A stretch of 64,000 nucleotides of DNA, from contig NZ_FNAP01000010.1 of the NCBI RefSeq assembly GCF_900101965.1, positions 106,174 through 170,173 of the forward strand. Reading direction: 5' to 3'. The notes beneath the pieces were generated by a model, which did no database searches, had not been told where the DNA came from, and was given only the letters and a program-made list of their open reading frames with translations. The DNA is from Rhodospira trueperi. GTDB taxonomy: Bacteria > Pseudomonadota > Alphaproteobacteria > Rhodospirillales > Rhodospirillaceae. Below are positions 1 through 64,000 of the stretch, piece by piece (the first letter of the stretch is position 1; every line of letters begins with the position of its first letter). A program made the translations under genes and the position numbers.

Positions 1-165
1 GTCGTATCCGAAGATCCCAAGTCCCGTCAGGTCCTGGACCGTGGCCAGAAGGTCGACCTGTTCGCGCAGCGCTTCAACGGACGGGCACGAAGCGGGCCCC
101 AGGGTTGTGGCGTCCGGTTTCACGGACGCGCCTGAGGCCGTCTCCGCTTCGCGATCGGAGGTCAT
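1..165 (-). CDS. PAS-domain sensor protein, N-terminal 55 residues only
   Basis: The gene runs off the left edge, so only its first 55 codons are visible. It starts with ATG at 165 and has a GAGGGG ribosome-binding site just upstream. The first 30 residues look disordered. From about residue 31 an amphipathic helix leads into 'LATVQDLTGLGIFGYD', which resembles the opening of a PAS sensory domain as found in histidine kinases and GGDEF proteins. The output domain lies outside the window. A NarL/FixJ response regulator on the same strand at 1524-2267 could be a partner, but arfB and grxC lie between, so the pairing is only a guess. Confidence 0.6.
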   Translation of the reverse strand, partial: MTSDREAETASGASVKPDATTLGPASCPSVEALREQVDLLATVQDLTGLGIFGYD

Positions 166-223
166 GCGCGGAGCCCCTCACCCAATCAACCAAACTGAAA
201 CAACATCCTTTATAATTATTCTA

Positions 224-252
224 ACTCTATTAGCGTAGCCTTGCGATGACAA
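224..252 (-). promoter_or_regulatory. Candidate sigma-70-type promoter for the PAS gene
   Basis: Read on the minus strand, TTGTCA (252-247) and TAGAGT (229-224) are separated by 17 bp and lie about 60 bp upstream of the ATG at 165. Five and four of six positions match the -35 and -10 consensus. The surrounding DNA is unusually AT-rich for this genome. This is a pattern match only. Confidence 0.3.
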
Positions 253-324
253 GACTTCAACGCCCCATCGCAATTCAGGTTTCCACAAAATTCGAGCGAC
301 CATCACCCAGGAAGGCCGAGCGCC

Positions 325-343
325 TCCAATTGATGTAATTGGA
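325..343. promoter_or_regulatory. Short palindrome, possible operator
   Basis: TCCAATT-GATGT-AATTGGA is a perfect 7-bp inverted repeat around a 5-bp spacer. It lies upstream of the leftward PAS gene, about 75 bp beyond its candidate -35. The size suits a dimeric regulator. No regulator can be named. Confidence 0.3.
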
Positions 344-699
344 TAGTTAACTGCACCACACAATGGGACGTGCGTCAATGTGTGTGTTTCGCGCTCCGCA
401 CAACCTGATCTTTGTTTCAAGCCCGTAACAAAACCGGTTTATTGGTTCAAACTCCGGCATGCTGGCGCGCGGCCCCGCCGACCTCGCGAGATCCTTTCGT
501 CCGACCTCTGCCACGGCGCGCCGGGGGTCGGACTCAGAATGACATTTTCCGTTCCAAAACAAGACGCTTCGGTCGTCCCGCGCAAACTGGAGGTTCAGCC
601 AGCCTGGCGGTCCGCCGCGAGACCTCCAACGCAAACGCATCAGACCGTCAGTCGGCGGTTTGCGGGGACGGAGCGGGACGCAATCATCCGAAATCCGTA

Positions 700-1119
700 T
701 CATTCCGCATCCGGCCGCCCGCGCAGCGCCTTGGTCTGCCCGCGCCGTGTCTTGGCGTCAGCGCGCCGTTGTCGGGCGGCCCGGCTCGGACGGGTCGGTT
801 TGCGCGGACGCGGGGTGTGGGTGGCGGCGCGGATCAGGGCCGCGAGACGCTCGCGCGCGTCGACGCGGTTGCGCTCCTGGCTGCGGAAGCGGTCGGCCGT
901 GATAACCACAACACCATCACCGGTCAGCCGGCTCCCCGCCAGCCGTTCCAGCCGCACCTTGACCGCATCAGGCAACGACGGCGAGCCGCGCGCGTCGAAG
1001 CGCAGTTGCACCGCCGTCTCGACCTTGTTGACGTTCTGCCCGCCGGGACCGGACGCGCGGGCGAAGCGCTCCTCGATCTCGCGGTCGGGAATGCTGAGGT
1101 CAGGGGTGATGTCGAGCAT
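700..1119 (-). CDS. arfB: Alternative ribosome-rescue factor ArfB (peptidyl-tRNA hydrolase)
   Basis: ArfB (YaeJ) enters ribosomes stalled on mRNAs without a stop codon and hydrolyses the peptidyl-tRNA, acting as a tmRNA-independent rescue system. The 139-residue protein has the release-factor catalytic GGQ at residues 26-28 within 'SGPGGQNVNKVET', typical of this family. A very basic tail from about residue 100 (many Arg/Lys, TRRGQTKALRGR near the end) matches the extension known to occupy the empty mRNA channel. Length fits ArfB and is far too short for RF1 or RF2. It is transcribed with grxC, 60 bp upstream. A perfect 14-bp palindrome (1158-1171) sits between the two genes. Confidence 0.93.
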   Translation of the reverse strand: MLDITPDLSIPDREIEERFARASGPGGQNVNKVETAVQLRFDARGSPSLPDAVKVRLERLAGSRLTGDGVVVITADRFRSQERNRVDARERLAALIRAATHTPRPRKPTRPSRAARQRRADAKTRRGQTKALRGRPDAE

Positions 1120-1179
1120 GGGTCCGGTGCTCCGGCACGGGCCGCGCCGAGGCCGGCCCCGTCCGGACGGGACCCGATC

Positions 1180-1443
1180 TCAGCCGGCCGCGTTGGCCGC
1201 CTTCAGTTTCGCAAGGATGGGCTGTTCGTACTGCATCAGGGTGTCGTACCCACCGATCAGATGGCCGTCCATCAGGATCTGCGGCACCGTCTTGGCGTCC
1301 GGCAGGCGCTGCTTCATCTCCGAGAAGGCGGCCACCGTGGAGACATCGTGCTCAGTGTACGCGACCCCGTGTTCCTGCAACCAAGCCTTCGCCTTGGCGC
1401 AAAACGTGCAATTCGATTTGGTGTAGACTTCGACACTGACCAT
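1180..1443 (-). CDS. grxC: Glutaredoxin, GrxC type
   Basis: Small cytosolic thiol-disulfide oxidoreductase that reduces protein disulfides and mixed disulfides using glutathione. The 87 residues carry a dithiol CxxC active site, here Cys12-Thr-Phe-Cys15 instead of the usual CPYC. They also carry the TVP loop with its cis-proline (residues 52-54) and the GGYD glutathione-binding element (64-67). The ATG at 1443 was chosen over a longer frame because GAGAGGA precedes it at good spacing and the protein then begins directly with the first beta strand. The CTFC active site is a variant; the fold and both cysteines are intact. Confidence 0.9.
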   Translation of the reverse strand: MVSVEVYTKSNCTFCAKAKAWLQEHGVAYTEHDVSTVAAFSEMKQRLPDAKTVPQILMDGHLIGGYDTLMQYEQPILAKLKAANAAG

Positions 1444-1523
1444 CGGGTCCTCTCTCGCCTTGCAAATGGAAACCGAGCGCCGCCGAAATGGGGCGGACAA
1501 AACGGAACGCCGAGCGGATGGGC

Positions 1524-2267
1524 TCAGGCGGAAATCCCGTGCTGGATCGCCATGGCCACGGCCTGGGTGCGGTTGGCGGCGCCGATCTTCTTGAAGATGC
1601 TGCGCATGTGCGACTTGACGGTGATCTCCGTCAGGCCGAGGTGCAGGCCGATTTCCTTGTTGGACTCACCCCGGACCAACAGCGACAGCACCTGGATTTC
1701 GCGGTTGGTCAGATCGGCGAAGCGCCCGCCGTGGTGTTGCGCCTGGGCGGCCTCGCCGTCGCCGCCACCGGGGCTGAGCAGATGCGCCGAAAAATAGGGC
1801 TGGCCGCTGAGGATCAGCCGCAACGCATGCACGAACGACGCCCCGCTCATGGCCTTGGGCAGATACCCGGACGCACCCAGTTCCATGGCCCTGAGCACAT
1901 CCTCGCGCAGCACCTGTCCGGTGATGATGACCACCGGCACCTCCGGGCACGCCTTGCGGAAGGCGCTGACCGTCTCCACACCGGCCATCCCGGGCATCTT
2001 CAGGTCGAGCAACAGCAGGTCCGGCGAATGCTCCGACGCCTGCGCCAGCGCGCTGTCGAAATCGACCGCCTCCATGATCTCCACATGCTCGCCCAGGTCG
2101 GTTAGGAACGGGCGGATCCCGTCGCGCAGCAACGCATGGTCGTCCGCCAGCAGAACCCGAACAACCGCCGAAGCCTTACCCGCCCCCGCCGACGAGGGAC
2201 CATCCTGGGGCAGGTTGCCGTTGGCATTGACGTTCAACACGGATTCGTCCGGAGCCATCGTTGGCAC
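1524..2267 (-). CDS. NarL/FixJ-family two-component response regulator
   Basis: DNA-binding response regulator of 247 residues. After a 34-residue low-complexity start comes a receiver domain (about 36-155). It has an acidic pair at Asp42-Asp43, phospho-acceptor Asp88 in 'LLLLDLKMPG', Thr116 and Lys138, so all the switch residues are present. A LuxR-type helix-turn-helix follows (about 184-240) with 'LTNREIQVLSLL' and 'NKEIGLHLGLTEITVKSHM'. The linker between the domains is Gly- and His-rich. The signal and target genes are unknown. No histidine kinase is adjacent; the PAS protein cut off at the left edge is the nearest candidate. A second ATG three codons in (2258) is an alternative start. 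Confidence 0.88.
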   Translation of the reverse strand: MPTMAPDESVLNVNANGNLPQDGPSSAGAGKASAVVRVLLADDHALLRDGIRPFLTDLGEHVEIMEAVDFDSALAQASEHSPDLLLLDLKMPGMAGVETVSAFRKACPEVPVVIITGQVLREDVLRAMELGASGYLPKAMSGASFVHALRLILSGQPYFSAHLLSPGGGDGEAAQAQHHGGRFADLTNREIQVLSLLVRGESNKEIGLHLGLTEITVKSHMRSIFKKIGAANRTQAVAMAIQHGISA

Positions 2268-2462
2268 CCTTCCTCATCAGAGACCCGGGCACCGCGAAGC
2301 GGAGCCCGACTTTGCGCGTATGAGTGAAATGCTACCAGACAGACGCCGGCATATCCACCTTTTGCGACGCGGCTGCGCCGCGAAAGGATCAGTGCGACCG
2401 ATACACAACCCGTTCCTTGGAATGACTCCGACCTGACTTCCAATCCGGATCACGACACCCCC

Positions 2463-2885
2463 CTACACCGAAACAATGCGCGCAGCCTCTGCCTTGATCC
2501 GCTCGATCATCGACAGAAAGCCATTGCGCCGATTAGGGCTGATGTGCTGGTCCAGGCCCAGGCGCTTCATCTCGCCCTGGGCATCGGCGGCCAGAATCTC
2601 TTCCGGCGTGCGATCATTGAATAAGACCAACAGGATGGCGATCAACCCCTTGACGATATGGGCATCAGAGTCGGCGCAGAAGTGCAAACGCACCGGGTTG
2701 CCGTCGGCCTCACGCGCGGTCATCCAGACCTGACTCATGCAGCCGGGCACCTTGTTGGCCTCGGTCTTGTCGGCGTCCGGCATGGGCTCCAGCTTACGGC
2801 CCAGGTCTATGATGAAGGCGTAGCGCTCTTCCCAGTCGTCCAGAAGCTCGAATGTTTCGGACAGTTCGTCCAGGGTCATGGTCAT
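2463..2885 (-). CDS. sufE: SufE-family cysteine-desulfurase partner
   Basis: SufE accepts persulfide sulfur from a SufS-type cysteine desulfurase and passes it to the SUF Fe-S scaffold. The 140-residue protein has the invariant acceptor cysteine at position 49 in 'KVPGCMSQVW', followed by the usual fold including 'SDAHIVKGLIAILL'. The start at 2885 (MTMTLDELSETF) was chosen over a frame extending to 3026 because the extra 47 residues are low-complexity and unlike the family. A second ATG two codons later is equally possible. The rest of the suf operon is not in the window. The gene is divergent from aspS. Confidence 0.9.
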   Translation of the reverse strand: MTMTLDELSETFELLDDWEERYAFIIDLGRKLEPMPDADKTEANKVPGCMSQVWMTAREADGNPVRLHFCADSDAHIVKGLIAILLVLFNDRTPEEILAADAQGEMKRLGLDQHISPNRRNGFLSMIERIKAEAARIVSV

Positions 2886-3092
2886 GGTGGTGCCTCGAAC
2901 GTCACGGAAAGGCGGGCGCTCCCCCGATGTAGGCAGAACGGCGCCTCTTGGGAACCCCGCGCGACGTGTGGACATGGCGCTTGTCGCCATCGCGAGTCTG
3001 GCCGGGGCGCTGTTCCCGATCCTCATGAGCGTTTTCGGAACCGGGCGACAGAGGCTGCGGCGCGGACTTCGTGGGCCGGCCCTTCGGCCCGC

Positions 3093-3121
3093 TTGACACG
3101 GCGGGCGGTTCGGTGTGGGTT
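3093..3121 (+). promoter_or_regulatory. Candidate aspS promoter
   Basis: A perfect TTGACA (3093-3098) sits 17 bp before TGGGTT (3116-3121), about 60 bp upstream of the aspS ATG. The -35 matches consensus fully; the -10 is poor. It is the only such -35 seen in the 293-bp divergent sufE/aspS gap. Confidence 0.28.
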
Positions 3122-3178
3122 CCTGCCCACCGACGCCACCGGGGCGCCACCCGTCGCACGCCAGGGAACCCGCTCATC

Positions 3179-4981
3179 ATGCACGCCTTTCGCACGCACA
3201 CCTGCGGCGCGCTGCGCCGCGCCGACGTGGGCCAGACCGTCCGCCTGTCCGGTTGGATTCACCGCAAGCGCGACCACGGCAACCTGCTGTTCGTGGACCT
3301 GCGCGACCATTTCGGCCTGACCCAGTGCGTGCTGGACGTTTCGTCGGACGTGTTCCCGACGCTGGAAGCGGCGCGCGTGGAAAGCGTCATCACCGTGACG
3401 GGCCGGGTCATCGCCCGCAGCGACGAGACCATCAACCCGCGCCTGCCCACCGGCGAGATCGAGGTGGGTGTGGACGCGGTCGAGGTGCAGTCCACCGCCG
3501 ACGTGCTACCGATCCAGGTGGCCGGCGAGCAGGAGTACCCCGAGGACCTGCGCCTGACCTACCGCTTCCTCGATCTGCGGCGCGAGCAGATGCACCGCAA
3601 TATCGTGCTGCGCTCGCAGGTGATCCAGTCGATCCGCCGCCGCATGGTGGACCAGGGCTTCCTGGAGTACCAGACGCCGATCCTGACCGCCTCCAGCCCC
3701 GAGGGGGCCCGCGACTTCCTGGTGCCGTCTCGCCTGCACCCCGGCCAGTTCTACGCCCTGCCGCAAGCCCCGCAGCAGTTCAAGCAGCTGATGATGGTCG
3801 CCGGCTTCGACCGCTATTTCCAGATCGCACCCTGCTTCCGCGACGAGGACAGCCGCGCCGACCGCTCGCCGGGCGAGTTCTATCAGCTCGATTTCGAAAT
3901 GAGCTTCGTCACCCAGGACGACGTGTTCAACGCCATCGAACCCGTGCTGGCGGGCGTGTTCGAGGAGTTCGCCGGGGACCGGGCGGTGACCAAGCCGCCG
4001 TTCCCGCGCATCCCCTACGAAGAATCCATGCTCAAGTACGGCTCGGACAAGCCAGACCTGCGCAACCCGCTCCTCATCCAGGACGTGACGGACCACTTCC
4101 GGGGCGGCGGCTTCGGCCTGTTCGCCAAGCTGATCGAGACCAAGGGCGCCGTGGTGCGCGCGATCCCGGGGCCGGGGGCGGCGGACCGGCCGCGCGGCTG
4201 GTACGACAAGCTGAACGCCTGGGCGCGGGAGAACGGCGCTGGCGGGCTGGGCTACATCATCTTCGGCGCCGAGGGTCCCAAAGGGCCGATCGCCAAGAAC
4301 CTGGAGGCCGACCGGGTCGAGGCCCTGCGCGTCCAGATGGATCTGAAGCCCGGCGACGCCGTATTCTTCGCCTGCGACAAGCCGCTGGCGGCGGCCAAGT
4401 TCGCCGGTCTGGTGCGCACCAAGATCTGCACCGAACTGGAAATGTTGGAGACCGGAGTCTTCAAATTCTGCTGGACGGTCGACTTCCCCATGTTCGAGCT
4501 GAACGAGGACACCGGACAGGTGGAGTTCAGCCACAACCCGTTCTCCATGCCGCAGGGCGGCCTGGAGGCGCTGGAGACCGTGAACCCGCTGGAGATCAAG
4601 GCGTTCCAGTACGATATCGTCTGCAACGGGGTGGAACTGTCGTCGGGCGCGATCCGGAACCACCGGCCGGACATCATGTTCAAGGCCTTCCGGATCGCGG
4701 GCTATGAACAGGAACACGTCGAGGCGCACTTCGGCGGCATGCTGAACGCCTTCCGCTACGGGGCACCCCCGCACGGCGGCGCCGCGCCGGGCATCGACCG
4801 CATCGTCATGCTGCTGGCCGACGAGCCCAACATTCGCGAGGTCATCGTCTTCCCCATGAACGGGCAGGCGCAGGACCTGCTGATGCAGGCGCCCAGCGCG
4901 GTGAGCGAGAAGCAGCTCAAGGACCTGCATATCAAGCTCGACCTGCCCAAGCCCAAGCCCCAGGCCAAAACGGGGGGGTAA
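3179..4981 (+). CDS. aspS: Aspartyl-tRNA synthetase
   Basis: Class II aminoacyl-tRNA synthetase that charges tRNA with aspartate. The 600 residues match the bacterial-type enzyme. An N-terminal OB-fold anticodon-binding domain carries '[19 protein letters not shown]'. Class II motif 2 is at about residue 219 ('[11 protein letters not shown]'). A bacterial insertion domain lies in the middle, and motif 3 near residue 530 includes '[12 protein letters not shown]'. Start ATG 3179 gives the conserved '[13 protein letters not shown]' beginning; the longer open frame to 3071 adds only low-complexity sequence. Whether it is discriminating, or also charges tRNA-Asn for GatCAB, cannot be decided here. 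Confidence 0.97.
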
Positions 4982-5024
4982 TGGGCCGGATCCGGCGGGG
5001 CCGTCCCGCGCGGGAGGCGGCGTC

Positions 5025-6005
5025 ATGTCCCAGGATCGCCTGACCACCAGTTCCGTCACCGTCGATCTGACGGCCGTCGTCATTGCCGTCACGAACGAAA
5101 CCCCCGTGACCCTCGTGCTGAAGCCCGGCGCGGGCGGGCGGCCCGCGCTGCCGGCCGGGCCGCTGCAGGCCGAGCACGGCACGCTTCAGGCGGGCCTGCG
5201 CAGCTGGGTCGAGCGGCAGACGGGCCTGCGCCTGGGCTATGTTGAGCAGCTCTACACCTTCGGCGACCGGCCCCGGCCCGCCGACGACCCCTCTCCGGGC
5301 CACGATGACCGGCGGCTGTCCATCGCCTATCTCGCTCTTGTACCGGTGGCCGGTGTGCCGGTGGCCGGCCGCGCGGCGTGGATGCCCTGGTACGATTGCT
5401 TCCCCTGGGAGGACGAGCGGAGCGGCGCGGGACCCTGGCGCGATCGCCTGCTGGCCGGGCTCGACGGGTGGGCGGAGACAGCGCCGGATCCCCTGCGGGC
5501 GGCGCGGCGCGAGCGCGCCCGGCTGACGTTCGGCGGCGATGCCGGCGGTTGGGACGTCGAGCGGGCGCTGGAACGCTACGAACTGCTGTACGAGGCCGGC
5601 TTGGCGCCCGAGGCATGGTGGGACGCGGGACACGCGCCGCCGTCCGACGTCCTGGCCGGGGTAGGACGGCCGCTGGCCATCGACCACCGCCGCATCCTGG
5701 CCACCGCCATCAGCCGCCTGCGCGGCAAGATTAAATACCGCCCCGTGCTGTTCGAACTGCTGCCGGAGACCTTCACCCTTTTGCGCCTGCAGCGGGCCGC
5801 CGAGGCGATCTCCGGCGTCCGCCTGCACAAGCAGAACTTCCGCCGGCTGGTGGCCCAACAGGGGCTGGTCGAGGACACCGGCCGGGTCGAGACCGACACC
5901 GGCGGCCGACCGGCGAAGCTGATGCGCTTCCGGCGGGAGGTGGTCTCGGAACGGCCGGCCCCGGGGGTCCGTGTGACGGCCACGCGACGCGGCGGTTACC
6001 CTTGA
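5025..6005 (+). CDS. nrtR: NrtR-family transcriptional regulator of NAD synthesis
   Basis: NrtR proteins join a Nudix-like effector domain to a winged-helix DNA-binding domain; they repress NAD biosynthesis genes and respond to ADP-ribose or related nucleotides. Here an N-terminal Nudix fold spans about residues 10-165. Its Nudix box is degenerate: the segment 'LQAGLRSWVERQTGL' lacks the catalytic REUxEE core, as expected of a sensor rather than a hydrolase. A C-terminal domain from about 235 carries helix-turn-helix-like 'RLQRAAEAISGVRLHKQNFRRLV'. It sits directly upstream of nadA-nadC, and two matching palindromes lie in the gap between them. That context supports the assignment more strongly than sequence alone. 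Confidence 0.85.
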   Translation: MSQDRLTTSSVTVDLTAVVIAVTNETPVTLVLKPGAGGRPALPAGPLQAEHGTLQAGLRSWVERQTGLRLGYVEQLYTFGDRPRPADDPSPGHDDRRLSIAYLALVPVAGVPVAGRAAWMPWYDCFPWEDERSGAGPWRDRLLAGLDGWAETAPDPLRAARRERARLTFGGDAGGWDVERALERYELLYEAGLAPEAWWDAGHAPPSDVLAGVGRPLAIDHRRILATAISRLRGKIKYRPVLFELLPETFTLLRLQRAAEAISGVRLHKQNFRRLVAQQGLVEDTGRVETDTGGRPAKLMRFRREVVSERPAPGVRVTATRRGGYP

Positions 6006-6029
6006 ATGACAGCGTGAGTTCTATATACT
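6002..6029 (+). promoter_or_regulatory. nadA: Candidate nadA promoter
   Basis: TTGAAT (6002-6007), a 16-bp spacer and TATACT (6024-6029) form a fair sigma-70-type promoter overlapping the end of nrtR. The -10 hexamer matches five of six positions. It coincides with the left half of the first palindrome (6024-6042), so a repressor bound there would block RNA polymerase. Confidence 0.45.
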
Positions 6030-6042
6030 CTGCGTGAGCATA
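6024..6042. promoter_or_regulatory. Candidate NrtR operator 1
   Basis: TATACTC-TGCGT-GAGCATA is an inverted repeat with six of seven arm positions paired and a 5-bp centre. It overlaps the candidate nadA -10 box. The same half-site GAGCATA and the same 5-bp spacing recur at 6083-6101. Assignment to NrtR is inferred from position and symmetry. Confidence 0.5.
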
Positions 6043-6070
6043 AGGGCCGGATGCCCAACCGGCCCTGTTT
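6043..6070 (+). terminator. Terminator-like hairpin between nrtR and nadA
   Basis: AGGGCCGG (6043-6050) pairs with CCGGCCCT (6059-6066) around an 8-nt loop and is followed by GTTTT, so it can act as an intrinsic terminator, though with a short T tract. It could simply end nrtR. If the promoter at 6002-6029 is real, however, the hairpin lies inside the nadA leader and could attenuate it. Confidence 0.5.
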
Positions 6071-6082
6071 TCGTCACGCGAT

Positions 6083-6101
6083 AATGCTCGAAACGAGCAT
6101 A
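6083..6101. promoter_or_regulatory. Candidate NrtR operator 2
   Basis: AATGCTC-GAAAC-GAGCATA is a near-perfect palindrome; the core TGCTCG-AAA-CGAGCA is exact. It has the same architecture as the site at 6024-6042 and ends just before the GGGGGA ribosome-binding site of nadA. A GATAAT sequence (6080-6085) overlaps its left end and might be a second -10 box. Confidence 0.5.
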
Positions 6102-6112
6102 TGGGGGATATG

Positions 6113-7132
6113 ATGACGGCGTTGACAGGTTTCGATCCGGCTCCCCTGCCCTGCAGCCGCGAGGCCGAGGCGCGCACGGCCGATGTGTACGCGCGCATCA
6201 AGGACGTCATCCCGGCGATGGAATGGCCGCTCCACGCCCCGGAGATCGACGCCATCCGCGACCTGAAGCGCGCCCGCAACGCGGTCGTCCTCGCCCACAA
6301 CTACCAGACGCCGGAGATCTTCCACGGCGTGGCGGACATCCGAGGCGACTCCCTGGCGTTGGCCCGGCAGGCCGTGGAGAGCGACGCCGAGGTGCTGGTC
6401 GTGGCCGGGGTCCACTTCATGGCCGAGACCGCCAAGCTGGTGAACCCGGACAGGACCGTGCTGATCCCCGATCCCCACGCCGGCTGCTCGCTGGCGGAGT
6501 CGATCACGCCGGAGGACGTCGTGGCGCTGCGGGCGGCCCACCCCGGGGTCCCGGTGGTGACCTACGTGAACACGTCGGCCGCGGTGAAGGCCGAGTGCGA
6601 TATCTGCTGCACCTCCGGCAACGCGGTGCGGATCGTGGAGTCGCTCGGCGTGCCCCGGGTCATCTTCATTCCCGACATGTTTCTTGCCAAGCACGTGGCC
6701 CGGAACACCGACGTCGAGATCATTCCCTGGCACGGCGCCTGCGAGGTCCACGAGCGCTTCACCGGGGACGAGATCCGGACGTTCCGGTCCCGCTTTCCCA
6801 GCCTGAGCGTCGTCGCCCATCCGGAATGTCCGCCGGACGTCCTCGACGCCGCCGACCATGTCGGATCGACGGCCCAGATGATCGACTACGTGCGGCGGGA
6901 ACGGCCGGAGCGGGTCTTTCTGGTCACCGAGTGCTCGATGAGCGACAACGTGGCCGCGGAGCTGCCGGAGGTCACGTTCGTCAAGCCGTGCGCGCTGTGC
7001 CCGCACATGAAACGGATCACCCTGCCCCGCATCCGGCACGCGCTGGAGACCCTGTCGCCGCGCGTGGAGCTGGATCCCGAAATCGCCCTGAGGGCGCGCG
7101 CGCCGGTCGAACGCATGCTGGCGGTGACGTGA
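6113..7132 (+). CDS. nadA: Quinolinate synthase NadA
   Basis: NadA condenses iminoaspartate with dihydroxyacetone phosphate to quinolinate in de novo NAD synthesis, using an oxygen-sensitive [4Fe-4S] cluster. Of 339 residues, the three cluster cysteines appear to be Cys125 ('HAGCSL'), Cys210 ('WHGACEVH') and Cys296 ('CALCPHMK'). Also visible are 'LAHNYQTPEI', the conserved 'YVNTSAAVKAECDICCTS' and 'TECSMSDNV'. ATG 6113 is preferred, with GGGGGA four bases upstream; the in-frame ATG at 6110 is nearly equivalent. nadC follows after a few bases. No nadB (aspartate oxidase), which supplies iminoaspartate, lies between or near them. Control by NrtR is likely. Confidence 0.95.
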   Translation: MTALTGFDPAPLPCSREAEARTADVYARIKDVIPAMEWPLHAPEIDAIRDLKRARNAVVLAHNYQTPEIFHGVADIRGDSLALARQAVESDAEVLVVAGVHFMAETAKLVNPDRTVLIPDPHAGCSLAESITPEDVVALRAAHPGVPVVTYVNTSAAVKAECDICCTSGNAVRIVESLGVPRVIFIPDMFLAKHVARNTDVEIIPWHGACEVHERFTGDEIRTFRSRFPSLSVVAHPECPPDVLDAADHVGSTAQMIDYVRRERPERVFLVTECSMSDNVAAELPEVTFVKPCALCPHMKRITLPRIRHALETLSPRVELDPEIALRARAPVERMLAVT

Positions 7133-7167
7133 GGGCCGCCATGGTGACCAACGCCGGGGAGAGACTC

Positions 7168-8037
7168 ATGACGAACGCGCCGGATCGCGGGCCGTTGCCC
7201 GACCTTCTGGTGGACCCGTTGGTGCGGGCCGCGCTGGCGGAAGACCTGGGACGGGGCGGCGACATCACCACCGACAGCCTCGTGCCGGCCGACCGCACGG
7301 TTCAGGCGGCGGTGGTCGCGCGGCGGGAGGGCGTGGTGGCCGGCGCCGGCGTGGCCGCCCTGACCTTCCGGCTGCTTGATGCCCGCGTGACCTGCCGGGG
7401 CCGGATCGACGACGGCACCGTGGTCTGCCCCGGCGAAACCATCCTGTTGATCGACGGACCGGCCCGGGCCGTGCTGTCGGCCGAACGGGTGGCGCTGAAC
7501 TTCCTCGGCCACCTCTCGGGCATCGCCACCGAGACCGCCCGCATGGTGGCGGCGGTGCGCGGCACCCGGGCGCGCATCGCCTGCACGCGCAAGACGACGC
7601 CGGGCCTGCGCGCGCTGGAGAAGTACGCGGTGCGGGTCGCGGGCGGCATCAACCACCGCCTCGGCCTCGACGATGCGGTGCTCATCAAGGACAACCACAT
7701 CGCCGTGATGGGCGGGATCACGGCCGCCATCACGGCGGCGCGCGCCGCGATCGGCCACATGACGCGGCTTCAGGTCGAGATCGATTCCCTCGACCAGCTC
7801 GACGAGGCGCTGGCGGCGGCCCCCGACGCCATCCTGTTCGACAACATGACGCCGGAGGTGCTGGCGGAAGGGGTGCGCCGGGTGGCGGGGCGCGCGATCA
7901 CAGAGGCGTCCGGCAGCATCACGCTCGACAGCGTGGCGGCGGTCGCGGCCAGCGGCGTCGATGTCATCTCCGTCGGCTGGCTGACCCACAGCGCGCCCAA
8001 CCTCGATCTCGGGCTGGACATGCTGCCCCTGGCCTGA
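7168..8037 (+). CDS. nadC: Nicotinate-nucleotide diphosphorylase (carboxylating), quinolinate phosphoribosyltransferase
   Basis: NadC converts quinolinate and PRPP to nicotinate mononucleotide, CO2 and pyrophosphate, the step after NadA. The 289-residue protein has the N-terminal 'ALAEDLGRGGDITTDSLVP' and the active-site stretch near residue 138 with 'CTRKTTPGLRALEKYAV' and 'GGINHRLGLDDAVLIKDNH', whose Arg, His and Lys residues bind quinolinate and PRPP. The C-terminal 'VDVISVGWLTHSAPNLDLGLD' is standard. ATG 7168 has GGGGAGAG upstream. ATG 7141, nine bases after the nadA stop and with its own GAGGG, is a real alternative adding nine residues. It forms an operon with nadA. Confidence 0.95.
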   Translation: MTNAPDRGPLPDLLVDPLVRAALAEDLGRGGDITTDSLVPADRTVQAAVVARREGVVAGAGVAALTFRLLDARVTCRGRIDDGTVVCPGETILLIDGPARAVLSAERVALNFLGHLSGIATETARMVAAVRGTRARIACTRKTTPGLRALEKYAVRVAGGINHRLGLDDAVLIKDNHIAVMGGITAAITAARAAIGHMTRLQVEIDSLDQLDEALAAAPDAILFDNMTPEVLAEGVRRVAGRAITEASGSITLDSVAAVAASGVDVISVGWLTHSAPNLDLGLDMLPLA

Positions 8038-8047
8038 GGCCGGGGAC

Positions 8048-8485
8048 TTACGGCACGGCCGGGTCGTCCGACAGCACGATGCGCCCGTCCTCCGTGAGCG
8101 GGAACTCCCGCACCCAGGTGATCTCCCACGGATGGCCGTCGGGATCGGCGAAGTACGCGGTTACCCCGCCCCAGGGCATCTCGCGCGGTTCCTTCATCAC
8201 GGTGGCGCCGGCGGCGACCGCCTCCGCCAGACGTGCCGGCACATCCTCCGGCTTGGGAACGTTGAAAGCCAGCGTCATGCCGCCCGGCCGGGCATCGGCA
8301 AGGCCGGTGTCTTCCGCCAGCGCCTCCCGGCCATACAGGCTCAGCACCACTCCGCCCCCGTCCAAGAAGGCGACGGCCTCGGCCTCGTTACTGGGCGTCG
8401 CGTCACGCATCCCCAACGCCTCGTAGAACGCCCGCGACCGCGCCACATCGGCGACGGCGAGGGTAATCAGGCTGATGGACGGCAT
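8048..8485 (-). CDS. VOC-superfamily (glyoxalase/dioxygenase fold) protein
   Basis: Protein of 145 residues with the paired beta-alpha-beta-beta-beta modules of the vicinal-oxygen-chelate fold. It begins 'ISLITLAVADVARSRAFYEALG' and ends with 'AYFADPDGHPWEITW', the typical strand carrying a metal-binding Glu. Such proteins include glyoxalase I, dioxygenases and antibiotic-binding proteins, and this length fits a single two-module chain. The substrate cannot be inferred. It is leftward, just downstream of the glutamine-synthetase-like gene (31 bp gap) and probably co-transcribed with it. It converges on nadC. Confidence 0.8.
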   Translation of the reverse strand: MPSISLITLAVADVARSRAFYEALGMRDATPSNEAEAVAFLDGGGVVLSLYGREALAEDTGLADARPGGMTLAFNVPKPEDVPARLAEAVAAGATVMKEPREMPWGGVTAYFADPDGHPWEITWVREFPLTEDGRIVLSDDPAVP

Positions 8486-8516
8486 CGACGTTCCTCTCGA
8501 TTGAGTCCGTGTGACA

Positions 8517-9944
8517 TCACACGTTCAGCAACAGGTACTCCCGTTCCCAGCTTGAAATCACGTGCTGGTAGGCGTCCCATTCGGCCCATTTGACGCTGGT
8601 CAGGACCTTGGTGAAGTCCTCGCCCAGCACCTCCCGCAGGCCACGGGCCCGGGCGAAGCGCTCGATGGCGTCGGGCAAGTGGCGCGGCAGGGCGTGGGCG
8701 CGGGAATAGGCGCTGCCCTCGATCGGCCGGCTCGGTTCCTGGCGCTCGATCATGCCCAGATAGCCGCAGGCCAGTGACGCAGCGATGGCTAGATACGGGT
8801 TGGCGTCGGCGCCCGACAGCCGGTTTTCGACCCGGCGGTTGGCGGCGTCGGAGTACGGCACGCGCAGGGAGACCGTGCGGTTGTCGTAGCCCCAGTGCAT
8901 GTTGATCGGCGCGCCCCAGTCCGGCACCAGGCGGCGGTAGCTGTTGACGTTGGGCGCCAGCAGCAGCATGGCCTCTGGTAGGTGGCGTTGCAGGCCGGCG
9001 ATATGCCAGCGGAACAGGGAACTGTCCTCGCCCGCGTCGTCGGCGAACAGGTTGCGGCCGGTCGCGGTGTCCACCACGGACTGATGCAGGTGCATCGACG
9101 AGCCCGGCTGCCCCTCCAGCGGCTTCGCCATGAAGGTGGCGTAGACCTTGTGCGACAGCGCCGCCTGACGCACCGTGCGCTTGAACAGGAACACCTGATC
9201 GGCCAGCGCCAGCGGCGCGCCGTGGTTGAAGTTGATCTCGATCTGCGCCGCCCCGCCCTCGTGGTGCAGCGTGTCGACATCGAGCCCCTGCGCCTCGCAG
9301 TGGTCGTAGATGTCCTCAAACAGCGGGTCGAACTCGTTCACGGCGTCGATGCCGTAGGCCTGACTGCCGGTCTCGGCCCGCCCGGAGCGCCCCTTGGGCG
9401 GCTCCAACGGGTAGTCCGGGTCGTCGTTCATCTTGACCAGGAAGAACTCCAGTTCCGGCGCAACGATGGGATGCCAGCCCTTGGCCTCGTAAAGCGCCAG
9501 CACCTGCTTGAGCACATGGCGCGGGGCCGCCGACACCGGCTCTCCCGAGCGATAGACACAGTCGCTGATGACCTGGGCGGTCGGCTCCTCGTACCACGGC
9601 ACCATGCGCACGGTGGTGGGATCGGGGATCAGGAAGATGTCCCGGTCCTCGATGTCGATCGGATCGTCTTCCGGATAGCCGCCGGTCACCGTCTGGATGA
9701 ACACAGATTCGGGCAGGCGCAGGCCCTTGTCGCGCAGGCTGGAGAGGAACTTGCGCGCCGGCAGGATCTTGCCGCGCGGAATGCCCGACAGGTCGGCGAC
9801 CATGCACTCCACCTCGGTGATTCCGCGCAACCGCACCCATTGTTCTAACGCCCCGATGTCGCCGGGGCCGGGGCGATCCTCGGCCGGGGTCAGATCCGGA
9901 TCGACGGACGGAAGGGATGCTAGGGGCTCGGAGGGTGGGGGCAC
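8517..9944 (-). CDS. Glutamine synthetase family protein, gamma-glutamylpolyamine synthetase (PuuA)-like
   Basis: ATP-dependent amide ligase of the glutamine synthetase fold. Its 475 residues and motif spacing fit PuuA-type enzymes, which glutamylate putrescine or other amines, better than GlnA. Visible are the metal-binding 'APELEFFLV', 'HHEGGAAQIEIN', 'GSSMHLHQSV', the ATP/glutamate region 'MHWGYDNRTVSLRVP' and 'NRLSGADANPYLA'. The start is GTG at 9944, with CAGGAG five bases upstream; a longer frame to 10127 has no ribosome-binding site and adds nonsense-like sequence. The GlnA adenylylation motif is not evident. Substrate is uncertain, since no other puu genes are nearby. Confidence 0.85.
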   Translation of the reverse strand: MPPPSEPLASLPSVDPDLTPAEDRPGPGDIGALEQWVRLRGITEVECMVADLSGIPRGKILPARKFLSSLRDKGLRLPESVFIQTVTGGYPEDDPIDIEDRDIFLIPDPTTVRMVPWYEEPTAQVISDCVYRSGEPVSAAPRHVLKQVLALYEAKGWHPIVAPELEFFLVKMNDDPDYPLEPPKGRSGRAETGSQAYGIDAVNEFDPLFEDIYDHCEAQGLDVDTLHHEGGAAQIEINFNHGAPLALADQVFLFKRTVRQAALSHKVYATFMAKPLEGQPGSSMHLHQSVVDTATGRNLFADDAGEDSSLFRWHIAGLQRHLPEAMLLLAPNVNSYRRLVPDWGAPINMHWGYDNRTVSLRVPYSDAANRRVENRLSGADANPYLAIAASLACGYLGMIERQEPSRPIEGSAYSRAHALPRHLPDAIERFARARGLREVLGEDFTKVLTSVKWAEWDAYQHVISSWEREYLLLNV

Positions 9945-10186
9945 GGGGGCTCCTGGCTGATGGCCGACACGTCTGATTTGTAGAGCGTGGAGAAGTCTAC
10001 TCTGTCTCCGGACACGCGCAAGCCAACAGCGCGAAGGAACGGCCACGCGATCATCCGGTCCGGCATCCGGGCCGGATGGATCCATCCTTCGGGCGGTCTT
10101 GCCAACGGCCCCCGGCTTGGGCACCATCCCGGCGGGCCGTGCCCCCGGATCGTTGGTCGGCCCCAGAGCGTGAAGGAAGCTGATCG

Positions 10187-11026
10187 ATGACCCTTAAGGA
10201 TATTCTGGTGCATGTGGACGGTTCGCACCACTGCCGGGCCCGGTTGGAGGCCGCGGCGCACCTCGCCACCCGTCACGAGGCGCGATTGACCGGCCTGTTC
10301 GTGCGCACCGCCCCCCATGTCCCCCAGTTCGTGATGTCCCAGCTCGGCCCCGAGGTGGCCCAGGCCCAGCGCCAGTTTGCCAACGAGGGCGCCGCGACGG
10401 CGCGGGCGCTGTTCGAGGACGTCATGGCCGGGTTCACGATTGCCAACGAGTTCCGCGCGCCCGAGGGTGAACTGATGGACATGCTGGTTCTGCATGCCCG
10501 GTACAGTGACCTGGTCGTGGTGGGCCAGTACGACCGCCACGACGACAACATGGCCGAGGAACGCGACGCCGCCGATCACGTCATCATGGACTCGGGCCGG
10601 CCCGTCCTGGTCATTCCGTATGCCGGGCACCACAACACCATCGGCGAGACCGTCATGGTGGCCTGGAACGCCAGCCGGGAGGCCACGCGCACGGTCAGCG
10701 ACGCCTTGCCCATCCTGCGTCTGGCCAAGGAGGTCCGTGTCCTCGCCGTCAATCCGCGCCGCAACGGCGTCAACGGGCACGGCGACATCCCCGGCGCCGA
10801 CATCGCCGCCCATCTCGCCCGGCACGGCGTCAACGCCACGGCAGAGCATGTCGTCGCGCGCGATGTCGATGCCGGCAACATGCTGCTGTCCCGGGCCAGC
10901 GACGAGGGGGTGGACCTGCTCGTCATGGGCGCCTATGGCCGCTCGCGCCTCCGGGAACTGGTGCTGGGCGGGGCCACATGGCACATCCTGCATCACATGA
11001 CCGTCCCCGTGTTGATGGGACATTAG
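10187..11026 (+). CDS. Universal stress protein with two Usp domains
   Basis: Cytosolic stress protein of 279 residues, about twice the length of a single UspA domain. The first domain begins 'MTLKDILVHVDGSHHCRARLEAA'. The second begins near residue 155 with 'ETVMVAWNASREATRTVSDALP' and ends with the nucleotide-binding pattern 'MGAYGRSRLRELVLGGATWHIL', which fits the ATP-binding G-2x-G-9x-G class. The first domain lacks this glycine pattern and probably does not bind ATP. It is divergent from the glutamine-synthetase-like gene across a 242-bp gap and is followed by a weak hairpin. Confidence 0.9.
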   Translation: MTLKDILVHVDGSHHCRARLEAAAHLATRHEARLTGLFVRTAPHVPQFVMSQLGPEVAQAQRQFANEGAATARALFEDVMAGFTIANEFRAPEGELMDMLVLHARYSDLVVVGQYDRHDDNMAEERDAADHVIMDSGRPVLVIPYAGHHNTIGETVMVAWNASREATRTVSDALPILRLAKEVRVLAVNPRRNGVNGHGDIPGADIAAHLARHGVNATAEHVVARDVDAGNMLLSRASDEGVDLLVMGAYGRSRLRELVLGGATWHILHHMTVPVLMGH

Positions 11027-11045
11027 GGAGCCGCACGCCCAATGG

Positions 11046-11065
11046 CCCCGTTTTTGGCGGGGTTT
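11046..11065 (+). terminator. Weak intrinsic terminator after the stress-protein gene
   Basis: CCCCG (11046-11050) pairs with CGGGG (11058-11062) around a T-rich loop and is followed by TTT. The stem is short and the T tract minimal, so termination may be partial. Confidence 0.35.
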
Positions 11066-11175
11066 ACCGGGCGGGGCCGGGTGCCGTAAAAGGGCGCAGA
11101 TGCCCGCGCCACGTCGAGAGCAGCGCCGTTCCCCAAGGGAGACCGTCCCGCCCCGCCCGGCGGGACCAGCACGCC

Positions 11176-12153
11176 ATGATCCGTATTGAGGACCTGACCC
11201 ACGTCTACCCCGGCGGCCGGCGCCAACCGCCCCGCACCGCCGTCTCCGGCCTGACCCTGCACATTCCGGACGGCCGCTTCGCGATCCTGTCCGGCCCCAA
11301 CGGCAGCGGCAAGAGCACCCTGTTCCGCATTCTGTGCGGCTTGGCCCGGCCCAGCCGGGGGCGGGTGACGGTCGGCGGCCATGACCTGCTCGCCGACCCG
11401 GCCCCGGCGCGCGCCCTGATGGGCGTGGTGTTCCAGAGCCCGGCCGTGGACAAGCACCTGGGTGTGCGGGAGAACCTCGCCCTTCACGGCGCCCTGCACG
11501 GGCTGCGCGGTGCCGCCTTCCGCGTACGGCTCGACGAGGCCCTGGCCTGGACCGACCTCGCCGGCCGCCTGGGCGACCGCGTCGAGACCCTGTCGGGCGG
11601 GCTGGCCCGGCAAGTGGAACTGGCCAAGTGCCTGCTGACCCGCCCACGCCTGCTGCTGCTGGACGAGCCCACCACCGGCCTGGACCCGGCCAGCCGACGG
11701 GCCTTTCTGAACGCGCTCGGCCGACTGCGCCGGGAACTGGGCATGACGGTCCTGATGACCAGTCACATCTTCAGCGAGGCCGAGGAGGTGGACAGTGTCG
11801 CCATCATGGCGAACGGACGCCTGTTGGCTCACGACACGCCGCAAGCGCTGCGGGATCGCCTGAAGGGCGATGTCCTGGTGATCGACAGTCCGGACCCCGA
11901 CACCCTCGCCGCCCGGCTGCGCGACGACCTGGGAGTGGCCGCCATGCGCCACGGCGACGAACTGCGGGTGGACGATCCGCCGGACGCGGATGCGGTCATG
12001 CTGCTCGAACGGGTGCTGGCCGACTACCGCCGCCTAGTCCGGGGCATCACCGTGAAGCGACCGGCGCTGGAGGACGTGTTCATCCATGTGACCGCCGAGG
12101 CGCGCGCCCAAGGCGCGGCGGCCACGGCGGAACGACAGGAGACCGCCGCATGA
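11176..12153 (+). CDS. ABC-2 type transporter, ATP-binding subunit
   Basis: ATPase of an exporter of the DrrA/NodI/CcmA type. The 325 residues have Walker A at 40-48 ('GPNGSGKST'), the signature 'LSGGLARQVELAKCLL' near 141, Walker B 'LLLLDEPTTGLDP' near 160 and the switch histidine in 'MTSHIFSEAEEVD'. The C-terminal 90 residues form the usual DrrA-like extension ending 'KRPALEDVFIHVTAE'. Start ATG 11176 gives a normal beginning (MIRIEDLTHVYPGG); upstream codons in the frame are not family-like. The permease overlaps its stop by 4 bp. The substrate is unknown. Confidence 0.92.
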   Translation: MIRIEDLTHVYPGGRRQPPRTAVSGLTLHIPDGRFAILSGPNGSGKSTLFRILCGLARPSRGRVTVGGHDLLADPAPARALMGVVFQSPAVDKHLGVRENLALHGALHGLRGAAFRVRLDEALAWTDLAGRLGDRVETLSGGLARQVELAKCLLTRPRLLLLDEPTTGLDPASRRAFLNALGRLRRELGMTVLMTSHIFSEAEEVDSVAIMANGRLLAHDTPQALRDRLKGDVLVIDSPDPDTLAARLRDDLGVAAMRHGDELRVDDPPDADAVMLLERVLADYRRLVRGITVKRPALEDVFIHVTAEARAQGAAATAERQETAA

Positions 12154-13034
12154 CCCATGCCGGCAACACAACGGCCGAAACGGCGGTGTCACCCCGGGCG
12201 GCCTCCACCGGCGCCGGGCCCGGCGCTTCGTTGGGCGCCGTCGCCACCGCCTTGGCGGGCCGCGAGTTCACCCGCTTCATCCGCCAGCCGCACCGGGTGA
12301 TGGGCTCAATTGGGCAGCCGCTGATCTTCTGGGTCCTGCTGGGAGCGGGCCTGACGCCCAGCTTCGACGCGCCCGGTCTGGAGGGCATGAGCTACCTGGA
12401 GTATTTCTATCCCGGCGTTCTGATGATGATGATCCTGTTCGCGTCGGTGTTCGCGTCCATCACCATCATCGAGGATCGGGACCAGGGATTCCTGCAGGGC
12501 GTGCTGGTCGCCCCCGTGCCCCGGCTGGGCATCGTCATGGGCAAGGTCGGCGGGGCTTCACTGGTGGCGCTGTTCCAGGCCGGCATTCTGCTGATCGCCG
12601 CGCCCTTCGTCGGTATGACCATGGGGCCGCTCGGCGCCGTGCTGCTGGCCCTGACGTTGGTGCTGATCTCGCTGGGGTTCACCGGGCTCGGGTTCCTGTT
12701 CGCCTGGGGCATGAAGTCCACCGCCGGGTTCCACGCCGTCATGATGGTCATCATGATGCCCATGTGGGTGCTTTCGGGCGCCTTCTTCCCCATCACGGGA
12801 GTGCCGGGCTGGCTGCATTGGATCATGATGTTCAACCCCGTCACCCACGCCATGACCATCCTGAGGGGGCCCTTCTATGACGCACCGCTTGCGCTGTTCT
12901 CGCGCGGCGACTATCTGTTGTCGCTGTTTGTGGTGATCGCGTCCGTGGCGCTGTGCCTGACCCTGGCGGCGGCGCGGGTGGGCAAGCGTGAGACCGGCGC
13001 GTCCGTCGTCGCTTCCGGCCAGCCGAACGGATAA
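12150..13034 (+). CDS. ABC-2 type transporter, permease subunit
   Basis: Membrane partner of the preceding ATPase; their ATGA overlap (12150-12153) implies translational coupling. Of 294 residues the first 35 are polar. After that come about six transmembrane segments, with the conserved cytoplasmic stretch 'IIEDRDQGFLQGVLVAPVPR' and the 'SGAFFPITGVPGWLHW' region typical of DrrB/NodJ/CcmB-like permeases. Methionine is very abundant near residues 90-95 and 195-205. Export of a drug, polysaccharide or lipid is possible; neighbours give no clue. Confidence 0.9.
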   Translation: MTHAGNTTAETAVSPRAASTGAGPGASLGAVATALAGREFTRFIRQPHRVMGSIGQPLIFWVLLGAGLTPSFDAPGLEGMSYLEYFYPGVLMMMILFASVFASITIIEDRDQGFLQGVLVAPVPRLGIVMGKVGGASLVALFQAGILLIAAPFVGMTMGPLGAVLLALTLVLISLGFTGLGFLFAWGMKSTAGFHAVMMVIMMPMWVLSGAFFPITGVPGWLHWIMMFNPVTHAMTILRGPFYDAPLALFSRGDYLLSLFVVIASVALCLTLAAARVGKRETGASVVASGQPNG

Positions 13035-13132
13035 CGCTGCGTCAGGGGTCGCCCTGCGGCCCGCAATGGGGCATGCTGGGTCGCGGCGCCCCTGACGGGC
13101 GCAAGTCCCTCTCTCCTATCCGGTTGCCCGCG

Positions 13133-13846
13133 ATGACCACCAACCCCCTTTTCGTGGCCCTTGACACCATGGACCTGTCCCGTGCCCGCGCCTGGGCGCG
13201 GGACCTGCGGGATCTGGCCGGCGGCATCAAACTCGGCCTGGAGTTCTTCGTGGCCCACGGGCCGGAGGGTGTCCGCGCCGTTCGGGATACCGGCTCACCC
13301 CCGCTGTTTCTTGACCTCAAGTTCCACGACATCCCCAACACCGTCGCCGGCGCCGTGCGCGCCGCCGTGCGACTGGAGCCCTGGGTGCTGACGGTCCACG
13401 CCCCGGGCGGGCGGGCGATGATGGAGGCGGCCGGCGACGCGGCGGCCGAGGAGGCGGATCGCCTGAACCTGCCGCGCCCGAAGGTCATCGCCGTCACGGT
13501 GCTGACCAGCCTGGACGACAGGGATCTCAAGACCACGGGGATCAACGACGCGCCCGCCGATCAGGTGCGCCGGCTGGCGGCCCTGGCCATGGAAGCGGAC
13601 CTCGACGGCCTTGTCTGCTCGCCCCGGGAGGTGGCCGTGCTGCGCGCCGACCTTGGCCCGAAGCCGATGCTCGTGACCCCCGGGGTGCGCCCCTCGTGGG
13701 CCGTGGCCGGCGATCAGAAACGGGTCATGACGCCGGATCAGGCGCTGGCGGCCGGGGCCAGCCATCTGGTGATCGGCCGGCCCATCACGGGTGCGCCGGA
13801 TGTCGCGGTCGCGGCCCGGCACGTGCTGGAAGACCTGCAGGACTGA
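13133..13846 (+). CDS. pyrF: Orotidine 5'-phosphate decarboxylase
   Basis: Final enzyme of de novo UMP synthesis, decarboxylating OMP. The 237-residue TIM barrel shows the catalytic tetrad in 'LDLKFHDIPNT', giving Asp61, Lys63 and Asp66. 'VTPGVRP' and 'VIGRPIT' are the phosphate-binding loops near the C terminus. ATG 13133 (MTTNPLFVALD) is the first start that leads directly into strand 1. trpF begins 14 bp after its stop, so the two barrel enzymes of different pathways are co-transcribed. Confidence 0.95.
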   Translation: MTTNPLFVALDTMDLSRARAWARDLRDLAGGIKLGLEFFVAHGPEGVRAVRDTGSPPLFLDLKFHDIPNTVAGAVRAAVRLEPWVLTVHAPGGRAMMEAAGDAAAEEADRLNLPRPKVIAVTVLTSLDDRDLKTTGINDAPADQVRRLAALAMEADLDGLVCSPREVAVLRADLGPKPMLVTPGVRPSWAVAGDQKRVMTPDQALAAGASHLVIGRPITGAPDVAVAARHVLEDLQD

Positions 13847-13859
13847 GGAGGCCCGCGCG

Positions 13860-14525
13860 GTGGGGGGACGGATCGAGATCAAGATTTGCGGGCTGACCGA
13901 CGTGGATTCGGTGGACGCGGCCGTGGCCGCCGACGCCGATTGGCTGGGCGCGGTGTTCTTCCCGCCTTCCCCCCGCGCGGTCACCGCCGAGGACGCCGCC
14001 GAACTGTTCGACGCGCTGCCGGAGACGGTCGGCACCGTCGGCCTGTTCGTGGACCCGGACGACGCCCTGCTCGACCACGTCCTGAACACCGTCCGCCTGG
14101 ACATGATCCAGCTTCATGGGCAGGAAAGCCCGGATCGGATCGACTGGATTCGACAGGAATACGCCGTGCCGGTGATGAAGGCGCTGGGCGTGGCGGAGGC
14201 GGCCGACCTGCAAAGGGCAAGGGACTATGCCGATCATGCTGATCGCCTGTTGCTGGACGCCCGCCCGCCGGAGGGGGCCGACCGGCCCGGCGGGCACGCG
14301 CGGGCCTTCGACTGGTCCGTACTGACCGGCTGGGCGGCGCCGTTGCCGTGGATGCTAGCCGGGGGCCTGACGCCGGAGTCGGTCGGCGAGGCCCTGCGCG
14401 TGACCGGTGCGCCTGCCGTCGATGTTTCATCCGGGGTTGAAAGCACCCGTGGTAAGAAGGACCCGGCTCTGATCGCGCGGTTTTGTGCCGCTGTGCGGGC
14501 CGCCGAAGGGAGCCAGCGCTCATGA
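13860..14525 (+). CDS. trpF: Phosphoribosylanthranilate isomerase
   Basis: TrpF isomerises phosphoribosylanthranilate in tryptophan synthesis. The start is GTG at 13860, with GAGGAGG eight bases upstream. That gives 221 residues beginning 'VGGRIEIKICGLTD', with the general-base cysteine in KICG. Also visible are 'GAVFFPPSPRAVT', 'LIQLHGQE'-like 'MIQLHGQESPDRI' and the C-terminal 'AVDVSSGVESTRGKKD' phosphate loop. In many proteobacteria trpF is followed by trpB and trpA. Here it is followed, with a 4-bp overlap, by a DUF3422 membrane protein, so it is detached from the rest of the trp genes. Confidence 0.95.
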   Translation: MGGRIEIKICGLTDVDSVDAAVAADADWLGAVFFPPSPRAVTAEDAAELFDALPETVGTVGLFVDPDDALLDHVLNTVRLDMIQLHGQESPDRIDWIRQEYAVPVMKALGVAEAADLQRARDYADHADRLLLDARPPEGADRPGGHARAFDWSVLTGWAAPLPWMLAGGLTPESVGEALRVTGAPAVDVSSGVESTRGKKDPALIARFCAAVRAAEGSQRS

Positions 14526-15820
14526 ATGCCCCGCCGTTTCGCGAGCATCCGCAACGAGAGGAACTCGTCCGCGAGCTTCATGCGCGCGCCTCCGAGCCGT
14601 TGCGGCCCCCCATCCGCATTTCCCAAATTGCCGTGGTTTCGGGCGAACATGCATTCGAGTCCGACCGGGCGCACCTGGCGGCCCTGTGCGCACGCAAGGG
14701 CGGGACCGCCCCGGCGGCGGGGGCTAAGCAGCATGTGGCGGACCTGGGTGGTCTGTTCGTCAAATGGGAACGGCACACCGAGTTCTGCTCCTACATGTTC
14801 TTTCGCCGCGCCCATTTCTCGGACCCGTTTGAACGGCCGGTCATCGAGGAAATCCCGTCGGACTGGCTGGCGGAGATACCCGGCGAGGTGCTTTCGGCCA
14901 TCCACATCGCCTTCGTGCAGAAGGAGGCGGAGCTTCCCGACAACAACGAGATCTCGCTGCGCTACTTCAATGGCAATGCGCTGACCGGAAATGCGGTGGC
15001 CGGCGGCAAGGCCATGATCTGGGCGGACTTCCGCCTGCACTCGGACCACTTTTCCCGCATGCTCGTCCAGGACCGGGGACTGGACGACCGCCACGCCGGA
15101 CGCACGATTCAGCGCCTGATCGAGTTGAACAATTACAGAGCGTTGGCCCTTCTGGCCCTGCCGACCGCCATCGAGATGATGCCGCGCCTGCGCGATATCG
15201 ACGAGTCGCTGGCGGACGTCAGCGCGCGGATGGCCGACCAGTCCGACCATACCAGCGACGCGGAACTCCTGGGCCGACTGTCGCAGTTGTCGGCCGAGAT
15301 CGAGAGCATCGCGGCGCGCACAAGCTATAGGTTTGCCGCATCCAGAGCGTACTATCAATTGGTGCGACAACGCCTGCGCGATCTGCGGACATCTCGAACC
15401 GACAACCTTCTGACCATCGACGGCTTCATCGACCGCCGCATGGGGCCAGCCATGGCCACCTGCGAGTCGGCGGACACTCGACAGGAAGCCTTGGCGCAAC
15501 GCGCCGCGCGCATCGGCAGTCTGCTGCGCGCCCGCGTCGAGGTGGGCCTGGAACATCAGAACCGCGATCTGCTCGACAGCATGAACGAGCGGGCGCGGGT
15601 CCAACTCAAGCTTCAGGAAACCGTCGAGGGCCTGTCCGTGGTGGCCATCAGCTACTACGCCGTCGGTCTGGTCGGGTACGTGCTCAAGGCCATCAAGGAT
15701 ACGGGGGTGTCGCTCAACGTGGGCCTCGCGACAGGCATATCCGTACCGGTTGTGGCGATTCTGGTGTGGTTTGGGGTACACCGGATCAAGCGATCAGTCG
15801 TCAAGAACGAAAAAGATTAG
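14522..15820 (+). CDS. DUF3422 family membrane protein
   Basis: Uncharacterised family found mainly in alphaproteobacteria. The 432-residue protein begins 'FREHPQREELVRELHARASEP', the family's usual opening. It has a long soluble portion with a probable coiled coil around residues 215-330, then two transmembrane helices near the C terminus ('VEGLSVVAISYYAVGLVGYV' and 'GLATGISVPVVAILVWFGV') separated by a short loop, and a short basic tail. This layout resembles proteins that anchor a cytoplasmic domain to the membrane. The ATG overlaps the trpF stop (ATGA), so translation is coupled. No function is known. Confidence 0.85.
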   Translation: MNAPPFREHPQREELVRELHARASEPLRPPIRISQIAVVSGEHAFESDRAHLAALCARKGGTAPAAGAKQHVADLGGLFVKWERHTEFCSYMFFRRAHFSDPFERPVIEEIPSDWLAEIPGEVLSAIHIAFVQKEAELPDNNEISLRYFNGNALTGNAVAGGKAMIWADFRLHSDHFSRMLVQDRGLDDRHAGRTIQRLIELNNYRALALLALPTAIEMMPRLRDIDESLADVSARMADQSDHTSDAELLGRLSQLSAEIESIAARTSYRFAASRAYYQLVRQRLRDLRTSRTDNLLTIDGFIDRRMGPAMATCESADTRQEALAQRAARIGSLLRARVEVGLEHQNRDLLDSMNERARVQLKLQETVEGLSVVAISYYAVGLVGYVLKAIKDTGVSLNVGLATGISVPVVAILVWFGVHRIKRSVVKNEKD

Positions 15821-15830
15821 GGCGCAAACC

Positions 15831-16466
15831 ATGACCATGGAACGCCTATTCGCCAACAACAAAGCCTGGGTCAGCCGCAAAACGGCGAATGATCCGGATT
15901 TTTTTCAACGTCTGGTTAATCTTCAGAAGCCGGAATATCTGTGGATCGGTTGCTCCGACAGTCGGGTACCAGCCAACGACATCGTTGATCTTGCACCGGG
16001 CGAGTTGTTCGTTCACCGCAACGTCGCCAACCTTGTCGTTCCGTCCGATCTCAACATGCTGACGGTCCTTCAGTATGCCGTTGACGTCCTCAAGGTCAGG
16101 CATGTCATGGTGGTCGGCCACTACGGATGCGGCGGCGTCAAGGCAGCCCTGTCGCGGGCCGAAATGGGCCTGATCGATAACTGGCTGCAACCCATCAAGC
16201 AGATCATGGCCACGCATCGGTCCCTCCTGGACGGTCTGGACGACTCGACGCGGCTCGACCGTCTGTGCGAACTGAACGTCGTGGCCCAGGCCCGGAACGT
16301 CGCGGCGACATCCATCGTCCAGACCGCCTGGACGCGGGGACAGAACGTCCAGGTGCACGGGCTGATCTACGCCCTAAACGACGGCCGGCTGAAGGATCTC
16401 GGCTGCACGCTGTCGGCTCCGGATCACCTGGAGCCGGCCTTCCGGCTCATCCATGACGGCGGCTGA
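15831..16466 (+). CDS. can: Beta-class carbonic anhydrase
   Basis: Zinc enzyme that interconverts CO2 and bicarbonate in the cytosol, supplying bicarbonate for carboxylases. The 211 residues have the zinc ligands Cys41 ('GCSDSRVPAND', including the Asp43-Arg45 dyad), His97 and Cys100 ('VVGHYGCGGVKAAL'). 'FVHRNVANLV' is also typical. The size and motifs resemble E. coli Can. It starts 10 bp after the DUF3422 stop and is the last gene of the pyrF-trpF-DUF3422 run. A second ATG two codons downstream is possible. The mobile-like element at 16481 begins 14 bp after its stop codon. Confidence 0.95.
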   Translation: MTMERLFANNKAWVSRKTANDPDFFQRLVNLQKPEYLWIGCSDSRVPANDIVDLAPGELFVHRNVANLVVPSDLNMLTVLQYAVDVLKVRHVMVVGHYGCGGVKAALSRAEMGLIDNWLQPIKQIMATHRSLLDGLDDSTRLDRLCELNVVAQARNVAATSIVQTAWTRGQNVQVHGLIYALNDGRLKDLGCTLSAPDHLEPAFRLIHDGG

Positions 16467-16570
16467 CCCGGCGCGCCCGATCCAGGGCAATCGGGTGAAA
16501 GGACGTGTGGTCGCAAAGACGCGGGGGATCGTGTGCCTTACGGCAGAACGGCCCACCATCTTTTATGAAC

Positions 16571-16657
16571 GCAGGGCGGATTCGACCCGCGAAGCGCGGC
16601 AATCCGCCGCGTGGCGGTGATGCGATGGGTTGCGCCTTCGGCGCGAACCCACCCTAC
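16571..16657. repeat. Double-hairpin repeat, copy 1 (degenerate)
   Basis: First of three tandem units with a 120-bp period. It begins GCAGGGCGGATT where the other copies have GTAG, and ends AACCCACCCTAC. Inside are two hairpins: GGCGGATT...AATCCGCC, then GGTTGCGCC-TTC-GGCGC with flanking partners. A 33-bp linker joins it to copy 2. Confidence 0.85.
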
Positions 16658-16690
16658 GACGTTTCGCGAACGCCAAGGCATCCAAGCCCC

Positions 16691-16777
16691 GTAGGGCGGA
16701 TTCGACGCGCGAAGCGGGGCAATCCGCCGCGTGGCGGTGATGCGGTGGGTTGCGCCTTCGGCGCGAACCCACCCTAC
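16691..16777. repeat. Double-hairpin repeat, copy 2
   Basis: The 87-bp unit opens with GTAGGGCGGATT and closes with AACCCACCCTAC, so GTAG stands at both ends in opposite orientation. Hairpin 1 uses GGCGGATT/AATCCGCC; hairpin 2 uses GGTGGGTT/AACCCACC with an inner GCGCC-TTC-GGCGC. A pair of REP-like hairpins with GTAG heads matches the general form of a REPIN. Confidence 0.85.
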
Positions 16778-16810
16778 GACGTTTCGCGAACGCCGAGGCA
16801 TCCAAGCCCC

Positions 16811-16897
16811 GTAGGGCGGATTCGACGCGCGAAGCGGGGCAATCCGCCGCGTGGCGGTGATGCGGTGGGGTTCGCCTTCGGCGCGACCCCACCCTAC
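16811..16897. repeat. Double-hairpin repeat, copy 3 with compensatory changes
   Basis: It is nearly identical to copy 2 across 87 bp. In hairpin 2, T16750 of copy 2 is G16870 here, and its partner A16767 is C16887, so the stem GGTGGGGT/ACCCCACC still pairs fully. One unpaired base nearby also differs (G16752 versus T16872). Confidence 0.85.
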
Positions 16898-17081
16898 GAC
16901 GTTTCGCATTTCGTCAACAATGCAGTCACCCGATTGCCCTGGAGCCCGATCAGGCAGCTCTTGGTTTCAGCGCGCGGCCTGCCTATGATCGGTGGTCTTG
17001 CCCGGTTCGACGGCACGACCTGAACCGGCGTCACGGCAAAGGACGACGCCCGCCTTGGTGCTGCTTCCCATCGATGTTCAT

Positions 17082-18965
17082 ATGTGGCTGACGCTGGCGC
17101 TGACCGTCGTTGTCATGACGCTGTTCGTGACCGAATGGGTCTCGCTTGAACTGACCGCGCTGGGAAGCCTGGCCACCCTTTTGGCCCTGTTCCACGTTCT
17201 CCCGGCTGTCGGCGCCGATGGCACGCAGTTGGTCACCTCGGCGGACCTCCTGGCCGGCTTTTCCAATCCAGCGCTGCTGACGGTCCTGGCACTGCTGGTG
17301 GTCGGCGAGGGCCTGATCCGAACCGGCGCGCTGGACAGCGTGGCGCATTGGACGGCACACCCGCGCCTGTCGCCCTCGGCCTCCGTGATCCTCACCCTGC
17401 TGGCCGTGCTCGCGTTGTCGGCGTTCCTCAACAACACGCCGGTGGTGGTGATCTTCATTCCCATTCTCCAGGCCATGGCGGTGCGGCTGAACGTCAATGC
17501 CAGCCGGGTGATGATGCCGCTCAGTTACGCGGCGATCCTGGGCGGCATGACGACGCTGATCGGCTCGTCCACCAACCTGCTGGTGTCCAGCGCCCTAATC
17601 GACCAGGGCCTGTCTCCCCTCGGCTTTTTCGAGATCACCGCGCCGGCGCTGGTGGTGGCTTGTCTGGGCATGCTCTACATCGTGCTTGTGATGCCCCGTC
17701 TGCTGCCCGAGCGGGCCAGCATGGCCAGCCATATGACCCACCACGGCAAGCAGTTCATTTCGCAGATCGTGGTCCCCTCCGATTCGCACCTTGTCGGCGA
17801 AAAGGCGGTGGCGGGCGCCTTCAAGTCGCTGCCCAACATCACCGTTCGGGTGATTCAGCGCGGGGAGCACGCCGAACTGCCGCCCTTCGACAGCTACGCG
17901 CTTCAGGCCGGCGACACCCTGGTGATCGCGGCGACACGGTCGGCGCTGACGGAGCTCGCGACCCGCTATCCGGGACTGCTGCACCCGCCGCGCCGCCCCG
18001 GCGAAGGAGACCGCACCCGCGACCGCCTGCGCGACAACGCAGAGGAAACACCGCAGCCGGCCCGGCGGGATAAGTCAGAAAACGGCGACAACGGCCGTGC
18101 TGCCCCGAGCGAACAGGTCATGGTGGAGGCCATGATCACGCCCTCGTCGCGCCTGATCGGCCCCAACCTCCAGCAACTGGCCTTCCGGCAACGCTACCGG
18201 TGCCTCGTGATCGGCATCCAGCGGCGCGCCCGGATGATCCGCGCCAGCATGACGCAGATCCGCCTGGAGGCCGGTGACAACCTGCTCATCACCGGTCGGC
18301 AGTCCGACATTGCCGCGCTCGGTCAGGACCGCGACCTCGTCGTGCTATCCGGCACCACCGGAACCCTGCCCCAGCGGCACCATGCCGTGCTGGCCAGCAC
18401 CATCTTCATCGTCGCCGTCGGACTGGCGGCCCTGGGAGTGGTCCCAATTGTCGTCTCGGCCATCGTGGCGGCGACGCTGATGGTGGCCATTGGGGCCGTG
18501 AACCTGCGGCAGGCGACGCGCGCCCTGGATCGCAAGATCCTGCTGGTCGTCGTCGCCGCCCTGGCGCTGGGACAGGCGCTGGAGGCCACCGGCGCCGCCT
18601 CGTTCGTCGCCCACTCGGCCCTCGGCCTGTTCAAGGACCTCGGTCCGGCCGTGATCCTGTCGATGTTCTTCCTCCTCGTGGCCGGCTTCACCAACGTGCT
18701 GACCAACAACGCCTGCGCGGTGCTGTTCATTCCGGTGGGAATCAACCTCGCCGAACAACTGGGGATGGATCCCCACATCTTCGCCATCACCACGGTCCTG
18801 GCGGCCAACTGCAGTTTTGCGTCTCCGGTCGGGTATCAGACCAACCTGCTGATCATGGGGCCGGGGCATTATGCCTTCACCGACTACGTCCGGGCCGGCC
18901 TGCCGCTACTGCTGCTGGTCTGGCTGGCCTACAGCCTATTCGCGCCGTGGTATTGGGGGCTTTAG
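17082..18965 (+). CDS. SLC13/DASS-family permease with two TrkA-C (RCK_C) domains
   Basis: Inner-membrane carrier of the divalent-anion:sodium symporter superfamily, whose members move dicarboxylates, sulfate or citrate. The 627-residue protein has an N-terminal membrane half with the conserved 'ALSAFLNNTPVVVIFIP' (NNTP) and 'TLIGSSTNLLV', two central RCK_C domains (about 225-310 and 345-430), and a C-terminal membrane half with the second 'TNVLTNNACAVLFIP'. An Arg/Glu-rich linker separates the RCK_C domains. ATG 17082 lacks a clear ribosome-binding site. TTG 17055 or GTG 17058, downstream of AAGGA at 17039, would add eight or nine residues. The substrate is undetermined. Confidence 0.88.
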   Translation: MWLTLALTVVVMTLFVTEWVSLELTALGSLATLLALFHVLPAVGADGTQLVTSADLLAGFSNPALLTVLALLVVGEGLIRTGALDSVAHWTAHPRLSPSASVILTLLAVLALSAFLNNTPVVVIFIPILQAMAVRLNVNASRVMMPLSYAAILGGMTTLIGSSTNLLVSSALIDQGLSPLGFFEITAPALVVACLGMLYIVLVMPRLLPERASMASHMTHHGKQFISQIVVPSDSHLVGEKAVAGAFKSLPNITVRVIQRGEHAELPPFDSYALQAGDTLVIAATRSALTELATRYPGLLHPPRRPGEGDRTRDRLRDNAEETPQPARRDKSENGDNGRAAPSEQVMVEAMITPSSRLIGPNLQQLAFRQRYRCLVIGIQRRARMIRASMTQIRLEAGDNLLITGRQSDIAALGQDRDLVVLSGTTGTLPQRHHAVLASTIFIVAVGLAALGVVPIVVSAIVAATLMVAIGAVNLRQATRALDRKILLVVVAALALGQALEATGAASFVAHSALGLFKDLGPAVILSMFFLLVAGFTNVLTNNACAVLFIPVGINLAEQLGMDPHIFAITTVLAANCSFASPVGYQTNLLIMGPGHYAFTDYVRAGLPLLLLVWLAYSLFAPWYWGL

Positions 18966-19045
18966 ACGCGCCCGCGAGACTGGCGGAAGGCCGTCGGCCG
19001 CGATAGGCTGGCCGGGTCCCACTCTCCCGACCCCGGAGGTGCCCG

Positions 19046-20770
19046 ATGGAAACGATGAACCGATGCGTCGCGCTGCTGTTCCTGGCGGCGTTGCTTGTGG
19101 GTGCGATGGTCATCGCGCAAACCCCGGATCGCCGGGAGACCGCGTCCGCCCCGACCCGCTTCATGGTCGCCGCCGCCAACCCCCTGGCCGCAGAAGCCGG
19201 CCGGGCGGTCCTGGCCGAGGGCGGCACGGCGGCCGACGCGGCGGTGGCGGTGCAGATGATGCTGAACCTCGTCGAGCCGCAGTCCTCCGGCATCGGCGGT
19301 GGCGCGTTCGCGCTGTACTGGGATGCCTCCGAACGCCGTCTGATCACGCTGGACGGCCGCGAAAAAGCGCCGATGGCGGCCGACGAAACCTATTGGCTGG
19401 GGCCGGACGGCGAACCGGTGAGTTGGTGGGACGCGGTCGTCGGCGGTCGCTCGGTCGGCGTGCCGGGGACGCTCAAGCTGTTGGAGACGATGCACCAGCG
19501 GTACGGCAGCCAAGCCTGGGCCGACCTGCTCCAGCCGACCATCGAGACGGCGGACGCCGGATTCGAGATCTCCCCCCGTCTGGCCGAGTCGATCGCCGCC
19601 GCGCAGGAGAAGAAGCTCGACCTGTTCGAGACCGCGCGGGCCTATTTCTTCGCGGCCGACGGCACGCCGAAGACGGCCGGAACGGTACTGCGCAATCCCG
19701 CCTTCGCCGACACCCTGCGCCTGATCGCGGAACAGGGATCGGCGCCGTTCTATGAGGGCGAGATCGCCGCCAACATCGTCGCGGCGGTCAAGACCGAGAT
19801 CAATCCAGGCATCCTGACCCTGGACGATCTGGCGGCCTATGAGGTGGTCGAGCGCGCGCCGGTCTGTGTGCCGTACCGCGCGTACGAGGTGTGCGGCATG
19901 GGGCCGCCGACCTCCGGCGGTCTGACGGTGGGCCAGATTCTCGGGATGTTGGAGGCGTTCGACCTCCCCGCGATGGAGCCGTCGGCGGAAGCGTGGCACC
20001 TCTACATCGAGGCCGCCAAGCTGGCCTATGCCGACCGCGCGCTGTACATGGCCGATTCGGACTATGTGGACATGCCGACGCGCGGGCTGATCGACGCCGG
20101 CTATCTGGCCGGGCGGGCCGGCCTGATCGATCCCGACAGCGCCATGGACAGGGCCGAGGCCGGGTCTCCGCCGTGGGATGAGGCCGCCATCTGGTCGCCC
20201 GACACCCAGGTGGAACGGCCAGGCACCAGTCATTTCGTCATTGTCGATTCGCACGGCGACATGCTGTCGATGACCACCACCATCGAGACCGGCTTCGGCA
20301 GCCGCGTGATGACGCGCGGATTCCTGCTGAACAACGAACTGACCGACTTCGCCCGCGCGCCGGAGGACGACGGCCGCCCGGTCGCCAACCGGGTGGAGGG
20401 CGGCAAACGGCCCCGCTCGTCCATGTCGCCGACCATCGTGTTCAAGGACGACGAGCCTGTGGTGCTGGTGGGGTCGCCGGGTGGATCGCGCATCATCAAC
20501 TACGTGGCCAACGCCCTGGTGGCGATGCTCGACTGGGGCATGGACCCGCAGGCCGCCGTTTCCATGGGCCATGTCGTCAACCGCAACGGTGCCACGGACC
20601 TTGAGGAGGGCTCCGACGCCGAGGCCCTGGCGGAGGCGCTCCAGGCCTTGGGTCACGAGATCAATGTGCGGCTGCTCGAATCGGGCCTGCATGCGATCCG
20701 GATCGGCGCGGACGGCAGTCTGACCGGCGGCGCCGATCCGCGCCGCGAGGGCGTGGCCCTTGGGGAGTAG
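19046..20770 (+). CDS. ggt: Gamma-glutamyltranspeptidase (glutathione hydrolase)
   Basis: Exported enzyme that hydrolyses or transfers the gamma-glutamyl group of glutathione. It is made as a precursor that cleaves itself into two subunits. The 574 residues begin with a hydrophobic signal segment (about 8-25). The large subunit follows, and the autocatalytic nucleophile is Thr394 in 'ERPGTSHFVIVD'. 'MSPTIVFKD' and 'VGSPGGSRIIN' provide the oxyanion and substrate-binding region. 'GREKAP' carries the arginine that binds the glutamyl carboxylate. GGAGG precedes the ATG. It is about 80 bp after the carrier gene, and a SixA-like gene follows. Confidence 0.94.
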   Translation: METMNRCVALLFLAALLVGAMVIAQTPDRRETASAPTRFMVAAANPLAAEAGRAVLAEGGTAADAAVAVQMMLNLVEPQSSGIGGGAFALYWDASERRLITLDGREKAPMAADETYWLGPDGEPVSWWDAVVGGRSVGVPGTLKLLETMHQRYGSQAWADLLQPTIETADAGFEISPRLAESIAAAQEKKLDLFETARAYFFAADGTPKTAGTVLRNPAFADTLRLIAEQGSAPFYEGEIAANIVAAVKTEINPGILTLDDLAAYEVVERAPVCVPYRAYEVCGMGPPTSGGLTVGQILGMLEAFDLPAMEPSAEAWHLYIEAAKLAYADRALYMADSDYVDMPTRGLIDAGYLAGRAGLIDPDSAMDRAEAGSPPWDEAAIWSPDTQVERPGTSHFVIVDSHGDMLSMTTTIETGFGSRVMTRGFLLNNELTDFARAPEDDGRPVANRVEGGKRPRSSMSPTIVFKDDEPVVLVGSPGGSRIINYVANALVAMLDWGMDPQAAVSMGHVVNRNGATDLEEGSDAEALAEALQALGHEINVRLLESGLHAIRIGADGSLTGGADPRREGVALGE

Positions 20771-20806
20771 ACCGTCGATGGCGCGCTGGCGACGGACCGA
20801 AAACAC

Positions 20807-21349
20807 GTGAAGCGGCTCTATCTCTTCCGTCACGCCAAATCGAGTTGGGAGCATCCCAACCTGGAGGATCACGATCGTCCGCTGGCACCGCGCGGCGAGC
20901 ACGCCGCCACGGCCATGGGCGCGGTTTTGGAGGGCTTGTCTCCGCGCCCGGCTTGGGTCCTGTGCTCCACCGCTGTCCGGGCCAGACAGACACATGACCT
21001 CGCGCGGCACGGGCTGGCCGACATCCCGGCGAGTGCCGTTCTGGTCGAGCCTGACCTGTACACCTTTGAGGCATCCGCGCTGCGCCAGCGGCTGCAACGG
21101 CTGGACGACGGCGTTCCGTCCGTTCTGGTGATCGCCCACAATCCGGCGCTGGAGGACCTCGCCCGCGACCTGACGACTGGGGACGACGGTTCGGCGCGAA
21201 GACGTCTGCGTCGGAAATTCCCCACCGCCGCGCTGGCCGTCCTGGCGTTGGACGTCGCCCGCTGGGCCGATCTGGCGCCCGGTCGCGGCCACGTGGCCGA
21301 TTTCATTCGACCGGCGGATCTCGAATCTGCTCCGACCGAGCCGCGTTGA
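20807..21349 (+). CDS. SixA-like histidine phosphatase family protein
   Basis: Protein of 180 residues from the small branch of the histidine phosphatase (phosphoglycerate mutase-like) superfamily. The catalytic 'FRHAKSSW' places the phospho-accepting histidine at position 9, and a second histidine follows in 'VIAHNPALEDL'. SixA removes phosphate from phosphohistidine in some signalling proteins, but homologues vary, so the substrate is uncertain. The start is GTG at 20807. Its 3' end overlaps the convergent hda gene by 47 bp. Confidence 0.85.
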   Translation: MKRLYLFRHAKSSWEHPNLEDHDRPLAPRGEHAATAMGAVLEGLSPRPAWVLCSTAVRARQTHDLARHGLADIPASAVLVEPDLYTFEASALRQRLQRLDDGVPSVLVIAHNPALEDLARDLTTGDDGSARRRLRRKFPTAALAVLALDVARWADLAPGRGHVADFIRPADLESAPTEPR

Positions 21350-22046
21350 TCGCCTCCCGGGCCAAGACCTGGGTGATGGGCCGTCCTTTGCTTAGGGCAA
21401 GACGGTCGAGCCGCTCCACGACGTCCCGCACGGCGCCGAAGCTGCGCTCCAGGTGGCGGGCCAGATAGCGGACCACCTCCGGCGAGACCGACACCTGCCG
21501 GTCGGCGAACAGCTTGACCACGATCATCTGCATCAGCGTTTCGTCGGGGTGCGTGATCTCCGCCACCGGCAGCGCCGCGAGGCGAGAGCGCAGGTCGGGC
21601 AAGCTCACCGGCCAGCGGGCGGGCGGCTCGGCGGCGGTCAGCAGCAGATGTCCGCCGGTCTCGGCCGTCAGGTTCAGCAGGTGGAACAGGGCCTCCTGCA
21701 GGGCCGCGTCCAGGATCGGCATCCCCGGCCCCAGTTCCAGCACCATCGGCCCGACCCGTTCCTCGACAAGCGCCTCGTCAAGCCGCGCGGCATCCGGACG
21801 GTCGAGAATCACCGCGCCGGCCCGCGCCGCGAGCACATGGGCCAGATGCGTCTTGCCGCAGCCGGCCGGCCCCACCAGCGCCAGCGCCGGCCCCGGCCAG
21901 TCTGGCCACCGGTCGATCCAGGCCACGGCGGCGGCATTGCACGGCGCCACCAGGAAATCCGCGCGGTCGAGCGCCGGCCGGGTGGGAAACGCGAAGGCCA
22001 TCTGCCGGGGACCCGGTGCCGCTTCGTCCCTGTCGGGGCCGCTCAT
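21303..22046 (-). CDS. hda: HdaA-type DnaA regulator (DnaA-related AAA+ protein)
   Basis: Hda/HdaA binds the DNA-loaded sliding clamp and promotes ATP hydrolysis by DnaA, limiting re-initiation of replication. The 247 residues include a short N-terminal 'RQMAFAF' resembling a clamp-binding motif (about 14-20). An AAA+ domain follows with Walker A at 59-67 ('GPAGCGKTH') and a degenerate Walker B region around 'MVLELGPGMP'. Sensor and lid segments come last ('DLRSRLAALPVAEI', 'FGAVRDVVERLDRLAL'). It lacks the DnaA DNA-binding domain IV, which separates it from DnaA. Its ATG overlaps the stop of the upstream CDP-alcohol transferase gene (ATGA). Confidence 0.88.
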   Translation of the reverse strand: MSGPDRDEAAPGPRQMAFAFPTRPALDRADFLVAPCNAAAVAWIDRWPDWPGPALALVGPAGCGKTHLAHVLAARAGAVILDRPDAARLDEALVEERVGPMVLELGPGMPILDAALQEALFHLLNLTAETGGHLLLTAAEPPARWPVSLPDLRSRLAALPVAEITHPDETLMQMIVVKLFADRQVSVSPEVVRYLARHLERSFGAVRDVVERLDRLALSKGRPITQVLAREAINAARSEQIRDPPVE

Positions 22047-22624
22047 CGGCCCGGGCCTCCCCCGCCCCGCGACCGCGTGGACCCCGCCATGTGCGACAGC
22101 GCCGCCCGGCCATAGTCGAGTCCGGAGGCCAGGGTCGTCACCGCCACGATGGGAACGAGGATCGCCAACACCGGTTTGGTCAGGCCATCGGACAGAATGG
22201 GGGTCGCCAGCGCGACCGCCACCAGAACGATCTGAGCCAGGGTGTTGGCCCGAGAGATTCGCGTCGGCCGGGGCGCAAACGCACCACCGCCTAGACGGAT
22301 CAGAATCGCGCCCGCGACCAGGGCCAGATCCCGCCCGATCACCAGAACGGCCAGCCACGCCGGCAGGTCCCCGCGCAGCGCCAGGACGATGAACACGCCG
22401 GAGACCAGGGCCTTGTCGGCCAACGGATCCAGCAGGGCACCCAGCGCCGTGCGTGCATTCAGGCGGCGCGCCAGGGCGCCGTCGAGCGCGTCGGTCAGTC
22501 CGGCCACCAGGAACAACAGGAAGGCGGCCCAGTCCCAGCCCCGCATCAGGCACCACAGGATGGGAGCGACCAGAACAAGCCGCATGGCCGTCAGTGCATT
22601 GGGGAGATGCGCCCACCTCACCAC
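22043..22624 (-). CDS. CDP-alcohol phosphatidyltransferase family protein
   Basis: Membrane enzyme of 193 residues that transfers a phosphatidyl group from CDP-diacylglycerol to an alcohol. The family signature D-G-x2-A-R-x8-G-x3-D-x3-D is intact in 'DALDGALARRLNARTALG' continuing to 'LLDPLADK'. Four to six transmembrane segments are visible. The length is close to PgsA, but PgsA and cardiolipin synthase-type members cannot be told apart here. It lies between DUF2066 (7-bp overlap) and hda (4-bp overlap), so the three genes are tightly coupled. Confidence 0.88.
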   Translation of the reverse strand: MVRWAHLPNALTAMRLVLVAPILWCLMRGWDWAAFLLFLVAGLTDALDGALARRLNARTALGALLDPLADKALVSGVFIVLALRGDLPAWLAVLVIGRDLALVAGAILIRLGGGAFAPRPTRISRANTLAQIVLVAVALATPILSDGLTKPVLAILVPIVAVTTLASGLDYGRAALSHMAGSTRSRGGGGPGR

Positions 22625-23904
22625 GTCGTCGCGGTCCCTCCGTACTCCGGCGCTTGACCGTATCCCGAGCCCTGACCTTGGGGCGCCGCTCCTTGCGAGC
22701 CATCGCTCGGATAAGGGTATCCGGCTCCCGGGCCGGCGCCGGGGCCGGCCACGGCGCGTCCGATCATCCAGTAGCCGCCCCGCTCGGTCAGGGTCAGCCC
22801 TTCCGACGCCAGCGCGGCGCCCACCTGCCCGATATCGCCGAGCACGGTCAGCGTCAGTTGCGCCATCTCCCGCGACATGGCCTGCACCCTCATGTCGCTC
22901 ACCAGGGGCGAGCGCTCCAACACACGACGGATCGCCACCCAGTCGTCGAAGCCGCCCAGGGTGACCAGGGCCGTGGCCTGCCGGGCGGCGCCGCCACGGA
23001 CCATCGTCGCCTGTCGCCAGTCCGACTCCATGCGGCGCGCCAGTTCGGTGGCGGCCCGGATCAGAAAGGCCGCATCGTCCTCGTCAGGTCCGCGCTGGAT
23101 GGTCTGCTTCCCGGTGCGCGCCATAGCGCGCGGAGAGCCGTAGTTCAGGGACACCGTCAGCATGTTCGGCGCCGTGCGCACGGCATGGGCCACGAGAACG
23201 CGGGAATGGCCGTAGCGCGAGATCAGCCGATCCAGCGCCGTGCTGTCCGGCACCAGAGCCTCCTCGGCGGTGATGCTGGTGACGTCGCGCAGATCGCCGG
23301 TCGGCACCTCCAGCGGCATCAGCATATTGCCGCTGTCCTGTTGCCGCCACGCGGCCAGCCAGGGGTTGGTGTCCTCCCACAACAGGGCCGTGGCCAGCGG
23401 ATCCGACTGATAGACGGGCACGACCAGAACCGGCGCCGACGCGCTGGCGGCAAAGGCGATGCCGTGCGTGCGCAACAGGCCGCGCACCGCATCGCCGTTG
23501 AACTCGACCGTCATCATCGCGCGGTAGGCGGTGTCCGTGGTGCGTTCAGCGGCCAGACTGTAGGTCTCGACCATGCCGCGCGCGGTCGACGCATCGACGG
23601 GCGGCAGACGGCCATGATCGGCCGGGTCCGTGATGCGCCGCATGACCTCCTGAAGGGCCTTGACCTGTCCCGCCGCGATGGCCTGATCGCGCGCCGCCGC
23701 AGGATCGGCCGCTTCGGCCTCGGTGGCCACCGCGCGGACGGTGTAGCCCGTCGCCTCGCCCGGTCCAGGCCCCTGGGCGCCGGCAGGAGCGGTCCCGGCC
23801 ACGGCCAGAACCGCCCCGACCAGCAGCGCGACAAGCAGCGCCGAAATCATCGTCCGGAGGCCCCCGGTTGCAACGGGCGCCCGTTCGGGTATGGTTCGCC
23901 GCAT
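22618..23904 (-). CDS. DUF2066 domain-containing exported protein
   Basis: Uncharacterised family common in proteobacteria. The 428-residue protein has an Arg-containing N terminus, a hydrophobic segment and '[10 protein letters not shown]', fitting a signal peptide cleaved after AQ. The mature part begins with the family's '[20 protein letters not shown]' and ends in a Gly/Pro/Gln-rich tail. The ATG at 23904 lies inside the divergent purM reading frame: the two starts overlap head-to-head by 14 bp. ATG 23850 would remove the overlap but also the basic residues of the signal peptide. Function unknown. Confidence 0.8.
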
Positions 23905-25033
23905 CCGTTCCCGTCCTTCCGTCAACTCGCGCGAGGCCGCCATTTCCACTCCCTCTCACACCGCCGACCCATCGCCGGAGGGTCTGACCTACAAGGCCGC
24001 CGGGGTCGATATCGCCGCCGGAGATGCCCTGGTTCAGGCCATCAAGCCGCTGGCCCGCGCCACCGCGCGCCCCGGCGCGGATGCCGCCCTGGGCGGTTTC
24101 GGCGCCGTCTTCGATCTGGCCGGCGCCGGATTCCGCGATCCCCTGTTGGTCGCCGCCACCGACGGCGTCGGCACCAAGCTGAGACTCGCCATCGAAACCG
24201 GGCGACACGAAGGCATCGGCATCGACCTTGTGGCCATGTGCGTCAATGACCTCGTGGTCCAGGGCGCCGAGCCCCTGTTGTTTCTGGACTATTACGCCAC
24301 CGCGCGTCTGGATGTCGAGACCGCGCGCGCGGTCGTCGCCAGCATCGCCGAGGGATGCCGCATGGCCGGTTGTGCCTTGGCCGGCGGCGAGACGGCCGAA
24401 ATGCCCGGCCTCTATGCGGATGGGGACTATGATCTGGCCGGCTTCGCGCTGGGCGCCGTCGAGCGCGGCCACCTGCTGACCGGGGACCGCGTGACCGACG
24501 GCGACGTGCTGGTCGGGCTGGCCTCCAGCGGCCTGCACTCCAACGGCTATTCGCTGGTGCGCCGGGTGCTGGCCGACCAGGGGCTGACCTGGGACGCACC
24601 GGCCCCGTTCGACGAGAAACGCACCCTGGGCGAGGCCCTGCTGAGCCCGACCCGCATTTACGTCAAGGCGTGCCTGGAGGCCGTGCGGTTCGGCGCCGTG
24701 CATGCCCTGGCCCACATCACCGGCGGCGGGTTCGTGGAGAACATCCCGCGCGTGCTGCCGAACGGTCTGGCGGCGGTGCTGGACGCCGACGCCCTGCCCC
24801 TGCCCCCGGTGTTCCAATGGCTGAAGCGGGCCGGCGGCATTGCGCCCCTTGAAATGGCCCGCACCTTCAACTGCGGCATCGGCATGGTCGCCGCCGTGGC
24901 GCCCGACCATGTGGACGAGGCCGTCTCCCGCCTCTCCGAGCAGGGCGAGGCGCCCCGCGTCATCGGCCGCGTCGCGCCGCGCGGCGACGGCCCGGCCGTG
25001 CGCCTGGACGGACTCGACGAGGCGTGGTCATGA
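23891..25033 (+). CDS. purM: Phosphoribosylformylglycinamidine cyclo-ligase (AIR synthetase)
   Basis: PurM closes the imidazole ring, converting FGAM to AIR with ATP, the fifth step of de novo purine synthesis. The 380-residue protein has '[15 protein letters not shown]' near the start, the nucleotide-binding '[12 protein letters not shown]', '[19 protein letters not shown]', '[11 protein letters not shown]' and '[13 protein letters not shown]'. The first 30 residues are an extra polar leader. The ATG at 23891 is the only ATG before the conserved region and overlaps the divergent DUF2066 start. purN overlaps its stop by 4 bp. Confidence 0.96.
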
Positions 25034-25704
25034 CCCCCGCCGGCCCCGAGGACAAGCGCGTCCCAACCGCCATTCTCATCTCCGGGCGCGGCAGCAACAT
25101 GATGGCCCTGGCCGAGGCCTGCGCCGACCCCGCGTTTCCGGCCCGCATCGTCCTGGTGCTCAGCAACGAGCCCGACGCCCCGGGCCTGACCTGGGCGGCC
25201 GACCGGGGCCTGCCCACCGCCGTAATCCACCATCGGGCCTATGACGACCGCGAGAGTTTCGAAGCGGCAATGACCGAGCGCCTGCGGGAGGCCGGGGCGC
25301 GGCTGGTCTGTCTGGCCGGGTTCATGCGGTTGCTGACGCCGGGGTTCGTCTCGACCTGGGGTGAGCGCATCCTGAACATCCATCCCGCGCTGTTGCCGGC
25401 GTTCAAGGGCCTGCACACCCATGAGCGGGCGTTGGACGCCGGGGCCAGGGTGCATGGCTGCACGGTTCACCTCGTCAGCGCCGAGATGGACTCCGGCCCC
25501 ATCGTCGCCCAGGCCGCCGTGCCGGTGCTGGCCGACGACACGCCGGAGACGCTGGCGGCGCGGGTGCTGGAACAGGAACACCGCATCTACCCGCTGGCCC
25601 TGCGCCTGCTGGCGGAGGGACGGCTGCACGTCACCGGCGCCGCCTGTCATGTGCGCGGCGCCCAGGGACCGGACGCCGGGCCGCTGGTCAACCCTGTGGG
25701 GTAG
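25030..25704 (+). CDS. purN: Phosphoribosylglycinamide formyltransferase
   Basis: PurN transfers a formyl group from 10-formyl-tetrahydrofolate to GAR, the third purine step. The 224 residues show the phosphate-binding '[10 protein letters not shown]' and the catalytic Asn-His pair in '[22 protein letters not shown]'. The catalytic Asp is in '[13 protein letters not shown]'. ATG 25030 overlaps the purM stop (ATGA). Its last 17 bp overlap the convergent methyltransferase gene. Confidence 0.96.
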
Positions 25705-26503
25705 CCGACCGTCGCGCCACCAGGAACAGGCGCCGGAAGGGGAACAGCACACTGCCGTCGGGCAAGGGCGGATAGGCCACGCGCAAGCGGGCCCGGTAGT
25801 CGGCCACAAAGGCCGCGCGCGCCGCGTCGTCCGGAAGCCGCGCCAGCCACGGCCGCAGGGCCGTGGACCCGGTGAAGTCGGCGATGGCCTCCGGCCCACC
25901 GGTCAGCCGCTGCTGGTAATCGGTCTCCCACAGATCCAGTGACTCCGCGCCCGCCGCCAGCAGGCGCCGCGCATACGCCTCGGGCGGATCAACCGGGTTC
26001 GGCGCGGCGATCAGGTCGGCCAGAGCGCCCGCCCACGGTCCGTCCGCCGCCACCGCCTTGATGAGGGTGTGGGACGGCCGGTCGTGGTTGCGCGGCATCT
26101 GCACCGCCAGCACGCCGCCGGGCCTAAGGGTTTTCAGGAGACGGGGAATCAGCCGGTCGTGATCGCCCAGCCAGTGCAGCGCGGCGTTGGACAGAATCAG
26201 GTCCGGCCGCGCCGCGTCGCCGGCCGGCGTCCAGGCCGCGATATCGGCCTCGCGCCAGTCGATGCCGTCCGAGGCTTCGACGCGGGCCCGGTCCAGCATT
26301 TCGGCGGATGAATCCACGCCGATCACCCGCGCCGTCGGCCAGCGCGCTCGTGCCGCCCGGGTCAGTGCGCCGGTGCCGCAGCCCAGATCGACCACGCACA
26401 CCGGCGCGTCCAGCGGCACCCGCGCCAACATCTCCAACGCCGGGCGCAGGCGGTGGTCGGCGAAGGTCAGGTAGGCGTCGGGGGACCAGGGTTCGTGCGC
26501 CAT
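25688..26503 (-). CDS. tam: Trans-aconitate 2-methyltransferase-like SAM-dependent methyltransferase
   Basis: Class I methyltransferase of 271 residues. The SAM-binding motif is '[14 protein letters not shown]' near residue 39, with acidic '[14 protein letters not shown]' and 'ADIAAWTP' following. '[14 protein letters not shown]' and '[18 protein letters not shown]' match the Tam family, which methylates trans-aconitate to relieve inhibition of aconitase. The opening '[21 protein letters not shown]' is also Tam-like. ATG 26503 has AAGGAAG upstream. Substrate is inferred from family resemblance only. Confidence 0.82.
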
Positions 26504-26602
26504 CGGTTCTTCCTTGCTGCGGAAGGTAGGGCGCGTCACCATGCGGTCCAAACGGTAGCGTATGGAATGATCGCCCCGCCCCACCCGTATCCGGAGACCA
26601 CC

Positions 26603-27202
26603 ATGCCCGTCTATGCCTTCGAGGACCTCGTTCCCGTCGTTCACCCCACCGCCTTCGTGCATCCCACCGCCATTCTGATCGGCGATGTGATCGTCGGACC
26701 CGGCGTCTATGTCGGGCCGTCGGCGTCGCTGCGCGGCGACTTCGGCCGCCTGATCCTGGAGGAAGGCAGCAACATCCAGGACAACTGCACCATGCACGGC
26801 TTCCAGGGGACCGAAACAGTGGTCGAGGTGGATGGCCACATCGGGCACGGCGCGGTCCTGCACAGTGCCCGAGTCGGACGCGGCGCCCTGGTCGGCATCA
26901 ACAGCGTGGTCATGGACGGGGCCGTGATCGGCCCGGAAAGCATCGTCGCGGCACAATGTTTCGTGAAGGCGGGTAGCTCGTTCGCGCCGCGATCCCTGAT
27001 CGCGGGCGTTCCGGGAAAGGTGCTGCGCGAGGTGACAGACGCGGAGTTCGCTTGGAAAATGGCGACAACCCGCCAATATCAGGAGCTGGCCCAGCGCTGC
27101 CGGACAGGCCTGCGCCCTGTCGAGTCGCTCGACGAGCCGGAGCCTGACCGTCCGACCGTCCGCTGGAAGGACGTCAAGCCCTTGTATCAGACGAAACGCT
27201 AA
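26603..27202 (+). CDS. paaY: PaaY-type hexapeptide-repeat protein (gamma-carbonic anhydrase-like)
   Basis: Left-handed beta-helix protein of 199 residues with hexapeptide repeats ('[19 protein letters not shown]', '[14 protein letters not shown]', '[21 protein letters not shown]'). Three histidines in the positions used for zinc are present. Length, the '[11 protein letters not shown]' segment and the C-terminal '[14 protein letters not shown]' match PaaY, a thioesterase-like accessory protein of phenylacetate breakdown, better than short gamma-carbonic anhydrases. No paa catabolic genes are nearby, so its role may differ. CGGAGA precedes ATG 26603. Confidence 0.82.
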
Positions 27203-27248
27203 CCAATAAGTCTTGTAGCGTTCGACCGCACCACAGGACTTCACGAAA

Positions 27249-27294
27249 AAGCCCCAATCGAACGTGATAAGGTCCTCTAGAGAATTGGGGGCTT
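27249..27294. repeat. Imperfect long-range inverted repeat downstream of paaY
   Basis: AAGCCCCAAT (27249-27258) can pair with ATTGGGGGCTT (27284-27294), leaving one bulged G and a 25-nt loop. On the minus strand the stem is followed by TTTTT, which would suit a leftward terminator. On the plus strand no T tract follows. The 300-bp gap 27203-27502 otherwise holds AT-rich DNA and the ribosome-binding site of the next gene; a small hairpin (GCGAC...GTCGC) lies near 27452. Confidence 0.35.
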
Positions 27295-27502
27295 AAGCGA
27301 CGGAAGTCATATGGTCATGTTCAATCCGAAATGATACTGTGGATGTGTTAGGGGCGAGAAGAGACGAGGAGAGGGAACAGGGGGCGCGGTCGACTGTTTG
27401 ACCGTCCCCGCAGAGGGGCGAATGCCCTGAATGAAACCGGTCGGCTCTGGAGCGGCGACAGAATATCGTCGCGGTGCCACCAGGAAGGGTGGGAGGTTTT
27501 GA

Positions 27503-27784
27503 ATGCGGCCGAATGACTTTGGTCTGTATGGTTCCAAGTCTGTGAGCTGGGCGTCCCGTGACGCTGAGTCGGGCGATGATGGTTCCTCATCCGATCACGA
27601 CTTGGTTTACCGTGTTCATCAGCTGGCCCTTCGGCACGGCGAGTCAGAGCGCCGGGCGTGGCGCGCCGCCGTGGGCGCCTACCTGGAGCGACACCCCTCG
27701 GCGTCCGTGACCATGGCGGAACGCGTCGTCACCTGCCTGATCCGGCAACGTCTCGACGACCTGCCCACCATCAAAACCGCCTGA
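27503..27784 (+). CDS. Small hypothetical protein, 93 residues
   Basis: Not a family I recognise. A good GGGAGG ribosome-binding site lies six bases before the ATG. The first 30 residues are Ser/Asp-rich and probably disordered. The rest looks like two or three amphipathic helices ('LVYRVHQLALRHGESERRAWRAAVGAYLERH', shown here in part, then 'MAERVVTCLIRQRLDDL'), with heptad-like spacing. No membrane segment or cysteine pair is present. It is 94 bp upstream of dnaB in the same direction and might be co-transcribed. The reading frame, helix-rich composition and start site make it more credible than the shadow frames. Confidence 0.6.
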   Translation: MRPNDFGLYGSKSVSWASRDAESGDDGSSSDHDLVYRVHQLALRHGESERRAWRAAVGAYLERHPSASVTMAERVVTCLIRQRLDDLPTIKTA

Positions 27785-27878
27785 GCGCGCCGCGTCCGGG
27801 ACGGACTGTCCCCGATATCCCCGCTATCCACAGCATGCCAGGCATCGGCACCGGGCGGCGGCTGCGGTATGCTGAGGC

Positions 27879-29399
27879 ATGGACACGTTCGCCCCCGACA
27901 GCAGCCACGCCGACGCCCCCTCCGACACCGAGACGGCACCCGGCTTTCGCCCGCCCCCCGCCAGCCTGGAGGCCGAGCAGGCGTTCCTCGGCGCCCTTCT
28001 CTCGAACAACAAGGTGCTGGAGAAGGCCGGCGAGTTCCTGCGCGCCGAGCACTTCACACACCCCGGCCACGGCCTGATCTATGACGTCTGCCAGCGCCTG
28101 ATCGAGCGCAACCAGGTCGCCAACCCGGTGACCGTCAAGCCGTTCGTCGAGTCGGCCGATGAACTGTCCGACCTGGGCGGGGCACGGTATCTGGCCGTGC
28201 TGATGGGCTCGGTGGTCACGATCATCAACGCGCACGACTACGCCCGCCTGATCCACGACTATTTCCTGCGGCGCCAGCTCATCGGGTTGGGGTCCGACAT
28301 GGTCAACGAGGCGCACGACAACGATATCGACATCAGCGCTACCGACCTGATCGAGGCCGGCGAACAGCGGCTGTACGATCTGGCCACCCACGGCCAGTAC
28401 GAGGGCGGGCTGAGCGACTTCAAGACCGCGCTGATCTCCGCCATCGGCATGGCCGAAGCCGCGCACCGGCGCGAGGGCCGGCTGGCCGGCATCACCACCG
28501 GTCTGATCGACCTGGACCGCAAGCTGGGCGGTCTGCATCCCTCCGACATGCTGATCCTGGCGGGGCGCCCGTCGATGGGCAAGACGGCCCTGGCGACCAA
28601 CATCGCCTTCAACGCCGCCAAGTACTGCATCGACGAGGCCGACGCGGAGACCCAGGGCAAGGCGGTGGCCTTCTTCTCGCTGGAAATGAGCGCCGAACAG
28701 CTCGCCACCCGAATCCTGGCGGAGCGGGTCGAGGTGTCGTCGCACAAAATCCGCACCGGCGAGCTGTCCAACGAGGATTTTGAGCGCCTTTTGGTGGCCA
28801 GCACCGATCTGCATCGCATCCCCCTGCACATCGACGACACACCGGCCCTGACCGTCTCCGCGATGCGCACCCGGTGCCGCCGGCTGGCACGGCAGAAAGG
28901 CCTGGCGCTGGTGGTGGTCGACTATCTCCAGCTCATGAGCCCCGGCAAGATGGGCAACAGCGACTCCCGGGTGCAGGAGGTCTCGGCCATCACGCGCGGG
29001 CTGAAGGCGCTGGCCAAGGAACTGAACGTGCCGGTCATCGCGTTGTCGCAGTTGTCGCGCGCGGTCGAACAGCGCGAGGACAAGCGACCCCAACTGGCCG
29101 ACCTGCGCGAATCCGGCTCCATCGAACAGGACGCCGACGTGGTCATGTTCGTGTATCGTGAGCAGTACTACCTGGAGCGCGCCGAGCCCACTCAGCGCGC
29201 CGAGGAAAACGCCGACAAGTACACCGAGCGGCACCAGAAATGGCTGGAACGCTGCGACAAGGCGCACAACGTCGCCGAGGTCATCGTCGCCAAGCAACGC
29301 CATGGCCCCATCGGCACGGTCCGGCTGTTCTTCGACGGCACGTACACCCGTTTCGGCAACCTGGACACCAACGACGCGCCCGAAGGACCGGCGTTCTGA
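27879..29399 (+). CDS. dnaB: Replicative DNA helicase DnaB
   Basis: Hexameric 5'-3' helicase that unwinds DNA at the replication fork. The 506 residues comprise an N-terminal domain (about 25-130, 'SLEAEQAFLGALLSNNKVLEK') and a RecA-like C-terminal domain. Walker A is near residue 230 ('AGRPSMGKTALATN') and Walker B lies in 'LVVVDYLQLMSP'. 'SQLSRAVEQREDKRPQLADL' and 'GSIEQDADVVMFVYRE' are also typical. A segment of about 25 residues rich in Glu/Arg near 430-455 ('ERAEPTQRAEENADKYTERH') is often longer in alphaproteobacterial DnaB. No intein is present. alr overlaps its stop by 1 bp. Confidence 0.97.
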   Translation: MDTFAPDSSHADAPSDTETAPGFRPPPASLEAEQAFLGALLSNNKVLEKAGEFLRAEHFTHPGHGLIYDVCQRLIERNQVANPVTVKPFVESADELSDLGGARYLAVLMGSVVTIINAHDYARLIHDYFLRRQLIGLGSDMVNEAHDNDIDISATDLIEAGEQRLYDLATHGQYEGGLSDFKTALISAIGMAEAAHRREGRLAGITTGLIDLDRKLGGLHPSDMLILAGRPSMGKTALATNIAFNAAKYCIDEADAETQGKAVAFFSLEMSAEQLATRILAERVEVSSHKIRTGELSNEDFERLLVASTDLHRIPLHIDDTPALTVSAMRTRCRRLARQKGLALVVVDYLQLMSPGKMGNSDSRVQEVSAITRGLKALAKELNVPVIALSQLSRAVEQREDKRPQLADLRESGSIEQDADVVMFVYREQYYLERAEPTQRAEENADKYTERHQKWLERCDKAHNVAEVIVAKQRHGPIGTVRLFFDGTYTRFGNLDTNDAPEGPAF

Positions 29400-30532
29400 T
29401 GATGACCGCCGCCCAGGGCCTTCTCACCATCGACCTGGACGCGCTGGCAGGCAACTGGCGCCGGTTGCGGGATCGGCTGAGATCCGGAACCGAATGCGCC
29501 GGGGTGATCAAGGCCAATGGCTACGGCCTGGGCGACATCCCCGTGGCCCGCGCCCTGTATGGCGCCGGATGCCGCACGTTCTTCGTCGCGCAGATGGAGG
29601 AAGGCCTTCGGGTCGCACCAACGCTGCCGCCGGGGTGCCGCGTGTTCGTGCTGTCCGGCCCGATCCCGGGCTGCGAGGCCGATCTCACCGCCGCCGGGCT
29701 GATCCCGGTCCTGAACAGCGCCGAGCAGATCGAGCGCTGGGCCGCGCACGCCCGCGCCCGCGCGCCGGGTGCCCCGGCGGCGATCCATGTCGATACCGGC
29801 ATGGAACGGCTGGGTCTGATGCCGTCGGAGCTGGCGGCATTGCGGGAGGATCGCCGGCCGCTGGAGGCGTTCGCGCCCGTCCTGGTCATGAGTCACCTAG
29901 CCTGTGCCGACATGCCGGGCCATGCCATGAACGCCCGTCAGGTCTCGGCCTTCCAGGCCGCGCGCGCGGCCTTTCCGGGGGTGCCGGGCAGTCTGGCGAA
30001 TTCGTCCGGGATCTTTCTGGGGCCGGCGGCCCATCATGATCTGGCCCGTCCCGGAGTGGCGCTGTACGGCGTCAATCCGGCTCCGGGCCGGCCCAATCCC
30101 ATGGCACCGGTGGTCCGCCTTCAGGGTCGGATCCTTCAGGTGCGCCACGTTGACGCTCCGGCGACCGTTGGCTATGGTGCGACCCATTGGGTCGCGGGGC
30201 GACGCCGGATCGCGACCGTTGGGATCGGATATGCCGATGGGCTGCCGCGTGCCGCCAGCGACCGCATCATGGGGGTCCTTGAGGAAACGCCGGTGCCGCT
30301 GATCGGGCGGGTCTCGATGGATCTTGTGACGTTCGACGTCAGTGCCGTGCCGCATCCCGATGCGGTCAGGCCAGGAGCGCTCATCGACCTGATCGGTCCC
30401 CTGAACCCCATTGACGATCTGGCCGCCCGCGTGGGAACCATCGGGTATGAGATTTTGACCTCTCTCGGATCCCGGTACGCCCGCCGCCATATTGGGGGCA
30501 CCGCGCCGGACGGAGGAACCGAAAGGACATGA
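29399..30532 (+). CDS. alr: Alanine racemase
   Basis: PLP enzyme that makes D-alanine for peptidoglycan. The 377-residue protein carries the PLP-binding lysine at position 38 in 'AGVIKANGYGLG'. 'HVDTGMERLGL', 'VGYGATHWV' and 'IGYADGLPR' follow, the last with the second catalytic base, a tyrosine near 277. 'VSMDLVTFDV' is standard. The start overlaps the dnaB stop (TGATG), with AAGGA upstream; the next codon is also ATG. It is followed after 4 bp by mlaE, suggesting a dnaB-alr-mlaE transcript. Confidence 0.95.
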   Translation: MMTAAQGLLTIDLDALAGNWRRLRDRLRSGTECAGVIKANGYGLGDIPVARALYGAGCRTFFVAQMEEGLRVAPTLPPGCRVFVLSGPIPGCEADLTAAGLIPVLNSAEQIERWAAHARARAPGAPAAIHVDTGMERLGLMPSELAALREDRRPLEAFAPVLVMSHLACADMPGHAMNARQVSAFQAARAAFPGVPGSLANSSGIFLGPAAHHDLARPGVALYGVNPAPGRPNPMAPVVRLQGRILQVRHVDAPATVGYGATHWVAGRRRIATVGIGYADGLPRAASDRIMGVLEETPVPLIGRVSMDLVTFDVSAVPHPDAVRPGALIDLIGPLNPIDDLAARVGTIGYEILTSLGSRYARRHIGGTAPDGGTERT

Positions 30533-30536
30533 CGCC

Positions 30537-31310
30537 GTGAACTTCCTGGCCATCGTCGGGCGCGTCTTCCTTGCCTTCGTCCAGCAGGTCGGCCGGTTCG
30601 CCATCTTCACCGGCCGGTCGCTCGGCCACATGGTCCGCCCCCCCTATTTTCCGCGCCTGATCGGCCGCCAGATGGTGGAGATCGGGTATTATTCGCTTCC
30701 CGTGGTGGGCCTGACGACCATCTTCTCGGGCATGGTCCTCGCGTTGCAGAGCCACACCGGCTTCGCCCGCTTTTCCGCCGAGGGCGCGGTGGCCACGGTG
30801 GTGGTCATCTCCATCACCCGCGAGTTGGGGCCGGTGCTGGCCGGCCTGATGGTGGCCGGACGCATCGGCGCGGCCATGGCCGCCGAGATCGGCACCATGC
30901 GGGTGACCGAGCAGATCGACGCTCTGACGACCCTGTCCACCAATCCGTTCAAGTACCTTGTCGCGCCGCGCCTGATCGCCGGGGTCACCATGCTGCCGCT
31001 GCTGGTGCTGGTGGGCGACATCATCGGGGTGTTCGGCGGCTACCTGATCGGCACCACCAAGCTGGGCTTCAACCCGGCGGTCTACATCGAGCGCACGGTC
31101 GAGTTCCTGGAGGTGATTGACGTCGTCTCCGGGCTGATCAAGGCGGCGGTGTTCGGGTTCGTGATCGCCCTCATGGGCTGCTATCACGGATACTATTCCC
31201 GGGGCGGCGCCCAAGGTGTCGGCGCCGCGACCACCAATGCCGTCGTCTCCGCCTCGATCCTGATCCTGATCCTGAACTACGTCATCACCGAGCTGTTCTT
31301 CGCCCAGTAA
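30537..31310 (+). CDS. mlaE: MlaE/YrbE-family ABC transporter permease
   Basis: Inner-membrane permease of the MCE-linked phospholipid transport family. The 257 residues have about five to six hydrophobic segments and the family's 'ELGPVLAGLMVAGRIGAAMAAEI' core (given in part) followed by 'GTMRVTEQIDALTTL'. 'MGCYHGYYSRGGAQGVGAATTNAVV' near the C terminus is equally typical. The start is GTG at 30537, with AAAGGA nine bases upstream. Its ATPase (mlaF) follows, but 161 bp away and separated by a repeat. No MCE-domain protein (MlaD) is present in the window. Confidence 0.92.
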   Translation: MNFLAIVGRVFLAFVQQVGRFAIFTGRSLGHMVRPPYFPRLIGRQMVEIGYYSLPVVGLTTIFSGMVLALQSHTGFARFSAEGAVATVVVISITRELGPVLAGLMVAGRIGAAMAAEIGTMRVTEQIDALTTLSTNPFKYLVAPRLIAGVTMLPLLVLVGDIIGVFGGYLIGTTKLGFNPAVYIERTVEFLEVIDVVSGLIKAAVFGFVIALMGCYHGYYSRGGAQGVGAATTNAVVSASILILILNYVITELFFAQ

Positions 31311-31352
31311 GACGAAAACCGGATGATTGGTTCGATGTGTGGATGATCGAGT

Positions 31353-31425
31353 GTAGGGCGGGTGACCGAAGGGCACCCGCCCCCCGTGGCTTGGCGGCGG
31401 CTGTCCTTCGGCCAACCGCCCTATA
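31353..31425. repeat. GTAG-headed double-hairpin repeat between mlaE and mlaF
   Basis: Hairpin 1: GGGCGGGTG (31356-31364) pairs perfectly with CACCCGCCC (31374-31382). Hairpin 2: GGCGG (31393-31397) pairs with CCGCC (31416-31420), with an inner GGC/GCC. The ends TAGGGCGG (31354-31361) and CCGCCCTA (31416-31423) are also inverted. The layout matches the repeats at 16571-16897 and 41739-41834, though the loops differ. Confidence 0.7.
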
Positions 31426-31471
31426 GGTGCGAACGATTTCACCGCAAACCGTATAAGACAACGGAAACGCC

Positions 31472-32263
31472 ATGGCCCCGCATCCGGACAGCGCCCCCTC
31501 CAAGATCAGCCTACGCGGCGTTCAGAAGCGCTTCGGCGCCAACGTGGTGCTGGACGGGATCGATCTGGACGTGACGCCTGGGGAATCCCTGGTGGTGATC
31601 GGCGGATCGGGAAGCGGCAAGTCCGTGTTGCTGAAGTGCATTCTGGGCCTGCTCAGACCGGATGCCGGATCCATCGCCATCGACGGCGAGGAGACCGTGG
31701 GGTTGACCGGACGGGCGCGCGACCGAATCACCGCCCACATCGGCATGTTGTTCCAGGGCGCGGCGCTGTTCGACAGCCTGCCGGTCTGGGAAAACGTGGC
31801 CTTCGGCCTGATTCAGGGGCGCCGCGCCGGCCGGACGGAGGCGCGCGCCCGGGCCATGGAGTGCCTGGACCAAGTGGGATTGCTCCCCAGGGTCGCCGAT
31901 CTTTACCCGGCCGAGTTGTCCGGCGGCATGCAGAAGCGCGTCGGTCTCGCCCGGGCCATCGCCACGCGGCCCGACATCGTCTTTTTCGACGAGCCGACCA
32001 CGGGCCTTGATCCCATCATGGCCGACGTCATCAACGACTTGATCGTGGCCACCACCAAGACCCTGGGCGCCACCGCCCTGTCGATCACCCACGACATGGC
32101 CAGCGCCACCAAGATCGGCGACCGCATCGCGATGCTGTACCGGGGGCGCCTGATCTGGGTGGGGCCGGCCAAGGGCGTGTTCGACAGCGACAACGCCCAT
32201 GTCGATCAGTTCGTGCACGGCCGCGCGGACGGACCGATCACCCAGGAAACCGAGGCGAAGTAA
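31472..32263 (+). CDS. mlaF: MlaF-family ABC transporter ATP-binding protein
   Basis: ATPase partner of MlaE in retrograde or anterograde phospholipid traffic between the membranes. The 263 residues show Walker A 'IGGSGSGKSVLLK', the Q-loop 'MLFQGAALFDSLPVWENV', the signature 'ELSGGMQKRVGLARA', Walker B 'IVFFDEPTTGLDP' and the switch His in 'SITHDMASA'. 'MQKRVGLARAIA' and the short C-terminal tail are characteristic of MlaF. The operon seems to stop here: the next gene is opposite and 45 bp away. Confidence 0.92.
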   Translation: MAPHPDSAPSKISLRGVQKRFGANVVLDGIDLDVTPGESLVVIGGSGSGKSVLLKCILGLLRPDAGSIAIDGEETVGLTGRARDRITAHIGMLFQGAALFDSLPVWENVAFGLIQGRRAGRTEARARAMECLDQVGLLPRVADLYPAELSGGMQKRVGLARAIATRPDIVFFDEPTTGLDPIMADVINDLIVATTKTLGATALSITHDMASATKIGDRIAMLYRGRLIWVGPAKGVFDSDNAHVDQFVHGRADGPITQETEAK

Positions 32264-32308
32264 TCGCGACCGACACCACCGATGCGAGAACGGCAGGGTA
32301 TCCCGCCG

Positions 32309-35300
32309 TTACTTCCGGTCACCAGGCCCGCGGGACGGAGAAGCCGCATCGCCGAAGTGCGGCGGCTTTGGGCCGCGCTCGCCGAACGGGACTCTGGCCC
32401 ATAGGGGGTCCGGCCGCCAGTGCCGCGCCCACTCCACGAACCGATCCGCCGACATCGGCGGCGCGATACCGTACCCCTGACCCAACTCGCACCCCAGACC
32501 CAGCAGCAGAACGCCATGCTGCGTGGTCTCCACCCCCTCGGCGATCACGGTCAGGTCGAAGGCCTTCGCCAGTCCGATGACACCGGAGACGATGGCGTGG
32601 TCCTCGGCATCCCGCGCCATGTCGAGGATGAACGACTTGTCGATTTTCAGCGTATGGACGGGCAACAGCTTCAGATAGGTGAGAGAAGAGTAGCCGGTTC
32701 CGAAGTCGTCCAGGGCCGAGTGAACGCCAAGCGCGCGACAGGACTCGATCAGCTTGGTGACGTGCCTGAGGTCGTTGATGGCGGCGGTCTCGGTAATCTC
32801 GATTTCCAGAACGTCCTGTTTCAATCGGCCAGCTTGTCGCAACTGAGCTTCCAGGCGCTCGACGAAGCTCGCGGTCTGGAGGTGGCGCACGGAAATGTTG
32901 ACGCTGATCGGCAGGCGGAACCCCTGTTGCTCCCATGTGTCGAATTGGCGCAATGCTTCTGCAATGACCCACTCGCCAAGGGCCACGATCATCTCGTTGT
33001 CCTCAATGATCGGCAGGAACTCGCCGGGAGGCACCAAGCCGCGTTCGGGATGGTGCCAGCGGATCAGCGCCTCTGTCCCCACAATCCGGCCCGTTCTCAT
33101 GTTCACCTTGGGTTGGTAGTGGAGGACAAGCTCATTGTCCGATAGCGCTTGCTCAAGCCGCTTTATCATCTTTTGCTGTTCTATGATGACGGTATCCTGG
33201 TTGTCATCATAGAAGAAGTAAGTGTTCTTCCCCATCTGCTTCGATTTGTACATCGCCTGATCGGCTTGGCGCACCAGCGTATCGGTATCGTTTGCCCGCA
33301 GCGGGAACAGCGTCACCCCGATGCTTGCGGTAACCGACACGCTGTGACCGTCAATTTCGAAGGGTCGGCTCACCGTGGCCAGAAGCCTTTGCAGGGTGTG
33401 GGTGCAGGCGGTTTGATCCTCCAGATCGGCGAGCAGGATGATGAATTCGTCCCCGCCCAGCCGCGCCACCGTATCGTTGCCGCGCAACGCGCCCCGGAAC
33501 CGATCCGCCAGTTCGATCAACAGCATGTCCCCAGCACCGTGGCCCAGGGTGTCGTTGACCGGCTTGAAGCCGTCGACATCCAGGAAGCACACGGCCAGCA
33601 GTGTGCGGTCCCGCCGGGCCTTGGCGACGGCCTGCTGCAGGCGGTCATTGAGCAACACCCGGTTCGGCAGGCCGGTCAGCGAATCATAGTGGGCAATGCG
33701 GTCGAGTTCAGCCTCGTGTCGCTTGATGGCGGTGATGTCCACGACGACCCCGACATAATGCGAAGGTTGGCCATGGCCGTCCAGCACCGCCGAAATGGTC
33801 AGGTGCTCCGGATACACGTCGCCGCTCTTGCGTCGGTTCCAGATTTCCCCGCGCCACAGTCCTTCCTCGAGCAGGGCCATCCACATCGCGTTGTAGAACT
33901 CCGGCCCATGCTGGCCGGATTGCAGGATCCGCGGCGTCTTTCCGATCAGCTCCGCGCGAGAATAGCCGGTGATGCGCACGAAGGAATCATTGACCTCCAG
34001 GATCGTGCTATTCGGGTCGGTGATGACGATGCCTTCCTGGGTGTGTTCGAAGACACTGGCCAGCAGCTGCAGTCGGACCTCGGCCTGCTTGCGACCGCTG
34101 ACGTCCTGGAACGTCACCGCCAGTTGCCCCTCCACCGGCCGAAACGCGCGCACGTCGAAGTGCCGGCCGGAGACGGGCACATCAACCTCGAACGAATCCG
34201 GAATGCCGGTGTCGGCGACGCATGCCAGCCGGTCAAAGACCTTGTGCACGATGCCGGGCGAATTGACCTCCTTGAAGGTACGGCCAAGGACGGTGTCGCT
34301 TTCCAGCCCCGTCATCTCCTCAAACGCCGGATTGATGATCAGGTACCGGAAATCGCTCGCCTGGCCGTGGTCACCGAACACGGTTTCGAGCAGGACCAGG
34401 GCGTTGATCATCTCATTGAAAAGGGTCCTGTATTTCTCTTCCGCCACCAAGCGCTGGCTTTCGGCGTAGGCTTCCTCCGCCCGCTTGCGTTCCGTGGTAT
34501 CCTGAAGCGTCTCAATGGCCCCGATGATCTCTCCGTCCAGGCCGCGCAGCGGCGCCGCCGTGAAGAACAGCCAGCGCCCACCTCCAGGGAAATGGGGAAA
34601 GAACCCCTCCGCCTCATAGGCGCCCTCGACAAAGGACGACGGCTTGTAGGCGCCGTAGTAGCGTTCGTATTCGCTCAGCCGGGCCTGATCGAGAATCAGG
34701 TCGGCCATCACGGGCCGGACCTTGGGATAGAACGCCCGCCATTGATCGCGCGTGCCGATCATGGTGTCGGCCGGAATCCCCATGATGATCTCGCACGCGC
34801 GGTTCCAGTGCGTGACGCGATGCTCGGCGTCGATGACGAACGTGGGGACCGGATTGCCTTCGATGATCTCCGTCAGAAGTCGCTGGCCGGCGAGCCGATC
34901 CATGTCCGATTTCTTGCGTTCTGTAATGTCCAGGCAGGTCTGCACAGCACCGATGACGCTGCCGTCGAAGGCCCGCAGAGGGGTCGCGATCGCCGCCAGC
35001 CAGCGTCCGCCGCCAGGCAGGGCCGCGCAGAAGGCATTGGCCTGGATGGATCCGTCGTCGCCGCAACGGCTCCAGGCGTCTCCGTAAAGACCGGAGATCT
35101 GATCGTCCGTGGCGGATGCGACGACAAGGTCCGCCATCAAAGGGCGCTCCTGGGGATAAAACGCTTTCCAATGGTCGCTGGTGTCGAGGATGTCCGAGGC
35201 CAGCACGCCGGTCATGGCCTCGCACGCCGCGTTCCACTGAACCACCCGGTGGGCCCGGTCGATCACGAACATGGCGATGGGCAAGCGTTCGACAAGCATG

Positions 35301-35317
35301 CCTTCGGGTACGGACAT
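32309..35317 (-). CDS. PAS(x4)-GGDEF-EAL sensory protein for c-di-GMP
   Basis: Multidomain signalling protein of 1002 residues with no transmembrane segments, so cytosolic. Four PAS domains (about 8-135, 145-280, 300-415, 420-545) precede a diguanylate cyclase domain with intact GGDEF at 621-625 ('ARLGGDEFIIL') and a phosphodiesterase domain starting with EAL at 749-751. The EAL catalytic set is complete by eye: 'TEALIRW', 'NISVRHL', 'EITETAA', 'DDFGTGYSSL', 'LKIDKSFI' and 'AEGVET'. Both activities are therefore possible. PAS1 and PAS2 are closely similar to each other ('ITERKK', 'TTERKR' ends), suggesting duplication. A strong GGGGGAGAGG ribosome-binding site precedes the ATG, and the upstream 50 bp are AT-rich. 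Confidence 0.93.
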   Translation of the reverse strand: MSVPEGMLVERLPIAMFVIDRAHRVVQWNAACEAMTGVLASDILDTSDHWKAFYPQERPLMADLVVASATDDQISGLYGDAWSRCGDDGSIQANAFCAALPGGGRWLAAIATPLRAFDGSVIGAVQTCLDITERKKSDMDRLAGQRLLTEIIEGNPVPTFVIDAEHRVTHWNRACEIIMGIPADTMIGTRDQWRAFYPKVRPVMADLILDQARLSEYERYYGAYKPSSFVEGAYEAEGFFPHFPGGGRWLFFTAAPLRGLDGEIIGAIETLQDTTERKRAEEAYAESQRLVAEEKYRTLFNEMINALVLLETVFGDHGQASDFRYLIINPAFEEMTGLESDTVLGRTFKEVNSPGIVHKVFDRLACVADTGIPDSFEVDVPVSGRHFDVRAFRPVEGQLAVTFQDVSGRKQAEVRLQLLASVFEHTQEGIVITDPNSTILEVNDSFVRITGYSRAELIGKTPRILQSGQHGPEFYNAMWMALLEEGLWRGEIWNRRKSGDVYPEHLTISAVLDGHGQPSHYVGVVVDITAIKRHEAELDRIAHYDSLTGLPNRVLLNDRLQQAVAKARRDRTLLAVCFLDVDGFKPVNDTLGHGAGDMLLIELADRFRGALRGNDTVARLGGDEFIILLADLEDQTACTHTLQRLLATVSRPFEIDGHSVSVTASIGVTLFPLRANDTDTLVRQADQAMYKSKQMGKNTYFFYDDNQDTVIIEQQKMIKRLEQALSDNELVLHYQPKVNMRTGRIVGTEALIRWHHPERGLVPPGEFLPIIEDNEMIVALGEWVIAEALRQFDTWEQQGFRLPISVNISVRHLQTASFVERLEAQLRQAGRLKQDVLEIEITETAAINDLRHVTKLIESCRALGVHSALDDFGTGYSSLTYLKLLPVHTLKIDKSFILDMARDAEDHAIVSGVIGLAKAFDLTVIAEGVETTQHGVLLLGLGCELGQGYGIAPPMSADRFVEWARHWRPDPLWARVPFGERGPKPPHFGDAASPSRGPGDRK

Positions 35318-35541
35318 CCTCTCTCCCCCTGGGTCTTCGTTTCTTTATTGTTGTGTTCAGTTGTTTGTAATTTGTATGGCCCGTCCTGACGCAATCGACA
35401 AGGCCGGCCCCGGATTACCGGACAATTCGCGTGCGTCAGCATCAAGTATCAACGATACGGTTTGCAGTCTGCAAGCGATCCGTTCACATCGCTGGGAAAG
35501 ATGTGGCCCGGGACACCTGTCCGGCGACCCGCTTTCGGATA

Positions 35542-36294
35542 TCACCGGAGCGGCGCGCAGCCGTCCATTGTTCGGCCACCCTTGAGGACCGGTGCGTCCG
35601 GGTGCTCCGGTTCCAGGCGAAACCAGCGGCCGAACGCGGTCAGGCGCAGGGCGTGGTGAGGCCCCTCGCCGACCGCGCGCAGGCGGCGCCGGAACTCCGC
35701 CTCATCCACATCGGCGGGCAAACGGCACAAAGCCTCGAAATCGGCCCGGCGTCGCGCCGGACCCGACCACGACAGGTCAAGCACAGGCAGGGGCCGAGAC
35801 AAGTCTGTCAGGGCCGGCGCCATGCCCTCCAGCAGGTGAAGGGCCAGCCGCCAGCTCAGCGCCTCCAGCGCCAGCCGACCCATGTCCAGCGCGATGTCCA
35901 CGGTGTTGGCCGCGACGATGGCGCCTGAGTCCACCTCCGGCGCCATCTCGTGCAGGGTCACACCGAACGACGTCGCGCCGTCGTACAGCGCGAATACGGC
36001 CGGGAACAGGCCGGGATAGTCGGGCGGCCCCGGGTGCAGGTTGTAGGCCGGGCCGGACAGCCCCGCCAGAACGTCCGCCGGCACGATCACCGGCGAGCAC
36101 ACCGACACCAACCGCGCGCCGGGCCGCGCCTGAACCGCCGCGCGCAGGGCGGCGAGATCGCACACCGGAACGATGGCCGCGTCCGGTCGGGCCGCGCGCA
36201 GCGGAGCGGCGGCCTCGACCTGATCCTCCGAAGGGGTCAGGAGCAGAAGGGTCGGCGGTTCGGTCATGGTCGGGTGTCGCGACGGTTCGGACAT
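35542..36294 (-). CDS. Formyltransferase-fold protein (Fmt/PurN-like)
   Basis: Protein of about 250 residues with the N-terminal formyltransferase fold. It has the Asn-His catalytic pair in 'YNLHPGPPDYPGLFP' and the matching acidic site in 'HEMAPEVDSGAIVAAN', where the Asp completes the Asn-His-Asp triad. It is shorter than Fmt (about 310) and diverged from PurN, so its formyl acceptor is unknown. The first 20 or so residues depend on the start: ATG 36294, ATG 36267 and ATG 36312 are all in frame and none has a clear ribosome-binding site. It stands alone, leftward, with a 224-bp gap to the signalling gene. Confidence 0.7.
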   Translation of the reverse strand: MSEPSRHPTMTEPPTLLLLTPSEDQVEAAAPLRAARPDAAIVPVCDLAALRAAVQARPGARLVSVCSPVIVPADVLAGLSGPAYNLHPGPPDYPGLFPAVFALYDGATSFGVTLHEMAPEVDSGAIVAANTVDIALDMGRLALEALSWRLALHLLEGMAPALTDLSRPLPVLDLSWSGPARRRADFEALCRLPADVDEAEFRRRLRAVGEGPHHALRLTAFGRWFRLEPEHPDAPVLKGGRTMDGCAPLR

Positions 36295-36451
36295 CACGCC
36301 AGCATAGCGCATTCTGACGGGCCATGGGGCTTCGGTGTCTGCCGCCATCAAAGTCTTCGGCTTGCCCGCCGCGCGGTGCTACCATCCGCGCCCCCCGCCA
36401 CCCCGGCGTCGGCCCGGCGCCGACCCCTTTTCTGGATAAGGATCCGTCCGC

Positions 36452-37423
36452 GTGAGACCTCCGGCCCCCGCCGGTCCCGTTCCGGCGTCGCCTGGCACGC
36501 TCGATGAGGCCGCCCGGCGCCACCGCGCCGGCCTGACGGCGGCCGTCGGCGCCTATGTGTTCTGGGGCCTGTCGCCCATCCTGTATCATGTGCTCGGCCA
36601 TGTCACGCCGCTGGAGGTCATGGCCCACCGCATCGTCTGGGCGTTGGTGTTCGCGCTGCCGCTGGTCATCGCCTTCCGGCAGACCCGCGCCCTGCTGGCC
36701 ATTCTGCGCCGGCCGCGCGACCTGCTGGTCTTCGCCGCCAGTTCTCTGGCCATCTCGATCAACTGGCTCACCTTCATCTTTGCCGCCGGTGGCGGTCACA
36801 AGCTTGACGCCAGCATGGGGTATTACATCTTCCCGCTGGCCACGCTGCTGCTGGGTTTCGTCTTCCTGGGCGAACGACCGAGCCGACGGCAGTGGGTGGC
36901 GGTCGGACTGGCGGTTCTGGGCGTGCTGGTGATGCTGGTGGGGCTGGGCCGCCTGCCCTGGATCGCCCTAGTTCTGGCCAGTTCCTTCGGCCTGTACGGC
37001 CTGCTCCGGAAGATCGCGCCGGCCGAGTCCCTGGTCGGGTTCACGCTGGAGGTCCTGATGATGGGGCCTTTGGCGGCGGCGTACCTGGGCTGGCTGGCCT
37101 GGACGGGAACCGGCGTCATGCCTTACGGAGCCGGCCTGGACATGGCGGTGCTGGTGTTCGCCGGTCCGGCGACGGCGATCCCGCTGTTGCTTTTCGCCTT
37201 GGGCGCCCGGCGACTGACGCTCGGCACCCTGGGCATGCTGCAATACATCAACCCGACGCTGCAATTTCTGATGGCCGTGATCGTGTACGGCGAGACCTTT
37301 ACGCTTGGTCACGCGGCCAGCTTCGGGCTGATCTGGCTCGCGGTGGGTCTGTATGCGTCCGAACGACGCGGGCGATCAGGGACAACGACGGCTCCGCTTG
37401 ACCCGCGTCCGGAGGCGGACTAA
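36452..37423 (+). CDS. rarD: RarD-type EamA-family transporter
   Basis: Inner-membrane protein of the drug/metabolite transporter superfamily, 323 residues with about ten transmembrane helices in two EamA halves. 'GAYVFWGLSPILYHVLGHV', 'EVMAHRIVWALVF', 'SMGYYIFPLATLLLGFVFLGE' and 'LGMLQYINPTLQFLMAV' are characteristic of RarD. The name comes from an E. coli chloramphenicol-related protein; the real substrate is not known. The start is GTG at 36452 and the first 25 residues are a Pro-rich polar leader. Confidence 0.88.
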   Translation: MRPPAPAGPVPASPGTLDEAARRHRAGLTAAVGAYVFWGLSPILYHVLGHVTPLEVMAHRIVWALVFALPLVIAFRQTRALLAILRRPRDLLVFAASSLAISINWLTFIFAAGGGHKLDASMGYYIFPLATLLLGFVFLGERPSRRQWVAVGLAVLGVLVMLVGLGRLPWIALVLASSFGLYGLLRKIAPAESLVGFTLEVLMMGPLAAAYLGWLAWTGTGVMPYGAGLDMAVLVFAGPATAIPLLLFALGARRLTLGTLGMLQYINPTLQFLMAVIVYGETFTLGHAASFGLIWLAVGLYASERRGRSGTTTAPLDPRPEAD

Positions 37424-37470
37424 CCAGAGGGACCGTTCGAGACCCCGCACCGGGAGCACGCATCCGGACC

Positions 37471-37935
37471 ATGCCGACCCTTTCGCTGCAGCGTGATCTG
37501 CCGTACCCGCGTCCGGCGGTGTATGAAGCCATCGCGGATGTCGCGCGCTATCCTGAGTTCATGCCCGGTTTCAAGCGCGTGCGCACCGAGGGGTGGGAGG
37601 ATGACGCGCTGCGGGTGCGCCAGACGGTGGGCATGGCCGGGTTGACGGTCACGTTCCTGAGCCGGGCGCGGTTCACGGAACCGGAACGGATCGACATCGT
37701 CTCGCACGAGCGGCCATTCCAGGTGCTCAGTCAGATCTGGCGCTTCGAGGAACGCCCCAACGACCGCACTCGACTGCATCTGAAGGCGGAATACGGTCTT
37801 GTGGATCGGATGGCCGGCGCGGTGTTCGAGCGGGTCTATCCGGGGCTGATGCGCGGCGCCATGACCGCCATCGGACGCCGGGTCGCCGCGCTGTCGCGGC
37901 GCACGTCCAGCCGGGGGGAAACGGCGTTGTCATGA
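37471..37935 (+). CDS. COQ10/RatA-like SRPBCC lipid-binding protein
   Basis: Single START-like (SRPBCC) domain of 154 residues. It opens 'LPYPRPAVYEAIADVARYPEFMPGFKRV' (quoted in part), the standard start of the COQ10/RatA family, and has 'RPFQVLSQIWRFEE' and 'LKAEYGLVDRMAGAVFERVY'. Eukaryotic Coq10 binds ubiquinone and supports respiration, whereas E. coli RatA was described as a ribosome-associated toxin. Its position, overlapping ubiE by 4 bp and followed by menA, favours a quinone-chaperone role here. That role is inferred from context. Confidence 0.85.
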   Translation: MPTLSLQRDLPYPRPAVYEAIADVARYPEFMPGFKRVRTEGWEDDALRVRQTVGMAGLTVTFLSRARFTEPERIDIVSHERPFQVLSQIWRFEERPNDRTRLHLKAEYGLVDRMAGAVFERVYPGLMRGAMTAIGRRVAALSRRTSSRGETALS

Positions 37936-38690
37936 GGGAATCACAGGTGACGGACCAGAGCCCCGGATCCACCGGGAACGGCGCGGAGACCGCGCATCCC
38001 CAGGATCCACGTCGCATCCGCGCCATGTTCGACGTGGTCGCGCCCCGCTACGATCTGCTCAACGACCTGATGAGCGGCGGCATACACCGACTGTGGAAGC
38101 GCCGACTGCGCCGCCTGGCGGGCCGTCCGCGCGGGCGCGGTCTGGCGCTGGATCTGGCCGGCGGCACCGGCGATATCGGCAACGCCCTGGCGGCGTCCGG
38201 CTGGGCGGTGGTGGTCTGCGATCCCTCCGAGGGCATGATGTCCAAGGGCCGCAACCGCCGCGCCGGCCCGCGCCTGCGCTGGGTGTGCGGCGACGGCGAA
38301 ACGTTGCCCTTCGCCGATGGCACGTTCGATCTGGTGACCATCGGCTTCGGCCTGCGCAACATCCAGGACCGGCAACGCGCGCTGGCCGAGATGGCGCGGG
38401 TTCTGGCGCCGGGTGGCCTGATGCTATGCCTTGAGTTCTCCCAGCCGGCACCGTTGATCGCGCCGGCCTACGGGCTGTGGCAGGAGCACGGGATTCCCCG
38501 CCTGGGCGCCGCCGTGTCCGGGCAGCCGGACGCCTATCGCTATCTGGTGCGGTCGATCCAAGCGTTTCCGGACCAGAAGACGCTTGCGGACTGGATGCGG
38601 CAGGCCGGATTCACCGACGTCTTCTACCGCAACCAGTTCTTCGGCATCGCCGCAATCCATGGCGGCCGCCGCCCGGCGGCAACCCCGTGA
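37932..38690 (+). CDS. ubiE: UbiE/MenG-family quinone C-methyltransferase
   Basis: SAM-dependent enzyme that methylates the benzoquinol ring of ubiquinone precursors and, in organisms that make it, demethylmenaquinone. The 252 residues include 'IRAMFDVVAPRYDLLNDLMSGG', the SAM motif 'ALDLAGGTGDIGNALA' and the diagnostic 'TIGFGLRNIQDRQRALAEMARVL' and 'PGGLMLCLEFSQP' (each quoted in part). 'YRYLVRSIQAFPDQKTLADWMR' is the usual C-terminal region. The first 27 residues are an unconserved leader. It overlaps the SRPBCC gene (ATGA), and menA begins nine bases after its stop. Confidence 0.9.
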   Translation: MRESQVTDQSPGSTGNGAETAHPQDPRRIRAMFDVVAPRYDLLNDLMSGGIHRLWKRRLRRLAGRPRGRGLALDLAGGTGDIGNALAASGWAVVVCDPSEGMMSKGRNRRAGPRLRWVCGDGETLPFADGTFDLVTIGFGLRNIQDRQRALAEMARVLAPGGLMLCLEFSQPAPLIAPAYGLWQEHGIPRLGAAVSGQPDAYRYLVRSIQAFPDQKTLADWMRQAGFTDVFYRNQFFGIAAIHGGRRPAATP

Positions 38691-38695
38691 GGCCC

Positions 38696-38731
38696 CCAGT
38701 GAGTCCGCCAGTGAGTCCGCCAGTGAGTCCG
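38696..38731 (+). repeat. 12-bp tandem repeat carrying three in-frame GTG codons
   Basis: CCAGTGAGTCCG occurs three times in a row (38696-38707, 38708-38719, 38720-38731). Each copy contains a GTG in the menA frame (38699, 38711, 38723), so the start of menA lies inside the repeat and the N terminus reads VSPPVSPPVSPP. Slippage would change the leader without breaking the frame, as the unit is four codons. Confidence 0.85.
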
Positions 38732-39649
38732 CCGTCTTCGTCGCCCGAGCGCCCGCCCTGGTCGGTCATCGCGTGGCACGCCATCCGCCCCCATACCCTG
38801 CCGCTGTCGCTGTCACCCGTGATCGCCGGCACGGTGCTGAGCTGGGTCGCGCACGGACAGATCCGCCTGGACGTCCTGATCGCCGCCGCGCTGTCCGCCC
38901 TGGCCATTCAGGTCGGCACCAATCTGCACAACGACGCCGCCGACACCCTGAACCACACCGACGACGAGGGCCGACTGGGGCCGGTGCGCGTCACCGAGCG
39001 CGGCTGGATGACGCCCAACCAAGTCCTGTGGGCCGCGCACGCGGCCTTCGCCCTGTCGGTGCTGTGCGGCGGCTGGCTGGTGGTGGTGGGCGGCTGGCCC
39101 ATCGCCCTGATCGGCGCCGTGTCCGTGCTGGCGGGTTACGCCTACTCCGCCGGGCCGTGGCCGATCTCGCGCGGACCCTGGGGCGAGCTGCTGGTGGTGC
39201 TGTTTTTCGGCGTCATCGCCGTGGGCGGCGTGGTCTACCTGCACGCGGGCACGGTCAGCGGGGCGGCGTTGCTGCTGGGGCTGATCGTCGGCCTGCCGGC
39301 GGCGGCCGTGCTGATGGTCAACAACACGCGCGACCGCGTGGGCGATGCCCGCGCCGGGCGGCGCACCTTGGCCATCCTGATGGGGCGGGACCGGGCCGTG
39401 ACCGCGCACGGCCTTCTGCTGGCCGCCGCCCTCGCGGGGTTGGTGGCGCTGGCGGCCCTGGACCCGGCCCTGCGCGGGGCCGTGCTCGGCCTGATCTGCG
39501 CGCCGCTGGCGTGGCGCGTGTGGCGCGCGCTGAGAACCGCCGACTCCTCCGTCGGCTACAACGCCGTGCTGGCGCGCACCGGTCGCGTGCAGGTCGCCCT
39601 CGTCGCGAGTTGTTCGCTGGGACTGGTGCTCGTGGGCAGCGTCTGGTGA
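38699..39649 (+). CDS. menA: 1,4-dihydroxy-2-naphthoate polyprenyltransferase MenA-like (UbiA superfamily)
   Basis: Integral membrane prenyltransferase of up to 316 residues. The first Asp-rich site is in 'TNLHNDAADTLNHTDDEGR' and the second in 'VNNTRDRVGDARAGRRTLA'. Both follow MenA rather than UbiA (which has NDxxDxxxD in a different setting), and 'WHAIRPHTLPLSLSPVIAGTV' is the MenA opening. About eight transmembrane helices follow. Together with ubiE it would complete menaquinone synthesis. The start is one of three GTG codons in a 12-bp repeat; GAGG at 38689 best serves GTG 38699. Confidence 0.85.
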   Translation: MSPPVSPPVSPPSSSPERPPWSVIAWHAIRPHTLPLSLSPVIAGTVLSWVAHGQIRLDVLIAAALSALAIQVGTNLHNDAADTLNHTDDEGRLGPVRVTERGWMTPNQVLWAAHAAFALSVLCGGWLVVVGGWPIALIGAVSVLAGYAYSAGPWPISRGPWGELLVVLFFGVIAVGGVVYLHAGTVSGAALLLGLIVGLPAAAVLMVNNTRDRVGDARAGRRTLAILMGRDRAVTAHGLLLAAALAGLVALAALDPALRGAVLGLICAPLAWRVWRALRTADSSVGYNAVLARTGRVQVALVASCSLGLVLVGSVW

Positions 39650-39671
39650 TCCGGATCTGACCCGGACGGGG

Positions 39672-40265
39672 TCACGGGAGCACCGGTTCGGCCGTGTCCA
39701 CCGCGTCGAGCAGCGCGTGCATGTGGCCGTCGCGGATGCCCAGGTCATCCAGGTGCGCCACCGTGCTGGCCAGATAGTCCCGCGCCGTCCCGCGCGGCCC
39801 CACCCCCTGACGGATCAGGCGCACACGCTCACCCGGGCTGAGGTGGCCGGCGTACTGCCGGTGACCGGGGTCGGCGACGAACGTATGGCAGGACACCCGC
39901 CGGCCGTCGTCCAGGGTGGCGGGAACCCGACGCGGGATATAGGCGTAGGTGGTCATTTCGCGCTCGTGAAGATAGGTCCGCACCTCCGGCCAGTCCTCCG
40001 GCGCGACACAGTAGGCGATGCCCCGGCAGGAGCCGCGCCCGCGCAGGCCCAACACCAGTCCGGGGCACTCCGGGGTTCCGCGATAGCGTAGCGAGAGAAT
40101 ACACATGTCGCGGTGATAGCCGCGCAGCAGGGCCGGACGGCGTTCACGGTGCGGAAACCCGGGGTGCCACATCAGCGACCCATACCCGAACACCCAGCGT
40201 TCGCCCGCCTCGGGCTCGAGCCCCCACGTCGGCGGGGCGGGCGCGGTCGGCGCGGTGTCCTGCAT
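39672..40265 (-). CDS. chaC: Gamma-glutamylcyclotransferase, ChaC family
   Basis: Cytosolic enzyme that splits glutathione into 5-oxoproline and Cys-Gly. The 197 residues carry the substrate-binding 'WVFGYGSLMWHPGF' near residue 28 and 'RRPALLRGYHRDMCILS'. 'TYLHEREM' follows, where the catalytic glutamate of the ChaC family lies. 'GTARDYLASTVAHLDDLGI' matches the family's C-terminal helix. ATG 40265 has GGGGGA upstream; a longer frame to 40577 is low-complexity. It converges on menA and, with the periplasmic ggt at 19 kb, gives two routes of glutathione breakdown. Confidence 0.9.
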   Translation of the reverse strand: MQDTAPTAPAPPTWGLEPEAGERWVFGYGSLMWHPGFPHRERRPALLRGYHRDMCILSLRYRGTPECPGLVLGLRGRGSCRGIAYCVAPEDWPEVRTYLHEREMTTYAYIPRRVPATLDDGRRVSCHTFVADPGHRQYAGHLSPGERVRLIRQGVGPRGTARDYLASTVAHLDDLGIRDGHMHALLDAVDTAEPVLP

Positions 40266-40407
40266 GTCCGGTCCCCCTTTTCGTCGAGGTCGGGCGCCGC
40301 GATGCGCGCCCTTCTCTGTCCGGGTGGACGGTGGCGCGGCACGGCCTGCCGTGTCTATAGTGGAGTCAGCATCGCCTGACACCGTTCCCCGCTCCAGAGG
40401 AGCCGCC

Positions 40408-41670
40408 ATGAGCCGCCGCCCCTCCGACCGCCCGACCGCCAACCGATCCGATGACGACGCCGGAGATCCCGACGCGCGGTCGGAGGCTTCGGCGAAAAAG
40501 TCCGCCGCCGCGGGACACGGATCCAAGCCGAAACGCGCCCCGAAGAAGAAGCCCCGCCGCCGCGCCACCCCGATCATCGGCTGGACCGTGCTGATCGGCC
40601 TGATGGCGATGGGCTATGTCGCCTACTGGACCTTTCTGGGCATGACCTTCGAGAGTGCCATTGATGACATCATCGCCCAGCAGCGGGCCGAGGGGATCAT
40701 CATCACCCATGGCGCGGCCGATGTTCAGGGATTCCCGCTGAAGGTCGAGGCGATCGTGGACAATCTCTCGGTGTCGGCCACGCCGGAACGGGGGGGGTGG
40801 ACGTGGCGCACCGATCAGATCGTGGTGTCCATCTCGCCCCTGCAGCCGAGAACCACGACCTTTGACCTGGCACCCGCTCCGCACCGGATCGCCCTGGCCG
40901 ACGGAACGACATGGACCGCAAGGGCCGCCGAGGCACGGGTTACGGTTGGCGTGTCGGGCAGCGGTCGCCCGCGCGACGGCTCGATGGCGCTTTCGGACCT
41001 GACCCTGAAACAGGACGCCGGGGACGGTGCTGCTCTGGAGCGCCTCGATCTCACGTACGAGCATGAGCAGCTATGGGACCCCGGTCCGTTCGATGTGACG
41101 GAGACGGTGTCCCTGACCCTGACGGGACTGCGCGCGGAGGCTGGCATGTCCATGCCGCTGGGCTCCGAGATCAGCGAGGCGCGGCTGGAGGCCGCCGTTC
41201 TGGGCAAGATATCGCATGACCTGCCGCTAGAAAGGGCCCTAACGGAATGGCGGGACGCGGACGGCCGGTTGCGGCTCGATCAATTGTCGCTGACGTGGCC
41301 GCCCATGCGGCTTGACGCCGCCGGCGCGCTGGGGCTGGACACGGCGTTGCAGCCGGAAGGCACCCTCAACGCGCGCATGGCCGGCTTCACCAAAGCGATC
41401 AACATGCTGGAAGACCAGCGCGTACTGCGCGGCCGGGACGCCACCATGGCCCGGGTCCTGCTGGGCGGGATGGCGCGTCCCGACGCGACCGGAACGCCGG
41501 TCCTGGAAATCCCGCTGATCGTGCGCGACAGCGCCCTGTGGGCGGGTCCCGTCCCGGTGGCGCGATTGCCGCGCCTACCCTGGGGACCGCCCCCCGGCAG
41601 CCTTGGCGCCGAGGGGATCCGCCCCGGGTTCAGCGTCGATGCGGACGGCAACGTGATCCCCGGGCAGTGA
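40408..41670 (+). CDS. DUF2125 domain-containing membrane-anchored protein
   Basis: Uncharacterised alphaproteobacterial family. The 420 residues begin with a 50-residue charged, Lys/Arg-rich cytoplasmic tail, then one transmembrane helix (about 56-76) and a large periplasmic domain. That domain contains the family's 'GFPLKVEAIVDNLSV' and 'WRTDQIVVSISPLQP' segments, rich in beta strands. The ribosome-binding site AGAGGAG is strong. It is divergent from chaC. The C terminus ends in a Pro/Gly-rich stretch. Fold resemblance to AsmA-like or LptC-like beta-rich envelope proteins is possible but not shown. Confidence 0.82.
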   Translation: MSRRPSDRPTANRSDDDAGDPDARSEASAKKSAAAGHGSKPKRAPKKKPRRRATPIIGWTVLIGLMAMGYVAYWTFLGMTFESAIDDIIAQQRAEGIIITHGAADVQGFPLKVEAIVDNLSVSATPERGGWTWRTDQIVVSISPLQPRTTTFDLAPAPHRIALADGTTWTARAAEARVTVGVSGSGRPRDGSMALSDLTLKQDAGDGAALERLDLTYEHEQLWDPGPFDVTETVSLTLTGLRAEAGMSMPLGSEISEARLEAAVLGKISHDLPLERALTEWRDADGRLRLDQLSLTWPPMRLDAAGALGLDTALQPEGTLNARMAGFTKAINMLEDQRVLRGRDATMARVLLGGMARPDATGTPVLEIPLIVRDSALWAGPVPVARLPRLPWGPPPGSLGAEGIRPGFSVDADGNVIPGQ

Positions 41671-41683
41671 CCCCGACCGACGA

Positions 41684-41704
41684 TTCCGGACCCGTCATCC
41701 GGAA
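41684..41704 (+). terminator. Hairpin after the DUF2125 gene
   Basis: TTCCGGA (41684-41690) pairs exactly with TCCGGAA (41698-41704) around a 7-nt loop, 13 bp after the stop codon. No T tract follows, so it may stabilise the 3' end or act weakly. Confidence 0.35.
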
Positions 41705-41738
41705 CCGGTGTAATCGTTCGCAATCCGGCGAATAGGTT

Positions 41739-41834
41739 CGTAGGTTGGGGTGAGCGGAGCGAACCCCAACATCATTCGGATCTGTGGGCCGGCTCCGTTG
41801 GGGTTCGGTGCCTCGCACCTCACCCCAACCTACG
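41739..41834. repeat. 96-bp GTAG-headed double-hairpin repeat with 16-bp perfect ends
   Basis: CGTAGGTTGGGGTGAG (41739-41754) is the exact inverse of 41819-41834. Inside, each half can also fold alone: GTTGGGGT pairs with ACCCCAAC within both the left and the right half. It lies between the convergent DUF2125 and thiS-thiG genes, a usual place for REP-type sequences, and could stop or protect both transcripts. Confidence 0.8.
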
Positions 41835-41889
41835 GCAAAGGCTACGACAAGGTGGCCGACGCACGCGAACCCATCAAGCGGTCAGGGTA

Positions 41890-42888
41890 TCAGATCAGCC
41901 CGGCCAGCGGTGAACTGGGATCGGCGTAGCGCTTCTTGGGCATGCGGCCGGCCAGATAGGACAGCCGCCCGGCCTCCACCGCCAGCTTCATCGCCCGGGC
42001 CATCATGATGGGGTCCTTGGCCCCGGCAATGGCGGTGTTGAGCAGCACACCGTCCACGCCCAGTTCCATCGCCACCGCGACGTCGGACGCACAGCCGACC
42101 CCGGCATCCACCAGCACGGGGACCGAGACGGTTTCCTTGATGAGGCGGATGTTGACCGGGTTGATGACGCCCAGGCCGGAGCCAATCATGGAGCCCAGGG
42201 GCATGATGGCCTCGCACCCCATGTCCTCCAGCCGCTTGGCGGCGATGGGGTCGTCGTTGCAGTAGACCATGACCTTGAAGCCGTCCTTGATCAGGGCTTC
42301 GGCCGCCTTGAAGGTCTCCGGCATGTCCGGATAGAGCGTCTTCTGGTCGCCCAGCACCTCCAGCTTGACCAGGTCCCATCCACCAGCCTCGCGCGCCAGA
42401 CGCAGCGTGCGCACTGCATCGTCGGCGGTGAAGCAGCCAGCGGTGTTCGGCAGGTAGGTGTAGACCTTGGGGTCCACGTAATCCATCAGCATGGGCTGGG
42501 TGGGGTCGGAGACGTTCACCCGGCGGACGGCCACGGTGACGATCTCGGCGCCGGACGCCTCCAGGGCGCGGGCCGTCTCCTCAAAGTCCTTGTACTTGCC
42601 GGTTCCCACCAGCAGGCGGGAGCGGAAGGTCCGCCCGGCCACCGTGAAGCCCTCGTCGTCGGCGACGGCCGCCGCCGTGGTGTCGGGCGCGCCGCCGCCG
42701 ATGAAGTGGACGATCTCCAGCGCGTCGCCATCCGCGACACTGGTTTCGCCGTACTGGCCGCGCGGCACGATCTCGCGGTTGCGCTCCACCGCCACCTTGC
42801 GGGCGTCGAGCCCCAGCGTCGTCAGCAGCGCATCCAGGGACATGGGGTGGTCAATCGGGCGGGACTCGCCATTGATGGTAACCTGCAT
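41890..42888 (-). CDS. thiSG: Fused ThiS sulfur carrier - ThiG thiazole synthase
   Basis: Single frame of 332 residues joining two thiamine-pathway proteins. Residues 1-66 are ThiS ('[20 protein letters not shown]', ending 'VHFIGGG'). A 13-residue linker rich in Ala/Asp follows, then ThiG (80-332) with '[22 protein letters not shown]' (in part), Schiff-base Lys175 in 'LVKLEVLGD', and '[15 protein letters not shown]'. ThiG builds the thiazole ring from DXP, iminoglycine and ThiS-bound sulfur. Free ThiS needs a C-terminal Gly-Gly for adenylation and thiocarboxylation; here that Gly-Gly is internal. ATG 42888 lacks a strong ribosome-binding site. No THI-box riboswitch was recognised upstream. 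Confidence 0.92.
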
Positions 42889-43306
42889 GGGTCTGTCGGA
42901 TTCCGGAAAAGAGAAAACAGGCGCGGCCCGCATGGCCGTCGCGAGCCAGAGTATGGGTCGGCGCCGGGGCGGATTCAACCGCGCGGAACGGCCTATTTTC
43001 GGCGAGGTCGATGGCACCCGACACGGATTCCGGAGGGTTGGGTCCCGGTCCGTCGCCGCCCCCGGGTGATGGTCAGGCGCGTTCGCGTGGGAGACCCTTT
43101 GACGGCCCCATCGGACCGGATGGCCCTCCGGCCGTCTCGGGATGAAGTTACCGTCTTGAACTCAAATCAACCTCTTCCCGCGCCCGACCCGCCGTCCCAT
43201 CGGGACGGCGCCCGGGTCGAAGGAGCTCCCGAGGCTGGCGGGGCCATGTCTTGACACGCCACGGCCCGCACCAATCACCCGGGGTCCGTATCACAGTCCC
43301 ACGGAC
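42889..43306. other. 418-bp gap between mrp/apbC and thiS-thiG
   Basis: No gene is supported here. A perfect hairpin, CGCCGTCCC (43190-43198) with GGGACGGCG (43202-43210) and a 3-nt loop, lies mid-gap without a T tract. The minus strand upstream of thiS-thiG was checked for the conserved TPP-riboswitch blocks (CTGAGA and the CCTGATCTGG-type stem); neither was found. The 43260-43300 part lies just downstream of the mrp/apbC stop. Confidence 0.45.
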
Positions 43307-44443
43307 CTACGTGAAGCGGATGTTCGGTTTGGGCGCCGACGCCGCGTCGGCGACCTCAAGCTGTTCAGCGATCCGTTCGGCGATGCTCCGATAAGCGGCG
43401 GCGTGGGGGCTGTCGGGCTCAGCGGCCACGATGGGGGTTCCCGCGTCCGAGGTCTCGCGGATGCGGATGTCCAGCGGCACGTCCCCCAGGAAGGGGCAGC
43501 CCAACTCCTCCGCCGCGCGCCGCGCTCCACCGTGCGCGAACACCTCCTCGCGGTGACCGCAGTTGGGACAGACGTAGTAGCTCATGTTCTCGACGATCCC
43601 CATGACCGGCACGTTGACATGGCGGAACATCGCCAGCCCCTTGCGCGCGTCCAGCAGGGCGATGTCCTGCGGCGTCGAGACGATGACCGCGCCGGCCAGA
43701 GACACCCGCTGGCTCATGGTCAGTTGCGTGTCGCCGGTGCCCGGCGGCATGTCCACGACCATCACGTCCAACTCGCCCCAGTCCACGTCGCGCAGCAACT
43801 GTTCCAGCGCGCCCATGACCATGGGGCCGCGCCAGACCACCGGGTCCTCCTCGTTGACCATGAAGCCGATGGACATGATCCGCAGCCCGTGGTTCTCCAG
43901 CGGCTGGATGCGGTCGCCCTCCACCTCCGGGCGGCGGCCGGCCAGACCCAGCATGCGCGGCATGGAGGGGCCGTAGATGTCGGCGTCGAACACCCCCACC
44001 CGCAGCCCGCGCCCGGCCAGGGCAAGGGCCAGATTGGCGGCGGTGGTCGACTTGCCCACGCCGCCCTTGCCGGAGGCGACGGCAATGATATGCCGCACGC
44101 CCGGCGGCGCGATGGAAGGCGGACGGCCTCCACCCTGAGGCGGACGGTTGGGCGCGGCCGGGGCCGCTGGCGCCGCGGCGGGCTCGCCCGCCTGCCGCTG
44201 CGCGGTCAGGACCACCGTGGCGGCCTTGACCCCGTCCAACGCCAGAATGCGGCGCTCCGCCTCGTCGCGCAGGGGCTCAAGCTGCGGCCCCAGATCGGCC
44301 GGGACCTCCAGGGCCACGGTCACGCGGCCGTCCTGAACGGAAACGCCCGCGACCCACCCCAGGGACACGGGGTCTCGGCCGGTCTTGGGATCGGTGAGTC
44401 CCTTCAGGGTGGAAACCACATCGTCCCGGCGTGGGTCTGCCAT
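43307..44443 (-). CDS. apbC: Mrp/ApbC/NBP35-family Fe-S cluster carrier ATPase
   Basis: P-loop ATPase that binds and transfers [4Fe-4S] clusters to target enzymes. The 378 residues have an N-terminal MIP18-like domain (about 1-80), an Ala/Pro/Gly-rich linker, and the deviant Walker A 'VASGKGGVGKSTTAANLA' near residue 122. Switch regions 'DADIYGPSMPRMLG' and 'VVDMPPGTGDTQLT' follow, and the cluster-binding CxxC is near residue 290 ('YYVCPNCGHRE'). The ATG is divergent from hflK across 194 bp. It may supply clusters to enzymes such as NadA, but nothing in the sequence shows this. Confidence 0.93.
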   Translation of the reverse strand: MADPRRDDVVSTLKGLTDPKTGRDPVSLGWVAGVSVQDGRVTVALEVPADLGPQLEPLRDEAERRILALDGVKAATVVLTAQRQAGEPAAAPAAPAAPNRPPQGGGRPPSIAPPGVRHIIAVASGKGGVGKSTTAANLALALAGRGLRVGVFDADIYGPSMPRMLGLAGRRPEVEGDRIQPLENHGLRIMSIGFMVNEEDPVVWRGPMVMGALEQLLRDVDWGELDVMVVDMPPGTGDTQLTMSQRVSLAGAVIVSTPQDIALLDARKGLAMFRHVNVPVMGIVENMSYYVCPNCGHREEVFAHGGARRAAEELGCPFLGDVPLDIRIRETSDAGTPIVAAEPDSPHAAAYRSIAERIAEQLEVADAASAPKPNIRFT

Positions 44444-44512
44444 GCTTGAAAACTCCTTGTGTCTGTCCGATATCCGGGGGGCGTTGGCGGCGCCGGCAAG
44501 CCCGATGCGCCG

Positions 44513-44541
44513 TTGCCGTGTGGGGCCGGGTATCCTATACC
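44513..44541 (+). promoter_or_regulatory. Candidate hflKC promoter
   Basis: TTGCCG (44513-44518), a 17-bp spacer and TATACC (44536-44541) lie about 96 bp upstream of the hflK ATG. Four of six positions match in each hexamer. Nothing better is visible in the divergent apbC/hflK region. Confidence 0.33.
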
Positions 44542-44637
44542 GGGACCCGACTCGATGGTCGGTTCCAGCGGCCGGCCCGAACCCAGAGACCGGTCAAAAT
44601 GCACGACCGGAGGTATTCAGCGGAAGGATCATCGTCA

Positions 44638-45792
44638 ATGGCATGGAATCCGCAAGGCGGAGGTGGCGGCCCCTGGGGTGGGGGCGGCGGCGGCAACGGG
44701 GGCGGTGGTCCCTGGGGCGGCGGCGGTGGTGGCGGCATGGGCGGCGGCCCGCGCAACCCGCCCCCCGATCTGGAGGACATGTTGCGCCGAGGTCAGGATC
44801 GGCTGCGCACCATGCTGCCCAAAAACTTGGGACCCAAAGCCGTCGGCCTGCTTGTGGTCGCCCTGCTGGCGATCTGGGGCCTGACCGGGTTCTACCGGGT
44901 GCAGGTGGACGAACAGGGGGTGGTCCTGCGCTTCGGCGACTACGTGGCCAGCACGCCGCCGGGCCTGCACTATCACCTGCCCTACCCGATCGAGACGGTG
45001 CTGACCCCGAAGGTCACCCGCGAGAATCGGATCGTCATCGGCTTCCGTCAGATCGGCGACAACCCGGACGCCCGCCGCGACGTCCTTGAGGAAAGCCTGA
45101 TGCTGACCGGGGACGAGAACATCATCGATATCGATTTCAGCGTGGTCTGGGTCATCGACGACGCCGCCGACTTCCTCTTCAACCTCCGGGATCCGGGGGA
45201 GGCCGTGCAACTGGCCGCCGAAAGCGCCATGCGCGAGGTCATCGGCCAGACGCCGATCCAGGTGGCGCTGACCGAGGGCCGCCAGCAGGTCGAGGACAAG
45301 ACCAAGGAAACACTTCAGCAGTTGCTCGACGACTACGAGGCCGGCATTCAGATCCGGCGCGTTCAGCTTCTGAAGGTGGACCCGCCGGCCGAGGTGGTGG
45401 ACGCCTTCAACGACGTGCAGCGCGCCCGCGCCGACCGCGAGCGTCTGCGCAACGAGGCCGAAGCCTACCGCAACTCGATCATTCCCCAGGCGCGCGGTCA
45501 GGCCGAGCAGTTGACGCAGGAGGCCGAGGCGTACCGCGAGGAGATCGTCAATCGCGCCGAGGGTGACGCGGCCCGCTTTGATTCCGTCTATCAGGCCTAC
45601 AGCGCGGCCAAGGACGTGACGGTCAAGCGCATCTACCTGGAGACGATGGAGGAGGTGCTGTCCAACGTGAACAAGGTCATCATTGGGACCGAGGGGGGCT
45701 CCGGCGTGGTGCCCTACCTGCCGCTGCCCGAACTGCGCAATCGTCTTGAGCAGGACGGACGTCCCGAGCAGCGTGGAGGCCAGACCCAATGA
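44638..45792 (+). CDS. hflK: FtsH modulator subunit HflK
   Basis: HflK and HflC form a membrane-anchored SPFH complex that surrounds and modulates the FtsH protease. The 384 residues begin with an extreme Gly-rich stretch (about 70% Gly at residues 7-38, with two PWGGG repeats). One transmembrane helix follows (about 67-83), then a periplasmic SPFH domain ('GVVLRFGDYVASTPPGLHYH') and a long Ala/Arg/Glu coiled coil (about 255-330). The start is ATG 44638, with GGAAGGA upstream. hflC overlaps the stop by 4 bp. Confidence 0.93.
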   Translation: MAWNPQGGGGGPWGGGGGGNGGGGPWGGGGGGGMGGGPRNPPPDLEDMLRRGQDRLRTMLPKNLGPKAVGLLVVALLAIWGLTGFYRVQVDEQGVVLRFGDYVASTPPGLHYHLPYPIETVLTPKVTRENRIVIGFRQIGDNPDARRDVLEESLMLTGDENIIDIDFSVVWVIDDAADFLFNLRDPGEAVQLAAESAMREVIGQTPIQVALTEGRQQVEDKTKETLQQLLDDYEAGIQIRRVQLLKVDPPAEVVDAFNDVQRARADRERLRNEAEAYRNSIIPQARGQAEQLTQEAEAYREEIVNRAEGDAARFDSVYQAYSAAKDVTVKRIYLETMEEVLSNVNKVIIGTEGGSGVVPYLPLPELRNRLEQDGRPEQRGGQTQ

Positions 45793-46721
45793 ACAAGATT
45801 CTGTTGATCCTTCTGGCCGTGGTGGTGGTGGCGGGCGCCATCATCGCCTCCGGCGCGCTGTTCATCGTGCGCGAGACCGAACAGGTTATCGTCATGCAGT
45901 TCGGCGATCCGAAACGCGTGCTCAACGATATCGTCACCACCGAAAGCGGGGAACTCGAGGACCAGGAGTACGAGCAGGGCCTGAACTTCAAGATCCCCTT
46001 CGTCCAGAACCTCGTCGTCTACGACAAGCGCGTGCTGGGCCTGAACCCGCCGGGCGAGGAACTGATCCTGGCGGACCAGAAGCGCGTGGTGGTGGACACC
46101 TACACCCGCTGGCGCATCGCCGACCCGATCCTGTTCTACCAGGCGGTCACCACCGAGGCGCAGGCCCGCTCCCGGCTATCGGACATCATCATCTCGACGC
46201 TGCGCCGGGTGCTCGGTAACGTCAACCTGACGCAGTTGCTGTCTGAGGCGCGAGCCGATTTGATGACCCAGATCCGCGATCAGGTGGACAAGGAAGCGGC
46301 CGAACTGGGCATCACCATCACCGACGTGCGCATCCGCCGGGCCGACCTGCCGACGCAGACCAGTCAGGCCATCTACGACCGTATCCGGTCCGAGCGTGAG
46401 CGTGAGGCCCGCGAGGCCCGCGCCCAGGGCCGCGAGCTCGCGCAGCAGATCCGGGCGCGGGCCGACCGCGAGAAGACGGTGATCGTGGCGGAGGCGGAGA
46501 ACCGGGCCCAGGCGACCCGAGGTCAGGGTGACGCCGAGGCGATTCGCATCTACGCGGAATCGTTCGGCCGCGATCCGGAGTTCTTCGCCTTCTACCGGTC
46601 GATGGAGGCGTACCGGAAAGCGCTGCCGAACGGAGAGACGTCGTTTGTGCTGTCGCCGGACAGCGAGTTCTTCCGTTACTTCGGCGATATCGAGGGGCGG
46701 TTGCCGTCTCCGGCGCAATAA
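45789..46721 (+). CDS. hflC: FtsH modulator subunit HflC
   Basis: Partner of HflK, 310 residues, with an N-terminal signal anchor (about 4-26, 'ILLILLAVVVVAGAIIASGA'). The SPFH domain follows ('VIVMQFGDPKRVLND', 'NFKIPFVQNLVVYDKRV', 'VDTYTRWRIADPILFYQAV'), then a coiled coil of Arg/Glu/Ala repeats (about 195-245). 'DPEFFAFYRSMEAYRKAL' and 'SPDSEFFRYF' near the end are family hallmarks. Its ATG overlaps the hflK stop, and a strong hairpin follows 40 bp after its own stop. Confidence 0.95.
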   Translation: MNKILLILLAVVVVAGAIIASGALFIVRETEQVIVMQFGDPKRVLNDIVTTESGELEDQEYEQGLNFKIPFVQNLVVYDKRVLGLNPPGEELILADQKRVVVDTYTRWRIADPILFYQAVTTEAQARSRLSDIIISTLRRVLGNVNLTQLLSEARADLMTQIRDQVDKEAAELGITITDVRIRRADLPTQTSQAIYDRIRSEREREAREARAQGRELAQQIRARADREKTVIVAEAENRAQATRGQGDAEAIRIYAESFGRDPEFFAFYRSMEAYRKALPNGETSFVLSPDSEFFRYFGDIEGRLPSPAQ

Positions 46722-46762
46722 CACCGCCGGTGTGGGGCGCCGGTTCGCCTTGCGCGCCATCG

Positions 46763-46796
46763 GATGGGACGGGCAGTGTGAATGCCCGTCCCATTT
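46763..46796 (+). terminator. Strong intrinsic terminator after hflC
   Basis: ATGGGACGGGCA (46764-46775) pairs exactly with TGCCCGTCCCAT (46783-46794) around a 7-nt loop, followed by TTT. With a 12-bp perfect stem it is the clearest terminator-like hairpin in the window. It also argues against the ATG at 46782, inside the loop/stem, as a translation start. Confidence 0.7.
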
Positions 46797-46832
46797 CCAG
46801 TGAGCGTGTGCGGCCACATCAGGGTCACGGGA

Positions 46833-47915
46833 ATGGTGGAAACGGACTGTCCGCGCTGCGGTGTTGTTCCGGCCCGGAGTGACGAGGAAGGCCGGCTTTT
46901 CGTGTGGCCGCCGCTGGGGCACACGCGGGCCAAACTGGTCCGGACACTGGCCCAGGCCGGCTGGCCGGTCACGTCGGAAGGCGAACGCGGCACGGTCATC
47001 CTGGACCTGCCCCAAGGGAACCGGGACGCGCTCGCGGAGGTGCTGTCGCTCGCGGTGACCCGGGCCGAGGCGCATGACAGCCGCGCGCTGTTCGTTCCGG
47101 CGGGCCGCGATCCCGGCATCGAGGACCTGGGCCGGGTCGAGACGCTGGAGGCGGTCATCGCGCGGGCGCAGGGCGGCTGGCTTCTGGACCTGATGCGTGA
47201 CGGGCGCATCGTCACCCACTTCCAGCCGATCGTTCACGCAGACGATCCGGGCCGCATATTTGCCCATGAATGCCTGTTGCGCGGACAAGGAGCTGACGGC
47301 GCGCTGGTGCCTCCGGGGCAGATATACGACATTGCCGAGCGCGCGGATCTGGTCTTCACCTTGGACCGGATGGCGCGCACGACATCGGTGCGGAACGCGG
47401 CGGCGCATCGGGTGGCGGGCCACATCTTCATCAACTTCACGCCGGCGGCAGTCTATGATCCGGAATACTGTCTGCGCACCACCGTTCAGGCCGTGGAAGA
47501 GGCCGGTCTGGAGCGGAGTCGGGTGGTGTTCGAGGTGATCGAGACGGAACACATCGGCGACCCGGACCATCTGGCGAATGTTCTGCGGTTCTACCGCGAG
47601 GCCGGCTTCAAAGTGGCCCTGGACGATCTCGGCGGCGGTTATTCCTGTCTCGGCCTGGTGGCCCGGCTGAAGCCAGACTTCATCAAGCTCGACCGCTCGC
47701 TGATCGACGGCGTCAGCGGTCATCCGGAACAGGCCGCCGTGGTCCGGCACCTGTTCGCGTTGGCCCGCGATCTGGACATCCGAACCGTCGCGGAGGGCCT
47801 GGAACAGCCCGAGGATCTCGCCTGGGTGCGAGAGCACGGCGCCGATTTCGTGCAGGGCTTCCTCGTCGGTCGGCCGGCCCCGGAGCCCGTGGCTCAGACC
47901 TCCACCACCCCATAG
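46833..47915 (+). CDS. EAL-domain c-di-GMP phosphodiesterase-like protein
   Basis: Protein of 360 residues. A short N-terminal part starts 'VETDCPRCG', a possible half zinc finger with no second CxxC seen, followed by an alpha/beta stretch. The EAL domain covers about 115-350. Its signature is 'HECLLRG' (ECL rather than EAL). The other metal and catalytic positions are recognisable: 'INFTPAAVY', 'FEVIETEHI', 'ALDDLGGGYSCL', 'FIKLDRSLI' and 'AEGLEQ'. Activity is therefore likely but not certain. ATG 46833, with AGGG eight bases upstream, is preferred over 46782, which lies in a terminator. Its last 22 bp overlap uppP. Confidence 0.85.
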   Translation: MVETDCPRCGVVPARSDEEGRLFVWPPLGHTRAKLVRTLAQAGWPVTSEGERGTVILDLPQGNRDALAEVLSLAVTRAEAHDSRALFVPAGRDPGIEDLGRVETLEAVIARAQGGWLLDLMRDGRIVTHFQPIVHADDPGRIFAHECLLRGQGADGALVPPGQIYDIAERADLVFTLDRMARTTSVRNAAAHRVAGHIFINFTPAAVYDPEYCLRTTVQAVEEAGLERSRVVFEVIETEHIGDPDHLANVLRFYREAGFKVALDDLGGGYSCLGLVARLKPDFIKLDRSLIDGVSGHPEQAAVVRHLFALARDLDIRTVAEGLEQPEDLAWVREHGADFVQGFLVGRPAPEPVAQTSTTP

Positions 47916-48715
47916 GCCAGCGCCAGCAAACCCAGGCCCAGCAGCACGCGGTAGGCCACGAACGGCATGAAGCCGGCCCGGCGCAGCCAGGCCATCATGA
48001 CGGCCACCGCCAGCAGCGCTGAGAGAAAGGCGAGGAAAGCGGCGATCAGAGCATCGCGGGTGATGGTCCAGTCGTCGAGCCGGTAGAGGTCCAGCCCCAG
48101 CAGGACTCCGGCCGCCATGATGGTCGGAATCGACATCAGCATGGAAAAGCGCGCCGCCTCCGGCCGCTCGTAGCCCAGGAAACGGGCCGCCGTCATGGTG
48201 ATGCCGGAACGACTGGTGCCGGGGATCAGCGCCAGCACCTGCGCCAGCCCCAGGAACAGGGCGCCGCCCCAGGTCATGTGCTCGACCCGGCGCACGGTCA
48301 TGCCCACGCGGTCGGCCAGCCCCAGCAGGATGCCGAAGCCGAGGGTGGCCCAGGCGATCACCTCCAGGCTGCGCAACCCGGACTCGATCAGATCCTTCAT
48401 CAGGAATCCGGCGATGACAACGGGGATGGTGGCCAGGATGAGGTGCCATACCAAGCGGGCGCCGGGGCCGCCCTGCCCGACCACGAGCCGACCCGCGCCG
48501 CCGAGCATCAGGCCGAGGTCGCGCCAGAAGTACAGCATCACGGCCAGCAACGTGCCGACATGCACCGCCACGTCGATCTTCAGGCCCTGGTCCGGCCACT
48601 CGGTCAACAGCGGAACCAGCGCCAGATGTCCCGAGGAACTGACGGGCAGAAACTCCGTGATACCCTGAACCAGGGCGAGGACGACGATCTGTAGTGGGGC
48701 CACGGCGCTATCCAC
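47894..48715 (-). CDS. uppP: Undecaprenyl-diphosphate phosphatase UppP
   Basis: Membrane enzyme that regenerates undecaprenyl phosphate, the lipid carrier of peptidoglycan synthesis; overproduction gives bacitracin resistance in E. coli. It has about eight transmembrane segments, with the active-site motifs 'VQGITEFLPVSSSGHLAL' near the N terminus and 'ALIPGTSRSGITMTAARFLG' in the second half. The start GTG 48715 gives 273 residues, the same as the E. coli protein, but has no clear ribosome-binding site. GTG 48703 is an alternative, and a frame to 48823 adds an unlike leader. Confidence 0.93.
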   Translation of the reverse strand: MDSAVAPLQIVVLALVQGITEFLPVSSSGHLALVPLLTEWPDQGLKIDVAVHVGTLLAVMLYFWRDLGLMLGGAGRLVVGQGGPGARLVWHLILATIPVVIAGFLMKDLIESGLRSLEVIAWATLGFGILLGLADRVGMTVRRVEHMTWGGALFLGLAQVLALIPGTSRSGITMTAARFLGYERPEAARFSMLMSIPTIMAAGVLLGLDLYRLDDWTITRDALIAAFLAFLSALLAVAVMMAWLRRAGFMPFVAYRVLLGLGLLALAYGVVEV

Positions 48716-49030
48716 AAGATGATGTGGGAGCTTTATAGCAGAAAGCCCCACCGCTGGCCCACCCACAAAATGAGCGGAGAATACGGAGGGACCACCACAA
48801 CCCAGGGCACGTCGGGTCAACATTGCTGACAGAAATCTCGGCGTGAATACCCGACCACACGGCTCCGTTTGGGATCTTGCCGGTTCACTTAAGAATTATA
48901 GGTCAGTCATATTGTCCTATATGACGTTTTTCCTTGTGGTTCGGCTCTGTCGGTCGTATCTGGGGGACCCGGTTTCGCGGCGGGCCCGTCCCGCGCCGCT
49001 GGGGACCGTGTGTGCTGAGGGAGGGCCGCG
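48716..49030. other. 315-bp divergent region between uppP and gltD
   Basis: It holds the upstream regions of both genes. The stretch 48888-48930 is much more AT-rich than the genome average and contains two overlapping inverted repeats, described separately at 48906-48925. GAGGGAGGG just before 49031 is the gltD ribosome-binding site. No convincing small gene is present. Confidence 0.45.
48906..48925. promoter_or_regulatory. Palindrome upstream of gltD, possible operator
   Basis: GTCATAT-TGTCCT-ATATGAC is a perfect 7-bp inverted repeat around 6 bp. A second one, TATAGG (48897-48902) with CCTATA (48916-48921), overlaps it. It sits about 105 bp upstream of the gltD ATG in AT-rich DNA and could bind a regulator of ammonia assimilation. 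No identity can be given. Confidence 0.4.
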
Positions 49031-50491
49031 ATGACGCGGAAGATGATGCAGTTCACCCGCCTGGACGGGAAGACCCCGGAAAAACGCGGCGCCGACGAGC
49101 GGCGCGACGATTTCGCCGAGATCTACACCGCTTACGCGCCCGAGCCGGCGTCCGATCAGGCCGCGCGCTGCGAACAGTGCGGCATTCCGTTCTGTCAGGT
49201 CCACTGCCCGCTTCAGAACAACATCCCCGACTGGCTGTTGCTGACCGCCCAAGGCCGTCTGGAGGAGGCCTATGCTGTCTCCTCGGCGACCAACACCATG
49301 CCCGAGATCTGCGGCCGCATCTGCCCCCAGGACCGGCTGTGCGAAGGCTCCTGCGTGCTGGAGCAGTCGCGCCACGGCACCGTGACCATCGGCGCGGTGG
49401 AAAAGTACATCACCGACACCGCCTGGGACAACGGCTGGGTCAAGCCCGTGCAGCCGCTGCGGGAACGGGATCAGTCGGTGGGCATCATCGGCGCCGGCCC
49501 CGGCGGCATGGCGGCGGCGGAGCAGTTGCGCAAGCACGGCTACAAGGTGACGCTGTATGACCGTCACGACCGTGCCGGGGGCCTGCTGATCTACGGCATT
49601 CCCGGCTTCAAGCTGGACAAGCACGTGGTCGAGCGGCGCACCCATTGGCTCGTCGACTCCGGCGTCGAGATCAAAGTGAATGTCGAGGTCGGCCGAGACA
49701 TCTCCCTGACCGACCTGCGCCAACGCCACGACGCCGTTCTGATCGCCACCGGTGTATACAAGGCCCGGGGACTGGGCGTGCCGGGGGCCGGCCTGCCCCA
49801 GGTGCTGCCGGCGCTGGCGTACCTGACCGCCTCCAACCGCTGCAATCTGGGCGACACGGTCCCGGAGTTCGAAAGCGGCCTCCTGAACGCCGAAGGCAAG
49901 AAGGTGGTGGTCATCGGTGGCGGCGACACCGCCATGGACTGCCTGCGCACCGCCATCCGTCAGGGTGCGACGTCGGTCAAGTGCCTCTACCGCCGCGACC
50001 GCGCCAACATGCCGGGCTCGCAGCGCGAGGTAGCCAACGCCATCGAGGAAGGCGTGGAGTTCGTCTGGCTGACCGCGCCGGAGGCTGTTCTTGACCAGGG
50101 CGGACAGGTCTCCGCTGTGCGCACGGTACGTATGTACCTCGGCGTGCCCGACGCCACCGGCCGCCAGAGCCCGGTCCCGATCGAGGGCAGCCAGTTCGAG
50201 GAACCAGCCGACATGGTGATCTCCGCGCTCGGTTTTGAGCCGGAGGACCTGCCCGCCCTGTTCGGCGAACCCGACCTGCCGGTCACCAAGTGGGGGACCG
50301 TCAAGGTGGACTCCGACACCCTGATGACCGAGATGGACGGCGTGTTCGCCGCCGGCGACATTGTCCGTGGGGCCTCTCTGGTGGTCTGGGCGGTGCGCGA
50401 CGGCCGCGACGCCGCCGCCGGCATTCACGATTACATCCAGGCGAAACAGAAGGACACGGGCGACGCCGGCGACATCGCGCTCGCGTCCTGA
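49031..50491 (+). CDS. gltD: Glutamate synthase (NADPH) small subunit
   Basis: Beta subunit of GOGAT: it oxidises NADPH and passes electrons to the large subunit through FAD and Fe-S clusters. The 486 residues have N-terminal cysteines for two [4Fe-4S] clusters ('CEQCGIPFCQVHCPL' and 'CGRICPQDRLCEGSCVL'), the FAD-binding 'VGIIGAGPGGMAAAEQL' near 149, and the NADPH-binding 'VVVIGGGDTAMDCLRTAI' near 294. The C terminus has 'GVFAAGDIVRGASLVVWAV'. It lies upstream of gltB with a 65-bp gap, which gives the operon order gltD-gltB. Confidence 0.96.
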   Translation: MTRKMMQFTRLDGKTPEKRGADERRDDFAEIYTAYAPEPASDQAARCEQCGIPFCQVHCPLQNNIPDWLLLTAQGRLEEAYAVSSATNTMPEICGRICPQDRLCEGSCVLEQSRHGTVTIGAVEKYITDTAWDNGWVKPVQPLRERDQSVGIIGAGPGGMAAAEQLRKHGYKVTLYDRHDRAGGLLIYGIPGFKLDKHVVERRTHWLVDSGVEIKVNVEVGRDISLTDLRQRHDAVLIATGVYKARGLGVPGAGLPQVLPALAYLTASNRCNLGDTVPEFESGLLNAEGKKVVVIGGGDTAMDCLRTAIRQGATSVKCLYRRDRANMPGSQREVANAIEEGVEFVWLTAPEAVLDQGGQVSAVRTVRMYLGVPDATGRQSPVPIEGSQFEEPADMVISALGFEPEDLPALFGEPDLPVTKWGTVKVDSDTLMTEMDGVFAAGDIVRGASLVVWAVRDGRDAAAGIHDYIQAKQKDTGDAGDIALAS

Positions 50492-50556
50492 GGTCGGCGC
50501 CGCGCCGTTGCCCCATCCAACCTCCTCGCTGATTCCGCCCCGAAAGGAGTCCGGCC

Positions 50557-53500
50557 ATGACCGAGACGTTGAACACTGACGCCGCCCGCTTCGTGGCCGA
50601 CTGGCGCGCCAATGCCGATCTGCTGGAACAGGCCGACGCCTATCGGCCGTCGGACGAGCACGACGCCTGCGGCGTGGGCTTGGTCGCCTCCATCGACGGC
50701 ACGCCGCGCCGCGACGTGGTGGTGGCCGGCATCGAGGCGCTGAAGGTGCTGTTCCACCGGGGCGCGGTCGACGCCGACGGCAAGACCGGTGACGGCGCCG
50801 GCATCCATGTCGAGATTCCGCAGGCCTTCTTCAAGGAACACATCATCGCCACCGGCCACGAGGTGCTGGACGGCCCCCTCGCCGTGGGCATGATCTTCCT
50901 GCCCAAGACGGATCTGGTCGCCCAGGAGGAATGCCGCTGCATCGTCGAGACAGAGGTGCTGGCCGCCGGGTTTTCGATCTACGGGTGGCGGCAGGTCCCC
51001 GTCGATGCCTCCGTGATCGGCGAGAAGGCCAACGCCACCCGTCCCGAGATCGAGCAGATCATGATCTGCAATCACAAGGGCATGGACGAGGACCGCTTCG
51101 AACTCGACCTGTACGTGGTGCGGCGGCGCATCGAGAAGAAGATCCAGGCGGCTAGCATCCAGGACTTCTACATCTGTTCGCTGTCCTGCCGCTCCGTGAT
51201 CTACAAGGGCCTGTTCCTGGCCGAGCAGCTCACCAGTTTCTATCCGGACCTTCTGGACGAGCGATTCGTCTCGCGGTTCGCCATCTATCATCAGCGCTAT
51301 TCGACCAACACCTTCCCCACCTGGTGGCTGGCGCAGCCGTTCCGCATGCTCGCGCACAACGGCGAGATCAACACCCTGACCGGGAACGTCAACTGGATGA
51401 AGGCGCACGAGACCCGCATGGCCTCGCCCCTGCTGGGCGCCGCCATCGAGGATCTGAAGCCCCTGGTCAAGGTCGGCGGGTCCGACAGCGCCGGGCTTGA
51501 CGCCGTGTTCGAGTTGATGTGCCGGGCCGGACGCGAGGCCCCCATGGTCAAGGCCATGATGATCCCGCAGAGCCTGAATCAGGACAGCACCCTGCAGGAA
51601 GAGCACGCCGACCTGATCGCCTACTGCAACTGCGTGCTGGAGCCGTGGGACGGCCCCGCCGCCATCTGCGCCACGGATGGCCGCTGGGTGGTCGCCGGCA
51701 TGGACCGCAACGGTCTGCGTCCCATGCGCTTCAGCGTCACCCGCGACGGCCTTCTGGTGGTGGGCTCCGAAACCGGCATGGTCCGCGTCGCCGAGGCCGA
51801 CATCGTGCGCAAGGGCCGTGTCGGCCCGGGCGGCCTGATCGCCGTCGATCTGCGCGAGGGGGTGTTCTACGAGGATCAGCAGATCAAGGATCGGCTGGCC
51901 GCGCGCAAGCCCTATGGTGACTGGATCAAGCGCATCACCAAGCTGGACAGCCTGATCGCCGGCGACCGCAACGAGCCCGGCACCCTCGCGCCGGAGTCCC
52001 TGCTTCGCGCCCAGGTCGCCTACGGCCAATCCATGGAGGACATGGAACTGATCCTCCAGCCCATGGTCGATGAAGCCAAGGAGGCGACCGGCTCCATGGG
52101 CGACGATACGCCGCTGGCCGTGCTGTCCGACCACTATCGGGGCCTGCACCAGTTCTTCCGCCAGAACTTCAGTCAGGTGACCAACCCGCCCATCGATCCC
52201 CTGCGCGAGACGCGGGTGATGAGCCTGCGCACGCGCCTGGGCAACCTGGGCAACATCCTTGATGAATCGGCCGAGCAGTGCGAACTGCTTCAACTGGAAA
52301 GCCCGGTGCTGACCACCGCCGAGTTCGAGGCGATGCGCCGCTACATGGGCGAAACGGTGGCCGAGATCGACTGCACCTTCGATGCCGGCGCGGGCGAGCA
52401 CGCCCTGCGACAGAGCATCGACCGGGTGCGGCATGAGGCCGAGGACGCGGTGCGCGGCGGGCGCACCCACCTGATCCTCTCCGACCGGGCCATGGGGCCG
52501 GATCGGCCGGCCATTCCGATGATCCTGGCCGCCGGCGCGGTACACACCCATCTGGTGCGCCAGCGCCTGCGCACCTTCACCTCCGTCAACGTGCGGTCCG
52601 GTGAATGCCTGGACACGCACTACTACGCCGTTCTGATCGGAGTCGGGGCCAGCACGGTCAACCCCTGGCTGACCCTGGAGAGTCTGGCCGACCGCCACCG
52701 GCGCGGCCTGATGGGCGACCTAACGCTGGAACAGGCGCTGGCCCGCTACAAGAAGGCGATCAACGACGGCCTGCTCAAGATCATGTCCAAGATGGGCATT
52801 TCGGTCCTCAGCAGCTATCGCGGCGGTCACTGCTTCGAGGCCATCGGCCTGTCCCGCTCCCTGGTGGCGGAGTTCTTCACCAGCATGACCTCGCGCATTT
52901 CCGGCATCGGATTGGCGGGCATTCAGCGCAAGGTGCTGGAGCAGCACGCCCGCGCCTATGATCCGGCGGTTCTAACGCTGCCGGTCGGCGGCTTCTACCG
53001 CTACCGGCGCGGCGGCGAGGCCCATCAGTACGACGGGCGCCTGATCCATGTGCTTCAGGAAGCGGTGGCCACGGACAGCTACCAGACCTATCGGCGCTAC
53101 ACCAACGGCCTGTACCAGAAACAGCCGATCAACATCCGCGACCTGCTGGACTTCAAGCAGGTGAAGGAGCCGATCCTGATGGAGGAGGTGGAGAGCATCA
53201 ACGCCATCCGCCGCCGCTTCGTCACCCCGGCCATGTCCTTGGGCGCCCTGTCGCCGGAGGCGCACGGCACGCTCAACATCGCCATGAACCGTATCGGCGC
53301 CAAGTCGGACAGCGGCGAGGGCGGCGAGGACCCGGCACGCTACAAGCCCCGCGCCAACGGCGACAACGAGAACTCGGCCATCAAACAGGTGGCCTCGGGT
53401 CGCTTCGGCGTGACGGCCGAATACCTCAACCAGTGCCGCGAGATCGAAATCAAGGTGGCCCAGGGCGCCAAGCCCGGCGAGGGCGGCCAGCTCCCCGGAT

Positions 53501-55122
53501 TCAAGGTGACAGCGGAGATCGCCAAGCTGCGCCACTCCACCAAGGGGGTGACGCTCATCAGCCCGCCGCCACACCACGACATTTATTCCATCGAGGATCT
53601 GGCGCAGCTCATCTATGACCTGAAGCAGATCAACCCGTCGGCGCGCGTCACCGTCAAGCTGGTCAGCCGCACCGGCATCGGCACCATCGCCGCCGGCGTG
53701 GCCAAGGCCAACGCCGATGTCATTCTGGTGTCCGGCCACAACGGCGGCACCGGGGCCAGCCCGCAGACGTCCATCAAGTACGCCGGTCTACCGTGGGAAA
53801 TGGGCCTGTCGGAGGTGCATCAGGTGCTGACCCTTAACCGGCTGCGCCATCGGGTGCTGCTGCGCACCGACGGCGCCATTAAGACCGGCCGCGACGTGGT
53901 CATCGCCGCCATGCTTGGCGCCGAGGAGTTCGGCGTCGGCACCACCGCGCTGATCGCCATGGGCTGCATCATGGTCCGCCAGTGTCACACCAACACCTGC
54001 CCGGTGGGCGTGTGCACCCAGGACAAGGCGATGCGCGACAAGTTCACCGGCACGGCGGAAAAGGTGGTCAACCTGTTCACCTTCATGGCCGAGGAAATCC
54101 GGGAAATCCTGGCTTCGCTCGGCCTGCGTTCGCTGAATGAGGCCATCGGCCGCACCGACCTGCTGCATCAGGTCACCCGGGGCGCGCCACACCTGGACGA
54201 CCTGGACCTGAACGCCATCCTCGCCCAACCGGACAGCGGCGGCCTGCCGGTGCATTGCGCCATCGAGGGCCGCAACGAAGTGCCGGAAACGCTTGACGCC
54301 CAGATGATCCAGGATGCCCGCAACACCCTGGAGGACGGCGAGAAGATGCAGCTCACCTACACGGTGCGCAACATTCACCGCGCCGTGGGCACCAAGCTGT
54401 CGCACAAGATCGTCACCAAATACGGCGAGCGGAGCCTTCAGCCCGGCCACATCACCGTGCGCCTGCGCGGCTCGGCCGGGCAATCGTTGGGGGCCTTCGC
54501 TGTCCAGGGCCTGAAGCTGGAGGTGTTCGGCGACGCCAACGACTACGTCGGCAAGGGCCTGTCCGGCGGCCTGATCGTGGTGCGCCCGGCGGTCTCCAGC
54601 CCGCTGGCCTCGCACGAGAACACCATCATCGGCAACACCGTGCTGTACGGCGCCACCGGCGGCAAGCTGTTCGCCGCCGGGCAGGCCGGCGAGCGCTTCG
54701 CCGTGCGCAACTCCGGCGCCCAGGTGGTGGTCGAGGGCTGCGGCTCCAACGGCTGCGAATACATGACCAACGGCGTCGTCGTGATCCTCGGCGAGGTGGG
54801 GGCGAACTTCGGCGCCGGCATGTCGGGCGGCATGGCTTTCATCCACGACCCGAACGACCTGCTGCCGCAGCGCATCAACCCGGATTACGTCATCTGGCAG
54901 CGCATCCAGGTGGACCACTACGCCGGACTGCTGAAGGATCTGGTCGAGGAGCATGTCGCCGAGACCCAGTCCCGCTTCGCCCAGCGCCTGCTGGTGAACT
55001 GGGAGCGCGAGCTCGGCCAGTTCTGGCAGATCGTGCCGAAGGAGATGCTGGACAAGCTGGAGGTGCCCGTCACCCCGCCCGGGGTGGAGCCGGGCGCCGC
55101 CGCCGGTCAAGCGGCGGAGTGA
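50557..55122 (+). CDS. gltB: Glutamate synthase (NADPH) large subunit
   Basis: Alpha subunit of GOGAT: it hydrolyses glutamine and channels ammonia to 2-oxoglutarate. The 1521 residues begin with a 37-residue propeptide ending before catalytic Cys38 ('DEHDACGVGLVAS'). A class II glutaminase domain follows, then a central domain and the FMN-binding synthase barrel with 'GEGGEDPARYKPRANGDNEN' and 'SGHNGGTGASPQTSIKYAGL'. The [3Fe-4S] motif is 'CIMVRQCHTNTCPVGVC', and the C-terminal beta-helix has the Gly-rich 'GCGSNGCEYMTNG'. GAAAGGAG precedes the ATG. The length is normal and every domain is intact. Confidence 0.98.
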   Translation: MTETLNTDAARFVADWRANADLLEQADAYRPSDEHDACGVGLVASIDGTPRRDVVVAGIEALKVLFHRGAVDADGKTGDGAGIHVEIPQAFFKEHIIATGHEVLDGPLAVGMIFLPKTDLVAQEECRCIVETEVLAAGFSIYGWRQVPVDASVIGEKANATRPEIEQIMICNHKGMDEDRFELDLYVVRRRIEKKIQAASIQDFYICSLSCRSVIYKGLFLAEQLTSFYPDLLDERFVSRFAIYHQRYSTNTFPTWWLAQPFRMLAHNGEINTLTGNVNWMKAHETRMASPLLGAAIEDLKPLVKVGGSDSAGLDAVFELMCRAGREAPMVKAMMIPQSLNQDSTLQEEHADLIAYCNCVLEPWDGPAAICATDGRWVVAGMDRNGLRPMRFSVTRDGLLVVGSETGMVRVAEADIVRKGRVGPGGLIAVDLREGVFYEDQQIKDRLAARKPYGDWIKRITKLDSLIAGDRNEPGTLAPESLLRAQVAYGQSMEDMELILQPMVDEAKEATGSMGDDTPLAVLSDHYRGLHQFFRQNFSQVTNPPIDPLRETRVMSLRTRLGNLGNILDESAEQCELLQLESPVLTTAEFEAMRRYMGETVAEIDCTFDAGAGEHALRQSIDRVRHEAEDAVRGGRTHLILSDRAMGPDRPAIPMILAAGAVHTHLVRQRLRTFTSVNVRSGECLDTHYYAVLIGVGASTVNPWLTLESLADRHRRGLMGDLTLEQALARYKKAINDGLLKIMSKMGISVLSSYRGGHCFEAIGLSRSLVAEFFTSMTSRISGIGLAGIQRKVLEQHARAYDPAVLTLPVGGFYRYRRGGEAHQYDGRLIHVLQEAVATDSYQTYRRYTNGLYQKQPINIRDLLDFKQVKEPILMEEVESINAIRRRFVTPAMSLGALSPEAHGTLNIAMNRIGAKSDSGEGGEDPARYKPRANGDNENSAIKQVASGRFGVTAEYLNQCREIEIKVAQGAKPGEGGQLPGFKVTAEIAKLRHSTKGVTLISPPPHHDIYSIEDLAQLIYDLKQINPSARVTVKLVSRTGIGTIAAGVAKANADVILVSGHNGGTGASPQTSIKYAGLPWEMGLSEVHQVLTLNRLRHRVLLRTDGAIKTGRDVVIAAMLGAEEFGVGTTALIAMGCIMVRQCHTNTCPVGVCTQDKAMRDKFTGTAEKVVNLFTFMAEEIREILASLGLRSLNEAIGRTDLLHQVTRGAPHLDDLDLNAILAQPDSGGLPVHCAIEGRNEVPETLDAQMIQDARNTLEDGEKMQLTYTVRNIHRAVGTKLSHKIVTKYGERSLQPGHITVRLRGSAGQSLGAFAVQGLKLEVFGDANDYVGKGLSGGLIVVRPAVSSPLASHENTIIGNTVLYGATGGKLFAAGQAGERFAVRNSGAQVVVEGCGSNGCEYMTNGVVVILGEVGANFGAGMSGGMAFIHDPNDLLPQRINPDYVIWQRIQVDHYAGLLKDLVEEHVAETQSRFAQRLLVNWERELGQFWQIVPKEMLDKLEVPVTPPGVEPGAAAGQAAE

Positions 55123-55221
55123 CCGCCTGGCCGTGTATGGATAAGGTCTTGAACCGCATCCCGTTTGATCGGGCTGCAGCGACATGTGGAAAGGCTGAAG
55201 ACTCACCAGTGTGATAACCGT

Positions 55222-55329
55222 CTCCTCCCCCTTTTGGGGGGAGGTTGGGAGGGGGGCGAGTTTGTTTTTTCGGCGGTCCTGCCCTCCGCATCACCCCCAC
55301 CCCAGCCCTCCCCTATCCAGGGGAGGGAG
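55222..55329. repeat. C/G-rich double-hairpin dispersed-type repeat after gltB
   Basis: Hairpin 1 is CCTCCCCC (55224-55231) with GGGGGAGG (55237-55244); hairpin 2 is CCCTCCCC (55306-55313) with GGGGAGGG (55320-55327). The segments just inside (GGTTGGGAGGGGGGCG and CACCCCCACCCCAGCC) are also roughly inverse, so the whole is a nested palindrome of about 108 bp. It may act as the gltB terminator. The rest of the 344-bp gap 55123-55466 shows no gene. Confidence 0.65.
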
Positions 55330-55466
55330 TCCGGGTAGCACCGACTGCCCGTCTAGAATACACCGGCACCGGCGGGAACGGATGGTCCGGAATCCGTAAC
55401 ACCTTGCGGATCGTCAATGACGCCGGGCCAATCTGTCAACGCCTTCAAAACCACGGGACCCGGCTC

Positions 55467-56072
55467 ATGGACAAGCTGCTGCCGATCGGCGCCCTCGTGT
55501 TCTTCCTCACCCACATGATTCCGCTTCAGCCGGTCAACCGTCGGCGTCTGGTCGGCGTGATGGGTGAGCCGGCCTACAGGGCAACCATCAGCGTCCTGGC
55601 GGTCATCGGCCTCGGCCTGATGATCGCCGGCTTCGCCCTGACCCCGCGCATGGACGCCATCCAGATGCCGGCCTGGGGTGTTTATCTGCCGGCGATCCTG
55701 ATGCCGTTCGCCTTCATCCTCGTGTTGTCGGCGTACCTGCCCACCAACATCCGGCGCTATACGTGGCATCCGATGATCATCGGCGTGCTGCTGTGGGCGG
55801 TCGCGCATGTGCTGGCCAGCCCGTATTCGAACTCGGCGCTGTTCTTCGGCTGCTTCGGTCTGTACGGCATGTTCAGCTTGGTGATCGCGATCCTGCGCGG
55901 CAAGCCCCAGGACCTGCCGCCACCGCTGCCCTTCAGGAAGGACCTGATCGTCATCGGCATGGGGCTGCTGGCCTACGCGGCGATGACCGCCGGACATCAC
56001 ATCGTGTTCGGGGTCAGCGCCCTGCCGTTCATCTTCGGCGGGTCCGCCGCGACGGTGGCCCCGCCGGGGTGA
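55467..56072 (+). CDS. NnrU family membrane protein
   Basis: Integral membrane protein of 201 residues with about six transmembrane helices. It has the NnrU signature features: an early 'FFLTHMIPLQPVNRRRLVG' and 'WHPMIIGVLLWAVAHVLASP' carrying His and Trp. 'MTAGHHIVFGVSALPFI' is at the end. NnrU was named from a nitrite/nitric oxide reduction locus in Rhodobacter and is related to the plant zeta-carotene isomerase Z-ISO, which binds haem. No denitrification or carotenoid genes are adjacent, so its role here is open. ATG 55467 has only a weak ribosome-binding site. Confidence 0.88.
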   Translation: MDKLLPIGALVFFLTHMIPLQPVNRRRLVGVMGEPAYRATISVLAVIGLGLMIAGFALTPRMDAIQMPAWGVYLPAILMPFAFILVLSAYLPTNIRRYTWHPMIIGVLLWAVAHVLASPYSNSALFFGCFGLYGMFSLVIAILRGKPQDLPPPLPFRKDLIVIGMGLLAYAAMTAGHHIVFGVSALPFIFGGSAATVAPPG

Positions 56073-56167
56073 TCGCCGCCTGGCTCGCATGGCCGGGGAC
56101 TCGTCGCCGCGTCCCGCGTCGCGTATGATCCGTCCGGCGCGCGTCACCGGCGGGAGGGCCAGCGGGC

Positions 56168-58864
56168 ATGTACGACGGGCTTGATGTTATCCTGCTGCTG
56201 GGACTGCTGGTGCTGTTCGGGCCGCCGGTTCTGGCCATCTGGGCCTTGGTCCGCGCCACCAAGCTGAGGCGCGAGGTGCGCGCCCTGAGCGCCCGACTGG
56301 ACGGCCTGGAGGCGCGCGCGTGGACCGCGCCCGCGCCCGAGCCGCCGCCCGAGCCACCGGAAGAGACGATCATCGCCGTCCCGCCGGGCACCGAATACGC
56401 GCCCGAAGCGGAGGCGAAGCCCGAACCCGAACCCGCCGACGCTCCCTTCTTCGAGACCGACGCGGAGGCTCTCACCCCGTCCGAACCCCCGCGCCCCAAG
56501 GACGCCGGGGAGGGGTTCGAGCACGGCCTGACCGACAGGTGGCTGATCTGGGTCGGGGGTGTCGCCCTGGCCCTGGGCGGCGCCTTCCTGGTCAAGTACT
56601 CCATCGATCAGGGTTGGATCACGCCGCTCATGCGCTGCCTCATGGGCGGCCTGCTCGGGGTCGGCCTGCTGGCCCTGGCCGAGCGCGCCCGCCGCCGCGC
56701 CGCGCCTGACGAGGGCGGACGGCCCGGACGCCGCGTCGCCGCCGCGCTGGCCGCCGCCGGGCTGTCCAGCCTGTTCGCCAGCCTGTACGCCGCGCACGCC
56801 CTGTATGGCCTGATCGGGCCGGCGGTCGCCTTCCCGGCCCTGGGTGTGGTGTCCCTGACCGGCGTGTTGCTGGCGCTGTGGCACGGCCCGTTCGTCGCCG
56901 GGCTCGGCCTTGTCGGCGGCTATGTCGTTCCGATCCTGGTCGAATCGGACGGGCCGGTGCCGGAGGCGCTGTTCGGCTATCTGCTGGCGCTGACGCTGGC
57001 GGCGGCGCTGCTGCCGCGCTGGCGCCCATGGCCGTGGCTGGGCGGACTGGCGCTGGCGGGCAATGCCGTCTGGACGCTGCTGTACCTGGTCGGGCCGATG
57101 CGTCCCGGTGACGAGGGCGTGCCGGCCGTGTTCCTGCTCGCCGTGGCGGCAGTCGTCTCCGCCGCCCGCGTGGGGCTGCCGGTCAAGGCGCTGCCGAGCC
57201 TGTCGGCGCCGCTGACCGATCCCGTCACGCGCGGCCTGACGGAGGCGGCGTGGAGTCTCGTGGGTGCGCTGCTGGTATTGCTGAGCCTGGCGAGCGAACA
57301 GGCGCCGGCCACCGTGGCGGCGCTGCTGGTCCTGACCGCCAGCGGCCTGGGGCTGGGCTGGCACGACGCGCGCTTGGTCATGCCCCGGCTGGCGCCGGTG
57401 CTGACCGGCCTGCTGACCCTGGCCGGCTGGGATCTGGTGATGACGCCGGCCGACCACCCCGGCGCACTGGTCAACCCGCCGCTGCCGGATGGCGTCCGGG
57501 CGTTCCTAGTCCTGGCCATCGCCCAGGGCGCCCTGGTGACGCTGGGCGGTTGGTGGGCGTCGCGACGGGCGGCGAAGCCGATGGGCTGGGCCGGACTGGC
57601 CACGGCGACACCGCTGTTGATCCTCGCCGTCTCGTACTGGCGCATCGGAGACCTGGGCATTGATCTGGGCTGGGCCGGACTGGCGCTGGGCCTCGGCGGA
57701 CTGGCCCTGCTGGCGGCGTGGCGCGCGGCGGAGCACCATCCGGGCGCGCTCGGCGCCTTTGCCGTCGGTGTGCTGGCGGCGGTGGCGCTGGCCGCCACCT
57801 TCGCCCTGGAGCAGGCGTGGCTGACGGTGGCCCTGGCCCTGACCCTACCCGGCGTCGCCTGGGTCGAGGCCCGCCTTGGGACGACGCACGTTCCCGGTCT
57901 GCGCGGCGCCGCCCTGGTCATGGCCGGGGTCGTATTGGCCCGCCTGCTGTTCAATCCGTATGTGCTGGACTACCCGCTGGACGCGCGCCCGGTGTTCAAC
58001 TGGCTGCTGTACGGCTACGGGCTACCGGCGCTGGCGTTCGGCCTCGCCGCGCGTTGGTTCCTGAAGCGCCGCGACGGCCTGTTGGTGCAAGTGCTGGAGG
58101 CCGGGGCGCTGACCTTTTCGGTGCTGCTGGTCTCGCTGGAGGCGCGCCACCTGATGGCCGGGTCGGACCTCGCGGGCGCGCCCGTAGCTCTGCGCGAAAT
58201 AGCGATTCACATCAACGTATGGCTGGCCGCAGCCCTGGTGCTGCGGCTGTGGCGCAACCGCGATCCGGGCGCCGACCGGGTGGTGTTGCGATGGGGCGAG
58301 ATGGTGCTGGGCCTGTTGGGGAGTGTGGCGCTGCTGCTGGGGCCGGTGCTGTGGGCCAACCCCTATTGGATCGGCGCCCCGGTCGGCGCGCTTCCGGTGC
58401 TGAATCTCTTGCTGGCCCTGTACGCCACGCCGGCGGCCTTCCTCGCCCAGTGGGCGCGCCGGGCGCCGATGGGATCGCGCGTGCGGCGCGGGGCGGTGCC
58501 GGCGGCGGCGGCCCTGCTGGCGCTGTGGCTGGCGCTGTCGGTGCGCCACGCCTTCACCGGCCCGGTGCTGTCCGGCCCGCTGACCGGCGAGGCGGAACTG
58601 TACGCCTACTCAGTCCTGGGACTGCTGTTCGGGTTGGCGGTGGTGGTGATCGGCGCCCGCCTGGACCAGACCGCCACGCGGCGGGCCGGGCTGGCGATCC
58701 TGCTGGCGGTGACGCTGAAAGCGTTCCTGGTGGACATGGCCGGGCTGACCGGGCTGTGGCGGGCGCTGTCGTTCCTCGGCCTGGGTGGCGCCCTGATCGG
58801 CATCGGCGCCCTGACCCGGGCGTTGGAGCGGCAGCGGCCATCTGGTGTGGACGGACAGGCGTAG
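56168..58864 (+). CDS. DUF2339 family polytopic membrane protein
   Basis: Very large membrane protein of 898 residues. After one N-terminal helix (about 7-28) and a short coiled segment, a Pro/Glu-rich linker (about 55-115) leads to 'LTDRWLIWVGGVALALGGAFLVKYSIDQGWI' (quoted in part), the family's conserved opening. More than 20 further hydrophobic helices follow, ending near 890. DUF2339 proteins are widespread but have no established function. Codon use is the same as neighbouring genes. It ends close to the convergent eno gene, with a strong hairpin between. Confidence 0.85.
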   Translation: MYDGLDVILLLGLLVLFGPPVLAIWALVRATKLRREVRALSARLDGLEARAWTAPAPEPPPEPPEETIIAVPPGTEYAPEAEAKPEPEPADAPFFETDAEALTPSEPPRPKDAGEGFEHGLTDRWLIWVGGVALALGGAFLVKYSIDQGWITPLMRCLMGGLLGVGLLALAERARRRAAPDEGGRPGRRVAAALAAAGLSSLFASLYAAHALYGLIGPAVAFPALGVVSLTGVLLALWHGPFVAGLGLVGGYVVPILVESDGPVPEALFGYLLALTLAAALLPRWRPWPWLGGLALAGNAVWTLLYLVGPMRPGDEGVPAVFLLAVAAVVSAARVGLPVKALPSLSAPLTDPVTRGLTEAAWSLVGALLVLLSLASEQAPATVAALLVLTASGLGLGWHDARLVMPRLAPVLTGLLTLAGWDLVMTPADHPGALVNPPLPDGVRAFLVLAIAQGALVTLGGWWASRRAAKPMGWAGLATATPLLILAVSYWRIGDLGIDLGWAGLALGLGGLALLAAWRAAEHHPGALGAFAVGVLAAVALAATFALEQAWLTVALALTLPGVAWVEARLGTTHVPGLRGAALVMAGVVLARLLFNPYVLDYPLDARPVFNWLLYGYGLPALAFGLAARWFLKRRDGLLVQVLEAGALTFSVLLVSLEARHLMAGSDLAGAPVALREIAIHINVWLAAALVLRLWRNRDPGADRVVLRWGEMVLGLLGSVALLLGPVLWANPYWIGAPVGALPVLNLLLALYATPAAFLAQWARRAPMGSRVRRGAVPAAAALLALWLALSVRHAFTGPVLSGPLTGEAELYAYSVLGLLFGLAVVVIGARLDQTATRRAGLAILLAVTLKAFLVDMAGLTGLWRALSFLGLGGALIGIGALTRALERQRPSGVDGQA

Positions 58865-58898
58865 GATGCATCCGCGCCAACGAGCCGATCCATAAACC

Positions 58899-58927
58899 GC
58901 CGGGCGGGAGCACGGCCCCCGCCCGGC
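58899..58927. terminator. Hairpin between convergent DUF2339 and eno genes
   Basis: GCCGGGCGGG (58899-58908) pairs exactly with CCCGCCCGGC (58918-58927) around 9 nt. On the minus strand the stem is followed by GGTTTATGG, so it best serves eno, but it could also affect the rightward transcript. The T tract is poor. Confidence 0.5.
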
Positions 58928-58957
58928 AATGTCAACCAACAACGGGACGGCTTGAGC

Positions 58958-60286
<1,329 letters not shown>

Positions 60287-61156
60287 TTACATCGTCAGCG
60301 GATGGGCCTTGGCAACCCGGTCAAGGGCAACAAGCGTGCTCAGAACGTCGGGCAGGTCCTTCAGGGCAATCATGGTCGGTCCGTCGGACGGCGCCGAGTC
60401 GGGGTCGGGGTGGCTTTCGATGAACACACCGGCGACACCCACGGCCACGGCGGCGCGCGCCAGAACGGGCGCAAATTCGCGCTGGCCGCCCGAGGCGCCG
60501 CCCAGCCCACCCGGCTGCTGCACCGAATGGGTGGCGTCGAACACCACCGGGCACCCGGTGTCACGCGCCATGATGACCAGGCCGCGCATGTCGGTCACCA
60601 GCGTGTTGTACCCGAACGACGCCCCCCGTTCCGTGACAAGAACGCGACGGTTTCCGGCACCGTCCAGCTTGGCGACCACGTTTTTCATGTCCCAGGGGGC
60701 CAGAAACTGGCCCTTCTTGACGTTGACGATGGCCCCGGTTCCGGCGGCCGCGACCAACAGGTCGGTCTGTCGGCACAGGAACGCCGGGATTTGAAGGACG
60801 TCCACCACCTCCGCCACGGGGGCGCACTGCGCCGCTTCGTGAACGTCGGTCAGCACGGGACATCCGAACCGCTCCCGGATCTCGGCGAACACCGGCAGGG
60901 CGGCGTCCAGCCCGATCCCGCGCCGTCCCGACAGCGAGGTCCGGTTGGCCTTGTCGAACGAACTCTTGAAGATCAGCGGCATGTCGAGGGCCGCCGTCAT
61001 CTCCGCCAGCGCGGCGGCGACCTCCAGGGCGTGCTCGCGGCTCTCCATCTGGCACGGGCCGGCGATCAGCGTCAGCGGCAGGTCGTTGCCGATCATGAAA
61101 TCGCCAAGGGCGATCTCGCGCGCGGGGGCGGATTCCGGAACAGCGGACTCGGACAC
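60287..61156 (-). CDS. kdsA: 3-deoxy-8-phosphooctulonate (KDO-8-P) synthase
   Basis: Condenses arabinose 5-phosphate with phosphoenolpyruvate to make KDO-8-phosphate for the lipopolysaccharide core. The 289 residues include '[17 protein letters not shown]', '[12 protein letters not shown]', '[20 protein letters not shown]' and '[11 protein letters not shown]', all typical of the family. The cysteine in 'GPCQME' suggests a metal-dependent-type site, but the type is not certain. The start is GTG at 61156 after GGGAG. The first 15 residues are unconserved. It follows pyrG by 39 bp and precedes eno by 51 bp; eno makes its substrate PEP. Confidence 0.96.
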
Positions 61157-61195
61157 GATGGGGCGGACTCCCGGAAGGGGGACGGGGACGAGACC

Positions 61196-62854
<1,659 letters not shown>

Positions 62855-62998
62855 TCACCTTGGGCCCCTCACCTTGGGCCCGAAACCCCGGGTACCCCGA
62901 CACATCCGCCCGCGCTGACGTCGGCGCCGGTTTCGGACGCCGTCAGGTCCCCGCGCGGGTCCCGTTTCGGCCGGACAGCGCGGCCGAGTCGGTTCGGA

Positions 62999-63361
62999 TT
63001 ACTGCGACAGCGGCGCCACCGGCACGGCCGGTTCGGCATCCGAAGGCACCGGCGCCTCCGCCGGACCAGGGGCGGCGGGGCCCGCCGCCTCGTCGGACGG
63101 CGCCGCGTCCAGCACGCTGCCGGTGCGCTGACCGCCATCCGCCAGGATCGCCAGGGTCAGGCTGGTGGCGAAGAACCCGGCGGCCAGAAAGCCGGTGCCG
63201 CGCGTCAGCAGGTTGCCAGCCGCCCGGCCCGTCATCAGGCCGCCGCCGGCGCCACCCCCGCCGCCGATGCCCAGGGCCCCACCCTCGGAGCGCTGAAGCA
63301 GGATCAGGGCCACCATGGCGATGGCGATCAGCAGGTGAATGACCAGAATGACGGTAATCAT
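62999..63361 (-). CDS. secG: Preprotein translocase subunit SecG
   Basis: Small accessory subunit of the SecYEG protein-export channel. The 120-residue protein has two transmembrane helices ('MITVILVIHLLIAIAMVALI' and 'GFLAAGFFATSLTLAILA') joined by the conserved 'LLQRSEGGALGIGGGGG' loop. A Pro/Ala/Glu-rich acidic tail follows, typical of alphaproteobacterial SecG. ATG 63361 follows GAGGA; the longer frame to 63397 is not family-like. In many relatives tpiA precedes secG, but here the upstream 338 bp is non-coding. Confidence 0.93.
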   Translation of the reverse strand: MITVILVIHLLIAIAMVALILLQRSEGGALGIGGGGGAGGGLMTGRAAGNLLTRGTGFLAAGFFATSLTLAILADGGQRTGSVLDAAPSDEAAGPAAPGPAEAPVPSDAEPAVPVAPLSQ

Positions 63362-63699
63362 GATTCCTCGATCTGACCGGCCCGGCACGATCCACACCGC
63401 CGATCAGGCTCCCAGCCCGGCCGGCGTTGCCGTCGTTGTCCGTGCGCACATCCCAAAACGCGCCGACGACCCGAGCCGCCCGCGTGATTGCCCGCTGTTG
63501 TAATCGTCCCGGCCGGCCATGGCCAGCGGATTTTGGGTCCAAGGGCAACGCGGCGGGGCCGTTGCCGCCCATGGCATCGGCGCGGAGGGCCAGCCGCCGC
63601 CCCCGCGCTTGACGGAGGGGCGGGCGCGGTCTAGGCAGGCTCCCGAATTCCGGCGCCCATCTTCGGTAGCGCCGTGCCCCGACCCGCGGAGCCCGCGCC
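63362..63699. other. 338-bp divergent region between secG and pheA
   Basis: No gene is supported. TTGACG (63609-63614) lies 17 bp before TAGGCA (63632-63637), a weak candidate pheA promoter. CGGAG near 63685 is the probable ribosome-binding site of pheA. Open frames across the gap have no starts with ribosome-binding sites. Confidence 0.4.
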
Positions 63700-64000
63700 A
63701 TGTCCGAGCCGTCCCCCGACGCGACCACCAATGCCGCCGCCACGCTGCCGAAGCCGGTCATCGCCTTCCAGGGCCTGCCCGGCGCCTATTCGCACGCCTG
63801 CTGTCTGGCGGCCTATCCGAACATGGACCCGCTGTCGCGCGCGGCGTTCGAGGACGTCATGGCCGCCGTGCGCGACGGCAAGGCGCTGTACGCAATGATC
63901 CCCATCGACAACTCGGTGGCTGGGCGGGTGGCCGACATCCACCATCTGCTGCCGGGCTCCGGGCTGCACATCGTCGCAGAGCACTTCCTGCGCGTGAACC
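63700..64000 (+). CDS. pheA: Prephenate dehydratase, N-terminal part
   Basis: Only the first 100 codons are in the window. After a 19-residue polar leader the sequence reads 'VIAFQGLPGAYSHACCLAAY', the standard beginning of the prephenate dehydratase catalytic domain. 'FEDVMAAVRDGKALYAMIPIDNSVAGRV' (quoted in part) follows, where the I-P-I/x-N-S segment lines the active site. There is no chorismate mutase domain in front, so it is the monofunctional type making phenylpyruvate, probably with a C-terminal ACT domain outside the window. Confidence 0.93.
   Translation, partial: MSEPSPDATTNAAATLPKPVIAFQGLPGAYSHACCLAAYPNMDPLSRAAFEDVMAAVRDGKALYAMIPIDNSVAGRVADIHHLLPGSGLHIVAEHFLRVN

Follow-up and report, generated by a model that had tools for sequence, protein, structure and literature searches.

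A probable ISAs1-type miniature element with a variable REP-dimer cargo in Rhodospira trueperi

Small mobile elements and palindromic repeats that resemble parts of the present locus have been described in several bacteria. MITEPye1 of Paracoccus yeei is a small, transposase-free element that is bounded by terminal inverted repeats (TIRs) and flanked by direct repeats. In the available text of its description, it is thought to be moved in trans and is attributed to IS1182 (PMC11578231). Methylobacterium extorquens has a non-autonomous mini-transposon (MITE) called MiniMdi3, which measures about 400 bp according to the accessible part of PMC2680597. GTAG-tagged REPs form inverted, head-head dimers with hairpins, and the corresponding REPINs, which were defined in the available sections of PMC3116915, occur in tandem clusters together with flanking DNA (PMC3733652, PMC3116915). 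REP dimers of A. variabilis and H. neapolitanus lie regularly inside flanking inverted repeats, as stated in a section on palindrome-inserted dimers (PMC3733652). That section names no enzyme for the flanks, and ISAs1 is absent from the main text. CGTC REPs were reported to lack a dedicated transposase in the available part of a 2013 survey.

The window analysed here, a stretch of 64,000 nucleotides from Rhodospira trueperi, contains an element that combines these features. It very probably represents a non-autonomous mini-transposon of the ISAs1 type, a shell that carries REP dimers as cargo. Like MITEPye1, it is small, bounded by TIRs, flanked by direct repeats and free of a transposase, but it is ascribed to ISAs1 and its REP-dimer cargo varies in copy number. 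The cargo shares the GTAG tag, inverted dimers, hairpins and tandem arrangement with flanking DNA with the described GTAG REPs and REPINs; in contrast to these, it sits in a shell that has TIRs and a flanking target duplication. The dimers of A. variabilis and H. neapolitanus have a similar arrangement, and here ISAs1 is proposed as the source of the flanks. Such a shell was not described in the accessible portions of PMC2680597, PMC3281130, PMC5756416, PMC3925955 and PMC3606827. Within the open-licence literature that was available in part, no description of an ISAs1 shell with REP cargo was found, and the end sequence itself was likewise unmatched. The element belongs to a known kind, the ISAs1-type MITE, in a variant with variable REP cargo. 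The recurrence of the shell with different palindromic cargo is its most noteworthy aspect.

The initial annotation had recognised a miniature element with perfect 18-bp inverted ends and a 6-bp target duplication, and its borders were revised. The perfect inverted pair is present at 16481-16498 and 16926-16943, but the actual terminus is the 16-mer CAGGGCAATCGGGTGA, because the first two bases of the 18-mer differ among copies. The additional TC/GA is part of the target duplication and its inverted match is coincidental. The direct repeat is real as well, but its length is 10 bp and GCCCGA sits inside it; a length of 6 bp was rejected, with a flank identity of only 0.299 across 29 copies. With a 10-bp duplication that includes the two former TIR bases, the element comprises 459 bp (Table 1). 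It was correctly placed just past the carbonic anhydrase stop codon, at a distance of 16 bp instead of 14 bp after the border correction.

Table 1. Features of the element and its surroundings (positions refer to the window).
Feature	Coordinates	Strand	Remarks
Probable ISAs1-type MITE, 459 bp	16483..16941	.	Ends, 10-bp duplication, copy family; first 27 bp 89% versus IS end of L252
Left terminal inverted repeat, 16 bp	16483..16498	+	CAGGGCAATCGGGTGA
Right terminal inverted repeat, 16 bp	16926..16941	-	Perfect complement of left
Left copy of 10-bp target duplication	16473..16482	.	GCGCCCGATC
Right copy of 10-bp target duplication	16942..16951	.	GAGCCCGATC, 9/10 identical to left
Cargo unit 1, inverted (head-head) GTAG-type REP dimer	16571..16657	.	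Left tag GCAG; fold 16570-16659, z -1.78
Cargo unit 2, GTAG...CTAC REP dimer	16691..16777	.	Most stable of the three; fold 16692-16778, -54.9 kcal/mol, z -5.51
Cargo unit 3, GTAG...CTAC REP dimer	16811..16897	.	Fold 16812-16898, z -2.23
33-bp spacer between cargo units	16658..16690, again 16778-16810	.	
Upstream neighbour, carbonic anhydrase (Pro_CA)	15831..16466	+	Stop codon 16464-16466; start codon inferred
Downstream neighbour, CitMHS/TrkA_C transporter (SLC13-like)	16992..18965	+	Listed ORF; actual start probably more internal

The ends recurred throughout the genome, a draft assembly of 4.21 Mb in 50 contigs with the window on contig C26. When up to three mismatches were allowed, the 18-mer occurred at 38 sites on the plus and 35 sites on the minus strand, and a reversed-pattern control gave none; the inverted pair is not due to chance. 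Some of the unpaired matches with three mismatches are probably chance hits. The genome-wide search that had been proposed for the termini yielded at least 29 TIR-bounded copies, including the one in the window. They were taken from the own-genome loci L001-L088 minus three transposase loci, where 35 TIR pairings were detected; six of these, in which one end had four mismatches, were judged spurious and removed before counting. The 29 elements kept were 173-459 bp long, and ten of them measured 218-220 bp. A common interior, the GTAG REP dimer, was present in 27 of 29 copies, while L016 and L071 had only the ends in common with the window copy. The length of the window copy corresponds to 219 + 2 x 120 bp, the common 219-bp form plus two more 120-bp units. 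One copy, L018 (G000:C49, 298435-298712), held a 14-bp unit, CAATGAAGACGTGG, four times in tandem in its left part; the other visible aligned copies showed none or about one.

Mean flank identity across the 29 copies was 0.821 at a length of 10 bp and 0.236-0.310 at lengths of 4-9 and 11-14 bp. Over 10 bp, nine copies matched at 10/10, nine at 9, five at 8, one at 7, three at 5, one at 3 and one at 2 positions. A duplication of at least 8/10 was therefore seen in 23 of 29 copies, and the six copies below this value were counted against the MITE explanation. Members of the ISAs1 family produce target duplications of 8-10 bp, a range that the 10-bp duplication in the window fits.

Candidate autonomous partners were searched for in named genomes with CAGGGCAATCGGGTGAAA. 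The scan returned 89 stretches, of which 80 loci were listed; records of the window genome itself may be missing. From the 80 listed loci, 11 pairs of insertion sequence (IS) length and 26 miniature pairs were obtained. L277 holds both kinds and its further overlapping pairings were set aside. The initial annotation had suggested looking for an intact IS with the same ends, and uninterrupted ISs with matching ends were present in Tistrella and Sphingopyxis. Tistrella mobilis held four IS copies of 1241 bp with perfect 10-bp duplications. In Sphingopyxis bauzanensis, the IS was 1254 bp long and two of three paired copies had a perfect 10-bp duplication. Overall, the flanks matched at 10/10 in 6 of 11 IS-length pairs, and at only 2-4/10 in the remaining five, which were counted against. 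With the ISAs1 model NF033564 (cut-off 70), one Tistrella transposase scored 401.7 bits and one Sphingopyxis transposase 402.8 bits. ISAs1 was likewise the annotation on both Tistrella plasmid records. Compared with the 16-mers of the MITE, one end of the Tistrella and Sphingopyxis ISs was identical and the other had one mismatch. The 1241-bp IS of Tistrella mobilis KA081020-065 (L248, L254, L280 and L290) thus resembles the MITE in its near-identical 16-bp ends and its 10-bp duplication. It differs by an uninterrupted ISAs1 transposase of 387 aa, and blastn matches between the two were confined to the ends, with a length of 32 bp or less. The ISAs1-type assignment of the MITE is based on the existence of these uninterrupted ISs with matching ends and 10-bp duplications. 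In a metagenome-assembled genome (MAG) of the same family, G016, an IS with both ends perfect was found; its transposase matched in pieces, apparently owing to a broken frame. Fragments with 85-95% identity occurred in G022.

A cognate transposase was not found in the R. trueperi assembly, although a MITE does not strictly need an autonomous partner in its own genome. NF033564 gave ten sub-threshold pieces, none of them on C26 and none with more than 37% identity to the Tistrella protein; a search with that protein itself gave a piece of 36% identity as its best match. In agreement with the earlier statement that no transposase lies within or near the element, no ISAs1 transposase gene was detected there: the interior consists of repeats, crossed by listed ORFs, and nothing beyond the ends was shared with six ISs. 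The mobilising enzyme is deduced from relatives. Seven of the ten pieces stemmed from the same point at contig ends and belonged to another ISAs1-type element with the ends CACGGCAACGAGTCCAGGTTAA. Seven contigs (L064-L070 on C8, C9, C11, C14, C23, C28 and C41 of G000) stopped at this one point inside the second IS, so that a multi-copy element breaks the assembly. The multi-copy state of this IS and the motif CA(G/C)GGCAA, common to its ends and those of the MITE, would make it a conceivable source of the mobilising enzyme. This explanation is unlikely, since the remainder of its end differs. Furthermore, ISAs1 relatives with 36-49% identity had other probable ends, such as CAGGG(C/G)(T/A)ATCGCATTTG in G001 and CAGGGGAATCGCTTCAGG in G022, whereas the ends of the MITE occurred around a transposase clade 66-100% identical to the Tistrella protein.

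The interior of the window copy had been described as three nested double-hairpin repeats, and this held: 120-nt direct repeats start at 16570, 16690 and 16810, the third sharing 82% identity with the first. By the terminology of PMC3733652, each unit is a head-head dimer of GTAG-tagged REPs, with the layout GTAGGGCGGATT...AATCCGCC...GGCGGGTT...AACCCGCCCTAC. In the whole-dimer fold, the tag partly pairs with the opposite tag. Out of 200 shuffles, 9, 0 and 5 folded as well as dimers 1, 2 and 3, respectively. The last 22 bp of the spacer (16669-16690) had no other occurrence within the own-genome loci L001-L088.

The occupancy of the site was informative in one relative. In G002, a genome of the same genus, the carbonic anhydrase gene (can) is directly adjoined by the transporter gene (protein 82.7% identical) with no element between them; the initial annotation had proposed to look for empty sites in this intergenic region. 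Elsewhere in G002, 29 plus-strand and 26 minus-strand end matches were present. The intergenic DNA of G002 was only moderately alignable and the single-copy target is therefore unreadable there. Five genomes of the genus were examined. In G001, G003 and G004, the can loci of roughly 3.6 kb yielded no transporter, and can had no match in G005, so the evidence on the empty site comes from G002. Short tandem repeats adjoined can directly after the gene in G003 (L123) and directly before it in G001 (L121). On a wider scale, the 16-mer with at most one mismatch was detected in 22 of 60 related genomes, several of which had just one or two matches. Neither termini confined to this site nor relatives with a fixed occupancy were encountered, the two outcomes that the initial annotation had named as contrary to its reading. 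Together with the family-wide duplication and the ISs elsewhere with matching ends, the recurring ends support its proposal of a MITE-like structure that contains nested repeats and lacks its own transposase.

The window copy might have been kept at this site as its hairpins form the 3' end of the carbonic anhydrase transcript or an attenuator between the two genes. The genes are co-oriented, all three dimers fold (Table 1) and the element begins shortly behind the stop codon. We consider this role improbable, judging from the sequence of the region: a strict consensus scan of 16400-17100 returned no intrinsic terminator and no promoter, and the sister genome G002 manages without the element. 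The hexamers TTGGTT and TATGAT just outside the element are partly conserved with G002. They fail the strict scan, and no promoter is claimed for this reason. Four Rfam matches in 16300-17150 were all below the gathering scores and were taken as chance.

The shell was also found with other contents in other genomes. Its end pattern reads CAGGG(C/G)AATCGGGTGA. The 26 foreign miniature elements, three of which originate from Roseospira navarrensis, showed a duplication of at least 8/10 at a length of 10 bp in 21 cases, and in at most one case at lengths of 8, 9, 11 or 12 bp. For the elements from outside Roseospira, only the ends aligned with the window copy in blastn. The interiors had z < -2 in 22 of 26 elements; the exceptions were L250 (-1.73), L268 (0.23), L262 (0.55) and L298 (1.21). 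In other alphaproteobacteria, the shells enclosed palindromic repeats unrelated to the GTAG cargo. Cargo types varied by genome, where the type labels are patterns written after viewing the sequences and 10 of 26 elements are unlabelled. L235 from an alphaproteobacterial MAG and L295 from an Azospirillum MAG contained head-head CGTC dimers. In Methylobacterium oryzihabitans (L238, L260 and L287), the end was doubled on the right side, with another complete or partial copy immediately inside the outer one. L268 of Roseospira navarrensis (7305-7395) measures 91 bp; its 10-bp duplication is perfect, as is one of its ends, and the other end has three mismatches. It was rejected as a cargo-free ancestor: it has kept a CCTAC remnant of the cargo and a deletion is more likely.

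The association of CGTC dimers with the shell was followed in two genomes, G060 (the Azospirillum MAG) and G061, which were picked because a CGTC-cargo shell had already been seen in each, and the following fractions are thus no survey. G060 comprised 167 CGTC matches, with none in the control, and 260 end matches with up to two mismatches. Among the 100 CGTC matches listed of these 167, 54 had an end with one mismatch or none no farther than 150 bp away. Conversely, a listed CGTC match lay at most 150 bp from 36 of 51 exact ends, and the other 15 had none at this distance. At 40 sampled CGTC loci of G060, allowing up to four mismatches per end, a TIR pair surrounded 18, one end was present at 11 and neither at 11. 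These loci followed the order of the 100 listed matches; those at contig starts were passed over, and the sample was complete before the list was exhausted. A duplication of at least 8/10 accompanied 14 of the 18 TIR-paired loci, one of which was unscorable at a contig end. G061 had 48 CGTC matches, and its 30 loci, every listed one save one at a contig start, were surrounded by a TIR pair in 8 cases, by one end in one case and by neither in 21 cases. Duplications of at least 8/10 were found for 5 of the 8 TIR-paired loci. The reversed-pattern control for the CGTC loci gave no TIR pair in 70. One CGTC-bearing shell of G061, L445 (G061:C130:6164-6764), had 10-bp flanks that are exact reverse complements, GCCATCCATG and CATGGATGGC, and not direct repeats. 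Perhaps this arrangement reflects an inversion between copies.

These observations raise a broader reading, in which a DDE transposase of the ISAs1 family acts as a general vehicle for REP dimers in alphaproteobacteria and shells with the same ends have repeatedly captured and spread unrelated palindromic repeats. We regard it as plausible and put it forward tentatively, at slightly less than even chances. The captures would comprise GTAG dimers in the host genus, CGTC dimers in the Azospirillum MAG and the alphaproteobacterial MAG, and other palindromes in Methylocystis, Beijerinckiaceae and Methylobacterium.

The core of the window element is a GTAG head-head dimer, and the structure could primarily be a REP-dimer cluster spread by a RAYT tyrosine transposase, with an incidental inverted repeat around it. 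The strict GTAG pattern GTAGGGYGGRTT had 78 matches genome-wide (control, 3). With an end list composed of the 18-mer matches minus the unpaired 3-mismatch ones, plus two rounded positions for one further copy, 48 of the 78 were at most 260 bp from a listed end and 30 were farther away. No end with fewer than four mismatches was present in the 21 loci read around these 30 matches. REPs of this class thus occur with and without a surrounding shell. At L327 (G000:C14:244100-245300), three tandem 163-bp units each contained a GTAG REP dimer, and no pair of ISAs1-type ends enclosed the array. A single RAYT is encoded in the genome (PF01797, one match; NF047646, 191.5 bits). Its gene (L192:1408-1938) is flanked on both sides by GTAG-tagged head-head dimers (1216-1335 and 1946-2050) in a REPtron-like arrangement. 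The dimers without a shell could have been moved by this RAYT or could be remnants. For the window element, an origin through RAYT is very unlikely. The stem of the RAYT-side dimers, GTAGGTTGGGGT, differs from that of the cargo, and the same ends enclose other interiors in two of the 29 own copies and in most of the 26 foreign miniatures. For the shell, the duplication statistics argue against this origin as well. To our knowledge, neither a 10-bp duplication nor such ends are to be expected from RAYT-type single-strand transposition. Descent by decay from full ISAs1 ISs, with no separate MITE family, is likewise very unlikely: many copies match about 27 bp of an IS end at 85-92%, but the shared size class (ten of 29) and interior (27 of 29) of the R. 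trueperi copies speak against it, each of the 267 blastn matches of these 29 copies to six ISs touches an element end, with a maximum length of 32 bp, and no copy of intermediate size with transposase remnants between its ends was among the 29.

For the ISAs1-type MITE, the following course of events is proposed. An ISAs1-family DDE transposase would act in trans, bind the 16-bp ends and join the element to a target cut with a 10-bp stagger. The enzyme may have been supplied by an IS that has since been lost from the lineage or is missing from the draft assembly. One founder element presumably gained a GTAG REP dimer, and its descendants would have spread the dimer along with the shell. In the window copy, the 120-bp cargo unit was probably amplified from one to three by unequal recombination or replication slippage. 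At its present site, the element would add hairpins to any transcript running past the carbonic anhydrase gene.

The pattern of shell and cargo hints at how palindromic repeats may spread around bacterial genomes. In two genomes, CGTC dimers lay within ISAs1-type shells, and many of these had exact 10-bp duplications. The pattern points to a candidate enzyme with a 16-bp recognition end and predicts the length of the duplication, which makes this route of REP spread testable. If ISAs1-type transposases are general carriers of REP dimers, a part of the CGTC REPs, which were reported to be without a transposase, would gain one, and some REP families that are counted as independent elements would be passengers of DDE transposons.
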